Shown here: in pieces, positions 1-64,000 of the stretch
How positions within the stretch are numbered: the stretch's first letter is position 1
Layout: the number at the start of each line of letters is the position of its first letter
DNA from: Dokdonella sp.
GTDB lineage: Bacteria > Pseudomonadota > Gammaproteobacteria > Xanthomonadales > Rhodanobacteraceae
Reading direction: 5' to 3'
Assembly: GCA_024707225.1 (NCBI GenBank)
Contig: JANQAE010000004.1
Location: 620,001-684,000, forward strand
Length of the DNA: 64,000 bases
Position numbers and translations under genes: made by a program
The notes under the pieces: generated by a model
Told to the model about the DNA's origin: nothing
The model's input: only the letters and a program-made list of their open reading frames with translations
Database searches by the model: none

Positions 1-597
1 GCCGAGCGTGGTGCCGGTGAAGCCGGGCGGCGCCACGCCGACGACCGTCAGCGGTACGCCGTTGACGCGCAGCGTCCGGCCGATCACGTCGGCCTTGCCG
101 CCGAGACGGTTCTGCCAGTAGCCGTAGCCGAGCACGGCCGACTCGGCGACGCCGGGCGTCGCGTCGTCGCGCTCGTTAAGCAGGCGGCCGAGCGCCGGCT
201 GCACGCCGAGCACGCCGAAGTAGCTGCCCGAGACCAGCAGGCCGCTGGCGCTGGCGGTGTCACCGTCGAGCGCGAGGTTGACGTCGATCGAGCGGTGCGC
301 GGCGATGCGGCCGAAGCCGTCCTGGCGCTGCTCGAGGTCGCGGAACATCGGATAGCTGAAGACCGCGTCGCCGGAGCCGGCGTTGTTGCTGCTGGTCCAG
401 CCGTTGCGCTCCCGCGCCCACGACAAGTTGACCAGCTGCTGCGGCGCCGTCACCGGCAACGGCTCGAGCAGCCACTGCTGCGCGAGCGAGTAGATCGCGG
501 TATTGGCGCCGATGCCGAGCGCGAGCGTCGCGACGGCGACCAGTGCGAACAGCGGCCGGCTCAGCAGGCTGCGCAGCGCCTGGCGAAGATCCCGCAT
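1..597 (-). CDS. ABC transporter permease, MacB/FtsX (ADOP-like) family, 3' end outside the window
   Basis: Reverse-strand translation from ATG at 597: MRDLRQALRSLLSRPLFALVAVATLALGIGANTAIYSL..., open to the window edge. The VAVATLALGIGANTAIYS segment is typical of the MacB-like periplasmic core permease family. Confidence 0.85.
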   Translation of the reverse strand, partial: MRDLRQALRSLLSRPLFALVAVATLALGIGANTAIYSLAQQWLLEPLPVTAPQQLVNLSWARERNGWTSSNNAGSGDAVFSYPMFRDLEQRQDGFGRIAAHRSIDVNLALDGDTASASGLLVSGSYFGVLGVQPALGRLLNERDDATPGVAESAVLGYGYWQNRLGGKADVIGRTLRVNGVPLTVVGVAPPGFTGTTLG

Positions 598-655
598 CAC
601 GCCCTCGAGCATCGGACGCTCCCGCTGGCCTCGTGTGGAAACAGCGCCGCGCCGC

Positions 656-3058
656 TCATCGCAGCGCCGAGCCGGGGTGGGTGGCGGCCGCGCGCAGCGC
701 CGGCAGCAGCGCGGCCAGCACGGCGACACCGAGCACGATCGCCGCATTGGTCACGAAGACCAGCGGATCGAACGCGCTGACGCCGAACAGCAGACTCTGC
801 AGCAGGCGCGCGCCGGCCAGCGCCGCGATCAGGCCGATCGCGGCGCCGAGCAGCGCGATGCGCAGGCCTTCGCCGACGATCAGGCCGACCACGCCGCGCG
901 GACGGCTGCCGACCGCCAGACGCACCGCGATCTCGCGCGAGCGCTGGCCGACCGAGTAGGCGATCACGCCGTAGACGCCGAGGCCGGCCAGCAGCAGTGC
1001 CAGCGACGAGAAGCCGCCGAGCATCGAACTGGTCAACCGGCGCGGCGCGGCCGCATGGCCGACGACCGCCTCGAGCGTCGTGTAGTCGCCGCTGGCGAGC
1101 GTCGGATCGAACTCGCGCAGTGCCGCGCGCACCGCCGGCACCAGTGCGTCGGCCGCGCCGCTGCTGCGCACCAGCAGCTCGACCGAACCGTAGTCGGCGT
1201 TCTGGCGCAGATCGAAGTACATCTCCGGCGTCGGCGCCTCCTCGATCGCGCGCGGCACGTCGCCGACGACGCCGATCACGGTGCCGTAACTGCTGCCGTC
1301 GCGCGCGCCCATCAGGCGCTGGCCGAGCGGATCGCGGTCCGGCCAGAGCTGGCGCGCCATCGTCTCGCTGATGATGACCGACTTGGCCGCATCGGCGCCG
1401 TCTCGCGCATCGAAGTAGCGGCCGGCGCGCAGCGGCACGCCGAGCGTCTCCAGATAGCGGCGGTCGACCAGGCGTGGCGAGGCGGTCGGATAGCGGCCGC
1501 GCTCGTAGGTCACGCCCTCGGCGCCGGCGCCCCAGCTGCGGTTGCGGCCGAGCGGCAGCGTGTCGGACAGGCCGGCGGCGGCGACGCCCGGCACCGCCAG
1601 CACGCGCTCGACCAGACGCTCGTAGTAGGCGGCGCGCTCGGCGTCGGTCTCGAAGCTGCGCACCGCGTCGACGCGCCAGGCGATCGCGTGCTGCGGCCGG
1701 AAGCCGAGCTCGACGTTCATGACCGCGACGAAGCTGCGGATCAGCAGGCTCGCACCGGTCAACAGCAGACAGGCCAGCGCGACCTGCGCCACGACCAGGC
1801 CGCGCCGCGTGCGCGCGGCGGCCGGGCCGAGGTCGCCGGAGCCGCCGCCGGCGCGCAGCGCCGTCTGCGTATCGCCGCGCCACAGCGCCAGGGCCGGCCA
1901 GGCACCGCACAGCACGCCGGCGAAGCAGGCCGCCGCGAACGCGAAGCCGAGCGCCGGCAGGTCGATGCGCGCGGTATCGAGCAGCGGGATCGAGAACGTG
2001 CGCAGGCCCGACAGCGCCTGCGTCGCCAACGCCGCGACGGCGACGCCGAGCGTGCCGCCGGCGAACGCCAGCAGCACGCTCTCGGTCAGCGTCTGGCCGA
2101 TCAGATGCAGCGGCCGCGCACCGAGCGCGACGCGCACCGCGGTCTCCTTGCGGCGCGCCTGCGCGCGCGTCAGCAGCAGGTTGGACAGGTTCGCGCAGGC
2201 GATCAGCAGCAGGCAGACCACCGCGCCGAACAGGATCAGGAACGCCGCGCGGAACGGACCGCGCACGTAGGTCTCCAAGTCCTTCACGGCCGCGCCGATG
2301 CGACCGCGATCGGGAAACTCGGCGCGCAGCCGGGCGTTGATCGTGTCCAGGTCGGTCTGGGCCGAAGCCGGCGTCGCACCGGCGGCCAGCCGGCCGACCG
2401 CGAACAGCGTATTGCCCCAGCTCTGCGTCTCCTCGGTCAGCGGAAACGGCGTCAGCAGATCGATCTGGCTGCCCGGCGCGAACACCGAGCCGAAATCGAA
2501 GCGGGCCGGCAGCACGCCGACGATCGTGGCCGGCTTGCCGTTGATCTCGAGCGTGCGGCCGACGATCGCCGGATCGGCGCCGTAGCGCTGCCGCCAGAAG
2601 CGGTCACTGATCAGCGCGGTCGGCGCCTCCGCGTTGGCCTCGGCCTCGACGAAGTTGCGGCCCAGCTGCGGGCGCACGCCGAGCACGTCGAGGAAGTTCT
2701 GCGTGACCGGCACCGCGCGCACACGTTCGGGGCCGTCCGGACCGGCCAGCGTGTACTGCTGGTAGTCGAAGAAGCCGAAATAGCCGCCGACCGCCTCCAG
2801 CGCGCGGCTGTCGCGCTGCCAGGCGCGCAGCGTCTCGACCTGCATCGTGCGCGCCGACAGGCCCGAATCGGTGCCGCCGCCCTCGACGAAGACCAGGCGT
2901 TCCGGCGCCTGCACCGGCAGCGGCTTGAGCAGCACCGCGTTGAGGATGCCGAACATCGCCGCGCAGGCGCCGATGCCGAGCGCGAGCGTGAGCACCGCCA
3001 CGACCGTGAAGCCGGGCGTGCGGATCAACTGGCGGATCGCGAATCGCAAGGTGTTCAT
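656..3058 (-). CDS. ABC transporter permease, MacB/FtsX (ADOP-like) family
   Basis: ORF with likely start MNTLRFAIRQLIRTPGFTVVAVLTLALGIGACAAMFGILNAVLLKPLPV; C-terminal FtsX-like TM segments. Paralogue of the adjacent upstream-edge permease. Confidence 0.9.
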   Translation of the reverse strand: MNTLRFAIRQLIRTPGFTVVAVLTLALGIGACAAMFGILNAVLLKPLPVQAPERLVFVEGGGTDSGLSARTMQVETLRAWQRDSRALEAVGGYFGFFDYQQYTLAGPDGPERVRAVPVTQNFLDVLGVRPQLGRNFVEAEANAEAPTALISDRFWRQRYGADPAIVGRTLEINGKPATIVGVLPARFDFGSVFAPGSQIDLLTPFPLTEETQSWGNTLFAVGRLAAGATPASAQTDLDTINARLRAEFPDRGRIGAAVKDLETYVRGPFRAAFLILFGAVVCLLLIACANLSNLLLTRAQARRKETAVRVALGARPLHLIGQTLTESVLLAFAGGTLGVAVAALATQALSGLRTFSIPLLDTARIDLPALGFAFAAACFAGVLCGAWPALALWRGDTQTALRAGGGSGDLGPAAARTRRGLVVAQVALACLLLTGASLLIRSFVAVMNVELGFRPQHAIAWRVDAVRSFETDAERAAYYERLVERVLAVPGVAAAGLSDTLPLGRNRSWGAGAEGVTYERGRYPTASPRLVDRRYLETLGVPLRAGRYFDARDGADAAKSVIISETMARQLWPDRDPLGQRLMGARDGSSYGTVIGVVGDVPRAIEEAPTPEMYFDLRQNADYGSVELLVRSSGAADALVPAVRAALREFDPTLASGDYTTLEAVVGHAAAPRRLTSSMLGGFSSLALLLAGLGVYGVIAYSVGQRSREIAVRLAVGSRPRGVVGLIVGEGLRIALLGAAIGLIAALAGARLLQSLLFGVSAFDPLVFVTNAAIVLGVAVLAALLPALRAAATHPGSALR

Positions 3059-3082
3059 GACGGGCGCTCGGGAGAAGGCGCG

Positions 3083-3866
<784 letters not shown>

Positions 3867-3933
3867 GTTTCCGGTCTCGGGTTGGGAGCCGGCGCGGCGA
3901 CCGGCGGCGAAAGGTGGAATGCGGGTACGGGCG

Positions 3934-5186
3934 TCACTTCAGGCGGATGCGGTCGTGCTGGTCGTAGGCGCTGGTGTCGGAGAGGACGACGCGGTCGCCG
4001 ACGGCCAGGCCCTGCTGCACCTCAATCAGGTTGACCGAGGCCTTGCCGAGCCGCACCGGCACGCGCTCGGCGATGCCCGAAGCCGGATCGATGCGGAACA
4101 GGCGCACTTCCGAATCGGGCTGGCCATAGGCCGGCCGGCCGACATAGAGCACGTCGGGCAGGCGCTCGATCTCGATCGTGCCGTCGACCGACAGGTCCGG
4201 GCGCGCGCCCGGCGGCAGAGCGCCGGTCAGCTCGACGTCGACCTGGACCGTGCCGTTCTGCACGGCCGGATCGACGCGCAGCACCTTGCCCGGCACGATG
4301 CCGTTGCGCGTGTCCACGCGCACCGGCTGGTTCAGCACGATGTCCTTGGCCTGCGTCTCGGCGATGCGCAGCTCGGCCATCAGCTCGCCCGGCCGCGCCA
4401 CGCGCGCCAGGTTGGCGCCGGCGGCGACCTGCTGGCCTTCCTCGACCGGCACCTGCTGCAGCACGCCGGCGATGCCGGCACGCACCTGCAAGGCATCGGC
4501 CTGGCGCTGGCGCAGATCGCGCGTGGCGGCCAGCTGGTCCAGGCGCGCCTGGTCGGCGGCGATCTGCGCGCGCATGTTCTGCGTGAACTGATCGATGCGC
4601 TCGTGCTCGATCCCTAAGCGCGTCTTGAGCTGACCGGCCGACAGCGCGCTGCGCTTGGACTGGATGCCCGGAATGATGCCCTTGCCGGTCAGCGTCGCCT
4701 CGGCCTCGGCGAGCAGACGCGCCGACTCGTACTCGGCCTCGACCTGGGCCAGGCTGGCCTTCTGGTCGAGCAGGGTCGACTGCAGCGTCGCGCGGCGCAC
4801 CGCCAGATCGGCCTCGGCCGCGGTCACCGCCGACTTGGCAGCCAGCAGCTGATCGTCGACCTCGGGGTTGTTGAGCTCGAGGATCACGGTATCGGGCTGC
4901 ACGGCGGCGCCCGGCTTGACGACGATGCGCTCGACGCGCGCCGAGGTCTCCGCGGCGATCCAGCGGATCTCCTTGGGCACCAGGGTGCCGGGGCCGCGCA
5001 CCTCGCGCAGCAGCTCGCCGCGCTTGACGGTGTCGACCAGGACGCTGGAGCGCTCGACGCCGGCGACGGCCGGCCCGAGGCTGGCGATGCCGACGCCGGC
5101 GCGGTGACGAGAGCGAGGACGATGCCGCCGATCAGCATCTGACGGCGGCGCTTCTTGAGTTTGAGTTCGGGGCGTGCGATGTCCAT
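3934..5186 (-). CDS. Efflux periplasmic adaptor (HlyD/MacA-like membrane fusion protein), frameshifted near 5098-5104
   Basis: Body: VERIVVKPGAAVQPDTVILELNNPEVDDQLLAAKSAV..., coiled coil, GIAGVLQQVPVEEGQQVAAGANLARV. The N-terminal TM anchor MDIARPELKLKKRRRQMLIGGIVLALVTA lies in another frame; one added base joins them. Confidence 0.85.
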
Positions 5187-5569
5187 GCACGGGTTACAGC
5201 AGGACCCGTGCCAGCCGGCGAATCGATCGCAATCCATTGATTCTTATTGCCGTGTACGGCAATCCGGACCGACGGTGTCCGGCAGCGGACGGCAGCGGCG
5301 ACGAAACCGTTCAGTGGCCGGAGGCGCCCCAGGCGCGGGGCTTGCGGCCACCGTGCGCGGGTGCACGACGGCTCGATGCACGGCCGGCCGAGGTCGCCGC
5401 GGGGTCGCGATCCGCCGCAGGCCGCCGGCCGTGGCCCGGGCGTCCCGGCGCGGCGGCCCCGCACGGCCGGCCCGATCGTGAACGGCGATGACCGGCGATG
5501 TCTGCGCGGCGAGGCGTTCGGCGTATCCCCAGGCAAGAGGCGCAATCGCGCGCGCCGTGAGCATCCGTC

Positions 5570-6902
5570 ATGCCCGATCACCCTGCCCGCCGCCCGCGCC
5601 TCTTCAGCCGGCGCGTCCGGACGCTCGTCCTGCTCGCGTCGATCGCCTGCGCGATGCCGGCCGGCGCCACCCTGGTCGTCGGCAGCGACACGCTGCGCGG
5701 CACGCCGTACACGACCTATCGCGAGCCCGGCCATGACGGCTGGCGTTTCTCGTGCCAGAGCCCCTGCCCGATCCCGCTGGCGACGCTGCAGGCGGCCGCC
5801 GACGGCTTCCTCGCGGCCAAGGCGCAGCTGGCGAACCTGGCCGGCATCGACACGGTGCCGTCGCTGGCGCCGGTCGACATCTTCTTCGAGGGCAATTCGA
5901 TCTGCCCGGCGCTGCCCGGTGCGGCCGGTTATGCGTCGACCTACCAGCCGTACGGCAGCGGCGCCGGCCAGCCGGTGCGCGCCTATGCCTGCCTGTTCCT
6001 GTGGGATCGCCAGCAGGCCGGCGAGATCGACTACTTCACGCCGACCTCGGCCGGCCTGGCCAGCTCGCAGACGCTGATCGTCCACGAGTACGCGCACAGT
6101 CTGTTCTTCACGCGTCACCGCTACTCGTACGAGGACTTCGTGCGCTACTGGTCCTACGTCATCAGCGGCACCGTGCCGCTGCCGCAGGGCGCCTGCAGCG
6201 AATCGCTGATCACCTACATGGCGCCGATGATCCCGGCGCTGTGCCGCCAGTACGGCGCCGGCGACGCCGACTTCCGCTACGCGATGCAGCGTATCGACAC
6301 GCTCTACCAGGGCGGCCTCGGCTATCACGGGCCGTCCACCAGCGTCGCACAGCTGCGCGAGTCGTTCGATCTGCGCTTCGGTGCCGACACGCGCGCCCTG
6401 TTCCTCGACCTCGGCTACCGGCCGCAGGAGGTCGGCACCACGTACGCGCCGATGTCGACCGGTACCAGCCCGCCGCTGTACGTGTATGACCTGACGATGC
6501 CCGATGACGTCTTCTCGCTGACCGGCGTGGGCTCGCTGCCGACGCCGGTCAAGCTCGAGCAGCCCGGCTGCCTGCCGGCCGCGCCGTTCCTCGACTTCTC
6601 GCTCGCGTTCGACCTGGTCCATCCGGACCATCGCGAGAACGCGCCGCTGCCCGATCCGGCCTTCGCCGGTGCGCTGACGGTCGCCTATTCGTTCGGCGGC
6701 CGCACACCGCCGCCGGGTGTCCGGCCCGAGCGCTACCGATTCTTCCGCGCGACGCGCGCGCTGCGGCCAGGCCGGCATCGGCTGGCAGGAATATCCGGCC
6801 TCGATCGACCTGGAGACCGGCTACGTCGTCGCGACGATCGCCCTGGGCGGAACCTATGCGCTGATGCAGCCGGACGTGATCGCGCGCAGGGGATTCGACT
6901 GA
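5570..6902 (+). CDS. Putative secreted zinc metallopeptidase-like protein (HEYAH motif), frameshifted near 6748-6765
   Basis: Signal-peptide-like N-terminus (RTLVLLASIACAMPAGA), HExxH as TLIVHEYAHSLFF; the C-terminus GQAGIGWQEYPASIDLETGYVVATIALGGTYALMQPDVIARRGFD is in the next frame. Confidence 0.6.
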
Positions 6903-7025
6903 TGCCAGACAGCGCCCGATCGGTCGAAGCCCTCGAGACCGGTCCGGAGTGGCCGCCGGCGAAAGGACGTCAGGGGCGCGTTGAGATTCCTGGCTCTTCC
7001 ATCGATCGACCGGTTCGGCCCTGAC

Positions 7026-7709
7026 TCAAAATTCCAGATCCAGCGCCGCGCAGAGGTAGTCGTTCATCGGCGCGATGCGGCGGAAGATGTCGGCCAGCGT
7101 CGGCAGCAGCTCGTCCGAGCAGGCCACGGCCTGCGTGAAGCCGGTGCCGGCGGCGAAGTTCTTGCGCTTCAGGTCCTCGATCAGCTCGTGCGCGGGATCG
7201 AAGCCGCGCGGCGGCCGCGTCAGGCTCTCGCCCCAGAACGTGAAGCGCTCGGCGAACGCGCGCGAGCGTGTCGCCTTCTTCCAGGTCGCTGGGTTGTCGG
7301 CGAGGAATTCGCGCAGCTTCTTCAGCGTCGGCGGCTCCGGATGCCAGATGCCGCCGCCGGCGAAGCAGTCGCCGGGCTGGATGTGCAGATAGAACGAGGG
7401 CGCCGGCACCTGGCGCGCGCGTTCGTGCGCGACGCGCGCGCCGGACCAGGTCTTGTACGGCGTCTTGTCGTTGGCGAAACGCGTATCGCGATGGATGCGG
7501 AACAGCGAGCCGCCCTGCTTGCGCGGATCGGCGACGAAATGCGGGCTGATCTTCGCCATCGGCGCCTGCAGATCGGCGATCAGCTGCAGGAACGGCTCGC
7601 GCACGTGCGCCTCGTACTCGGCCTTGTGCTCGGCGAACCACGGACGCGAATTGTTCGCGGCCAGATCGCGGAAGAAGCGGAACGTGGCAGGCGTGAAATA
7701 GCGGGACAT
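7026..7709 (-). CDS. DUF2461 (TIGR02453-like) family protein
   Basis: MSRYFTPATFRFFRDLAANNSRPWFAEHKAEYEAHVREPFLQL...RIHRDTRFANDKTPYKTW is characteristic of DUF2461. Confidence 0.85.
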   Translation of the reverse strand: MSRYFTPATFRFFRDLAANNSRPWFAEHKAEYEAHVREPFLQLIADLQAPMAKISPHFVADPRKQGGSLFRIHRDTRFANDKTPYKTWSGARVAHERARQVPAPSFYLHIQPGDCFAGGGIWHPEPPTLKKLREFLADNPATWKKATRSRAFAERFTFWGESLTRPPRGFDPAHELIEDLKRKNFAAGTGFTQAVACSDELLPTLADIFRRIAPMNDYLCAALDLEF

Positions 7710-8159
7710 GGATCAGCGGCGCTCGGCGGGGACCGGGCATCATACCGGTCAGCCGATCGCCGATCCGAAGAGCCCACGCCGCACCGCTGGGCGAGATTGG
7801 ATCGGTCGGGTTTGGGCGGATCGCCCCGGGTCGATCCGCGAAAGCCTCGGGCCGCGATCCTCTCGATCCGCTCGACTGCCTTGCCGGGACGATGCCCAGA
7901 ACGTGAGCGTCGCTGTCGTTGCATGGTGTTTCGCTTGGCATGGCCGCGGAGACGAAGCAGTCCAAGGCTGATCCCCGCGCCGCTCGACGAAGCCGGAGCG
8001 GGCCTCTTCGCAGCGTCATCTGCACACCGCGGCGGATCGACCGGCGCAGCGTGCTCGGACCCGGTCGTACAGCGCGAGACACCGACGACGCAGCGCGCGA
8101 TGCGACCGATCGGGACGGCCGCGCATCCCTATCGGCAACATCCACGAATCCTTCGCACC

Positions 8160-9204
8160 ATGACACCTCATCCCGCTGCCCTGCTCGGCCTGCTGATCGC
8201 CGCCGCGCAACCTGCCTGCCCGTCCCTGCCCTCGCTCGGCACCCTGGTCTGCATCGAGGACATCACCGGTTTCGTCTACGCCCGCGACGAGGCATCCGCC
8301 CGCACGATGGCCAAGGATGCGCACGCCGCGCGCGAGATCTATCGCGCGCACTTCGGACGATGGCCGCCGCGCGGCGCGATCGTCAGCGCCGGTACGCAGG
8401 TCTCGGTCGGTGCGGCCGAGCGCGCCACCTTGCGTGCGGCCGGCGCGCAGTGGGTGTTGCCGTGGATCGACGCCGCCGATCGCAACCGCGTGCTGGAACC
8501 GAAGATCCGCGCCGGTATCGAGCAGCAGATGCCGAACCTGTCTCCCGACGCGGTCGACGCCGCCGGTCAAGCGCGCGCTCGCGTCGATCGACGGCGAGGG
8601 CGGCGGTGGCGACACCTCGATGCGCTCGGCGATGCAGCACGAGCTGGGCCATCTGTGGATGATCGCCGATCGCTGGCCGCGCTTCGGCGACGAGGAGGCG
8701 GCCGGCCGCGCCGGCCGGCACTACGGCGGGCCGGCGGCGGACTGGTTCGACGAGACGGCCGCGGTCCTGATGGAAGATGCGGCGATGACCACGGGCCGGC
8801 GCGCACTGTTCGGCGCGATCCGCCGCGGCGAGCACCCCGGCGAACAGGTGGCCGCGATCGCCGACTTCGTCACGATGGAACATCCGGCGGTCGCGCATGT
8901 GCGGGCCCGTCCGGATCCCAAGCCCGGCGCCAGCGTGATGGTCGTCACCGGCGAGGAGGCGCGGCGCGTGGCCGCCGGCGCCAAGGCGTTCTACGCGCAG
9001 GCGCGCGTGTTCGCGGACTATCTGATCGAGCGCAGCGGCCGCCCCGACGTGTTCGCGGCGATTGCCGATGCGGCAGCCGAGGGCCGGGATTTCGCGAGCT
9101 GGCTCGCGCGCAACGGGGCCGAGTACGGCCTGCCGACGACGCTGCCGGCGCTGGAGCTGGACTGGCAGGGCTGGATCGCGCCGGCCTATCCACCGGCCGT
9201 GTGA
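8160..9204 (+). CDS. Putative secreted metallopeptidase-like protein (HELGH motif), frameshifted near 8558-8567
   Basis: MTPHPAALLGLLIAAAQPACPS...; after a one-base frame change SMRSAMQHELGHLWMIADRWP (HExxH) and a stop at 9204. Confidence 0.6.
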
Positions 9205-9279
9205 CGCGCCGCGGCACGGCGGCCGCGCGACCGCCCGAGTTGACAGGCGCTTCACGCCGACCGCATAAACCGGCCGGTC

Positions 9280-11732
9280 ATGGCCGCGCCCATCCACCGA
9301 TTCGCCGATCTGCGCCTGGACCCGGCCACGCGCACGCTGTGGCGCGGCGACGCGCCGGTGCCGGTGCCGCCCAAGGCGCTGGACTGCATCGGCTATCTGA
9401 TCGAGCACCGCGATCGCGCGGTCGGCCGCGACGAGCTGATCGCCGCGGTCTGGGGCAAGGTCGACATCAGCGACAACGCGCTCGGCCAGGCGATCCTGCA
9501 GGCGCGGCGCGCGCTCGGCGCGCACGCCGAGGCGATCCGCACCGTGCCGCGCTACGGCTACCACTGGCAGCTGCCGCTGCTGGCCGAACCGGCCGCCGAC
9601 ACGCCGGCCGAGCCGGAGCCGCCGGTCGCGGCGCCCGCGACGCCGCAGCCCGCGGCGACGCCGGGCGCGTCCGGACCGATACGACACCGCCGGCGCTGGG
9701 CGATGGCCGCGGCGCTGCTGGCGCCGCGGGCGTGCTGGCCGCGGGCGCGCTGATCGCGTTCGATCGACTACGGATCGGCCCGCCGGACGGCGCTCCTGCC
9801 CGGCCGGCCGTCGCCGCGCGTGACGTGCTGGTGCTGCCGGCCCGCGTCGATGCCGATCCCGAACACGGCTGGATGCGGCTGGGCGTGATGGACCTGGTCG
9901 CCGGCCGGCTGCGCGCGGCCGGCCAGACCGTGGTGCCGAGCGACAACGTGGTCGCGCTGGCACAGCGCCGCGGCGGCGGCGAAGCCGATCCGGCCTTCGT
10001 CGCCGAACTGCTGCGCGTGACCGGCGCGGCGCGCGCGGTCACGGTCACCGCCGAGGCCGGCGCCGAGGGCTGGGTGGTCAGCCTCGCCAGCGCCGAGGGC
10101 ACACCGGCCGCCGCGGTCGGCCAGGCACCGGACGTGCTCGACGCGGCGCGCCAGGCGGCCGACCAGTTCGCGCGTGTTACCGGGTTCACGCCGGCGCCGA
10201 GCGCGACCGGTGATGCCGAGAAGGCGTTCGCGACGCTGATCCAGCAGGTCGATGCGGAGCTGCTGGCCGGCCGGCTCGACGCCGCGCGGCAGCGGCTGGA
10301 CGCGGCCGCGCCGGACCAGCAGGGCCGCGCCGAGCTCGCCCACCAGCGCGCGCAGATCGATTTCCTGCAGGGCCGGCTCGGCCAGGCCGAGGCGGCCTGG
10401 ACCGCGCTGCTGACGCGCGTGTCGAGCGCCGATGCGCCGGTGCTGCGCGCGCGCATCCACAACGGCCTGGCCAATCTGGCCTATGTGCGCGAGGACCACT
10501 CGACCGTGATCGCACAGGCCGAGGCCGCGGTGCGCGCGCTCGACGGCCAGCACGCGCCCTACGAACTCGGCCGCGCGCTGATCGGCCTGGCCAGCGGTCA
10601 CGGTGCGCAGCGCCGCTACGACGAGGCACTGGCCGACTACGCGCAGGCACGCGTCGCGTTCGCGGCCGCCGGCGACCGGCTCGCGCTGGCGCGCGTGGAC
10701 GCCTATCAGGGCCTGCTCGACTTCGCGCGCGGCCGCCCCGGCGACGCGCTGCCGGTGCTCGCCGACGCGGCCGAGCGGCTGCAGGCGTTCGGTGCGCTGA
10801 TCGAGGAGCTGCACACGCGCGTCGGCCTGGTCTACGCACAGCTGGCCCTGCTGCAGCCGGCACAGGCGCTGGCGCAGAACGCGCGCCTGCTCGAGCTCGG
10901 CGAGCGCGTCGGCGATCCGCGCCGGCGCCATTACGCCGATCTGGCCCGCGCGCGCAGCCTGGCCGCGACCGGCGGCCTGGCCGAGGCGCAGGCGATCGTC
11001 GATGCGCTCGGCGCCACGGCTACGGCGCATCCGGCCGAGCTGCTCGCGCAGACGCGCAGCTGGCTGCCGCTGGTCGCCGGCCAGCTCGCGCTGATGCGCG
11101 ACGCGCCGGCCGATGCGGTCGACCAGGCCGCCGCCGCGATCGCGGTCACCGATACCGGCGACGCGCACGACCGCTCGAGCGCGTACTGGCTCGGCTGGCG
11201 CGCGCTGCAGCGCGCCGGGCGGACCGGCGAGGCGGCGGACCTGGCGCGCGGCGCGGCCGCCTGGAACGGCGCGCACGACCATGCCGGCGCACGGATCCGC
11301 CTGGCGCTGATCGAGGCCGGCGCGGCCGACGGACGCGGCGAGGAGGCGGCCGCGCAGGCCGCCTACGAGCGCGCGCTTGCCGAGGCCGATGCCTGGCGCG
11401 TCCCGGCCGACCTGCTGCAGGTCGCGCGCGCCTATACCGACCACCTGATCGCGCGCGGCGATCTGGCGCGTGCCAGCGTCGTCGCTGGACGCATCGCGGC
11501 CTGGGCCGGGTCGGACTTCGAGGCCGCGCTGCTGCAGGTCGCGCTGTACCGCGCGATCGGCCAGACCGGTGCCTGGCGTGCCGCGCTGGCGGCCAGCCGC
11601 TCGCTGGCCGGCGAGCGCGCGATTCCGCCCGATCTGCTGGTGCCGCCGCAGAGCCGGACGGCACCGGATGCCGATGCCGGCCGCGTGGTCCGCTCAGGCG
11701 CCGTCCCGCCGCGGACGATGGCCGCGCGTTGA
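9280..11732 (+). CDS. CadC/ToxR-like transmembrane transcriptional regulator: N-terminal winged helix, TM segment, TPR-rich C-terminus; frameshifted near 9718-9728
   Basis: FADLRLDPATRTLWRGDAPVPVPPKALDCIGYLIEHRDRAVGRDELIAAVWGKVDISDNALGQAILQARRALG...IRTVPRYGYHWQ (OmpR/PhoB-type wHTH), followed by a TM helix and TPR-like repeats in the next frame. Confidence 0.8.
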
Positions 11733-11985
11733 GCGCCCGGCGCATGCCGGTGGCGTCCGCAGCGCGGCCGGCCGCCGGCGAGGATCGCGGCGATCGGGCC
11801 GAACGCTCCGGTCTCGGCCCGCGGCGGACGCCGCACGGGGCGACGATCGGCGCGGTCCGGACGCCGTGCTCATCGCGCGCAAACGATTCGCTCATGCAAT
11901 CGGCATGCGCATCGGCGGACACCGCTGCACCGTCGATCGCGAGAGCCGGCGCACCTCGCGCCGGCAGGCGGGAGGATTCGATTCG

Positions 11986-13141
11986 ATGAACGTGTTCAAG
12001 CAATGCATGGCCGTCCTGATCGCGGCGATCGGTGCCGGCGGCGCCGGCGTGGCCGCTGCCCAGGGTTCGTTCGTGCCGACCGCGGCGATGACGACGCCGC
12101 GCGCGCACCAGGGATCGGTCGTGCTGGCGGACGGACGCGTGTTCCAGTACGGCGGCATCTCGGCGATGGGCGACATCCTCGCCAGCGCCGAGCTCTACGA
12201 CCCGGCGAGCGGCACCTACACCGCGACCGCCGACGCCACCGACGCGCGCATGCGTCCGACCACGGTCGGCCTCGCCGACGGCCGCGTGCTGGTCACCGGC
12301 GGCCGCGGCGGCCACGAGGGCTCGGTCATCTTCGACACGGTCGAGCTCTACGATCCGGCGACCGGCACGTTCGGGCCCGGCGGCTCGGTCGCGACGCGCC
12401 GCTACGTCGGCATCGTCGCGCGCCTGCCGGACGGCAGGGTGCTGCTGACCGGCGGCTTCAACTTCACCGACGGCACGCTCGGCAGCTCCGAGATCTACGA
12501 TCCGGCGACGCAGACCGCGACACCGACCGGCAGCCTCGTCCATCCGCGCGATACCTACGGCCACGCGCTGACGCTGGCCGACGGGCGGATCATGATCGTC
12601 GGCGGCTACAACGACGACGGCCCGCTGGCGACCGTCGAGATCTACGACCCGGCGGCCGGAACCTTCGCGCTGACCGGCGACATGCCCGACGCGCGCGGCG
12701 ATCACTGCGCGCTGGTGCTGGCCGACGGCCGCGTACTCGTCATCGGCGGCTTCGGGAGCGACTGGAACTATGCGATGGACGCCTTCCTGTGGGATCCGGC
12801 GACCGGCCAGTTCCGCACCGCCGGGCGCATGGCCTATCCGCGCGCGAACGCGCATGCCACGCTGCTCGCCGACGGCCGCGTGCTGGTCGCCGGCGGCAGC
12901 ACGACCGGCGGCTCGGACCTCTACGAACCGCGTGCCGAACTCTGGGATCCGGCGAGCGAGACCTTCAGCGAGACCGGCGCGATGATCACGGCGCGCTCGG
13001 GCGGCCGCGCCGAGCGCCTCGGCGACGGTCGCGTGCTGTACATGGGCGGCTGGTTCGGCGACGGCCAGAACCCGACCGGCGATTCGGAGCTGTTCGTCCC
13101 CGCTGGCCGAGACGATCTTCGCCGACGGCTTCGAGGACTGA
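11986..13141 (+). CDS. Secreted kelch-repeat protein with C-terminal ETIFADGFED tail; frameshifted at 13098-13101
   Basis: Signal peptide MNVFKQCMAVLIAAIGAGGAGVAAA; repeated LADGRVLVTGG...AELYDPA kelch units. One base added in the CCCC run at 13098-13101 reads ...PLAETIFADGFED-stop. Confidence 0.8.
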
Positions 13142-13511
13142 TCGCGCCCTACGCGGCGACCGGTCTGCCTCCGCTGCGGGCCGGCGCGCCGCGGCCGCCG
13201 AACGCTATCAGCGTGGCCGCGAGGCGGCCGACATCCGGCGCGGAAGCGGCGCCGCGAATCGGGCCGCGCGGAGCGACGCCGGCGGCGATGGCGGGCGGGT
13301 CAGCCTTGCCACTCGGACATCGCGATGATCCTCGACGGCCGTGACGGGGCGCAGGTCGCGCGGTGGCTCGCGATGGAGCTGATCGACGGCGCACGCGTCG
13401 ACGCCTGGTTCGCTGCGCAGCAACCTCCATGCGCCGGCTGGAACCGCAGCGGCGCAGCGGCGAGTCAGGCCTCGCGTCGTCGCGTGCGCGACCGACCCGG
13501 CGCGGTCACGC

Positions 13512-15167
13512 TCAGTAGCGCGCCGCCGTCAGCGGCGCATCGGCCCACTGCCAGGCCAGTGCCTGCCGGCGCAGCGTCTCGTCCGCGGCATCGGCCTGGC
13601 CGAGTGCGCGCTGCGCCTGCGCCAGGCCGAACAGCGACCAGCCGTTCTCGGGATAGGTCCTGAGGTCCTCGGCGAACGCATCCGCCGCGCCTTGCGCGTC
13701 GCCGGCCTCGAGCAGCGCGGCGCCCAGATACGGCCGCACCGGCAGCGGCCAGTCCGGCGGCTCGTTGTAGGCCAGCGCGTCCTCGGCCGCGGCCGCTTCG
13801 CGCAGCGCGGCGATCGCCTGCGCGTGCCGGCCCTGCGCGCGCAGCCGCTCGCCGCGCAGCAGGGCCTCGGCGACGCGCAGCACAGCGTCGGCACGGTTGA
13901 TGTCGAAGAAGCTCAACTGCGCGAGCGCCGGATCGCGCGCGATCGTCTGCAGCGCCTCGGCCTCCTGCGCGGCGTCCGCCGATGCGCCGCGGCGCGCATG
14001 CGCCATACCGCGCGCGAAATGGCCGATCGCGGCCGGATACGGCAGCGCTGGCGTCGCGGTGTCGGCGAGGATCGCATCCCAGTCGCCGAAGCGGACCCGG
14101 GTCAGCACCGGCGCGACGACGAACTGCTGCATGAATGCCATCGCCGGCTGGTCCACGGCATCGCGGTCGGCGCGCTGCGCGGTCTGCGCCGCGGCCTGCA
14201 GCGCCATCGAGCGCGAGCCGGTCAGGCCGGTGGTCATCGTCACGAAGTGCCAGTTGTGCGGCACATAGCCGAGCGGGTAGACGCCGTTGCTGCCGCGGCA
14301 CACCGCCAGGAACGCCTGATCGGCGGTGGTCGCGGCGAAGTTGGTCAGCGTCGCGTCGTGATAGCGGCCGATCCGCACGTAGGTATGCGCCGGCATGTGC
14401 ACGAGATGGCCCGAGCCGGGCGCCAGCGCGGCCAGCGCGTCGGCATAGGGCTCGGCGCGCCCAGGATCGGGCGAGGCCTCCGTGGCGTGGATGTAGTAGT
14501 GCATCGCGCCGATGTGGCGCGGGTTGCGCTTCAGCACGCGCTCGAGCTCGGCGATGATGCGCGGCGTGAACGCGGCCGGCGCGCCGTCGGCGTTCCAGTA
14601 CGCCCACGGCGAAAGGTCCATCAGCGCCTCGGCATAGAGCGTGGCCGCGTCGTCGTCGTCGGGGAACTGCGCGACGACGCGCGCCATCGCCTCGGCGTAG
14701 GCGTGATCCAGCGGCTTGCGATCGTCCGGAGCCGGGTCGGCGTAGCGGGCCTGCAGCGCCTCGATCAGCGCGCGGTCGGCCGGTCGCGCATCGCCGGCCA
14801 GACGCAGTGCCTGGGCGGCCAGCGCGGTCGCATCCTTCGCCGTGGCCGGGTCCATCGGCAGGTTGATGTTGGGCCCGAGCACGAGCGCCTGGCCCCAGAC
14901 GCACATCGCGCAACGCGGATCGAGCCGCGCGGCCTCGGCGAACGCGCGCGCGGCGGCCTCGTGATTGAAACCGTAGGTCAGGCGCAGGCCTTGGTCGAAG
15001 TAGCGCTGTGCGGCCGGTACGCGCGTGGCGACGTCGCGGTGCAAATCGCCGAACGTGTCGAACAGCGGTACCGCGGCCGGTGCGGCGCCGCCGGCCGCGT
15101 TCTGCGGCGTGTCGCAGCCGGCCAGCACCAGGGCCAGCAGCGGCAGCAGCCAGGATCGAAGCGTCAT
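13512..15167 (-). CDS. TPR-repeat lipoprotein
   Basis: Lipobox in MTLRSWLLPLLALVLAGCDTPQ; TPR-like content (YFDQGLRLTYGFNHEAAARAFAEAARLDPRCAMCVWGQAL). Confidence 0.85.
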   Translation of the reverse strand: MTLRSWLLPLLALVLAGCDTPQNAAGGAAPAAVPLFDTFGDLHRDVATRVPAAQRYFDQGLRLTYGFNHEAAARAFAEAARLDPRCAMCVWGQALVLGPNINLPMDPATAKDATALAAQALRLAGDARPADRALIEALQARYADPAPDDRKPLDHAYAEAMARVVAQFPDDDDAATLYAEALMDLSPWAYWNADGAPAAFTPRIIAELERVLKRNPRHIGAMHYYIHATEASPDPGRAEPYADALAALAPGSGHLVHMPAHTYVRIGRYHDATLTNFAATTADQAFLAVCRGSNGVYPLGYVPHNWHFVTMTTGLTGSRSMALQAAAQTAQRADRDAVDQPAMAFMQQFVVAPVLTRVRFGDWDAILADTATPALPYPAAIGHFARGMAHARRGASADAAQEAEALQTIARDPALAQLSFFDINRADAVLRVAEALLRGERLRAQGRHAQAIAALREAAAAEDALAYNEPPDWPLPVRPYLGAALLEAGDAQGAADAFAEDLRTYPENGWSLFGLAQAQRALGQADAADETLRRQALAWQWADAPLTAARY

Positions 15168-15634
15168 CGGTGGGACTCCCCATTCGGTTGAATCGCGAAA
15201 CGATGCGGTGGCGCGGCGGCTCGTCGAACGGCCGCCGCGTCCGGCCTGGACCGGTGCGTTGCCGCACGATCCGGGCCGGCGGCCGCCGCATCGCGCCGAC
15301 GCAGGCCCCCTCGGTCCGTCATCTTCGCCCGACGGCCGAAGTACGCCTCGGCGGCGCCGACCGCCACACCGACGTACGTCTGCCGTACCCGATCGCCGGC
15401 CATCGCCTGCGGCTCGATCTTGCCGCGTCGAGGACCGGTGCGGACGCGGCCGGATCCCGGCGACGACGAACCCTCAGGATTTCCGAAGGTTTTCTCAACC
15501 AAACGGTGCGGCTGGCGGGCCGGCGGTGCTCGGCTGCGACATGCGGCTTGGATGCCGACGGCGCCGGCCCGGCGCCACGGCACGCGCCGCTCGGCCGCGG
15601 GTATGCACCGGGCCTTCGCCATCGCCGCAGGTCT

Positions 15635-15895
15635 GTAGGAAATCTCGCCGATATGACGGCGCGACGGCTGACGGCCTCGTAGGAAATTTCCTACAGGTGC
15701 GTGCGGGGAGCGGAGCCGCAGTCCACGGCCGTCCGCCGCTGGCGCCCGATCGCCCTGCCGATGCCCGATGCCGGCGCGCCGCGGCACGGATATCACCCGT
15801 CGCCTGCATCGGGTGCGACCGCGGCCGGCGTGCGCCGAACCGATCGCACGCGCATGCGCGCGAATCTCCTACGGCTGTGTAGGAAATCTCCTACA
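15635..15895. repeat. Cluster of GTAGGAAAT[T/C]TCCTAC palindromes and half sites
   Basis: Half site GTAGGAAATCTC at 15635; perfect 16-bp palindrome GTAGGAAATTTCCTAC at 15679-15694; AATCTCCTAC at 15863-15872; near-palindrome TGTAGGAAATCTCCTACA at 15878-15895. Confidence 0.75.
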
Positions 15896-16108
15896 CGGCG
15901 ATGCGCACACGGCTGACAAACCGCGGGCGCATCGCCGATCACGGCCGGGACCGGCGCGCTACGGCGGATCGCCGGTCCTAACCCGCCGCGGCCGGGGCGC
16001 ACGGCCGCGGGCCGGGCGAGCCGATGCGAGGACGGCGTCGGCGGCCGCTGCGATCCGCGCCACGACGGCAGGCGACCGCCGCGGCGACGCGATCCGCGCA
16101 GTCTGGCG

Positions 16109-16387
16109 TCAACCGCGCTTGCGCGGCCGTCGTGGCGTCGGCGGATCGGGCTCGCACACCTGCGGAATGACGCGGATCACCAGTTCGCCGTTGGCGGCGA
16201 TGACCTCGGCCTTGTCGCCGATCGCAAAGCCGGCCTCGGCCAGCCACTGGCCGCCGAGCTTGAGCGCCGGGACCACGCGGGTCAGCCACTGGCCCTGCAG
16301 CGGCTTGTAGTGGTCGTAGCCGATCGTCACCTGGGTCGGCTTGAAGGCCCGCTGCGGGCCGGTCGGTTGAATCGAGAGATGGGTCAT
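16109..16387 (-). CDS. SymE-like toxin family protein
   Basis: VPALKLGGQWLAEAGFAIGDKAEVIAANGELVIRVI resembles the SymE toxin signature (L.L.G.WL.EAGF.IG....V....G.LVI). RBS-like AAGGAA lies upstream of the ATG. Confidence 0.7.
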   Translation of the reverse strand: MTHLSIQPTGPQRAFKPTQVTIGYDHYKPLQGQWLTRVVPALKLGGQWLAEAGFAIGDKAEVIAANGELVIRVIPQVCEPDPPTPRRPRKRG

Positions 16388-17070
16388 GGTCGCGTTCCTT
16401 GGACAGGGGAGGAATCACCGCACCGTCTTGGCGCGCGAGGCGGCACCTGCGATCGGTGGCATCGTCGCGCGCGACGCGATGCGGTGAGGCCAGCCTGCAG
16501 CGCGCGCGTCTCAACGGCCGCGACGCCGGTGTCGCGTTGCGTGCGACACGGCGTACGGCAAACCCGGTGCCGCAGCACGAGGCATGCAGGCCTGCATATC
16601 GCCGGCAACGCTCATGTGCGACACGCGGTACGTCCCATCGAGCGTGGTCAGGCCCGCTTGCGCGGGATGCATCGCGCACGTCGCATCCCGGCCGCCTTCG
16701 CTGTCGAGGTCGCCGCTGCCGGCGATGCGGTGTTCGAAGAACCCATTCTCGCCCGGCGTGCGGCAGGTGCTCGGTCGCGGACCGATCGTGCTAACCTCGC
16801 CGCCGTTGCAGGCTGCCGCAAGCACGGCCTGCAATTGGCCGCGGTTCCGACGCACAGGGTCTGCTGCCCGCAGCGGAGCGGGCGCTGTCGCGAAAGAGGC
16901 CGCAGCGTTCGGAAAAACGACGCGCACGACGATGTTCACGCCGCTTCGATGAAAAAGCATACGTCCAGACGCGACAATGACGGGTGCCGGCAGGCCCGGC
17001 CGGGCGCGGCGCGCGGCTCCCGCGGGCATTTCGTTCGAACCCCTGCCTAACATCGGCGTCGAGGTGACCC

Positions 17071-17616
17071 ATGGCTCCCCTGTCGCAGGCAGACGACGAA
17101 AGCCACGCCATGCAAGGCACCGACGAGCTGTTCTCAGCCGTCTACGCGCGACTCAAGGCGATGGCCGCGCGCGAGCTCGACAAGCGCGAGCACGCCACGC
17201 TCGACACCACGGCGTTGTTGCACGAGGTCTACCTGCGCATGGGCAATCAGGCGCAGCTGCGTTTCGCGCAGCCGGCGCAGTTCTTCGCGTACGCGGCACG
17301 CGCGATGCGCCACCTGCTGGCCGACCGCGCGCGTGACCGCCTGCGCCTGCGCGCCGGCGGGGACTTGTCGCGCGTCACACTCACCGGCAGCGACATGCAG
17401 CTCGCCATCGACAGCGCGGAGCAGGCGCTGGTCCTGGACGCCGCACTTGACGGCCTCGCCGACATCGATGCGCGCGCCGCACAGGCCATCGAACTGCACT
17501 ATTTCGGCGGAATGACCGTCGCGCAGATCGCGGCGCACCTCTCGCTCGCGACCGCGACGATCGATCGCGACCTGCGCTTCGCGCGGGCCTTTCTCAAGGA
17601 AGCGCTCGCAAACTGA
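17071..17616 (+). CDS. ECF-family RNA polymerase sigma factor (TIGR02999-like)
   Basis: DELFSAVYARLKAMAARELDKREHATLDTTALLHEVYLRM...FFAYAARAMRHLLADRARDRLR...IELHYFGGMTVAQIAAHLSLATATIDRDLRFARAFL; RBS AGGTGA. Confidence 0.85.
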   Translation: MAPLSQADDESHAMQGTDELFSAVYARLKAMAARELDKREHATLDTTALLHEVYLRMGNQAQLRFAQPAQFFAYAARAMRHLLADRARDRLRLRAGGDLSRVTLTGSDMQLAIDSAEQALVLDAALDGLADIDARAAQAIELHYFGGMTVAQIAAHLSLATATIDRDLRFARAFLKEALAN

Positions 17617-17670
17617 TTGCCGCAGGCGCGAAACGGCGTTGTTCGGTACGGCTCTTTCGATGACGTTCCC

Positions 17671-20423
<2,753 letters not shown>

Positions 20424-20488
20424 GGTAACCCGCCGGCAAACGGCGTTTCTCGGGACAAGCCCATCGCGGGCGCTACTGGGACAATGCC

Positions 20489-22282
20489 ATGTTTCATCTC
20501 CCCAAACGCGGATGGATCGCCGCCGCGGTGCTGCTGGCTGCTGCCGGGACCGCGCACGCCGCGCCCAGGCATTTCCGCGTCGGCGCGGGCTGCACGTACG
20601 CCACGATCCAGGCGGCGCTCGATGCCGAACGCGCCAACCCCGGCTCACCGGCCGATTTCATCTGGGTTGCACGTAATCAAAGCTATTCGGCGCAGGACGT
20701 GCAGATCCACGATCAGAACGTGTTCGTCTACGGCGGTGTCGACGATTGCGTCGACACTTCGGTCAGCGGCATGACGACCCTGAGCGGCAGTGGTGGCGCG
20801 GCGAAGAGCGTCATGACGATCAGCGGCCGTTCGCAGGTCTGGCTCGGCGGACTGAACATCACGCAGGGCGACAACAACGACAGCGGCGTCGGCGGCGGCA
20901 TTAACTTCGTCGGCACCGGCCTGCTCAAGATCGGCAGTTCGACGATCACCAACAACCGCGCCGGCTACGGCGGCGGCGTCAATTTCCACGGCACCGGTGG
21001 CTCGAACGACGTCGCCGAACTCTGGATCAATGCCGAGACGCTCATCACCAACAACACCGCGACGACCTCGGGTGGCGGCATTCGCATCGAAGGCGACGCC
21101 CGATTGCGCGTGGTCGATCCTCAGGTGTGGATTGCGCGCAATCATGCCCTGGGTGGTTACGGCGGCGGCGTCATGCTGCTGGCCCCGGCCAGTGCAGACC
21201 TCGGATCGCCCGGCTACCGGTTTGCCGAACAGATCGCGCTCATCTATGCCAATACCGCGACGTATGGCGGAGGCGTCTCCGTCAACTCCGGCGGCGTCGA
21301 TCAAGACGCGCATCTGCGCCTGTTCGCGACCGATCCCGTCCATCCCGTCGCGATCGAAGGCAATAGCGCAACGCGCGATGGCGGCGGCATCTACGCGTTC
21401 GGCCATCAGGATACGGGGCTTGGTTTCGCCAGCGTGTGCGGCAACGACTTCCGCATTGCCGCCAACTTCGCACGCGAAGGCTCCGCACTGTATGCGGCGA
21501 ACTACGGGCATTTCTTCCAGTCGAGATTGGCGCAGGCCAGCTGCCTCGTCGACACCACTGCGCTCGGCGCGCAGCCCTGTACCGCGCAGTCGTGCGCCGT
21601 CATCGAAGGCAACGTTGCGATGGACGCCAGCGGTGTTTCGACCGACGGATCGACGATCCTGCTCGGCTACGGTGCTTCGTTCGTAGCCGATCGGCTGAGC
21701 ATGAACGGCAATCAGGGCGAACACGCGATCCGCGTGCTGGACTACGGCTCCATGCACCTCGGGAACGCGCTGCTGTATGCCGGCCAGTTCGCCGGCGACT
21801 CCGTCAAGGGTGAATCCGGCTCAACGCTGAGCCTGTCCAACGTCACGATCGCCCACAACGAGATAGGAAGCGGTGCCGTGATCGCCTCGGCAGGCAGGCT
21901 GACCTTGCTCAACGACATCCTCGCGCAGCCAGGGACGACATCGCTCGCGTATGCGGGCCAGAACCCGGCCCAGAATCTGAGTATCGACTACGTCATGTCC
22001 ACGGAGACCTCTTCGCTCGGCTTGGGCACGCACATCATCGGCGCCGATCCGCTGTTCGCGGCTCCGGAACAAGGCAACTTCCGCCTGCAGCCGGGCTCGC
22101 CCGCGATCGATCTCGCGCCGACAGAAGGCAACGACCCGCTCGATCTCGATGGCAACCCGCGTGAAGTGATCTTGCTCGCATCGCCACATCCCGGCGTGCG
22201 CGATCTGGGCGCCTACGAACGCCAGCTGCGCTACTGCGGCGCCGCGGAAACGATGTTCTGCGACGGATTCGGCTTCGATTGA
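20489..22282 (+). CDS. Secreted parallel beta-helix / choice-of-anchor Q-like protein with C-terminal AETMFCDGFGFD
   Basis: Signal peptide; GGGINFVG..., repeated beta-helix strings; GNFRLQPGSPAIDLAPTEGNDPLDLDGNPREV...GVRDLGAYE choice-of-anchor Q-like motif. Confidence 0.85.
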   Translation: MFHLPKRGWIAAAVLLAAAGTAHAAPRHFRVGAGCTYATIQAALDAERANPGSPADFIWVARNQSYSAQDVQIHDQNVFVYGGVDDCVDTSVSGMTTLSGSGGAAKSVMTISGRSQVWLGGLNITQGDNNDSGVGGGINFVGTGLLKIGSSTITNNRAGYGGGVNFHGTGGSNDVAELWINAETLITNNTATTSGGGIRIEGDARLRVVDPQVWIARNHALGGYGGGVMLLAPASADLGSPGYRFAEQIALIYANTATYGGGVSVNSGGVDQDAHLRLFATDPVHPVAIEGNSATRDGGGIYAFGHQDTGLGFASVCGNDFRIAANFAREGSALYAANYGHFFQSRLAQASCLVDTTALGAQPCTAQSCAVIEGNVAMDASGVSTDGSTILLGYGASFVADRLSMNGNQGEHAIRVLDYGSMHLGNALLYAGQFAGDSVKGESGSTLSLSNVTIAHNEIGSGAVIASAGRLTLLNDILAQPGTTSLAYAGQNPAQNLSIDYVMSTETSSLGLGTHIIGADPLFAAPEQGNFRLQPGSPAIDLAPTEGNDPLDLDGNPREVILLASPHPGVRDLGAYERQLRYCGAAETMFCDGFGFD

Positions 22283-22318
22283 GCGTCCTTCACCGACGAA
22301 ACAACCGGGGATTCTCGT

Positions 22319-22921
22319 ATGAAACGTCTTGCCTGCTTCGTTCTCTCAGGCCTCGTCGCGTCGCTCGTCGCCACCGCCTGTGCGCAGAACCTGATCGCCA
22401 ACGGCGATTTCGACACGGATCTGTCGGGATGGGCCACACCGGAGGGCACGCCAATGTGGTCGAACTTCGATGTCGACGGCTCGAGCACGTCCGGATCGGT
22501 GTGGTTCGCGAATATGCAGGCGGACGCCAACGTCCGTCAGGTGGTGATATCGCAATGCATCCCGATCGTCCAGACCGGCACCTACGTCTTCGGCGGCGCC
22601 GCCTATGCGCCGACCGGCCAGGTAAGCGCGGGCCGTCTCTACGGCGAGTACGCCATCGATGTCCGCCACGCCGACTGCTCCGGCGGGTACAGCTCGCTGG
22701 GCGGACTGTCCATGACCAGCCTCGGTCAATGGACGTACTACGCGACGACCGGCGGACTCTATCGGCCGCTGAGCGTTCCCGTGCTGTTCCCGGAAGCGTC
22801 GATCCTGATCCGGTTCTCCGTCGAGAAGACCGACGCTGGCGGCAGTTTCGGCGGTTATTTCGACGGCGCCTACGTGATCCGGGATACGCTGCTCAGTGAG
22901 GATTTCGATATCGATACTTGA
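22319..22921 (+). CDS. Secreted carbohydrate-binding-like (galactose-binding-fold) protein
   Basis: Signal peptide MKRLACFVLSGLVASLVATACAQ then NLIANGDFDTDLSGWATPEG, typical of CBM4/9-like beta-sandwich domains; ends LLSEDFDIDT. Confidence 0.7.
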   Translation: MKRLACFVLSGLVASLVATACAQNLIANGDFDTDLSGWATPEGTPMWSNFDVDGSSTSGSVWFANMQADANVRQVVISQCIPIVQTGTYVFGGAAYAPTGQVSAGRLYGEYAIDVRHADCSGGYSSLGGLSMTSLGQWTYYATTGGLYRPLSVPVLFPEASILIRFSVEKTDAGGSFGGYFDGAYVIRDTLLSEDFDIDT

Positions 22922-23460
22922 CGACGCGCGAAGCCACGACGCGAACGCCACGAACGGAAATTGCCAGGTGCAATGTCGACATCGCGCAAGCGATGGCCCG
23001 GAGGATGGCCGACCGGGATGGCTTCGACACAAGCCCCTATCGTGCGGAGCTTGTGTCGAAAGCGCAAAGCGGTGACGGGCCGGATCGGACATCCATGATG
23101 TCCATGCCGCTCGCCCGGCGGCGCTTCGATTGCACGCCCGGCGATCGGGATGCCGTGACGCTGCGCCTCGTCGTCGCCCTGGCCCGCGTCTTGGCGCCAC
23201 GGTGAATCTGTCGCGCTCACCGAGGCGAGCATTCGGGTGAACCACAGGTCGCTGGACGTCGTCGAACGGCCGCTCTGCGCACAAGGCTCAGTCGTATCGA
23301 TACGTGCTGCGGGTCGCGCGATGCGTGGAACGATGGCCTCGCGATCAAGGCCAGGTTGGTACGGCCGATGTTCGGATCGCTCGATCCTTCCAGAACTTCA
23401 GCGGCCGCGAGGCCGACGCCTCTGCGCGCGCCGGCAGGGCCCGCCACATGCCGGCCCAGC

Positions 23461-24324
23461 TCAGCGCTGCAGTCGCGCCTGCAGCGCGAGCGCGGCCGCC
23501 GGGTTGCGGACCTTGGCCGCACTGATGAAGTAGATGTGGACCGCACGCGGGCGGACCGGCGCGGCATCGGCCGCTTCCACGGTCGGCAGATCGGCTGGCG
23601 CGCGGCCCTCGGCCCAGGTCCGTGCCCGGTCGGCCCAGGCGTCCAGTTCGGCCACGGTGTAGCCGGCCGGTTCGTCCTCGCGGCTGCGCATCAGCCGCGC
23701 ATAGACGATCTCGCCGGTCAGGTCGGCGAATGAGGGATAGTCCGGCGAGTCGGTGAACACGCTCGGCAGGCCGTGCGCGCGCATCAGCGCCAGATAGTCC
23801 GCGCAGGCGAAGCTGGGATGACGCACCTCGAGCACGTGCTGCAGCGGCACGCCGTCGAGGTCGCGCGGCAGCAGATCGAGGAAGGCCGCGACATCGTCGC
23901 GGTCGAACCGGCGCTGCGGACGGAACTGCCAGAGAATCGGACCGAGGCGGTCGCCGAGTTCGGACAGGCCGCCGAACACGAAGCCGTCCACGGTCTTGCC
24001 GACGCCGGCCAGCTCTCGCGCCTCGGTGCAGTAGCGCGGCGCCTTCAGCGAGAACCGGAAGCCCGGCGGCGTCTCGGCGGCCCAGCGCGCATAGGTGGCC
24101 GGCTTCTGCGCCCCGTAGAACGTGCCGTTGACCTCGATCGTGCGCAGCTGGCTCGCCGCGTACGTCAGTTCGCGCTTGTGCGCGAGCTTGGCCGGGTAGA
24201 ACGTCTCGCGCCACGGCGCGAACGTCCAGCCGCCGATGCCGACGCGGATGTCGGCGCCGTCGGCGGGCTTGGCGGCGAACAGGTCGGGATGCATCGGCGG
24301 CCTCGTCGGCTGGGATGCCGCCAT
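23461..24324 (-). CDS. DUF72 (YecE-like) family protein
   Basis: IRVGIGGWTFAPWRETFYPAKLAHKRELTYAASQLRTIEVNGTFYGAQKPATYARWAAETPPGFRFSLKAPRYCTEA is the DUF72 signature. Confidence 0.9.
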   Translation of the reverse strand: MAASQPTRPPMHPDLFAAKPADGADIRVGIGGWTFAPWRETFYPAKLAHKRELTYAASQLRTIEVNGTFYGAQKPATYARWAAETPPGFRFSLKAPRYCTEARELAGVGKTVDGFVFGGLSELGDRLGPILWQFRPQRRFDRDDVAAFLDLLPRDLDGVPLQHVLEVRHPSFACADYLALMRAHGLPSVFTDSPDYPSFADLTGEIVYARLMRSREDEPAGYTVAELDAWADRARTWAEGRAPADLPTVEAADAAPVRPRAVHIYFISAAKVRNPAAALALQARLQR

Positions 24325-24360
24325 TGTCCTCCGATGCGGCGTGCCGTGCAGACGGCCGCG

Positions 24361-25653
24361 TCAGCGCATCGCGGAGGCGGCAGCGTGCCGAACGGGCACA
24401 CCCCAGGCCGCCGCGGCCAGGCCGGCCAGCGCCGCGGCGGCGACGTAATAGACCGCGGCCTGCGGATCGCTGCGCAGCCAGAACGCGACCGCGAGCGGCG
24501 TCAGGCCGCCGGCGATCGCGTAGGCGCCGTTGTACGCGAAGGAGATGCCCGAGTAGCGGATCGGCGCCGGAAACGCCTGCACCATCGCGCTCGGCACGGC
24601 ACCGACCACGCCGACGCACAAGCCGGTCGCCGCGTACAGCGCGATCAGGTGCTGCGGCATCGCGCGCGCGCCGGCATAGAGCATCGCGGTGGCCGCGATC
24701 AGCACCAGCGCGCCGACGATCAGTACCGCGCGCACGCCGTAGCGGTCGGCGGCCAGGCCGTAGACGACGCAGCCCACGCACAGCGCCAGCGTGGCCGCGC
24801 TGTTGGCACGCGCCGCCTCCGCGGCCGGAATCGCCAGCAGCGTCTGCAGCAGCGTCGGCGTCATCAGGATCACCACGACGATGCCGGCGGTCAGCATCCA
24901 GGTCAGCAGCATCGACACCACGACGGCGCGGCCGTGGCCGCGCAGCACCTCGCGCAGCGGCAGCCCCTCGCTGAGCGCGCGGCGTGCGCGCAGCGATTCG
25001 AACACCGGCGTCTCGTGCAGAAAGCGGCGCAGCCACATCGCGCCCAGGCCGAACACGCCGCCGAGCACGAACGGCCAGCGCCACGCACCGGCGAGCACGG
25101 CCTGCGCGCTCCACCACGCGCTGACTGCACTGGCGACCAGCGATCCGAGCAGGATGCCGAACGTGAGTCCGGCGGTCAGCGTGCCGCAGGCCAGGCCGAT
25201 CCGGTTCGGCGGAACATGCTCGGAGACGAACACCCAGGCGCCGGGCACCTCGCCGCCGACCGCCGCGCCCTGCACCAGCCGCAGTGCCAGCAGCAGCAGC
25301 GGCGCGGCCAGGCCGATGTCGGCATAGGTCGGCAGCAGGCCCATCAGCAGCGTCGGCACCGCCATCAGCAGTACGCTCAGCACGAAGACGCGCTTGCGGC
25401 CGACGCGGTCGCCGAAATGCGCCATCACGACGCCGCCGAGCGGCCGCGCCAGATAGCCGGCCGCGAAGATGCCCAGCGCCTGCAGCTGGCGCATCCATTC
25501 CGGCAGGTCGGGCGGAAAGAACAGCTGCGCCAGCACCGACGTGAAGAACACGAAGATGATGAAGTCGTAGAACTCCAGTGCGCCGCCGAGCGCGGCCAGG
25601 CTCAGCGTGCGCAGGTCGCGTCGGGTCAGGGCACGGGGGTCGGCATCGGTCAT
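24361..25653 (-). CDS. MFS transporter (sugar/metabolite:H+ symporter-like)
   Basis: GGALEFYDFIIFVFFTSVLAQLFFP...GYLARPLGGVVMAHFGDRVGRKRVFVLSVLLMAVPTLLMGLLPTY; 12-TM pattern. Confidence 0.9.
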   Translation of the reverse strand: MTDADPRALTRRDLRTLSLAALGGALEFYDFIIFVFFTSVLAQLFFPPDLPEWMRQLQALGIFAAGYLARPLGGVVMAHFGDRVGRKRVFVLSVLLMAVPTLLMGLLPTYADIGLAAPLLLLALRLVQGAAVGGEVPGAWVFVSEHVPPNRIGLACGTLTAGLTFGILLGSLVASAVSAWWSAQAVLAGAWRWPFVLGGVFGLGAMWLRRFLHETPVFESLRARRALSEGLPLREVLRGHGRAVVVSMLLTWMLTAGIVVVILMTPTLLQTLLAIPAAEAARANSAATLALCVGCVVYGLAADRYGVRAVLIVGALVLIAATAMLYAGARAMPQHLIALYAATGLCVGVVGAVPSAMVQAFPAPIRYSGISFAYNGAYAIAGGLTPLAVAFWLRSDPQAAVYYVAAAALAGLAAAAWGVPVRHAAASAMR

Positions 25654-25908
25654 CGTCGGCTCGCGGCGAAAAACGGCGCGCAGGTATAGCACTGCGCGTT
25701 CGGCTGCGGGAATGGCGCTCGGGCACGGCGCTCTCGGACGCGCGTCGACGCGACCACAGCGGTTTGCCGAACGGCGCCACGGCAGGCGCTGCCGACGACC
25801 TCACCGATCATGCCGTCGGCAGCATCGGCGAAGGGCGCGTAGCGCCGGCGGCAGCAGCCGCCGGACGCCGCACCGGGCCGCCCGCACACTGCGGGCGGCC
25901 CGCAATCG

Positions 25909-28900
25909 TCAGCGCAGGCGGCGCCGCGGTGCCGCGATCGCCAGCCCGGCCAGGCCGAGCGCCAGCAGCAGCGCGGCCAGCCCGCCGAGCGTCGGCACCG
26001 CGACCGCCTCGACCGGCGTACCGACCATGAACACGGTCGGATCGATCGCGCCGGGGGCGCCCGGATCGTCGCTGAGCGCGGTGGCCTCGTTGCTGCCGTC
26101 GCCGTCGCCGTCATAGGCGGCCTGGGCCTGGTTGCTGACCGTGCCGGTGGCGCCGGCGCGGATCGTCGCGTCGATCAGGATCGTCACGCTGCCGCCGGCC
26201 GCGATCGGGCCGTTCCAGGTCACCGTATTGGCACCGACGTTCGCGGTCGCCGTGCCGCTGCTCGCACTGGCCGCGATCAGCGCCAGCTGCGGCGGCAGCA
26301 CGTCGACCAGCTCGTCGCCGGGGTTGTCGCCCTGCGCACCGCCGGCATTGGCGAGCACGATCGTGTAGCGGATTGCACCGCCCGGCACGAAGCTGCCGCT
26401 GACGCTCTTGCGCACCGATACGTCGGCGCCGGCGACCGGCACCTGCACCGTCGTGGTGTCGGTGGCACTGTCGTTGGACGGATCCGGATCGGTCGTGCCG
26501 GCCGGCGCCGCGACCGTCGCGGTATTGCTGATCGTGGCGCCCGCGGCTGCGGCCGGGTCGACCGGACAGGTCGCCGTGAACGTCACGCTGGCACCCGACG
26601 GCAGATCGACGCCGGCGGCGATTGCACCGCTGCCCGAGGCCGGGCAGCCGGCGCCGCCGGCAGCCGCGCAGGTCCAGGTCGGCGCGATGCAGGACGCCGG
26701 GAACGTATCGGTCACGGTCGCACCGGTCACGGCCTGCGGACCGGCATTGGACGCGACGATCGTGTAGGTCAGCGTGCCGCCGGCGGCCACCGTCACGACG
26801 CCGTCGGTCTTGGTGATCGACAGGTCCGCGCTGGCGCTCAGCGTGTCGGTATCGGTCGCGCTGTTGTTGCCGGGCGTCGGATCGGTCACGCCGGACGGTG
26901 CCGCGACCGTCGCGGTGTTGACGAGGCTGCCGCTGGCACCGGCGTCGATCGCGCAGACCGCCGTGTAGGTCACGCCGGCGCCGGACGGCAGGTTCGCCGG
27001 ATCGGCGATGTTGCCGCTGCCGCTCGGCGTGCAGCTGCCGCCGCCGCTGCCGGCGCAGGTCCAGGTGCAGCTCAGCGTCGAGGCGAACGTGTCGGTCACG
27101 ACCGCGCCGGTCACCGCACTCGGTCCGGCATTGGCGGCGACGATCGTGTAGGTCGTCGAACCGCCCGGGGTCGCGCTGCTAACGCCGTCGGTCTTGGTGA
27201 TCGACAGGTCCGCCGACGCGCCGAGCGTGTCGGTGTCGGTCGCGCTGTTGTTGCCCGGGGTCGGATCGGTCACGCCGGCCGGCGCGGCAATCGTCGCGGT
27301 GTTGACCAGGGTGCCGCTGGCACCGGCGTCGATCGCGCAGACCGCCGTGTAGGTCACGCCGGCACCGGCAGGCAGGTTCGCCGGATCGGCGATGTTGCCG
27401 CTGCCGCCGGCCGTGCAGGTGCCGCCGGCCGACCCGGCGCAGGTCCAGGTGCAGCTCAGCGTCGAGGCGAACGTGTCGGTCACGACGGCGCCGGCCACCG
27501 CGCTCGGCCCGGCATTGGCGGCGACGATCGTGTAGGTCGTCGAGCCGCCCGGCGTCGCGCTGGCGACGCCGTCGGTCTTGGTGATCGACAGGTCCGCCGA
27601 CGCGCCGAGCGTGTCGGTATCGGTCGCGCTGTTGTTGGCCGGATTCGGATCGTTGCTACCGGCCGGCAGCGAAACCGTTGCGGTATTGACCAGTGTGCCG
27701 GTCGCGCCCGCGCCGATCACGCAGGCCGCGGTATAGGTCACGCTGGCGCCGACCGGCAAAGCGGCCGGATCGGCGATGTTGCCGCTGCCGCTCGGCGCAC
27801 AGGTGCCGCCGGCCGACCCGGCGCAGGTCCAGGTGCAGGTCAGCGTCGGCGCGAACGTGTCGGTCACCACCGCGCCGGTGATCGCGCTCGGTCCTGCGTT
27901 GGCAGCGGTGATCGTATAGGTCGTGCTGCCACCCGGCACCGCCGTCGTCGTGCCGTCGGTCTTGGTGATCGACAGGTCCGCGCTGGCGGCGCCGACCGTG
28001 AACACCGTCGCGTCGCCCGGGCCGGGCTGGCCCGGATCGTCGGTGACGCCGGTGGTCTCGTTGCTGCCGTTGGCGTCGCCGTCGTAGACGAAGCTGCCCT
28101 GGTTGGCGATCGCGCCGGTCGCGCCGGGCGCGATCGTCGCGACGATCGTGATCGTGACACTGCCGCCGCTGCCGGGAATCGCACCGTTCCAGGTCACCGT
28201 ATTGGTGCCGACGTTGGCGACCGCGGTCCCGCTGGTCGCGGAGGCCGAGACCAGCGTCAGCTGCGCCGGCAGCACGTCGGTGAACTCGTCGCCCGGATTG
28301 TCGGCCTGCGCGCCGAGCGCATTGGTCATGACCACCGTGTAGGTGACCTGGGTGCCCGGCACGAAACTGCCGCTGACGGTCTTGGTCGCGCTGACGTCGG
28401 CGCCAAGTGCGAGGATTGTGTCGGTATCGGTCGCGCTGTTGTTGCCGGGCGTGGGGTCGGTCACCCCGGCCGGTGCGGCGACCGTGGCGGTATTGCTGAG
28501 CGTGCCGGTGGCGCTGGCGTTCAGCGTGCACGCGGCCGTGTGGGTGGTGCTGCCGCCGGCCGGCAGATTGACCGTGTCGGCGATGTTGCCGCTGCCAGCG
28601 GCCGTGCAGGTGCCGCCGCCGCTGCCGACGCAGGTCCAGGTGCAGGTCAGCGCCGCCGGGAACGTATCGGCCACCGTCGCACCGGTCGCATTGCTCGGGC
28701 CGGCATTGCTGGCGACGATCGTGTAGGTCACCGGACCGCCCGGCGTCACGCTGGACACGCCGTCGGTCTTGGTGATCGACAGATCGGCCTGCGGCGTCAG
28801 CGTATCGGTATCGGTCGCGCTGTTGTTGGCGGGCGTCGGGTCGGTCACGCTGGCGGTCACCGTCGCGGTGTTGGCCAGCGTGCCGGTCGCCGCTGCGCTG

Positions 28901-31225
28901 ATCGTGCAGCCGGCCGTGTAGGTGACGCTGCCGCCGGACGGCAGGGCGACCGTATCGGCGATGTTGCCGCTGCCGGCCGCGGTGCAGGTGCCGCCGCCGG
29001 CGCCGACGCAGGTCCAGGTGCAGGTCTGCGTGGCCGGGAACGTATCGGTGACGGTCGCGGCAGGGTCGGCATCCGGTCCGGCGTTGCTCGCGGTGATCGT
29101 GTAGGTCACGCTGCCGCCCGGCGTCGCGGTGGTGACGCCGTCGGTCTTGGTGATCGCCAGATCCGCCGTCGCGGCGCGGCAGGCGGTGATGCTGATGTCG
29201 TCGACCGCGACACCGCCGAAGTTGACCGAATCGTCGCTGCTCAGATTGAAATTGAGCTCGACGTTCTGGCCGGCCAGCGCGTCGGCACGCGCGACGACCT
29301 GGCTCCAGCCGGCGCGCGCCGGAATGTTGACGGTCGGATTGCCGACCGCGTCGACCATCGTCGCATCGAGCCACTCGAACAGACGCACCGGACCGGCGCC
29401 GCCGACCTGACGCAGATCGACGCTGTAGAGGTCGAAGCTCGCAGACTCGATCTGGTACTGATGCGACCAGCGCACGACGACCGGCGGCGACAGCCCGGCC
29501 AGATTGATCGCCGGCGAGGTCAGGTTCTGATTGCTCGACACGTTGTAGGTGTTGTCGAGATCGGTCTTCCAGCAATTGACGCCGCTGGCGCAGCTGTTGA
29601 ACGCGGCGACCGGATTGGAGGTCGTCGTCGCCAGCGTCGCCGGCAGGCCGAGCTCCCACTCGTCCTGCGTACCGCCGTGCGTGAAGCCGGCGGCGCCGCT
29701 CTCGAAGTCGGTCGCGTACACCGTCGTCGGCACGAAACCCGGGCCGCAGGTCGGCGGCGGCGGCGGCTCGCAGATGCGCAGGCTCCAACTGGTCAGCGTG
29801 CCGCCGCTGGCGTTGTTGGTGTCGTCGCGCAGGTCCAGCGTCCAGGTGCCGCCGGCGTTCTCGCCGTCGAACCACGCCAGGCGATAGGCGATCTCGGGCT
29901 TGAGCCGCATGCCGCGCAGCACCGTGAACGTCGGCGGGATCGCCGCCTCGTCGTCGAAGACCACGTCCATCTGCTGCTGGCCGCCGGTCGCGGCCGCGCC
30001 GATGTCGGTGAACAGGCCGATGTCGTTGCCGCCCGGCGAGCGCAGATGCGCGTCGACGTCGGCCATCAGCGCATGGTTGAGCACGACCTCGACGTCGAGA
30101 TCGCCGATGCGCGGATTGCCGGGTACCGTGATCGTCGAGCTGACCAGCCCGTTCGCCGGGCCGATCGTCCTCGGCACATCGGTGCTGGTGTAGACGGTGC
30201 AGGCGGCCAGCGGCATCGGCGGCGATGCGACGCTGACGCTCAGATGATAGGTCGCGGTCGGACCGCCGGTGGCCGCGCTGGCCGAGTCGACGAATGCGAA
30301 GTAGGTGCCGGCCGTCTTGATCGAGAAGACCAGCGCCTCGGACAGCGGATTGGCGGCCGAACCGGTGCTGGCGTCGTCGATCACCAGGATCTGATTGGCG
30401 GCGTCGCCGAACAGTGCGATGCCCAGGCGCGCGTTCCATTGCACGGCATCGCGTTCCGGATCGGCATCCAGGCTCAGGAACACCGTGTCGCCGGCGTTCG
30501 CGGTGAAGCTGTACCAGTCCTGCTCGGTCGCGGCGGCCGGGCTGCGCGTACCGCTGACCCAGCCGTTGCCCGGCAGCGGATTGGCGGTGGCCGGCGTGTC
30601 GTTGGATTCGACCTCGGGCGTCGGCGCACCGCGCTGGATGCGGAAGTGCAGCTCGTACGGGCGCAGCGTCTGTGCGGCGCTGAAATGGTTGACGCGCAGA
30701 TAGTAGGTGCCGTCCGCCGGAATCGAGGTACCGGCGATGCTCGAGGACGTCGCCGCGAGCGAGCCGTCGTCCTCGTCGAACTCCAGCACCGTGGTGCCGT
30801 CGCTGCCGATCAGGCGCAACTGGCTGTCGGCCGAGGTGCTGGTATTGGCCGAGGTGATGACGGCCGCATAGATGCGGTCGCCGGCCAGCGCAGCGAAGCT
30901 GTAGTAGTCGACGTCCCCGGCCGGGAAGATCGTGCCCTGCATGCGCACGTAGCCGGGCCCGCCGAGCGGCGTCGCGGTGGGAGCCGTGCCGTTGGGCTCG
31001 ACCTCGCTCGGGAACTCGCTCGAGAACACGCGCGTGGACATCGGTGTCGTGCCGCGCGGCCGCGCCGGCAGCGCCTTGCTCTCGACGAACGGCGTCGAGG
31101 TCGGCAGCGGCGAGAACTGCAGTTCACTGCTCGCCGGCTGCGCCCCCCAGCGCGCCGGCCAGCAAGGCGATACCCATCACGCACAGCGAGACAGCCACGC
31201 GCATGGCCCGGCTCTGCATCTTCAT
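25909..31225 (-). CDS. Large secreted protein: two PPC-like domains, P/Homo B-like domain, galactose-binding-like region, eight DUF11 repeats, VPTL(IPTL)-CTERM-like anchor; frameshift at the C6 tract 31143-31148
   Basis: DUF11 repeats ADLSITKTDGV..TPGG..TYTIVAANAGPSAVTGAVVTDTF; C-terminus VPTLGGLAALLLALGLAGLAIAAPRRRLR. Signal peptide MKMQSRAMRVAVSLCVMGIALLAGALG joins the body if the G6/C6 tract is five bases. Confidence 0.85.
26800..29190. repeat. Tandem DUF11-encoding DNA repeats with roughly 380-bp spacing
   Basis: The string 'gtcggtcttggtgatcgacaggtcc' and flanks recur near 26808, 27187, 27568 and 27954, with diverged copies near 28760 and 29139. Confidence 0.8.
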
Positions 31226-31482
31226 CTTCGGATCCCCACCGGGACGGTGCGGTGTCCGTCCGGCTTCGTTCCCCGCAGCGGCCGCCGGCCCTGTGCCGTC
31301 GGTCCCCCCACCGCAGGTGCACGATACGCCCAATTTTGTGAAAGCGTCCACAAGATTGCGTGAGCGACGACGATCGCGGCGGCATGGCCCGCATACGCGT
31401 GCCTGAGAACGAGGGCAGTCTCTGGGTTTTCGCAGTCGGGCCGCTCCGTGCCCGCGTTGCGCCAGCGCCCGGATGCGCAGCC

Positions 31483-31839
31483 TCAGCGCCGGTCGCGCAG
31501 ATTCATCGCGCGGGCCTTCAGCCAGTTCTGCAGGCAGGCCAGCGGTCCGAACAACAAGGTCACCGCGAGCCAGGCGTGCTCGTAGCCTTCCGCGTCGACC
31601 GGAGCGACGAAGAAACCGTAGAGCGAAGTCACGATCAGCGGTACGGTCCACGCGCACAGGACCCAGCCGCCGTAGGCATTGAGCTCGTACCAGTTGCGAT
31701 CGGACCGGAAAGCGGCCGCATAACGCACGCCGAAACTGTGGTTCATCGGCACGCGGCGGCGGATCATCGGTATCGACACGCCGATCACGAGTGCAGCCAA
31801 GGCGAGGCCGATCAGCCCCAGTATCGCCGGCGAATTCAT
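31483..31839 (-). CDS. SdpI-family membrane protein
   Basis: IPMIRRRVPMNHSFGVRYAAAFRSDRNWYELNAYGGWVL with flanking TM helices matches the SdpI family pattern. Confidence 0.7.
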   Translation of the reverse strand: MNSPAILGLIGLALAALVIGVSIPMIRRRVPMNHSFGVRYAAAFRSDRNWYELNAYGGWVLCAWTVPLIVTSLYGFFVAPVDAEGYEHAWLAVTLLFGPLACLQNWLKARAMNLRDRR

Positions 31840-31972
31840 GCGTGCGGGCCCCCGAAGCCCGGCCGACTACGGCCCTGGCGCCGATGCTACGACGTCGATG
31901 CCGTCACGCAAAGTCCACGGGTGACGGGCGCGGCGGCCGGCCGGCGAGGCATCGGACCGCCGCGGGCAGTCG

Positions 31973-32131
31973 TCAGATGCGTCCCATCAGGAGCAGGATG
32001 ATCAGGATCACGACGACCAGGCCGAGGCCGCCGCTCGGGCCGTAGCCCCAGCCGCGACTGTACGGCCACGACGGCAGGGCACCGACGAGCAGCAGGATCA
32101 GCACGATCAGCAGAATGGTCGACAAAGCCAC
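31973..32131 (-). CDS. DUF3309 family small membrane protein
   Basis: GTG start; VALSTILLIVLILLLVGALPSWPYSRGWGYGPSGGLGLVVVILIILLLMGRI. Confidence 0.85.
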   Translation of the reverse strand: MALSTILLIVLILLLVGALPSWPYSRGWGYGPSGGLGLVVVILIILLLMGRI

Positions 32132-32474
32132 GGCGTTTCTCCTTACCTGCGAAGGCTCCCGGAGGAGCGGATGCGGTCCGCGGCGCGAGTGCGTCGTCGC
32201 ACGCCTCGTCGAGTGCGCAAAGTTCACACGTGCACCGGGGATCCCGGGTTCGACAAGTAGCGGCGCGGCGGTGAATCGGTCCTGTATTGGTCTGCTCGCG
32301 CTGGTTCGATACGACGCTGCGGTTCAGATGCGGGCGAGGCCGGGACGGCCGGCTATCGTCGACCTGAACGACGCGACGCGACACGCGTGCGATTCATCGT
32401 CTAGTCCGCGCGGCCCGTCTAGGCTGCGTCCTCACCGACTCGCTGCGTGCGAGTCCAGCCCAAGAGGACCTGCG

Positions 32475-32759
32475 ATGATGAAGTTGCCGCGTATCCGCAA
32501 ACCGCTGTTCGCCGTCTCGCTCGCCGTCGTCTCGCTCGCCGCCTTCGCGCAGACGCCGCGCCCCAATTCCGGCGAACTCGCCCCCGAGTGGACCCGCACC
32601 GACACCGATCGCGACGGCTTCCTGACCAAGGAAGAGCTCGTGCCGTTTCCGAGCGTGCTCAAGCAGTTCGAGGCCATCGACACCGACCGCGACGGCAAGA
32701 TCTCGCAGGCCGAGTACGCCGACTGGGTCGACGCCGGCAAGCCGACCAAGGACGGCTGA
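32475..32759 (+). CDS. Secreted EF-hand protein
   Basis: Signal peptide; two EF-hand loops DTDRDGFLTKEE and DTDRDGKISQAE; AGGA RBS. Confidence 0.88.
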   Translation: MMKLPRIRKPLFAVSLAVVSLAAFAQTPRPNSGELAPEWTRTDTDRDGFLTKEELVPFPSVLKQFEAIDTDRDGKISQAEYADWVDAGKPTKDG

Positions 32760-32823
32760 GTTCGCGTACACGAGTCGATCCGAGAACTGATTCAGATCCC
32801 GTTCCCCTCCCTCGGGACTTTTC

Positions 32824-32853
32824 GAAGCGACCTCCACGGTCGCTTCTTTTTTT
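32824..32853 (+). terminator. Rho-independent terminator
   Basis: gaagcgacc-tccac-ggtcgcttc (perfect 9-bp stem) followed by ttttttt. Confidence 0.9.
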
Positions 32854-32933
32854 GCGCGATGTTCCGGCTCGACGCAAACGATGGCACCTGATGACGGCGT
32901 CGTCCGTGTACGGACGAGTCCTCGGAGATCGTC

Positions 32934-34502
32934 ATGTCCGTCCCACTGCGCCTGCTGTGCCTGCTGCTCGCATCGATGGCCGATGCGCACGCCGCCACGT
33001 TCATCGTCACCCGCGGCGACGACCCAGTGCCCGGCGTCTGTGCCAGCGGCGACTGCTCGCTGCGCGAGGCGCTCGACGCGGCCGTCGCCACGCCTGGCGA
33101 GGACACGATCGTCCTCGGTGCCGGCCAGTACACGGTCACGCGTGGCGCGCTGCCGGTCTACGGCACGGTGCTGATCCGGGGCCACGGCACTGCCGCGACG
33201 CGCATCGTCGGCGTCGGCGATTTCGATCTGCTCGCGGTCACGCCGTTCGGGGCGCTGGCGCTGGAGACGATGACGCTGGCCTCGCAGCGGCAGGCGGTCA
33301 CGCTCGACAGCGGATCGCTGGTGCTGCGCTACGTCGAGGCGCCGAGCGGTGGCGGCGGAATCTCCGGCGCGTCCGGCAGCGGCCCGGCCTCGGTGCGCGT
33401 CGAGCACGCGGTGCTCGGCGATCCGCTCGCCTGCGAATGCGGCGCCGGGTCGATGCACGTCAGCGACAGTACGCTCGACAGCGTGCTGGTCTTCAACGGC
33501 GGCGCCGATCTCGTGCTCGATCGCGTCGAGGTGGCCGGTCCGTCGGCCGTGCCGTACGGCATCGCGTTCACGAGCAGCGGCACCGCGACGATCCGCGACA
33601 GCGTGATCCGCGACCAGGCCGCTCCGCTGGTACTGGGCGGCACCGGCGGCGACGTGCGGATCGCCCGCACGCGCTTCATCGGCAACACCGGTCCGCTCTA
33701 CGGCAGCCGCGACGGCATGGTCTGGATGGAGGACGTCGAGTTCCGTGACAACGTGGTCGACGACGACAGCCTCGCCGCCGGCCTGCCGTCGGTTCTGCTG
33801 GCGCAGGACCAGATCGCCTGGCGCATCTCGCGCGCGCTGTTCACCGGCAATCGCGGCGGCGGCGGCTCGGCTGCCAACCGGATCGGATCGACCGTGCGCG
33901 TGCTCGCCGGCGGCAACGTCACGATGAGCGACGTCACGTTCTACGACGACACCTTCCGCAGCGGCGTCGTCAACGGCGTCGGTCATGCGATCGGCGTCGA
34001 CACCGCCGGCGAGGCCGCGATCCTCTGGCTGTTCAACGCGACGCTGCGGATCGGCCCTGCGGTGCCGTCCAACGCGGTCGCCTCGCTGATCGCGGTACGC
34101 GGCGGCGCCGCCAACGTGCGCGTCTTCAACAGCATCCTGCACGGCAACTGCGCGTTCGCGACCGGAGCGGCGATGTTCCAGGCCGAGGGCGACATCGAGT
34201 CGCCCGGCAACAGCTGTCAGCTGCCAGCCGCCACCAACAGCGTATCGGTCGCGCCGATCGATCTGTTTCTCGGCTCCTTGGCCGACAACGGCGGCTTCAC
34301 GCGGACGTTCCTGCCGACGCGCTACAGCCCTGCGGTGGACCACGGCTCGACGACCTGGTGCAACGTCGCCGGCGCGATCTTCTCGCGCGTGGACCAGCGC
34401 CGCTTCGTGCGGCCGGCCGGAGCGGGCTGCGACAGCGGCGCGGCCGAGTTCGATTCGATATCCGACCTGATCTACGCGAACGGAGCCGACGTGGCCCCCT
34501 GA
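32934..34502 (+). CDS. Secreted CSLREA-domain / parallel beta-helix protein
   Basis: Signal peptide; ATFIVTRGDDPVPGVCASGDCSLREALDAA (CSLREA motif); beta-helix repeats; C-terminus SDLIYANGADVAP. Confidence 0.85.
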   Translation: MSVPLRLLCLLLASMADAHAATFIVTRGDDPVPGVCASGDCSLREALDAAVATPGEDTIVLGAGQYTVTRGALPVYGTVLIRGHGTAATRIVGVGDFDLLAVTPFGALALETMTLASQRQAVTLDSGSLVLRYVEAPSGGGGISGASGSGPASVRVEHAVLGDPLACECGAGSMHVSDSTLDSVLVFNGGADLVLDRVEVAGPSAVPYGIAFTSSGTATIRDSVIRDQAAPLVLGGTGGDVRIARTRFIGNTGPLYGSRDGMVWMEDVEFRDNVVDDDSLAAGLPSVLLAQDQIAWRISRALFTGNRGGGGSAANRIGSTVRVLAGGNVTMSDVTFYDDTFRSGVVNGVGHAIGVDTAGEAAILWLFNATLRIGPAVPSNAVASLIAVRGGAANVRVFNSILHGNCAFATGAAMFQAEGDIESPGNSCQLPAATNSVSVAPIDLFLGSLADNGGFTRTFLPTRYSPAVDHGSTTWCNVAGAIFSRVDQRRFVRPAGAGCDSGAAEFDSISDLIYANGADVAP

Positions 34503-34674
34503 GCGGCGAGCCGAAACGCGACGTCTCGGCGCAGTGCACCTGAACGTCGTTCCCACGACTGCGCAGACCTCGCGTGACTGCGCGCTGCACGCCGCTTACT
34601 GGAGAGCCGCTGCGGGCCGACGCGATTCAGCCCGGCAGGCGCATAACCTCAGCACGCCCATCCGGAAAATCGCC

Positions 34675-34842
34675 ATGCAGATCGAACAGCATCAGAAGTG
34701 CGCACACGCGCCGTGCCGTTGCCAGGTCCCGACCGATACCGAGTACTGCTCCGATCACTGTCGCGAGCACGAGCACGAGGTCGGCGAGAGCTGCAGCTGC
34801 GGCCACGCCGATTGCAGCCCGTCACCGACGGCAGGCCTCTGA
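34675..34842 (+). CDS. Bacterial metallothionein-like Cys-rich protein
   Basis: MQIEQHQKCAHAPCRCQVPTDTEYCSDHCREHEHEVGESCSCGHADCSPSPTAGL; Cys/His spacing like BmtA-type metallothioneins (C..C.C......YCS..C.........C.CGH..C). Confidence 0.75.
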   Translation: MQIEQHQKCAHAPCRCQVPTDTEYCSDHCREHEHEVGESCSCGHADCSPSPTAGL

Positions 34843-35192
34843 GGTCGGCACAATCGGCCGGCTACAGATCGCGCGCGGCTGCGCTGCGTTCATATCCGAT
34901 GGGCGCGGGATCATGAAAGCGGCGCCATGAGAACCACTCGTCTGCGCCGGCATCGTGATCGGTACGCGCCGCGCCGGTCGCCAAGCCGCTGGAGCACCTC
35001 GCGCATTACCCGCCTTTTCATCTTCATCGATCCTGTCACGAGATCGTTCGCCGGGTGCCGATACGCCAGGCGCGGCCTCTGCTGACCACTACGAGACGTT
35101 CTAGCAGGCCGCAGGGCGATCGATCACGTGGGGCGATGCGCGCGGCGCGTGCGAACGCGAACGCGCGGCTGCAAGAGGGCACCGGTCCGAGC

Positions 35193-35561
35193 TCAGCGCC
35201 CGGCTGCCTGCAGGCGCTCCCAGTAGCCGCGCGCCTGCGCGAGATGGGTCTTCGGACTGTCGAGGAAATAGACCAGCGACGTGCCGCTCGCAAAACAGTA
35301 GCGCCGGCCGTCGTCCGGATCGACCCAGTTGAGCGAGCAGTCGGCCTGGATGCGCGCGCCAACCGCCAGGCCATAGACGTCGTACCGGTCGAACTCCGCA
35401 TCTATCGCCTTCGCAGGCACCGCGGCTTTCCAGATGCCGCCGGCATGCGCATGTATAGCGGCAGCCTGAGCAGCATGGGGCGGTGGCGAGACATCGGATT
35501 CGGCGCCCAAACCTACAGCCAGACCGAAGTAGGAAAACGTCAGGACAGTGAGCATAGTCAT
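35193..35561 (-). CDS. Small exported hypothetical protein (weak YHS-like pattern)
   Basis: MTMLTVLTFSYFGLAVGLGAES... signal-like N-terminus; ADCSLNWVDPDDGRRYCFASGTSLVYFLDSPKTHLAQARGYWERL. Confidence 0.5.
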   Translation of the reverse strand: MTMLTVLTFSYFGLAVGLGAESDVSPPPHAAQAAAIHAHAGGIWKAAVPAKAIDAEFDRYDVYGLAVGARIQADCSLNWVDPDDGRRYCFASGTSLVYFLDSPKTHLAQARGYWERLQAAGR

Positions 35562-35965
35562 ATGCTTACTCCGCGAATACACAGCGTACAAGCCCGTTCT
35601 GGCGCGACCACCCCGACGTATGTTACGCCTCGGCTGCGTTGATCGATCGTATCGTTGAAGGACGAACGCGTGGCCGAGCGTCGGTGCGACCCTCGACAAC
35701 TCGGCAGCTGTGGTCGGTTCGATCTGATACGTTGGTCGTGGCGGACATGTCGACCGGTGTTGGACGGGAGTACAAGCTGCCGTTTCAACGCAACCGGTTG
35801 TCGCCGGCCGTGCGATCAGACTCCCGTTCTCTGAATGGCAGCGGCTGGTCATGGGAACATGGCGGGATAGATGCCGCTTCGTCACGCCCGATACGGCATT
35901 CGTTTGCCCGCACTCGCCATACGATCACCTCGCACCACGCACCACGATAATGGATAGGGGTAGCC

Positions 35966-38086
35966 ATGAGATCGAATTCGTCGAACCAATACCCGTCCTG
36001 CGGCCGTTCGGCCACTTTGGGATTGAGAATCCTCCTCGCGCTAGCATGCTCGGTCGCCGGTTCCGTCGCCGACAAGGCCGACGCCTATGTCCCGCCGCCG
36101 CGCTCCTTGGCGCCGCCAATGGGATGGAATACCTGGTATAGCGTCAACGTACACATCGATGCGCAACTCATTGCCGACATGGCAGACGCGCTGGTCACGA
36201 GCGGCCTGAGAGATCTCGGCTACAAGCAAGTGGGCATGGATGCCGGCTGGTGGATGGCCAATGCAGGCCCGGCCCGTGACGTCAGCGGCAACATCATCGT
36301 CAATCCGGGGTTCTTCGCCGGAACGAGTTTCACCACGATGAAGGACCTGGCCGACTACGTGCACGGCAAGGGCCTCACCTTGGGAATCTATACCGATACG
36401 GGCCCCGAAGGCTGCGCGGGACATAACGGAAGCGGCGGGTACGAAGTGCAGGATGCGGCCCTGTTCGCAAGCTGGGGCATCGACCATGTGAAGGTCGATC
36501 ATTGCGGATCCAATATCAGCGGCCGGACGACCGAGCAGTCCTATCGGGTCTGGCGCGATGCCATCAGTCTCACTGGTCGCGCGATCACGCTGAACGTTTG
36601 CAATTGGGGACAGGAATCGCCGTGGACCTGGGGACCGGGTCTTGGCCAATCCTGGCGATCGGGCCACGACATATGGGCCAGCAACCCCTTCGCCTGGAAT
36701 GATGTCGTGGTCAACTTTGATGCCAACTACCATCCCGGCTCGTCGGGCCCCGGCGCATTCAATGATCCAGACTTCCTCATCATCGGCCCGCAGTTCGGTG
36801 GCGGCCTGTCCGTCAACGAGGAGCAGTCCTACTTTGGCATGTGGGCCATCTCCGCCGCTCCTTTGATCCTGACCGCGGATATCCGAAGCATCGGTCCGGC
36901 GACGATGGCGATCGTCGGCAACCCGGAGGTCATCGCAGTCAACCAGGACGCCGCCTACATGCAAGGCGTCCTGGTGTCGAAGATCGGCGACCTGGAGGTC
37001 TATTCCAAGCCGCTGGCCGCGACCGGCGAACGCGCTGTTCTGCTGCTCAATCGCGGTGCCACGGCCGCGACGATCACGGCGAACTGGTCCGACATCGGCG
37101 TTTCTGCCGGATCGGCGACGGTGCGCGATCTGTACGCGCGAACGAATCTCGGCACCTTCGTCAATAGCTATACCTCACCGTTGATTCCGCCGCACGGCAG
37201 CATGATGATCAAGGTGAGCGGTAGCGCCTCGACCCCACTCTATGCCGCGACATCGGTCGTCGCTGCCGGATTCGAGGCATCGAAAGCGATGGACGGCAGC
37301 CCATCGACGATGTGGCACTCGTCCTGGGAGGACCGTTATTACTTTCCGCAGTATGTTCACATCGATCTCGGTGCGAACCGCATCGTCAACCAGGTCAAGT
37401 ATCTGCCTCGTCAAGATCAGCTCTCGGATCCCGTTGGTGGCAAGAACGGCGTCATCACCGACTACCGGATCGAGACGCGTGTGGCGGGCGGCGATTGGGT
37501 CGGCGTGGGAAGTGGCTCTTGGCCGATCGACATGACCGAGAAACACGCGTTCTTTCCCCCGCGCCAAGCGCGGTTCATCCGGCTCGTCGCACTTTCCGGA
37601 TTTAACGGATTCGCATCGGCTGCCGAGCTCTCCGCCGACCATCTCGGCCCCTCGACCGGCACCCTGACGGCGCCCGTATCCGCTTTCGCAAGTTCGGTAT
37701 ACGCGACGGGCTTCGAGGCGTCGAAGGCGATCGATGGAAACCTTTCGACGATGTGGCACTCCTCGGTCATGCAGCAGTGGACGTATCCACAGCACGTCAC
37801 GCTTGACCTCGGATCGATCAAAACGGTGAAGTCGCTGACCTATGTGCCTCGCAAAGACCAGATTACGGATCTGGCCGGCAGGAACGGCGTGATCAAGTCC
37901 TACAATCTCCGGCTGAGCCTGGACGGATGGACCTATGTCTCCGCCGGATCCGGCAGCTGGCCGGTCGATATGGCGCAGAAGACGATCATCATCAGTGACA
38001 CCTCGGCTCGCTACGTCCGGCTGGAAGCGTCGGACGGGCACAACGGGCTGGTCAGTGCTGCTGAGGTCTGGGTCGGGGTGCAGTAG
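35966..38086 (+). CDS. Secreted GH27-family alpha-galactosidase with two C-terminal F5/8 type C (CBM32-like) domains
   Basis: PPMGWNTWYSVNVHIDAQLIADMADALVTSGLRDLGYKQVGMDAGWW, HVKVDHCGS (nucleophile region), FNDPDFLIIG, ISAAPLILTADIR. Two homologous units beginning GFEASKAMDGSPSTMWHSS and GFEASKAIDGNLSTMWHSS. Confidence 0.92.
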   Translation: MRSNSSNQYPSCGRSATLGLRILLALACSVAGSVADKADAYVPPPRSLAPPMGWNTWYSVNVHIDAQLIADMADALVTSGLRDLGYKQVGMDAGWWMANAGPARDVSGNIIVNPGFFAGTSFTTMKDLADYVHGKGLTLGIYTDTGPEGCAGHNGSGGYEVQDAALFASWGIDHVKVDHCGSNISGRTTEQSYRVWRDAISLTGRAITLNVCNWGQESPWTWGPGLGQSWRSGHDIWASNPFAWNDVVVNFDANYHPGSSGPGAFNDPDFLIIGPQFGGGLSVNEEQSYFGMWAISAAPLILTADIRSIGPATMAIVGNPEVIAVNQDAAYMQGVLVSKIGDLEVYSKPLAATGERAVLLLNRGATAATITANWSDIGVSAGSATVRDLYARTNLGTFVNSYTSPLIPPHGSMMIKVSGSASTPLYAATSVVAAGFEASKAMDGSPSTMWHSSWEDRYYFPQYVHIDLGANRIVNQVKYLPRQDQLSDPVGGKNGVITDYRIETRVAGGDWVGVGSGSWPIDMTEKHAFFPPRQARFIRLVALSGFNGFASAAELSADHLGPSTGTLTAPVSAFASSVYATGFEASKAIDGNLSTMWHSSVMQQWTYPQHVTLDLGSIKTVKSLTYVPRKDQITDLAGRNGVIKSYNLRLSLDGWTYVSAGSGSWPVDMAQKTIIISDTSARYVRLEASDGHNGLVSAAEVWVGVQ

Positions 38087-38630
38087 AAGGCTTTGCCTTT
38101 CGCGCTTTACGGAGCTCGCGACCGAGTGGCATGACCCCCGTCGCGAGCCGGTATGGGGTTCGATCGGCGCTATTTTTTTCCTGGATCGGCCGCTTTCATG
38201 GAGACACGGCCAGCTCTTGTATCCGGGCATGTCCAAGGAAAATCCGCAGGCACGCTTGGGCATCAGATCGGCAGTGGTCGCAAGCGGCACGCATCTCCGA
38301 AGATCCTTCTGACACTCGCGTTCACCATAGGGTCCGCCGACCGCGCGGAGCCGGCGCTTCACGACTCGAACCCGCACCGACCACCGTCGCAACGATCCTG
38401 TCTTGGCCGTCGAGTAGGCGTCGCCACACTGGATGAGAGTCGACAGGCCTTCCATAATGCCGCTTCTTCCCCGAAGCGCAGGTAACCTCACGTCTTACCT
38501 GAGTGGCGCCGCCCAGTCGGTTCCGGCGCGACGCGCGCATCCAGCGCGGGCATCAGCAATCCTTCCCACCGCCTACCTGTCGGTGGTCGAATCGGCGATC
38601 TCCGTTCACGTTTCTACCTGCCGGTGCCCC

Positions 38631-39479
38631 ATGATTCCCGAGCTGCCGCCGCCCCAGTCCGTCACGCTGGCCGCCGTCATCGGCGCACTGCGTGCCGACG
38701 CCCGCATCGAGGCGATTCTCGGCGCGGGCTCGCTGCTCGATGGTGCATTCGATGCGCACTCGGACCTCGACCTCGTCGTCGTGGTCGGCGCCGCTGCCCA
38801 TGCGGACGTCATGGCAGCGCGACGGCCGATCGCCGAGCGCGCCGGATCGCTGCTCGCCGCCTTCACCGGCGAGCACGTCGGCGAGCCGCGCCTGCTGATC
38901 TGCCTGTACGGCCCGCCGCTGGTGCACGTCGACCTGAAGTTCGTCACCGTCGATGCACTCGATGCGATGGTCGAGCGGCCGCGCCTGCTGTGGGCACGCG
39001 AACCGGCCGCGATCGCCGAGCGCCTCGACGCCGCCCGGATCGCGTGGCCCGACCGCGATCCGCAGTGGTTCGAGGACCGGGCCTGGATCTGGCTGCACTA
39101 CGGCGCGACCAAGGCCGCGCGCGGCGAGCTGTTCGAGGCGATCGGCCTGCTCGCCTTCTTCCGCGAGCAGATCCTCGGCCCGATGCTGCATCGGAACGCC
39201 GGCCGCCGGCAGCGCGGCGTGCGCCGCATCGAATCGCCCGCGACCCTCGCCGCGCTGACCGAGACGCTGGCCGGGCATGACCGTAGTGCGGTCAAGGCCG
39301 CACTGGCGGCGTCGGCCGCGCTGTATCTGCAGCTGCGCGCAGATGAGCCGCCGCCACGGCCCGTGTCACGGATGCCCGATGCGCTGTCGCGCTTCTGGGC
39401 GCAGGATCAAACCGCTCCGGAGGACGAGTCGACGCTCAAGGTCGGCGACGACTGCCGGAGCGAGAACCATTGTGGATGA
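38631..39479 (+). CDS. Nucleotidyltransferase-domain protein (pol-beta superfamily)
   Basis: ILGAGSLLDGAFDAHSDLDLVVVV (GS...SDLDL NTase motif). Confidence 0.75.
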   Translation: MIPELPPPQSVTLAAVIGALRADARIEAILGAGSLLDGAFDAHSDLDLVVVVGAAAHADVMAARRPIAERAGSLLAAFTGEHVGEPRLLICLYGPPLVHVDLKFVTVDALDAMVERPRLLWAREPAAIAERLDAARIAWPDRDPQWFEDRAWIWLHYGATKAARGELFEAIGLLAFFREQILGPMLHRNAGRRQRGVRRIESPATLAALTETLAGHDRSAVKAALAASAALYLQLRADEPPPRPVSRMPDALSRFWAQDQTAPEDESTLKVGDDCRSENHCG

Positions 39480-40299
39480 CGGCCGTCGTCAGGATGGTGA
39501 TGACCAGGACCGCTATCGTGATGGCATCCTTCCTCTTTTCTATTTTCCCAACGAAAGAATCGGGGGAACGCTCCGGAAATAGAGCGATGCCAACCGCAAA
39601 CACGATCGAGACGGCCAGCATCGACAGTAGAGCGTAGTACGCGAAGTCGATCAGCTTCGCGCGCTCCCTGATATTGGACAGGGCCCTTCCTACGACGCCT
39701 TTCGAACTGAACTGCTTCGCCTGGTCGCGTGCCTCCCGGTAGGCAGACTCGCCCTTCGAGTTCTTGTACTCGTGCAGATACTTGACGATCTTGCTGTTGA
39801 CCTCGTGCGAGTACCGGCCATTGTCCTGAAGAAGCTGCTTGGTCTCGGACTTGTGCCCGACCTTCCGTGTCGGAGTTTCGGTCGAATGCAGGATCAGGGT
39901 CGCCATCCCTTTGTCGGAGCGAATGCAGACATCGCTATCGGACGAATTGTAGAACGTCAGTATCAGGCGCCCGTTCCACAACGGGTCGACGGTGACCGAG
40001 TTCACCAGGATGCCTTTCGCGCTGATCCCCGAACGCGCATGGACCGTGCCGATCACGCTACCGGTCAGATAGATTCTCTCGAGCGTCACGACCACGACGG
40101 ATGCGCGCGCCTTGATCCTGACCTCCACCATCTGCGAAGAGTCGGCCCCCTTGGGATAGAGCTCTTCCGCGGTGACGGGGTTGATGACAAACCCGATCCT
40201 CAAGTCATAGCCCAAAGGACTCAGTTGATCCTGGTCCCAGGGCTCGATCACGAAACGCTTCTGCCGGTGCTTCTCCAAATCAACGCTCGAGAACGCCAC
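39436..40299 (-). CDS. dCTP deaminase/dUTPase-superfamily domain protein with two C-terminal TM helices
   Basis: LSPLGYDLRIG, GTVHARSGISAKGILVNSVTVDPLWNGRLILTFYNSSDSDVCIRSDKGMATLIL (Dcd-like core); TM-like IDFAYYALLSMLAVSIVFAVGIALF and AITIAVLVITILTTAVI. GTG start with GGAGG RBS. Confidence 0.8.
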   Translation of the reverse strand: MAFSSVDLEKHRQKRFVIEPWDQDQLSPLGYDLRIGFVINPVTAEELYPKGADSSQMVEVRIKARASVVVVTLERIYLTGSVIGTVHARSGISAKGILVNSVTVDPLWNGRLILTFYNSSDSDVCIRSDKGMATLILHSTETPTRKVGHKSETKQLLQDNGRYSHEVNSKIVKYLHEYKNSKGESAYREARDQAKQFSSKGVVGRALSNIRERAKLIDFAYYALLSMLAVSIVFAVGIALFPERSPDSFVGKIEKRKDAITIAVLVITILTTAVIHNGSRSGSRRRP

Positions 40300-40463
40300 T
40301 TTCGCCTCCGATTCCCTTCCAGCGACCGGCTCTCCTTCCTGGCGAAGAAGAGCACCCCTTGATTGCCTGCCCGGAGCCGGTCATTGCAACCAGCTTCACG
40401 AACGCTAGCAAAATTCCGAAGCGCAGACAAAAAGCAAGCCGGCCCAGCATTCCGATCGTCCAG

Positions 40464-42608
40464 ATGCGACCGATTCCATGCCGCTTCGCGCGATGTCTCC
40501 TGTTCGGACCGTTGTGCGCTTACGTCCTCGTCAACCCCATTCCGAGGACGTCCGCCGTGCCGCACCGCCCTGCTTCCCGCCGTTTCTGGCGACATCTGTC
40601 CTGGCTCGCCCTGCTGCTGGTGCCGGCTGCCGAGGCGGCCACACGCGTCTGGCCTTCGGCGATCTGTAATGCCACCTTGCAGGCCTGCATCGACGGCGCC
40701 GCCGTGGGCGACCGGGTCGAGATCGACTGGCTGGCGCCGATCGAGGAGGACATCACGCTGAGTCGCGGCCTGACGCTGACGGCCGCGGGTCAGCGCGTCC
40801 GCTTCGCCGGTGGCCGCTCGGTGACCGGCCTGCTCGGCAGCGGCGGCAGCGGCGCGGTGACGATCAGCCGCATCGACATCACCGATGCCGAGCTCAGTCT
40901 GCGCAAGGCCGGTGCGGGCCTGGCGATCTTCGTCGTCGACGACGTCGGGGTCGAGCGCAGCCCGGCCGGCGGCAACGGCCGGATCGCGGTGACCGCCGAC
41001 AGCGGCGGTACCGTCAGCGCCACGCTCAACCGCAATCGCGTGCGCGGCCTGCCAGCGTCGCTCAACGACGGTCTGCTGCAGCTGACCGCCAGCGGCGGTT
41101 CGCTGGACGCCGTGGTGACCAGCAATACGCTGACGCGCAACGCGGACCCGCTGGCGCAAGGGGCGGCGGTATTCGTCGACGTCCATGCGATCGGCGGCCA
41201 GCCCGGTGAGGCGACGGTACGCGTGCAGGGCAATACCGCCGAAGGCGCGTTCGGACGCGGCGCCTACACGTTCAGCGAAGGTCTGTTCAGCAGCACGGCC
41301 TCGACCTTGCGGGTGTTCGCGATCAGCAACACGGCCACCGGCAGCGCACCGGCGGCCAGCACCGGCATCAGCCTGATCGCCGGCAGCGGCACGGTCGATG
41401 CCTACGTCTTCAACAACACGCTGGCCGGCGTGCGCAACGGCATCTCGGCGACCGTATGGGACTCGGGCACTGCCGCGGCGCGCATCAACGGCTCGATCCG
41501 CAACAATCTGATCCAGGCGTCCGAGCGCGGCCTGATCGCGGGCGCCACGCTGACGCCCTCGCTCGACAACGATTACAACCTGATCGAAGCGCCAGCCAAT
41601 CAGGCAACGCCTGGCCCCAACACGCTGGCCGGCCCGGCGCGGCTGGTCGCCCGCCACGCACCCCGGCTGCGGCCCGGCTCACCGGCGATCGACGCCGGCG
41701 ACGGTATCGGCCTGGCCAATATGATCGTCGATGCCGGCCTGCCGCCGCTCGACGCGGACGGCCTGCGCCGCGTCAAGGGCAGTCGCGTCGACGTCGGAGC
41801 CTATGAATGGGGTGATCTGGGCGTGCGCCATGCTGCGACGCTCGACAACATCCAGAGCAACTGGTCCCTGATCGGCGCCCCGCTCGGCACGCCGTTCACA
41901 GCGGAACTGCAGGCCACGCGCGTCTACAACTACGGCGCACGCACGGTCGCGCCGTTCGGCCTGTACTACACGGCCGGCACCTGGACGCTCTACAACGAGT
42001 CGGTCGCGCCGGTCCTGCCGGGCCTGCTCTGGAACGTGTGGTCACCGGCGGGCGGCGCGGGGCGTTTCGTGCACACGACCACGCCGGCCAACACCACGGC
42101 CTGGCGCACGCAGATCGACAACGGCGCGGCCAACGGCCAGCCGGAGCGGATCATGCTGGTCGCGCACAACTGGACGGCCTCACCGCTGCCGAACTACGTC
42201 GACCATCCGCTCGGCGTCTACTACGCCGGATCCGGTGCCGCCGGGCGCTGGCACATCGCCAATCTCGACCAGGTCGCGCTGCCGCTGAGCTCGGCATTCA
42301 ACGTCTACTCCCAGCCGCCGAGCCCGAACGCGTTCCGCGTCGCCGCGATACCGGGCCGGCAGCTCGTCGTGCTCGATCATCCGCTGCTCAACGGCATCCG
42401 CTGCGCGACTGCGCAGGTCACGCGCGTCACCTCGGCCACGAATCCGGGCCCGGCCGGCGGTTTCGACCTGGATTACGGCCTCGTCGACGGCCGCTGGGGC
42501 ATCTTCTCGCCGACGCCGTGGCCGGCCGACACCGCATTCAACGTCGTCGTCGATCCGGCCCAGGTGTTCGAATGCACGGACCGGATCCATGCGGACGACT
42601 TCGAATGA
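40464..42608 (+). CDS. Secreted beta-helix / choice-of-anchor Q-like protein with C-terminal DRIHADDFE
   Basis: LRPGSPAIDAGDG...DVGAYEWG; a second C-terminal module with VYNYGARTVAPFGLYYTAGTWTLYNES...GVYYAGSGAAGRWHIANLD repeats. Confidence 0.8.
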   Translation: MRPIPCRFARCLLFGPLCAYVLVNPIPRTSAVPHRPASRRFWRHLSWLALLLVPAAEAATRVWPSAICNATLQACIDGAAVGDRVEIDWLAPIEEDITLSRGLTLTAAGQRVRFAGGRSVTGLLGSGGSGAVTISRIDITDAELSLRKAGAGLAIFVVDDVGVERSPAGGNGRIAVTADSGGTVSATLNRNRVRGLPASLNDGLLQLTASGGSLDAVVTSNTLTRNADPLAQGAAVFVDVHAIGGQPGEATVRVQGNTAEGAFGRGAYTFSEGLFSSTASTLRVFAISNTATGSAPAASTGISLIAGSGTVDAYVFNNTLAGVRNGISATVWDSGTAAARINGSIRNNLIQASERGLIAGATLTPSLDNDYNLIEAPANQATPGPNTLAGPARLVARHAPRLRPGSPAIDAGDGIGLANMIVDAGLPPLDADGLRRVKGSRVDVGAYEWGDLGVRHAATLDNIQSNWSLIGAPLGTPFTAELQATRVYNYGARTVAPFGLYYTAGTWTLYNESVAPVLPGLLWNVWSPAGGAGRFVHTTTPANTTAWRTQIDNGAANGQPERIMLVAHNWTASPLPNYVDHPLGVYYAGSGAAGRWHIANLDQVALPLSSAFNVYSQPPSPNAFRVAAIPGRQLVVLDHPLLNGIRCATAQVTRVTSATNPGPAGGFDLDYGLVDGRWGIFSPTPWPADTAFNVVVDPAQVFECTDRIHADDFE

Positions 42609-42633
42609 GCCGGTCGCGCGCGGCGCGTTCGGA

Positions 42634-42978
42634 TCACGTGGACGACAGGCGGGCGCCTTCGTCCGGTTGCTGCAGCTCGGACGGCGGTATGTTGAGCCAC
42701 TCGCCGCCGGACACGATGCGGAAATCGGGCAGTCCGCCCTCTTCGGACAGACGCTTGAGCGACCACAGGATCGCCCACGCCGTACGTGCGGCGCGGTGCT
42801 CGCTGCCGCCGCTGTCCACGTGCAGTTCGTACCAAAGGAAGCCCTTGGGCGAGTTGGCGGCGACCTCCCACCGATAACTCAGGCCCTCCTCGCGGATCAG
42901 GTCGTCGAGGTCTTTGACTTGGTCGCAGACTTCGACGACGGCCATACATCGCCACAGCGCAGGGGTTGGGATCATCAT
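42634..42978 (-). CDS. Hypothetical protein
   Basis: ORF MMIPTPALWRCMAVVEVCDQVKDLDDLIREEGLSYRWEVAANSPKGFLWYELHVDSGGSEHRAARTAWAILWSLKRL...; soluble-protein-like composition. Confidence 0.55.
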   Translation of the reverse strand: MMIPTPALWRCMAVVEVCDQVKDLDDLIREEGLSYRWEVAANSPKGFLWYELHVDSGGSEHRAARTAWAILWSLKRLSEEGGLPDFRIVSGGEWLNIPPSELQQPDEGARLSST

Positions 42979-43288
42979 CGCCTTCTTCCGATTGACCCGA
43001 AAGGTCGCGTTCGGGGGAAATAGTCGCTGCCGCGTACGAGTAGTAGCCGGTGCACAGGCCCTGAAGCGGGCAACCTTCCTGATCATCAGGAGGGTTGCTC
43101 GTAACGCGCGAGACAGGCGAGAAGCAGTTGCAGCATGCGCCCGGAGGCGTAAATTTCCGTTACCGCAACGCCCGCAATACGTGACCGTACTCACGTTGTG
43201 CGACATCTGTCATGCCGGGCCTTGCGGCAGTCATGCGCGAGCAGGGGGCGATGAGCGATCCTGGCCGTCTGACAACGGCGGAGCGGTG

Positions 43289-43519
43289 ATGATGGCGGAG
43301 TCGAATGCCGAGAGCCGCTGCGGGCGCAATGGCTGCGGCTGCCTGGTCGACGACGGCCAGACCTATTGCAGCCCGCACTGCGCGAACGCCACCGCGAACG
43401 CGCCGCTCGGAGCAGTCGACGACCGCTGCGAATGCGGACACGGCGGTTGCGATCATCAGCATGCGGCGACCGCCGACCTTGCGGCGGTCTTCGCGGCCGC
43501 CGACGAGCGCGAGCCGTGA
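43289..43519 (+). CDS. Second metallothionein-like Cys-rich protein
   Basis: MMAESNAESRCGRNGCGCLVDDGQTYCSPHCANATANAPLGAVDDRCECGHGGCDHQHAATADLAAVFAAADEREP; same Cys pattern as 34675-34842. Confidence 0.7.
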   Translation: MMAESNAESRCGRNGCGCLVDDGQTYCSPHCANATANAPLGAVDDRCECGHGGCDHQHAATADLAAVFAAADEREP

Positions 43520-44006
43520 GCGGGCGGCCCGGCCGCGCGGCACGGCCGCCAGCCGTGCGTAGCGGCCGCCTCGGTCCTTCCCGCTCGCTGCCGCGCAGGC
43601 AGCCTCGCACGAGGCATGCAGGCCGCGCTGATCGCTGAAGCCCAGCGGGAACGCGTTCGGCGCAGCCCGCCAGACGACGATGTAGCCGCTCTGGCGCTCC
43701 GGCTCTAAATCCCGAATCGATCGCGACAGGTCGAGCATGTCCAGATGGGCCGGCGCGCGCCGGTCGGCCGCCCGGTCGCCGGAGCCGACCTCGACGCGCC
43801 GCTTGGCGAGGCGGCCGTCGGCGCGGGTGATCGCCGACAGGCAGGTCGCCGCAGGCTCGGCCGCGGCCGTGTCGGCAGCGGCGGCCATCGCCGGTTTCAG
43901 CAGCGGCGTAAGCGCCGGCGTGGCGGTCAGGAAGGCGCAGACGGGCATCGGACAGTCGAGCCGCGGCCACCGGCAACGCCAGTCGCGCTCGGCCGCCCGC
44001 CCGGGA

Positions 44007-46136
44007 TCACGGGGTGTCGGCAATGCCGATCCGCGCGCTGCGCGCCAGGTAGCGCGCCACCTCCGCATCCGGCGCTGCCGGCGCGGGTCCGCCGAGATAC
44101 CGATGCAGCATCTGTTCGGTCAGGTACAGCCATGCCTCGCGCGCGACCGGATCCTCCAGCGCATGGCCGGCGTCGGGATCGACGTAGAGTGCGACGTCCT
44201 TGCCGAGCCGCTTCAGCTGCGCGGCGTACTCGACGACGCCGCGCAACGCGACGCGACGGTCCTCGCCGCCGGCGAACAGCAGCACCGGCCGCGTCAGGCG
44301 CGCGGCGTTCGCGAGCGGCGACTGGTCCGAGAGACGCTGCAGCAGCGCCTCGTCGGCGAGTTCCAGATCGACCTGGCGCAGCCAGGCCTCGAAGCCGATG
44401 TATTGGGCCAGCGCACGCGCCTCGCGGCTGCGCGCGACCCAGCGCAGCGTCCAGCCGAAGTCCGGCGGCGGCACGCCGGCGATCGCGACGCGGAACAGGT
44501 CCGGCGTGCCGGTCACGCCGAGCAGGGCCGTGTAGCCGCCGAACGACGCGCCGACGATGCCGACGCGGGCCGGATCGCCGATGCCGCGTGCGAGCAGCTG
44601 GCGCGTGCCCTCGACGACGTCCTGCTGGACGCGCCCGTCACCGAAGTCGCCGCGCGCGGCGAGCAGATAGCCGCGTCCGTGGCCGGTCGAGCCGCGAAAG
44701 TTCGGCTCGAACACCGCATAGCCGCGATCGGCCAGAAACTGGACGAAGCCGCTGTAGTCGCGGCCGCTCCGAGCCCAGGGACCGCCGTGAGGATGGACCA
44801 GCAGCGGTGCGCGCGCCGCATCGATGCCGGCCGGCAGGGTCAGGAAGCCGTGCAGGCGCAAGCCGTCCGACGCGGTCCACGCAACCGGAGTCTTCGCCGC
44901 GAGCGTGTCCTCGGCCGGCCACGGCACGGCGGCGCCGATCGCCGCACCGCCGCGTGCGGGACGCGGCGCCTCGTCGAGGATGCGCCGCAGTATGCCGGTC
45001 GCCGGGTCGTAGAGATGCCAGCGCGTGTCGGGCAGCGTGCTGGCGCGCTCGCCGACCAGCCAGCGCGCCGCCCCGATCGTGACGGCGAGTTCGCGCTGCG
45101 GCAGCCGCGCCTGCAGCGCCGCCAGCGGGACCGCCGCGGCAGCGGCGAGCGCATAGTCGGCCGGTGCGACGCTGCGATAGCTGGCGATCAGCGGACGGCC
45201 GTCGAGCGGGTCGAGCGCCACCGCGTCCAGATCGGCCTGGTCGAGTGGATCCTCGTGGACCACGCGGCGCGTGCCGTCCGGCGACAGCGCGAGCAGGCCG
45301 ACCCGATCGATGCCGAGATCGCCGCGCATCCACAACGTGCCGTCGGCGCCGACGCGCGGCAGCAGCGTGCAGCGCTGCAGCGGATCGCAGTGCGCGACCT
45401 CGTGCCAGCCGCCGGTGCCGGCGTGCAGGATCGCCAGGCGCTCGCCGTCTACGCGCTGCAGATACGCCAGCGTGCCGTCGGCCGCGAACGCGGCATCGGT
45501 CACCTGCTGCGCGCCCTCGTACAGCACGGTGCGTCCACCCTGCCCGTCCACGCGCAGGAGGCGCCAGCCGCGCGGCGCAGCAGCGGCGGTCGCCTGCGTG
45601 CGCTCGACCACGAGCACGGCTGCCGGATGGACCGGATCGACCGCGAGCAGGCTGCGCTCGTCGGCGCCGCCGAGCGGCGTCAGCAGGCGGCCGACGCCGT
45701 CGATCGGCAGCACGAACAGCGCGCGCTCGGACACCAGCAGCAATTGTCCGTCGCGCGTCCACCGCAGCTGTTCGGCGTCGGTCGCCGGCAGCAGGCGCCG
45801 CGGCGCGTCGGCATCGGTCGGCATCGCCCAGACGCTGCGCGTGCGACCGTCGTCGAGCAGCCAGGCGACATGACGGCCGTCCGGCGCCAGTGCGACGCCG
45901 CGCAGCCGCGAGCGCAGCAGGAACGTGCTGCGCGGGCGCGGCGCGGTTTGCGCGCGCTGCCGCGCCGCGGCGGCGGCGGCCTGCAGCGCGGCATCGGCCG
46001 GTTCGGTCGCGGCCGCGACGGACGGCACGGCGACGGCGACGGCCACGGCCACGGCCACGGCCACGGCCACGGCCACGGACACCAGCGCCAGCGCCAGCGC
46101 CAGCAGGCCGGCCAGGATCAGACGGACACCATGCAT
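44007..46136 (-). CDS. S9-family (prolyl oligopeptidase/DPP-like) serine peptidase
   Basis: PLLVHPHGGPWARSGRDYSGFVQFLADRGYAVFEPNFRGSTGHGRGY, GIVGASFGGYTALLGVTGTPDLF, DPDAGHALEDPVAREAWL. Confidence 0.92.
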   Translation of the reverse strand: MHGVRLILAGLLALALALVSVAVAVAVAVAVAVAVAVPSVAAATEPADAALQAAAAAARQRAQTAPRPRSTFLLRSRLRGVALAPDGRHVAWLLDDGRTRSVWAMPTDADAPRRLLPATDAEQLRWTRDGQLLLVSERALFVLPIDGVGRLLTPLGGADERSLLAVDPVHPAAVLVVERTQATAAAAPRGWRLLRVDGQGGRTVLYEGAQQVTDAAFAADGTLAYLQRVDGERLAILHAGTGGWHEVAHCDPLQRCTLLPRVGADGTLWMRGDLGIDRVGLLALSPDGTRRVVHEDPLDQADLDAVALDPLDGRPLIASYRSVAPADYALAAAAAVPLAALQARLPQRELAVTIGAARWLVGERASTLPDTRWHLYDPATGILRRILDEAPRPARGGAAIGAAVPWPAEDTLAAKTPVAWTASDGLRLHGFLTLPAGIDAARAPLLVHPHGGPWARSGRDYSGFVQFLADRGYAVFEPNFRGSTGHGRGYLLAARGDFGDGRVQQDVVEGTRQLLARGIGDPARVGIVGASFGGYTALLGVTGTPDLFRVAIAGVPPPDFGWTLRWVARSREARALAQYIGFEAWLRQVDLELADEALLQRLSDQSPLANAARLTRPVLLFAGGEDRRVALRGVVEYAAQLKRLGKDVALYVDPDAGHALEDPVAREAWLYLTEQMLHRYLGGPAPAAPDAEVARYLARSARIGIADTP
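46041..46103. repeat. Two adjacent hexanucleotide tandem repeats inside the S9 peptidase signal peptide
   Basis: (ggccac)x6 at 46041-46076, encoding Val-Ala repeats on the minus strand, and (cagcgc)x3 plus a partial copy at 46083-46103, encoding Ala-Leu repeats. Confidence 0.9.
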
Positions 46137-46196
46137 GAGACCTCCGGAGACGACGGGCGGGCGAGATCGCATCGACGCGGCGATGCGCGGCTGCGA

Positions 46197-48040
46197 TCAG
46201 GCCGGCGCGACATGCGGCGCCGCTGCCGCGTCGGGCCGCTCGTGCGGCCGGTACAACAGCCAGAGCGCGACCAGCGCCGGAACGCCGATGACCGCGCAGG
46301 CGAGCAGCCAGCCGATGCGTGCCGCCGGCGACAAGGCACGATCGCGCAACAGCACGGCGCCGGCGAACACGGACAACACGGACAGCGCGACGGCCAGCGC
46401 GACGATCGACGCGGAATCGGCGCGGCCTCGGTGGCCTGGAACGGATCCGGCACGGCCGGGCGCTCGGCCGCCGCGGTGCGCAGCGCGTACAGAGCCGGCG
46501 AGAACCACCAGCTGCGGTAGCGATACAGCGCCGGAAAGTCCGGCGCGATCGTGCGGCGCGCGACCGTGCGGACGCGGCCGCCGTCGTCGACCGCCAGCAC
46601 GACCTGGTACGGCAGCGCGCCGTGCGGACGGCTCTGCTGCGCCGTGAACGCGAACGAGACCAGATAGCCGTCGACGCGCTCGACCAGGTCGATCGCAGCG
46701 AGATCGCCGTAGGCGCCCGGCAGCGCGATGCGCAGACGCGGCGTCAGCACGATCGTGGCATCGGCGGCATCGCGCCCGTCGTAGACGTACAGATGCTGCG
46801 TACCGAGCGCGGCGACCGCGTCGCCGAGCGGCTGCACGCCGGCCAGCGGCTCGCCCGCGTCCAGGCGCAGCCGCGGCGACACGCGGCCGGTCTCGCTGCC
46901 GTACTGGTACAGCGTGTCGCCGGCGATCAGCAGCGCGTCGCCGCGCGGCAGGCCCGGCAGCGTACCGGCCGGCAGCGCCGGTGCCGCGAACGGTGCGGCA
47001 TCGCCGCCGACGCCGAGCTCGCCGACGCGGCTGCCGTCGGTCAGCCGATAGCCTTCCAGGCGCATGCGGTCGTGACTGAAAACCCAGCGCACGCGGCGTT
47101 CCGCATCGTCCAGTTCCATCGGCGCGCGATTGGTCAGCGCCTGCCGCGGCAGCACGCGGTCGATCTGGCCGCCGACCGAGAGCACGTCGGCGAGCGCGAC
47201 CTGCTCGCGCCAGAGCGCGGCCTGCGGATCGTCGCTGGCGGCCAGCCCGGCCAGCAGGCGCTGGCGGCCGTCCATGCGGTCGGTCTCGATCGCGCCGCCG
47301 GCCGGTGCGGTCACGGCGTTGAGCGGATGCGAGCCCTGCACGATCCACAGCATCTCGAGCGCGAAGCACAGCACCAGGAACGCCACGTAGACGCCGAGCT
47401 GCAGCGGCAGCGCCAGCGCGGCGACCGCGAGCGGCCGGCGCGGCGGCGCCTCGAGGTCGGGCTTGAACACGATCAGCACCAGCGCCGCCAGCCAGGCCAC
47501 CACGAGCACCTGCATCGCGATCGCCGCCGCGCCGCTGGCCTGGCCGGTCAGCCAGATCAGCGGCAGCACGAGCGCGGCCAGCGCGGCCCGGCGCAGGCCC
47601 AGCACCGCGTACGAACCGGCCAGATACAGCCCGCACGCGATCAGCCACGCCGCGACCGGCAGCAGCCAGTGGCGCACGTCGACGACGCGCGCGGTCAGCA
47701 GCGCCTGGCCGGCCGCGGTCAGCAGCAGCGGCAGGCCGATGCCGGCCAGCAGCAGCACCGCGCCGGCACCATGCAGGGCGAGCGCGATCCGCCACGGCGC
47801 CAGCGGCCGGTGCAGCAGCTGCAGCCAGGTCGCAGGTCGCCGGTAGGTCGCGATCTGATAGAGACCGAGCAGCAGGCCGCTGAGCGCGTAGACGCAGCCG
47901 AACACGCGATAGACGAGCAGCGGTTGCTGAGCGAGATCGACCAGGCGCGCGAGAAACACCAGCACGCCCAGATGCGCCAGTGCATACGCCGCGGTCCACA
48001 GGCGCAGGCGCAGCAGTTCGGCTTTGAACAGATCCCACAT
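46197..48040 (-). CDS. ABC transporter permease with a large extracytoplasmic domain, frameshifted near 46419-46425
   Basis: MWDLFKAELLRLRLWTAAYALAHLGVLVFLARLVDLA..., multiple TM helices; the C-terminal TM helices VALAVALSVLSVFAGAVLLRDRALSPAARIGWLLACAVIGVPALVALWLLY are in the next frame. Confidence 0.75.
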
Positions 48041-48068
48041 GATCGCTGATCTCCGTTGCGCGGGCCGC

Positions 48069-48980
48069 TCAGGCGGCGGCCGGCGCGGCATGGTTCTTGG
48101 CAAGGAAGCCGTTGACCGCGCGGTCGAGGCTGACCGGCATGCACTGCACCGAGCGCGCGCCGCAGCCGCGCAGGAAGTCGCCGAAGGTTTCGTCCTGGTC
48201 GAGCACCAGGTAGTGATGCAGGCCGTCCAGGCGCTGCAGTTGCAGCAGGCCCGGCACGCCGGCCGGCTGCGGCCCCTTGAACGGCACGTCGGCGACCCAG
48301 TGGGTGACGCGCGCGCAGAAGTCCTCCGGCGCGGACATATGGGCGAGGCGGCCGTGCTCGAGAATCACGAGATTGTCGGCGACGCGCTCGATCTCCTCCA
48401 TCTGGTGCGAGCAGTAGATCACCGTGCAGCGCGCCGCGGCGCTCGAATACATCAGCGATTCGAGGAACGCGCGCTTGGCGACCACGTCGAGCCCGAGCGT
48501 CGGCTCGTCGAGCACCAGCAGCTCCGGCGACTGCGCCAGGGCCAGCGCCAGGTTGAGGCCGGCGCGCTCGCCGCGCGAGAGCTGGCCGACCCTCTGCTCG
48601 GGCAGCACGTGATAGTGGCCGATCACCTCGGCGAAGGCGCCTTCGTTCCAACGCGCGTAGAGCCGGCGCTGCATGCGCACGACCGCCTCGACGCGGACCC
48701 AGGCCGGCAGCGTGTGCTCCTCGTTGACGAAGCCGATGCGGCCACGATCGGCCGGCGTCAGGCAGCGGCTGTCGCGGCCGAGGATGCACGCGCTGCCGGC
48801 GGTCGGCGGCGTGAAGCCGAGCAGCACGCGGAACAGCGTCGACTTGCCGGCGCCGTTGGCGCCGACGATCGCGTGGATGCGTCCGCGCGGAATCGCCAGA
48901 TCCAGGCCGTCGAGCGCCCACTTGCGCCCGTAGCGCTTGCGCAGCGCCGTGGTTTCGATCACGTATTCGGATTCGGACAT
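48069..48980 (-). CDS. ABC transporter ATP-binding protein
   Basis: Walker A GANGAGKST, signature LSRGERAGLNLALAL, Walker B LLVLDEPTLGLD, H-loop IYCSHQ. Confidence 0.92.
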   Translation of the reverse strand: MSESEYVIETTALRKRYGRKWALDGLDLAIPRGRIHAIVGANGAGKSTLFRVLLGFTPPTAGSACILGRDSRCLTPADRGRIGFVNEEHTLPAWVRVEAVVRMQRRLYARWNEGAFAEVIGHYHVLPEQRVGQLSRGERAGLNLALALAQSPELLVLDEPTLGLDVVAKRAFLESLMYSSAAARCTVIYCSHQMEEIERVADNLVILEHGRLAHMSAPEDFCARVTHWVADVPFKGPQPAGVPGLLQLQRLDGLHHYLVLDQDETFGDFLRGCGARSVQCMPVSLDRAVNGFLAKNHAAPAAA

Positions 48981-49009
48981 GCCGATCGCTCCGTCGGTAA
49001 GGCTGTGGG

Positions 49010-49420
49010 TCAGGCGCGCTTGCGCGGCACCAGCGCGCCGAGCGCGCGCAGCAGGCGCGCCTGGATCGTCGCGGGCGGATAGTCGAGCGGGACGACCTCG
49101 TGCACGAAGCGGTCGACCGCCTCGTCCAGGCGCCGCGCGCGCTCGGCGTCGCTGAGGCGCTGGCGCGGCGGCGCGACGTAGAGGCCCAGTCCCTGGCGCG
49201 ACTCGAGCCAGCCCTCGGCGGTCAGCTCGGCATAGGCCTTGGCGACCGTGTTCGGATTGACGGTCAGCTGCTGGGCCAGGCCGCGTACGCTCGGCAGCTG
49301 GTCGCCGGGTTCGAGCTCGCCGGTGGCGATCTTCATGCGCACGGCCTCGACGATCTGGCGGCCGATCGGACGCGGATCGCCGGTGGCGATCTGGATCATC
49401 AACGCACGGGTCCGGGCCAT
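49010..49420 (-). CDS. GntR-family transcriptional regulator, YtrA-like
   Basis: PIGRQIVEAVRMKIATGELEPGDQLPSVRGLAQQLTVNPNTVAKAYAELTAEGWLESRQGLGLYVA; short effector domain, next to ABC genes. Confidence 0.9.
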   Translation of the reverse strand: MARTRALMIQIATGDPRPIGRQIVEAVRMKIATGELEPGDQLPSVRGLAQQLTVNPNTVAKAYAELTAEGWLESRQGLGLYVAPPRQRLSDAERARRLDEAVDRFVHEVVPLDYPPATIQARLLRALGALVPRKRA

Positions 49421-49442
49421 CGTCTCGCCTCGCTCGGTCAAC

Positions 49443-49463
49443 TGTACTAATTGAAATGGTACA
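49443..49463. promoter_or_regulatory. Putative YtrA-type operator TGTAC-N11-GTACA
   Basis: tgtactaattgaaatggtaca, 23 bp upstream of the GntR start codon; perfect 5-bp arms. Confidence 0.65.
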
Positions 49464-49613
49464 GCTAATACGGTGGCTGCTGTCAACTGCCCGGCGCAGC
49501 ACGGCCTCGGCTCGTCCCGTTGCGCTTGTCGACCCGCTCGGCGGCTGCGCAGGATCGACGCTCGCCGCGACGCCGCGTCGCACCGCCCGCCCGCTTCCGC
49601 CAGGAGATCGCCC

Positions 49614-50738
49614 ATGCCACTGGATCGACGTCGTTTTCTTCAACGCGGTGCCGCGCTGCTCGGCGCCGCCGCGCTCGCGCCGGTTCTGGCGCCGGCCCGC
49701 GCGGCCGGCCCGACGCTGGCGGTGCCGGTCGGCCGGCCGCTGCGCATCCTCGTGCTCGGCGGCACGCGCTATCTCGGGCCGGCGGTCGTCGAGTCCGCGC
49801 TGTCTCGCGGCCATGCGGTCACGCTGTTCAACCGCGGCAAGACCGCACCGCACCTGTTTCCCGGCGTGACACGTCTGCGCGGCAACCGCTATCCGGATCG
49901 CGACGGCGGCCTGTCCGCGCTCCAGGGCGGCCGCTGGGATCTGGTGATCGATCTGTGCGCGTACTACCCGCGCCTGGTCGAGGCCTCGGCGCGACTGCTC
50001 GCCGAGCGCACCGGCCGCTATCTGATGGTGTCGAGCATCAGCGTCTACCGCGACCTCAAGCGCGAGCACTCGGACGAGACCGCGCCGGTGCTGCCGCTGG
50101 CCGAGACGTTCGAGGAGCTGCCCGATCTGTACGAGAACGACTGGAAGACCTACGGCGGACGCAAGGCCGCCAACGAGGCGATCGTGCAGCGCGTGTTCGG
50201 CGAGCGCGCGACGATCCTGCGGCCGTGCTCGATCTGCGGCGGCGGCAACAATGACGGCAGCGGCGCCTACTGGCCGGCGCGCCTGCATCGCGGCGGCCGC
50301 GTGCTGCTGCCCGGCGACGGCAGCGATCCGACCCAGCTGATCGACGTGCGCGATCTGGCCGACTTCGCGGTGCTGGCCGGCGAGCGCGGCCTGGCCGGCG
50401 CCTACAACGTGGTCGGCCCGGCCGAACGGCTGACCACGCGCGACTACATCGCCGCGGCCGGCCGCGTCGTCGGCAGCCGCGCCGAGGTGGTCTGGAAAGG
50501 CGATTTTCCGCGCGAGATGTTCGGGCTGCCGCTGGTGCCGCCGTATTCGGCCGTGCCCGGCTTCGCGACGATGAGCAACGCCCGGGCGCGCGCGGCCGGG
50601 CTGCGCTTCCGTCCGCTCGAGGACACGCTGCGCAGCAACTGGCTGGACCATCGCGCGCAGCGCGGCGACGCGTTCGATTTCGCTGCGGCCGGCATCGGTC
50701 TCAGCGCCGAGCAGGAAGCGGCGCTGCTGAGCGGCTGA
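49614..50738 (+). CDS. NAD-dependent epimerase/dehydratase family protein with Tat-like signal
   Basis: MPLDRRRFLQRGAALLGAAALAPVLAPARA (twin-Arg); ILVLGGTRYLGPAVVESALSRGHAVTLFNRGKT (Rossmann); Y...K region. Confidence 0.85.
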   Translation: MPLDRRRFLQRGAALLGAAALAPVLAPARAAGPTLAVPVGRPLRILVLGGTRYLGPAVVESALSRGHAVTLFNRGKTAPHLFPGVTRLRGNRYPDRDGGLSALQGGRWDLVIDLCAYYPRLVEASARLLAERTGRYLMVSSISVYRDLKREHSDETAPVLPLAETFEELPDLYENDWKTYGGRKAANEAIVQRVFGERATILRPCSICGGGNNDGSGAYWPARLHRGGRVLLPGDGSDPTQLIDVRDLADFAVLAGERGLAGAYNVVGPAERLTTRDYIAAAGRVVGSRAEVVWKGDFPREMFGLPLVPPYSAVPGFATMSNARARAAGLRFRPLEDTLRSNWLDHRAQRGDAFDFAAAGIGLSAEQEAALLSG

Positions 50739-53313
50739 GCGCGGCCGCGACGTCGATCCGGCCGGATCCCTCCGCGATCGCCGCGCGCAGCCTCGCGGCA
50801 CGGCTGCGCTGGTCGGCACCGGCACGCGCATCGGGCCCGTCGACGCGGTCGAGCCAGGCGGACGCGGCGGCGCGGTCGCCGTTGCGCCGATGCCAGTCGG
50901 CCAGCGCGAGCGCCGTGTACGGCGCCTGCAGCAGGCCCGGATCGTCCTTGGCGGCCCAGCCGGCCGCGGCGGCGTCGAGCAAGGCGCGCGCCTCGGCGCC
51001 GGCCTCGCCGCGGTCGATCAGATTCTGCGCGAGCGCGGTCTTGGCCTGCAGCACGCGCGGATCGTCGGCCTCGTAGCGCACCGCGATCGCATCGTGCGCC
51101 TCGCGCAGCGCTATGCGTGCCGTCTCGTAGCGTCCGACACGCGCCTCGTGCTCGCCGATCGCGAGCAGCACCGCGGCGTACTCGCCGCTGTCGGCGCCGT
51201 TGAGGCGTGCCTGCGCCACGCGCGCGGCGTCCAGGCGCTGCCGCGCCTCGGCATGGCGGCCGGCCGCGTCGAGGATCGGCGCGAGGCGCAGCAGATACAG
51301 GGCCGCGAACGGGCCCTGCCCGCCTTCGAGCCGATCGGCCATCGCGAGGCTGGCCTCGGCCGTTTCGATCGCGCGCGCGTGCGCGCCGGCCTGGCCGAGC
51401 ACCTGCGCATAGCGGCTCATCCGCTGCGCGCGCGACAGCGAATCGCCCGGCGGCAGCTCGGCGATGCCGGCCTCGCAATCGGCGAGCGCGGCCGCGGCCT
51501 CGCCGCGCGCGGCGCGGATGAAGCACAGATTGTGCAAGGCCGCGCCGATCCGGTTGTCGCCGCCGCGCGGCAGCGCCTGGTTCATCGTCAGCGAGATCTG
51601 CGCGGCCTGCTGCGCGGCCGCCAGCTGCCCGCCGCGGTTCAGCGCCAGCGACAGCACCATCCAGGCGTTGGCGATCGCCTGCGAGCCGGGCGGCGTCAGG
51701 CGCTCGGCCAGGGCCAGCGAGTCGCGCGCCGCGCGCTCGGCGTCGCGCGCCGGGAACTCGCCGTTGGCCATGATGTTGGCGAGCGCCGACAGCGCGCGCG
51801 CGGCCGCCAGCGGCTGATCGACGGCCGGGTCGAGGTTGAGGTCGGCCGCCTCGCGCATCAGCGCGGCGGCGGTCGCGTTGGCGTTCATGTGGCGATAGGC
51901 GTTGCCGACCGCTTCGAGCAGGCGCGCACGGATCCGCGGCTGGTCGGCCAGCTCGGTCGCGATGCGCGCGGTGCCGGCGTCGAGCACGTCGCGCGCGCTC
52001 AGGTCCGCGCGCAGGCCGACGTGGAGATTGGAATCGGCCGCGGCGAACACCGAGACCAGGAATTCGGCGACGCGATCGGAGATCTGCGCCTGCAGTCGCG
52101 CCTCGTGCTCGGCCTGCAGCGTGCGCGCGGTGAAGCCGACTGCGGCAGTGGTCGCGATCAGCGCGGCCGCGATCGCCCAGCGGTTGCGCGTCAGATAGCG
52201 CTGCGCGCGGTAGCCCCACTGGCCGCGCCGCGCGAACACCGGCCGTGCGGCCAGATAGCGGCGCAGGTCCGCGGCCAGTTCGGCGACCGACGCGTAGCGC
52301 TGCGCCGGCTCGCGCCGCATCGCCTTGAGCACGATCGCGTCCAGATCGGCCGGCAGCCGCCCTCGCGCGCCGGGCGCGCGCGAGGGCGGCGGAAACGTGC
52401 CGGCGACGATCGCGTTGGCGCGCGTGAGCTCGGTGTCCAGATGATCGAACGGCCGTACACCGGCGACCAGCTCGTACAGCACGACGCCGAGCGAGTAGAC
52501 GTCGGTGGCGGTGCCGAGCGGCTGGCCCTGAATCTGCTCGGGACTCGCGTAGGCCGGCGTCATCGCGCGCTGCACGGTCGTGGCCGGTGCGAGGGCCGCA
52601 TCGCGGTCGAGCAGGCGCGCGATGCCGAAATCGAGCAGCTTGGGCACGCCGTCGGCGCCGACCAGCACGTTGGCCGGCTTCAGATCGCGATGGATCACCA
52701 GCTGCGCATGGGCGTACTCGACCGCGCCGCAGATCCGCACGAACAGCTCGATGCGCTCGCGCATCGGGCGCTCGCGCGCGGCGTTCCAGCGGTCCAGCGG
52801 CTGGCCGTCGACGACTTCCATCGCCAGGAACGGGTGGCCGTCGGCATCGACGCCGGCGTCGATCAGATGCGCGATGTTCGGATGCTGCAGCGAGGCCAGG
52901 ATGCGGCCCTCGGCGAGAAAGCGCGCCAGTTCGGCCGGGCTCGGCGCGTCCAGCGCGCGCAGACGCTTCAGCGCGACGCGCTGCTGTGGGCCGCCGTCGT
53001 CGCGCTCGGCCAGCCAGACCTGGCCCATGCCGCCGGCGCCGAGCCGCTCGAGCAGCCGGTAGCGATGCGGTGCGGCGGACTCGATGCGGGCCTGCGCGAA
53101 CAGCGCGCGCCCCGGATCGGCGAATCCGGCCAGCGCATCGTCGGCGCCCTCGTCCTCGGCCGCCGCGATCAGCCAGTCGACCTCGCGCCGCAGCGCCGCA
53201 TCCCCGCCGCAGGCCGCGGCCAGGCGGCCGGCGCGCTCGGCCGGCGGACCGTCGAGCAGATCGTGCGCGATCGCCTGCGCCCGCCGGTAGCGCTCGGCCG
53301 CCGGCTCGCTCAT
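50701..53313 (-). CDS. Membrane Ser/Thr protein kinase with C-terminal TPR region
   Basis: LGAGGMGQVWLA, VALKRL, VIHRDLKPANV, KLLDFGIARL; TM RWAIAAALIATTAAVGFTA; TPR-like C-terminus. Single intact ORF. Confidence 0.9.
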   Translation of the reverse strand: MSEPAAERYRRAQAIAHDLLDGPPAERAGRLAAACGGDAALRREVDWLIAAAEDEGADDALAGFADPGRALFAQARIESAAPHRYRLLERLGAGGMGQVWLAERDDGGPQQRVALKRLRALDAPSPAELARFLAEGRILASLQHPNIAHLIDAGVDADGHPFLAMEVVDGQPLDRWNAARERPMRERIELFVRICGAVEYAHAQLVIHRDLKPANVLVGADGVPKLLDFGIARLLDRDAALAPATTVQRAMTPAYASPEQIQGQPLGTATDVYSLGVVLYELVAGVRPFDHLDTELTRANAIVAGTFPPPSRAPGARGRLPADLDAIVLKAMRREPAQRYASVAELAADLRRYLAARPVFARRGQWGYRAQRYLTRNRWAIAAALIATTAAVGFTARTLQAEHEARLQAQISDRVAEFLVSVFAAADSNLHVGLRADLSARDVLDAGTARIATELADQPRIRARLLEAVGNAYRHMNANATAAALMREAADLNLDPAVDQPLAAARALSALANIMANGEFPARDAERAARDSLALAERLTPPGSQAIANAWMVLSLALNRGGQLAAAQQAAQISLTMNQALPRGGDNRIGAALHNLCFIRAARGEAAAALADCEAGIAELPPGDSLSRAQRMSRYAQVLGQAGAHARAIETAEASLAMADRLEGGQGPFAALYLLRLAPILDAAGRHAEARQRLDAARVAQARLNGADSGEYAAVLLAIGEHEARVGRYETARIALREAHDAIAVRYEADDPRVLQAKTALAQNLIDRGEAGAEARALLDAAAAGWAAKDDPGLLQAPYTALALADWHRRNGDRAAASAWLDRVDGPDARAGADQRSRAARLRAAIAEGSGRIDVAAALSRSAAPLPARR

Positions 53314-53587
53314 CGCGGCGGCTCCGCTGCACGGCGACGGCGCAGCGGCGAAGGCCGCGCGGACGCGGCGGACGGTCGGGAACGCGGATCGGATCGCACG
53401 CGGCGAGCATAGCAGCGGCCCGTCGGCGCCCGCGCGCGCAGCGGCGTCATCGGCCTGCGGCACGCCACGAAGCGCCGGCTCCGGCGCTCTCGCCCTCGAC
53501 CTCGCGACGCGCATCGATGATCCGCGCCGCGACGGCTTGCCGCGTAGGAGACACACGCCGCTGGGCGACACGAACGACGAGGTGGAT

Positions 53588-55381
53588 ATGAGCGGACTGC
53601 ATTCCGAGCGACGCGCGGCCGCGCTGGCGGGCGCGCTGGTGCTGATGCTGACGGCCGGCGCGGCGCCGGGCCATGCCTGCGAGGCCGGCAGCGTCTGCGG
53701 CGCCGATGGCGGCGACGGCGGCGTGCCGTCGAGCGATCGCCACACCGGCGGCGCAGGCGGACTCGCCGGCAGCGCGACGCGGCCGAACGGCGGCGGCGCC
53801 GGCGGCAGCGCCGGCACCGTGCCGAACACGCCCGGCAATCCCGGCGATGCCGGCGGGAATCCGGGCACGACCGTCATGAGCGGCGGCGGTGCCGGCGGCG
53901 TCAATACCAGCACGACCACGATCCCCGGCACGCTCGCGCGCGGCGGCGCCGGCGGCATCAATGCGCCGGCGCCGGGCGAGTACGCCGGGCGCGGCGGTGC
54001 GGGACCGGACATCGGCAACAGCGGCTTCTTCGGCGGAGCCGGCGGCGGTGGCGGGGCCGGTGGCGGGGCCTACAACGACGGCAGCGGCGGCGGCGGCGGC
54101 GGCGGGGGCAGCGGCGGCGGCGGCGGGCCCGATGCCGGCGGCGGGGGCGGCGGTGGCGGGGGTGGCGGCGCACCGGGCGCGGTGATCGACGCCGACGGCG
54201 TGCTCGACACGCCGGTCGTCGGCGGCCGCGGCGGTCACGGCGGCGCGACCGGTCCATACATCACCGGGGGCGGCGGCGGCGGCGGCGGCGGTGCCGGCCT
54301 CGTGCTGCACGGGGGCGCCACGCTGACGCTGACCGCCACGCTGACCGGCGGCGCCGGCGGCCTGGCCGGCCTCGACACCTCGATCTTCCACCTCTCCGAC
54401 GGCGGCGGCGGGGGCGGCGGCGCCGGCGCGGTCGTCGCCGGCGCGATGCTGATCAACCGCGGCGAGATCGCCGGCGGCGACGGCACCGGCGGCCGCCGGC
54501 CCGAGCTGGCCGGCACCGGCGGGGCCGGCGTGGTCGCGCTCGGCGACGCCACCCTGGTCAGTTCCGGCGGCATCGCGCCGGGCGTGCAGGCGCCGGCCGG
54601 CGGCGCGCCGCTGGTATCGGCGGCGGTCGAGCTGTTCGGCGGCGGCAACCGCCTGGTGATCGAGCCGGGCGCACGCTTCGACGGGGCCGTGATCGCGGTC
54701 GCCGCGTCGGATCCGGACCTGCTCGCGCTCGGCGGCGACGGCGCGGCCGCGTTCGACGTCGGCCAGCTCAGCGCGCTCGACCCGCGCAGCACGGCGCCGT
54801 TTCGCGGCTTCGGCGCGTTCGCCAAGCAGGGCGCGGGCCGCTGGACGCTGACCGGCACGGCGCTCGGCGCGGCCTGGGGCGTCGCCCAGCACTGGACCGT
54901 CGAGGACGGCGAGCTGGTCGCCAATGCGCAACCGGCGGCGGTCGGCCCCGGCACGGCCGGCTCGATCGGCGTGCGCACCGGCGCGACGCTGGCCGGTACC
55001 GGTACGGCCGGTGCCGTCACGGTCGATGCCGGCGGCACGCTGGCGCCCGGCGACGAGGCGGCGCCGCTCGGCACGCTCGCCGTGCGCGGCGACGTCGCGC
55101 TGCCGCCGGGCGCCGTGCTGGCGATCGGCAGCGACGGCAGCGGCGCCTGCGCGGCCGTGGCGGCCTCGGGCGTGATCGCGCTCGGCGGCACGCTCCAGGT
55201 CCGCTTCGACGGCAAGCCGATGCTCGGCGCCAGTTGCACGATCGCGACGGCCGCGAGCGTCACCGGGCGCTTCACGAAGGTGATCGCGACGCCGTCGATC
55301 GGCATCGTCGGCTACCACGCCCAGCACGTGACGTTCACGGTGATCGGCGACGACCGCCTGTTCGCCGACGACTTCGAGTGA
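53588..55381 (+). CDS. Gly-rich secreted surface/autotransporter-like protein with C-terminal DDRLFADDFE
   Basis: Signal peptide; extensive GGAGG/GGGGG tracts; GELVANAQ, TGATLAGTGTAGAVTVDAGGTLAPG passenger-like motifs. Confidence 0.8.
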   Translation: MSGLHSERRAAALAGALVLMLTAGAAPGHACEAGSVCGADGGDGGVPSSDRHTGGAGGLAGSATRPNGGGAGGSAGTVPNTPGNPGDAGGNPGTTVMSGGGAGGVNTSTTTIPGTLARGGAGGINAPAPGEYAGRGGAGPDIGNSGFFGGAGGGGGAGGGAYNDGSGGGGGGGGSGGGGGPDAGGGGGGGGGGGAPGAVIDADGVLDTPVVGGRGGHGGATGPYITGGGGGGGGGAGLVLHGGATLTLTATLTGGAGGLAGLDTSIFHLSDGGGGGGGAGAVVAGAMLINRGEIAGGDGTGGRRPELAGTGGAGVVALGDATLVSSGGIAPGVQAPAGGAPLVSAAVELFGGGNRLVIEPGARFDGAVIAVAASDPDLLALGGDGAAAFDVGQLSALDPRSTAPFRGFGAFAKQGAGRWTLTGTALGAAWGVAQHWTVEDGELVANAQPAAVGPGTAGSIGVRTGATLAGTGTAGAVTVDAGGTLAPGDEAAPLGTLAVRGDVALPPGAVLAIGSDGSGACAAVAASGVIALGGTLQVRFDGKPMLGASCTIATAASVTGRFTKVIATPSIGIVGYHAQHVTFTVIGDDRLFADDFE

Positions 55382-55411
55382 GCGCCCGGCCGCTGCGCGG
55401 CGGCCGCACGC

Positions 55412-55966
55412 TCATTCCAGCTCGCGCTGCAACCACGCGCGCGCCATGCGCCAGTCGCGCACGACCGTGGGCCGCGCGACCGCCAAGACCGCGGCGATCT
55501 CGTCGAGCTCGAGCCCGGCGAAGAACTTGAGCTCGACCACGCGCGCCTGGCGCGGGCTCAGCGTGGCCAGCCGCTCCAGCGCCGCATCGAGTCCGATCAG
55601 ATCGGCCTCGGCGGCCGGCACGTCGATCTCGTCGATCTGCAGGCGCTGCTCCGACGGCGGCCGCTTGCCGGCCTGGCGCATCCGCGCATAGTCGACCAGC
55701 ACGCGCCGCATCGCCTGCGCCGCCAGCGCGGCCAGCTGCGCGCGGTTGCCCGGATCGACGTTGCGCTGGCCGAGCAGGCGCAGGCAGACCTCGTTGACCA
55801 GGGCCGTGGTCTGCAGCGTATGGTCGGCGCGCTCGCCGCGCAGCGCGCGCGCGGCCAGCGTCTTGAGCTCGGCGTAGAGCAGCGGCGTGATGCGCTCGGC
55901 CGTGCCGGCGTCGCCGCTGCGGGCGAGCAGATCGCGGATGCTGTCTTCCGAGAGGGGCTGGGACAT
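55412..55966 (-). CDS. ECF-family RNA polymerase sigma factor (TIGR02999-like)
   Basis: ITPLLYAELKTLAARALRGERADHTLQTTALVNEVCLRLL...AQAMRRVLVDYARMRQAGKR...VVELKFFAGLELDEIAAVLAVARPTVVRDWRMARAWL. Confidence 0.88.
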   Translation of the reverse strand: MSQPLSEDSIRDLLARSGDAGTAERITPLLYAELKTLAARALRGERADHTLQTTALVNEVCLRLLGQRNVDPGNRAQLAALAAQAMRRVLVDYARMRQAGKRPPSEQRLQIDEIDVPAAEADLIGLDAALERLATLSPRQARVVELKFFAGLELDEIAAVLAVARPTVVRDWRMARAWLQRELE

Positions 55967-56213
55967 CGATCGGACGCGCGTATGCCGGCCCGCAGCATAG
56001 CAATCCGCCGCGACCGGCTGCGTCGAGCAGGTCGCGCTGCGCGCCATGGCGGCCGCCGTGGCGTGCGCGCCGGACCGGCCGCACCGGGCCGCTCGTGAAA
56101 CCTTTATTTTCACTTTCATGAAACCGATACTTGCATCGCCGCGCCGCTGACGGCACAGTGACGCGGAGGCCTGCCGGACCGCAGCCTCGCCGCGACACAG
56201 GTATCGAAGAGCC

Positions 56214-58622
56214 ATGGAGACGATCCGCTTCGGCGACTACCAGCTCGACCCCGCGCTGCGCGAACTATGGCATCGCGACGAGCGCGTGGCGCTGCCGCCG
56301 CGCGCGTTCGACTGCCTGGCCTACCTGATCGACCAGCGCGGCCGCGCGATCGGCCGCGACGAGCTGATCGCCGCGGTCTGGGGCCGCGTCGACGCGACCG
56401 ACAACCTGGTCGACCAGATCATCCTGCGCTGCCGCCGCGCGATCGGCGACACCGGACCGCAGCGCTACGCGATCCGCACGGTGCCGCGCTTCGGCTACGC
56501 CTGGATCGCCGAGGTCAGCGCGCCGCCGTCGAGCGCGGCGGCGCCCGCCGGCCTGCCGCCCGCGCACCCATCCGCGCCGGCTTCCACGCGGCCGCGGCGA
56601 CGCCGCACGCAGGCCGCGATGCTGCTGCGCACGCTGCGCCGGATCGCCATGCCCGGACCGGCACGGCGCTGGCCGGCCGCGCTGCTGGCCAGCCTCGGGC
56701 TGCTGATCGGCGGCGGCACGCCGCTGCCGTCGGCGCCGCGTGCGGCGATCGAGCCGAAGGCGATCGTGCTGCCGGTGCAGTTCGCGCCCGGCCACGGCCA
56801 GGCCTGGATGCGGCTGGGCCTGATGGACGCGATCGCCGAACGGCTGCGCGCAGCCGGTCTGCCGGTGCTGCCGAGCGACAACGTCGTCGCGCTGGCGCGC
56901 CGCTACGATCCGGACGACATCGCCGAGGCCGCCGTCGCCGACGCGCTGGCGGCCGCGGTCGCGCCGTCGTGGATCTTCGGCGTGCACGCCGAGCCGGCCG
57001 ATCAGGGCTGGACGGTCCGCGTGCGCGGCCTGTACGGCCCCGAGCCGCGTCCGGCCGGCCACGGCAGCGCGGCCGATCCGCTCGCGGCGGCGTATCTGGC
57101 CGCCGACGATCTGGCGCACCGGCTCGCGCTGGCGCCGCCGGCGGCCGCGACCGGCAGCGACGCGCACGACCGCGCGCGCCTGCTGCAGCAGGTCAAGGCG
57201 GCGGCCTGGGCCGAACAGCACGACCACGCGCGTACGCTGCTGCAGGCCGCCGCGCCCGGCACGGCGCGGCGCTCGAGGTGCGCTACTGGCATGCCGAGAT
57301 CGATCATCTGGCCGGCCATGCGCAGCGCGCGCAGGCGGCGTTCGAAGCGCTGCTGGCCGAGCCGCGGCTCGCGCTCGATCCGGTGCTGCACGCCAAGGTC
57401 CGCCATGGCCTCGGCTACACCTGCGTGCGGCTGGCCGATTTCGAGGCCGCCGAGCGCCACTTCGACGCGGCCGTGCGCGGCCTCGACGGCGTCGCCGGCG
57501 GCGAGGCGCGCAACCAGCTCGGCGTCGCCTTGAGCGGACGCGGCCAGGCCCGCGCGTGGCTGCGCCGCTACGGCGAGGCCGAGGACGACTACGTGCGCGC
57601 GCGCATCGCGCTCGAGAGCAGCGGCGATCAGCTCGCGCTGGCCCAGCTCGACAACAACCTCGGCGTGCTCGACGAGCTGCGCGGCCGACCGGCCGAGGCG
57701 CTGCCGTACTTCCGCCGCGCCGCCGAACGCGCCGCGGCGTTCCATGCGCTGCAGCCCGAACTCGGCGCGCGGATCAACCTCGCCGGCAGCCTGCTCGGCC
57801 TGCTCGAACCGGGCCGCCGCGCTGGCGCAGGAGCCGCGCATCGCGAGCCTGCTCGAACGCATCGGCCATGCCGGCACGCGCGAGCTCGTCAACGCCAATC
57901 GCGTGCAGGTGCTGACCGCCAACGGCCGCCTGCGCGAGGCCGGCACGCTGCTCGAAGACCTGCGCCTGCGCCCGGCCGAAGGACGCAGCGCGGCGATGGA
58001 CGCGTGGATGCGCATCGTCGCGGCCGCGCACGCGCTCGAAGCCGACCGGCCCGCCCAGGCCGCCGCGCTCGCGGCGCCGGCGCTGACCGACGCGCTGCGC
58101 ACGACCGCGCCGAACCAGTACGCCTGGGGCCAGTACGTGGCGTTCACGGCCGAACGGCGCCGCGGCGATCGCACTGCGGCGGCCGCGATCGCCGCCGCCG
58201 CGGCGCGTTGGCCGGTCGACGCCGACGCCGCGCCCGAGGTCGCCGTGCTGCCGCTGCTGGTCGCGGCCGAGCAGGCCGCGCTCGACGGCGACGACGCGCG
58301 CGCCGATGCCGCATTCGAACAGGCGCTGGCGCGTGCCGAGCGCTGCCGCGTGCCGGCGCTGATCCTGCGCGCGTCGGCCGCGCATGCCGACCATCTGATC
58401 GCGCGCGGCGACCTCGATCGTGCGGTCGCCGTCGCCGGCCGCAGCGCCGGCTGGGCCCTGCAGTCCTACGAAGCCTCGCTGCTGCAGCTGCGCCTCTATC
58501 ACGCGCTGGCCGACGCCGGTGCCTGGCGGCTGGCGCGGACGCGAGCGCTCGCGCTGGCCGGCGAGCGCACGATTCCGCCGGAGCTGCTGGCGACGCCGGG
58601 CGAGGCGCTCGCGCGCCGCTGA
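56214..58622 (+). CDS. CadC/ToxR-like winged-helix/TM/TPR regulator, paralogue of 9280-11732; two apparent frameshifts (57263-57269, about 57811-57822)
   Basis: METIRFGDYQLDPALRELWHRDERVALPPRAFDCLAYLIDQRGRAIGRDELIAAVWGRVDATDNLVDQIILRCRRAIG...IRTVPRFGYAWI; downstream TPR region split over three frames. Confidence 0.8.
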
Positions 58623-59358
58623 TCGCTCGCCCGTACACGCGGCGGCGCGCGTCCACAGCGCGTCCTCCGGGCGCCGTCGCCCGGGCGCTGCGGTATCGAG
58701 CGTGACGCGAAGCACGTCGGGTACCGGCGGCCTGCTCGCCGGACGGCATCGGATCGCACCGAGGTCGGTCGCGTGCGGTCGTGTTCGCAGAGGGCCGCTC
58801 GGCGCGACCGTTCGTGCGCGTCCGACACGCAAGCGCGCGTGTGGCGCGCCGCCGCGGTAGCCGCAGCCGGTCGCGCGGGCAGCCGCCGAACGGTCGCCGT
58901 GCGCGCCCGGATCGGCGGCGATGCAGGGGCTCGATGCCTGCGCCGTGCGGCGCTGCGGCGACGGAGCCAAAGCCGATTCCGCCGACACCGGGCGCCGGCC
59001 CGAGCGCAGGCCCCGTACTGCGTCCGCCGGCGCGAACCTGCACGCGTCGACCTCGCACGCCGGCTCGCGGCCGACGTCGCCGCGCGCGATCGGGCACGCC
59101 GCACTCGCGACCCGGACGCGCGCGACGCGCTCGCGCAGCCGCACCTGCCGGCACCGGCCGCGGCGGGCGACGTGCCCCCATCGCGCGTTCAGATCACGCG
59201 TTCAGGCCATCCAAAGCCACCGATAAGCGATCGGACATGAGGTCGCGGCCGGCAACCGGCATCAAGTCCACCGCTGCGCCGCGACCCGTCGTGCACGCCT
59301 GCCCCGCCGCGCGCGGTGCCTCGCGGCGCAGCACCCGTTTCCTCTGTCCGGAATCCGT

Positions 59359-62300
59359 ATGAACAACCTTCAGTACAAGGCACCGGCGTTGCGCCCGTGC
59401 ACGGGCCGCGCGGCGCGATGGCTGGCGCTATTCACGCTCGCCGCCGGCAGCGCCGGCGCGGCGACGATCGACGCTGGCCTGGCCGCACGGCTGGACCGCG
59501 ACGGCAGCGCCGATTTCTTCGTCATGCTGGCCGAGCCGGCCGACCTCTCGGCCGCCGCACGGCAGACCGGCAAGGCCGCCAAAGGACGCGCCGTGCTCGA
59601 TGCGCTGCAGCGGCACGCCGACGCGAGCCAGCACGCGCTGCGCGCGCAGCTCTCGGCCGCCGGCGTCGAGCACCGGCCGTTCCACGTCGCCAACGCGATC
59701 TACGTCGCGCGCGGCGATCGCGCGCTGGCCGAGCGGCTGGCCGCCAGCGCCGAAGTGGCCACGCTGCTGCCGAACGTCACGATGCAGCTGGACGTGCCGC
59801 CGCGCGAGGCGGCCGATGCCGCCGAGGCGCCGCGCGGCGTCGCCTCGAGTCTCGCGTTCGTGCGCGCCGACCAGGCCTGGGCGCTCGGCGTCGAGGGCGA
59901 CGGCATCGTGATCGGTGGCATCGACACCGGCCTGGACTGGCAGCATCCGGCGATCCTTCATCAGTACCGCGGCTGGAACGGCGTCAGTGCCGATCACGCG
60001 CACCACTGGTGGGACGCGACCGGTGCCTATCCGGCCGCGCCCGGCGACGGCCACGGTCACGGCACGCATACCACCGGCACGCTGGTCGGCGACGACGGGC
60101 GCGGCGACCGCATCGGCGTCGCGCCGCGGGCACGCACGATCCATTGCAAGGGCATGAGCGACGCCGGCACCGGCAGCGATCTGACGTTCCTGACCTGTTT
60201 CGAGTTCATGCTGGCGCCGTGGAACCTCGCCGGCACCGATCCGCGGCCGGACCTCGCGCCGGACGTCCTCAACAATTCCTGGGGCTATCCGACCGGCAAC
60301 CAGCCGCTGTTCCGGCAGGCCGTCAGCGCCTTGCGCGCAGCCGGCGTCCTGGTCGAGGTCTCGGCCGGCAACGAAGGTCCCAACTGCGGCACGCTCGGAT
60401 CGCCGGGCGACTATCCGGACGTGCTGACGACCGGCTCGGTCGGTCTCGGCGCCGGCCTGCCGGGCCTGCTGACGCGCGGCAGCAGCCGCGGTCCGTCGGC
60501 GCTGGCCGCCGGCGTCTACCGACCCGGCGTGATGGCGCCCGGCGAGGCGATCCGTTCGGCGATTCCGGGCGGCAGCTATGCGCGCTGGAGCGGCACCAGC
60601 ATGGCCGGCCCGCACGTCAGCGCCGCGGCCGGCCTGATGTGGCAGGCGCAGCCGGCGCTGCGCGGCGACGTCGCGCGGACCGAGCAGCTGATCTACGCGA
60701 CCGCGGTGCCGCTGACCGGCCAGACCGGCTCGGGCTGCGGCGGCGATTACACGACCGGTCCGAACCACGACTGGGGCCACGGCACGCTCGACGCAGCGGC
60801 CGCGGTGCAGGCCGCGATCGCGATCGGCGGCCCGACCGGCACGCTGCAGGGCACGGTGCGCGATGCCGCCTCGGGCGCGCCGCTGGCGCAGGCCGCGATC
60901 GCACTCGGCCCGTTCGTCGTGCGCACCGACGATGCGGGCGCCTACCGGCTGACGCCCAATGCCGGCGTCTACGCGGCCACGGCGACACGCGCCGGCTATG
61001 CGGCGCAGACCGTCGACGACGCGAACGTGGCGGCCGATGCGACGACGACGCTCGACTTCGCGCTCGACGGCGCGCAGCTCAGCGCGAGTGCCCCGGCGTT
61101 CGACGCGACCGTCGCACCGGGCACGATCGCGAGGCGCTCGCTGACGCTGACCAATACCGGCCCGGCGCCGGCCGAGTTCGCGATCCGCATCGGCGGCCAC
61201 GACGCGCCGCGCGCGGCCGGCGTGTCGATCCCGCGCTACACCGGCACGCTCGCGCCGTCGGCCGAGGCCACTTCGACCGCCGCGCCGCCGCCCGGCACAC
61301 GCCGCTCCGGCGACCTCACCGAAGCGCGCTTGGACTGGCCGCCGACCGGCGCGCGCGCGATCGGATTGAACATCTACCCGCAGCAGCGCCTGGTCGAGAT
61401 TCCCGACGTCGATCGGCCCGGCCAGTGGCACGTGCTGGCCGACCTCGCCGGCGCGCCGTACGCGGGCGACTTCCGCGGCCGCGACTTCTCGCGCCTGTAC
61501 ACGCTGGACTACAGCGACAACGCGCTGCGCACGATCGACGTCGCGACCGGCGCGCGCACGACGATCGGCTTCGCGACGCCGCTCGGCAACTGGACCGGCC
61601 TGTCGAGCACGCCGGACGGGCGGCTCTACGCGGTATCGACCGGCACCGGCGCGCACGGCTTCGAATCGACGCTGTACACGATCGACCCGCTGACCGCCGC
61701 GACGACGCGTATCGGCAGCACGCGCACCGCCTCGGCCATCATCGACATCGCATTCGCGCCGGACGGCACGCTGTACGCCCTCGACATCGCCAGCGATGCG
61801 CTGTACACGCTCGATCCGGCGACCGCCGAGGCGACCCGTGTCGGCGCGCTCGGCGTCGACGCCAACTTCTCGCAGGGCATCGCGTTCCATCACGCCAGCG
61901 GCGTGCTGTACTGGGCCGCCTACGTCGGCGGCGGCGGCCAGCTGCGCGTGATCGACACGACGACCGGCGCCAGCGCGCCGATCGGCGCGTTCCCCGACGA
62001 CGTGCTGGTCGGCGTGCTCGCGTTCGAGAACGACGGCGCCGGTCCGTGGATATCGGCGCATCCGCCGCGCGGCCAGGTGCCGGCCGGCGGCAGCACCACG
62101 GTCGAGCTGCGCTTCGACGCGCGTCTGGTCGATCCGCCCGGGCCGTATACGGCCATGCTCGAGGTCGGCGGTGCCTTCGCCGGGGGACCGGCGCCGCTGC
62201 CGCTGACGATGCGGATCGGCTGCGAGGACTGCGGCCACGTCGGTGGCCAGGTGACCGATGCGCGCCAGGGTTTCGCGGTGGACGCATCGGTCCGGCTCGA

Positions 62301-64000
62301 CGACGGCCTGAACGTGTTCGAGAGCACCGGCAGCGCATTCGCGATCGATCTGCCGGCCGGCAGCTACATCGCGACCGTCGCCGCGCCGGGCTATTTCACG
62401 CAGACGCGCACGATCGCGGTCGGCGGCGGCGGCTCGGTCGTCGCCGACTTCGCGCTGCTGCGCGAGGAGGCCCTGCTCGCCTACGCCCCCGCCGAGGTCG
62501 TGCACGCGCTCGACCTCGGCGAGCAGGGCGAGGCGATCGTCGAGCTCCGCAATGTCGGCACGATACCGCTGCATGTGCGGGCGCGCGTCGGCGCGCTCGA
62601 CGGACCGCGCCGCATACCGCGCACGCAGCCGGTCGACACCGCCACGTTCAGCGCAGCGGCCGCCCCTGGCCCGGCGTCGCTGCGCGGTGCCGGCGCACCG
62701 GCCGCGACCGCCGGCGGCTGGCTCGCCGCGACGGCGCTGCCGGCCGGCCTCGCGCGCTACGGCCATGCGCAATGTCCGGGCGATCCGGATCGCTACTACG
62801 TCGTCGGCGGCCTGCAGAACGGCGAGTACAGCCGCGCCGTACGCCGCTACGACGCGGCCACCGACGCCTGGACCACGCTGGCGCCATTGCCGGCGCAGGT
62901 CGGCGGCGGCGAAGGCATCGCGGTGACCTGTCACGACGGCTATCTGTACGCGGCCGGCGGCGACGGCACGAACCGGTTCCTGATCTACGACATCGCCGCC
63001 GATGCCTGGAGCGCCGGTCCCGCCCTGCCGCGCGGCCTGTGGGGCGCGGCGATCGGCGCCTACGACGGCCGTGTCCATGTCGCCGGCGGCGCGCCGGGCT
63101 TCGCATTCGGCGAGGTCAGCCGCGCGGTCGAGGTCTTCGACATCGCATCGGGCAGCTGGAGCAGCGGCACGCCGATGCCGGTCGGCACGGCCGCGGCCGG
63201 ATACGTGCAGGTCGGCCGCCATCTCTACGTCGTCGGCGGCTGGGGCGTCGGCTCACCGGCGGCCAACATCGACCGCACGCAGCGCTACGACCTCGTGACC
63301 GGCACCTGGGAGACCGGCCCGGCGTTCGTGTCGGCACGCGCCGACTTCGCGCTGGCCGCGACCGCGACGCGGCTCTACGCGATCGGCGGCGACGGCAGCG
63401 GCGGCGACCTGTACGAACCGAGCGGCCGCGTCGAGTCGCTCGATCACCTCGCCTGGCCGATCGCCGAATGGCACGATCTGGGCACGCCGCTGAGTCCGCT
63501 GACCGCATTCGGCGGCGGCTATTGCACGCAGGCCTTGAGCGGCGGCGAGGTCTGGGCGGTCGGCGGCGTCGATGCCGGCCTGGCGTTCTTGAATGCCAAC
63601 CGCTACCGGCCGGCCGAGGCCTGCTACGCTGAGACGCCGTGGCTGCGCGTCGACGACCGCGAACACGTGCTCGGCGCCGGCGAGTCGATGCCGCTGGCGC
63701 TCGCGTTCGACGCGCGCCACTTGCAGCGCCCCGGCACCTATACCGCCGAGCTGCGCTTCAGCGGCAACTCGGCCGAGCCGGTGGCACCGCTGCCGGTGAC
63801 GCTGCTGCTGGCCTGTCCGGACTGCGGCCGCCTCAGCGGCGCGATCCGCGACGCCGAGAGCGGCGGACCGGTCGTCGCGAGCATCCGCGCGACGCCGGCC
63901 GGCGGCAGCGCGACCGCGGTCACCGGCAGCGATTACGCGCTCGACCTGCCGGCCGGTGCCTATACGCTCGACGTCGCGGCACCCGGCTATGTCGATGCGT
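59359..64000 (+). CDS. Secreted S8 subtilisin-like peptidase with carboxypeptidase-regulatory-like and kelch/propeller modules (3' end outside the window)
   Basis: In-frame translation from ATG 59359 is open to the window edge: IVIGGIDTGLDWQHP (Asp), GDGHGHGTHTTGTLVGDD (His), WSGTSMAGPHVSAAAGL (Ser); later GTLQGTVRDAASGAPLAQAAIALG, kelch region YYVVGGLQNGEYSRAVRRYD. Confidence 0.88.
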   Translation, partial: MNNLQYKAPALRPCTGRAARWLALFTLAAGSAGAATIDAGLAARLDRDGSADFFVMLAEPADLSAAARQTGKAAKGRAVLDALQRHADASQHALRAQLSAAGVEHRPFHVANAIYVARGDRALAERLAASAEVATLLPNVTMQLDVPPREAADAAEAPRGVASSLAFVRADQAWALGVEGDGIVIGGIDTGLDWQHPAILHQYRGWNGVSADHAHHWWDATGAYPAAPGDGHGHGTHTTGTLVGDDGRGDRIGVAPRARTIHCKGMSDAGTGSDLTFLTCFEFMLAPWNLAGTDPRPDLAPDVLNNSWGYPTGNQPLFRQAVSALRAAGVLVEVSAGNEGPNCGTLGSPGDYPDVLTTGSVGLGAGLPGLLTRGSSRGPSALAAGVYRPGVMAPGEAIRSAIPGGSYARWSGTSMAGPHVSAAAGLMWQAQPALRGDVARTEQLIYATAVPLTGQTGSGCGGDYTTGPNHDWGHGTLDAAAAVQAAIAIGGPTGTLQGTVRDAASGAPLAQAAIALGPFVVRTDDAGAYRLTPNAGVYAATATRAGYAAQTVDDANVAADATTTLDFALDGAQLSASAPAFDATVAPGTIARRSLTLTNTGPAPAEFAIRIGGHDAPRAAGVSIPRYTGTLAPSAEATSTAAPPPGTRRSGDLTEARLDWPPTGARAIGLNIYPQQRLVEIPDVDRPGQWHVLADLAGAPYAGDFRGRDFSRLYTLDYSDNALRTIDVATGARTTIGFATPLGNWTGLSSTPDGRLYAVSTGTGAHGFESTLYTIDPLTAATTRIGSTRTASAIIDIAFAPDGTLYALDIASDALYTLDPATAEATRVGALGVDANFSQGIAFHHASGVLYWAAYVGGGGQLRVIDTTTGASAPIGAFPDDVLVGVLAFENDGAGPWISAHPPRGQVPAGGSTTVELRFDARLVDPPGPYTAMLEVGGAFAGGPAPLPLTMRIGCEDCGHVGGQVTDARQGFAVDASVRLDDGLNVFESTGSAFAIDLPAGSYIATVAAPGYFTQTRTIAVGGGGSVVADFALLREEALLAYAPAEVVHALDLGEQGEAIVELRNVGTIPLHVRARVGALDGPRRIPRTQPVDTATFSAAAAPGPASLRGAGAPAATAGGWLAATALPAGLARYGHAQCPGDPDRYYVVGGLQNGEYSRAVRRYDAATDAWTTLAPLPAQVGGGEGIAVTCHDGYLYAAGGDGTNRFLIYDIAADAWSAGPALPRGLWGAAIGAYDGRVHVAGGAPGFAFGEVSRAVEVFDIASGSWSSGTPMPVGTAAAGYVQVGRHLYVVGGWGVGSPAANIDRTQRYDLVTGTWETGPAFVSARADFALAATATRLYAIGGDGSGGDLYEPSGRVESLDHLAWPIAEWHDLGTPLSPLTAFGGGYCTQALSGGEVWAVGGVDAGLAFLNANRYRPAEACYAETPWLRVDDREHVLGAGESMPLALAFDARHLQRPGTYTAELRFSGNSAEPVAPLPVTLLLACPDCGRLSGAIRDAESGGPVVASIRATPAGGSATAVTGSDYALDLPAGAYTLDVAAPGYVDA

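Follow-up and report, generated by a model that had tools for sequence, protein, structure and literature searches.

Analysis of the window, the whole 64-kb stretch of DNA studied here, revealed an acquired gene encoding P0001, a protein whose layout of a DCD/dUTPase-fold domain, a helical stalk and two C-terminal transmembrane (TM) helices was confirmed by family profiles, hydropathy and a structure model, and which has lost residues kept in the dCTP deaminases (Dcd) of this fold. P0001 apparently represents a known fold in an architecture undescribed in the literature searched, which yielded no account of any DCD/dUTPase-fold protein with a membrane anchor. We tentatively read it as a membrane-tethered sensor or effector of dU/dT nucleotides, possibly acting in phage defence; the fold, the loss of deaminase residues, the two TM helices and the acquired state are the demonstrated parts of this reading, and the function is what we infer.

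The open reading frame comprises 287 codons with a GTG start (Table 1). Pfam DCD (4.3e-12) and dUTPase (6.8e-08; score 32.8 vs a cut-off of 22) both matched above their curated cut-offs, and the AlphaFold model (mean pLDDT 81.5; DCD core mostly 85–95 with a single loop near 70) places a beta fold at residues 1–140, followed by helices up to residue 280. The TM helices were placed by hydropathy (KD) and are helical in the model as well, so that the predicted layout is that of a nucleotide-binding-type domain plus a TM hairpin. Both structural proposals of the initial annotation, a Dcd/dUTPase fold in the N-terminal part and two C-terminal TM helices, were hence borne out, the former by Pfam, AlphaFold and Foldseek. 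The GRY of the conserved segment that links domain and helices may be a counterpart of the Dcd GKYxGQ lid.

Table 1 Features of the P0001 gene and protein, the surrounding segment and the related plasmid gene pairs (window positions unless a locus is given).
Feature	Position	Strand	Basis
P0001 gene, 287-aa membrane-anchored DCD/dUTPase-fold protein (predicted)	39436..40299	-	ORF; Pfam DCD and dUTPase over cut-off; AlphaFold model
Shine-Dalgarno GGAGG, 5 nt before the GTG start	40305..40309	-	printed sequence
Residues 1-140, DCD/dUTPase beta fold	39880..40299	-	Pfam; AlphaFold; Foldseek E 3e-13 to dUTPase P45
Residues 88-96, ARSGISAKG, motif 2	40012..40038	-	alignments with Dcds
Ala94, at E. 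coli Dcd R115 position	40018-40020	-	alignments
Asp105 of VDPLWNG, equivalent to Dcd D128	39985..39987	-	alignments
Thr115, at position of deaminase catalytic Glu138	39955..39957	-	alignments
Residues 150-175, KSETKQLLQDNGRYSHEVNSKIVKYL, conserved segment between domain and helices	39775..39852	-	orthologue comparison
Residues 181-222, helical stalk	39634..39759	-	AlphaFold helix 182-240
TM helix 1, residues 223-241	39577..39633	-	KD 2.61; helix in AlphaFold model
TM helix 2, residues 259-277, then basic tail	39469..39525	-	KD 2.03; helix in AlphaFold model
Segment carrying the P0001 gene, without counterpart in congener G004 except ~274 unrelated bases	39387..40491		alignment
Membrane DCD-like gene plus dUTPase gene pairs on plasmids	L033:4929-6446; L034:4926-6407		

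R115, S111 and E138 have roles in Dcd, and dUTPase relies on a catalytic Asp. Using E. coli Dcd numbering taken from the chain alignment (residue 90 onward), P0001 was compared with 15 canonical Dcds and with three further membrane members, P0004 from a gammaproteobacterial metagenome-assembled genome (MAG) and P0002 and P0003 from Bacillaceae plasmids. Arg115, kept in every canonical enzyme, is Ala94 in P0001 and Ser in the other three, and Glu138, kept just as strictly (15/15), reads T, T, S and S in the four membrane members. The alignments thereby reproduced the Glu-to-Thr exchange reported in the initial annotation (E138 = Thr115). The second exchange reported there, from the Arg of AHRID to Thr, is present too (R126 = Thr103), but it was discarded as an active-site marker, since this position holds T, S, A, Y, W or R in genuine Dcds (AHT, AHS, AHA, AGY and AGW contexts) and the conserved Arg is R115. 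Equivalents of Dcd Ser111 and Asp128 are retained in P0001 as S90 and D105, the latter at what we take to be the position of the dUTPase catalytic Asp, and the Asp of the VDP motif is kept in all four membrane members. The Arg-Ser of motif 2 reads R89 S90 in P0001, with the Ser replaced in P0004, P0002 and P0003 (A, V and V). Titles of PDB entries among the structure matches indicate that E138 and H121 variants of Dcd have been studied.

Comparison with solved structures revealed that the nearest ones by both sequence and fold are the P45-type archaeal dUTPases 9ln3, 9ln0 and 8y1w (Foldseek E 3e-13 to 7e-13), with entry titles naming dUTPase P45 and a Thermococcus pacificus dUTPase with dUMP. 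These share with P0001 the spacing from motif 2 to VDP and the GYDLR, RS and VDPxW motifs, and their corresponding strand, LMLYN or LMLFN, likewise lacks the deaminase Glu. By analogy, loss of the Glu would rule out deamination and leave dUTP hydrolysis possible, because the nearest solved structures are dUTPases without this same residue; with D105 and ARSG also present, the earlier label "catalytically dead" went too far. The main rival to our reading is an active P45-type dUTPase with a membrane anchor, a membrane-located form of the enzyme clearing dUTP at, for example, replication or phage-injection sites. Apart from the structural matches and the retained Asp, it can draw on a Pyrococcus protein annotated as dCTP deaminase that proved to hydrolyse dUTP efficiently and to lack deaminase activity (PMC5122711). 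We nevertheless consider it unlikely: the P45 enzymes, which are soluble and about 156 aa long, keep the R115-type Arg that P0001 lacks while adding a stalk and two TM helices, the motif-2 Ser is replaced in the three other membrane members, and the host already has a dut gene, as do the plasmids, where a complete dUTPase is encoded by the very next gene and a second one would be redundant. Set against the canonical trimeric dUTPase (PF00692, TIGR00576), P0001 shares the fold, an ARSG-like motif 2 and the position of the catalytic Asp, but lacks the glycine-rich motif 5, has Trp for the motif-3 Tyr, is predicted to be membrane anchored and scores 31.9 bits, below the cut-off of 102.55.

The P0001 gene has a GC content of 0.579 vs a window mean of 0.716, a value matched or undercut by 0.13% of the 864-bp windows within the 64 kb. 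Window positions 38643–39386 and 40492–42619 align to congener G004 (L079 2862–3605 and 3880–6007), in which a nucleotidyltransferase-like ORF and a beta-helix gene adjoin and ~274 bases, instead of 1105, separate the matching stretches; a clear boundary is absent from the alignment at the insertion junction. Composition and alignment together confirmed the earlier impression of lower-GC, acquired DNA, and the gene is best described as foreign-looking and horizontally acquired. The host genome carries a separate canonical dcd (C1:1285472, Glu and Arg kept) and dut (C2:848742), which makes the P0001 gene an extra, sporadic one. It was found in none of 233 other genomes of the host's family, in none of 368 and 398 sampled genomes of the class and phylum, and in none of 368 genomes sampled from the MAG's class, which may overlap with the other sample; a scan of genome contigs with P0001 alone as query gave no match. 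Viral scans with three queries and searches of phage and plasmid proteins returned no close viral member, and the weak matches were mostly ordinary Dcds (L035, L036, L044, L045).

The neighbouring nucleotidyltransferase-like ORF (window 38631–39479, +) does show the 44-bp tail-to-tail overlap described in the initial annotation, although no Pfam family supports the assignment as a nucleotidyltransferase. Among 60 family genomes it occurs only in G004 (77% identity) and G036 (57%), and the overlap arises where the 3' end of the ORF runs into inserted DNA. A functional link between the two genes is unlikely, as the congener has the ORF, ending ~25 residues earlier, without the DCD gene, and the ORF is absent from the plasmid loci and from that of the MAG. 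An alpha-galactosidase gene with two F5/8 type C domains (window 35966–38086, +; GC 0.616), acquired-looking and also without an aligned counterpart in G004, marks 35.4–40.5 kb as a variable spot.

P0004 (L037:8001–9065) was the only clear orthologue found, with 41–43% full-length identity to P0001. Its AlphaFold model (mean pLDDT 74) contains the secondary-structure elements of P0001 plus a coiled tail, the ~80 extra C-terminal residues after TM helix 2 being predicted as long helices. Identity reaches 47–49% in the pocket-bearing core and in residues 141–180 (47.5%), vs 26% in the stalk and TM part, and the best-kept stretches are the pocket-side segments RFVIEPW, GYDLRIG and VTVDPxWNG together with segment 141–180. 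A coupler with a loose anchor would be expected to show such a pattern, but so would any anchored enzyme.

P0002 and P0003 likewise combine a DCD domain with two TM helices at the C-terminus and are 44–47% identical to each other, but only about 20–25% identical to P0001. Profile comparison of the P0001/P0004 pair with the P0002/P0003 pair gave 97.7% probability over 123 columns (2e-12), and a branch of the tree (94/94) sets all four membrane members apart, with long branches flagged, so that a common origin is allowed, short of proof. Immediately downstream of either plasmid gene is a dut gene, and its product contains the complete set of dUTPase motifs. On the Peribacillus plasmid, PDC-S25 is matched (3e-159) by a SIR2 gene that lies 30 bases upstream, and mad1 by an HTH gene; on the Priestia plasmid, which encodes P0002, the match is to BnzB (1e-65), from a gene some 1.9 kb upstream. 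The membrane DCD-like protein and its dUTPase are a candidate two-gene defence unit. A weak match of P0002 to PDC-S20 (0.0013) lies in the helical region and is likely helix similarity. PADLOC gave no match for P0001 or P0004, and among the genes tested in the window and around the MAG copy no defence gene was seen. As to the defence role put forward earlier, proximity to known or candidate defence genes is seen at the two distant plasmid loci and not at the P0001 gene itself; a survey of homologue neighbourhoods, which the initial annotation had called for, returned contexts that are not uniformly housekeeping.

In the sensor or effector reading, the cytosolic domain would be trimeric with inter-subunit pockets, like every member of the fold, and its ligand would be a nucleotide of the dU or dT type. 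Shifts in that pool, for example from phage DNA synthesis, could serve as the signal; the conserved segment 150–175 and the helical stalk would pass it on to the TM hairpins, bundled as six helices per trimer, and these would then alter the membrane. The reading gains support from the non-deaminase residues shared by all four membrane members and from the TM architecture kept in the MAG orthologue, and control by a dU ligand is plausible because the plasmid genes adjoin a dUTPase gene. Precedents add to this: Clover CloA is a defence protein that senses dTTP (PMC12265719), although as a soluble HD-type dGTPase it has an unrelated fold, and the nucleotide-gated membrane effectors Csx23 and Cap1 of type III CRISPR systems also join a soluble nucleotide-binding domain to a TM-helix pair. 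The latter likeness is one of layout only, as fold and ligand differ and neither CRISPR nor a cyclase adjoins the P0001 gene. Against a sensor or effector speak the retained ARSG and Asp105, which are more than a bare sensor needs, the missing PADLOC match and defence neighbours at the window and MAG loci, and the distance of the plasmid proteins, whose kinship with P0001 rests on long branches. If P0001 is a sensor, bacteria could read dUTP or dTTP at the membrane, another fold would join the immunity sensors, and the pairing with dUTPase on some plasmids would be explained. A bolder proposal, which appears doubtful at present, is a new class of membrane defence effectors: a DCD/dUTPase domain incapable of deamination would monitor the dU/dT pool and would open or disrupt the membrane, and in some lineages a partner dUTPase would set the ligand level.

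Somewhat less probable than an anchored dUTPase is a role at the membrane outside defence, in which P0001 would regulate nucleotide metabolism or DNA synthesis, for instance by binding dTTP or dUTP and recruiting a partner there: the lack of defence neighbours at the MAG and window copies suits it, as does the dTTP feedback binding known for this fold in Dcd (PDB titles 2j4q, 4a6a), but the distribution is too sporadic for core metabolism and the plasmid members sit in defence neighbourhoods. P0001 might also be an acquired paralogue that is decaying or neutral and lacks a selected role. This would agree with its singleton status in the family, the missing catalytic residues and its location next to a further acquired-looking gene in a variable stretch, yet we regard it as improbable given an intact frame with a good Shine-Dalgarno sequence, the full-length identity to a remote MAG copy with fold motifs held, and the same architecture on Bacillaceae plasmids. 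An active dCTP deaminase is very unlikely because Glu138 and Arg115 are both replaced, here and throughout the membrane members, and although P0001 has the DCD fold of E. coli Dcd (1xs1) and TIGR02274 is its best NCBIfam match, the 72.9 bits reached lie under the 92.8-bit cut-off.

Elsewhere in the window, an ABC-type ATPase (48069–50831) that resembles a transporter shows weak matches to mad3 and AriA through the ATPase domain. The gene at 40359–42608 (+) encodes a beta-helix-like protein with DUF7452 repeats, and a similar right-handed beta-helix protein is encoded at 32934–34502.
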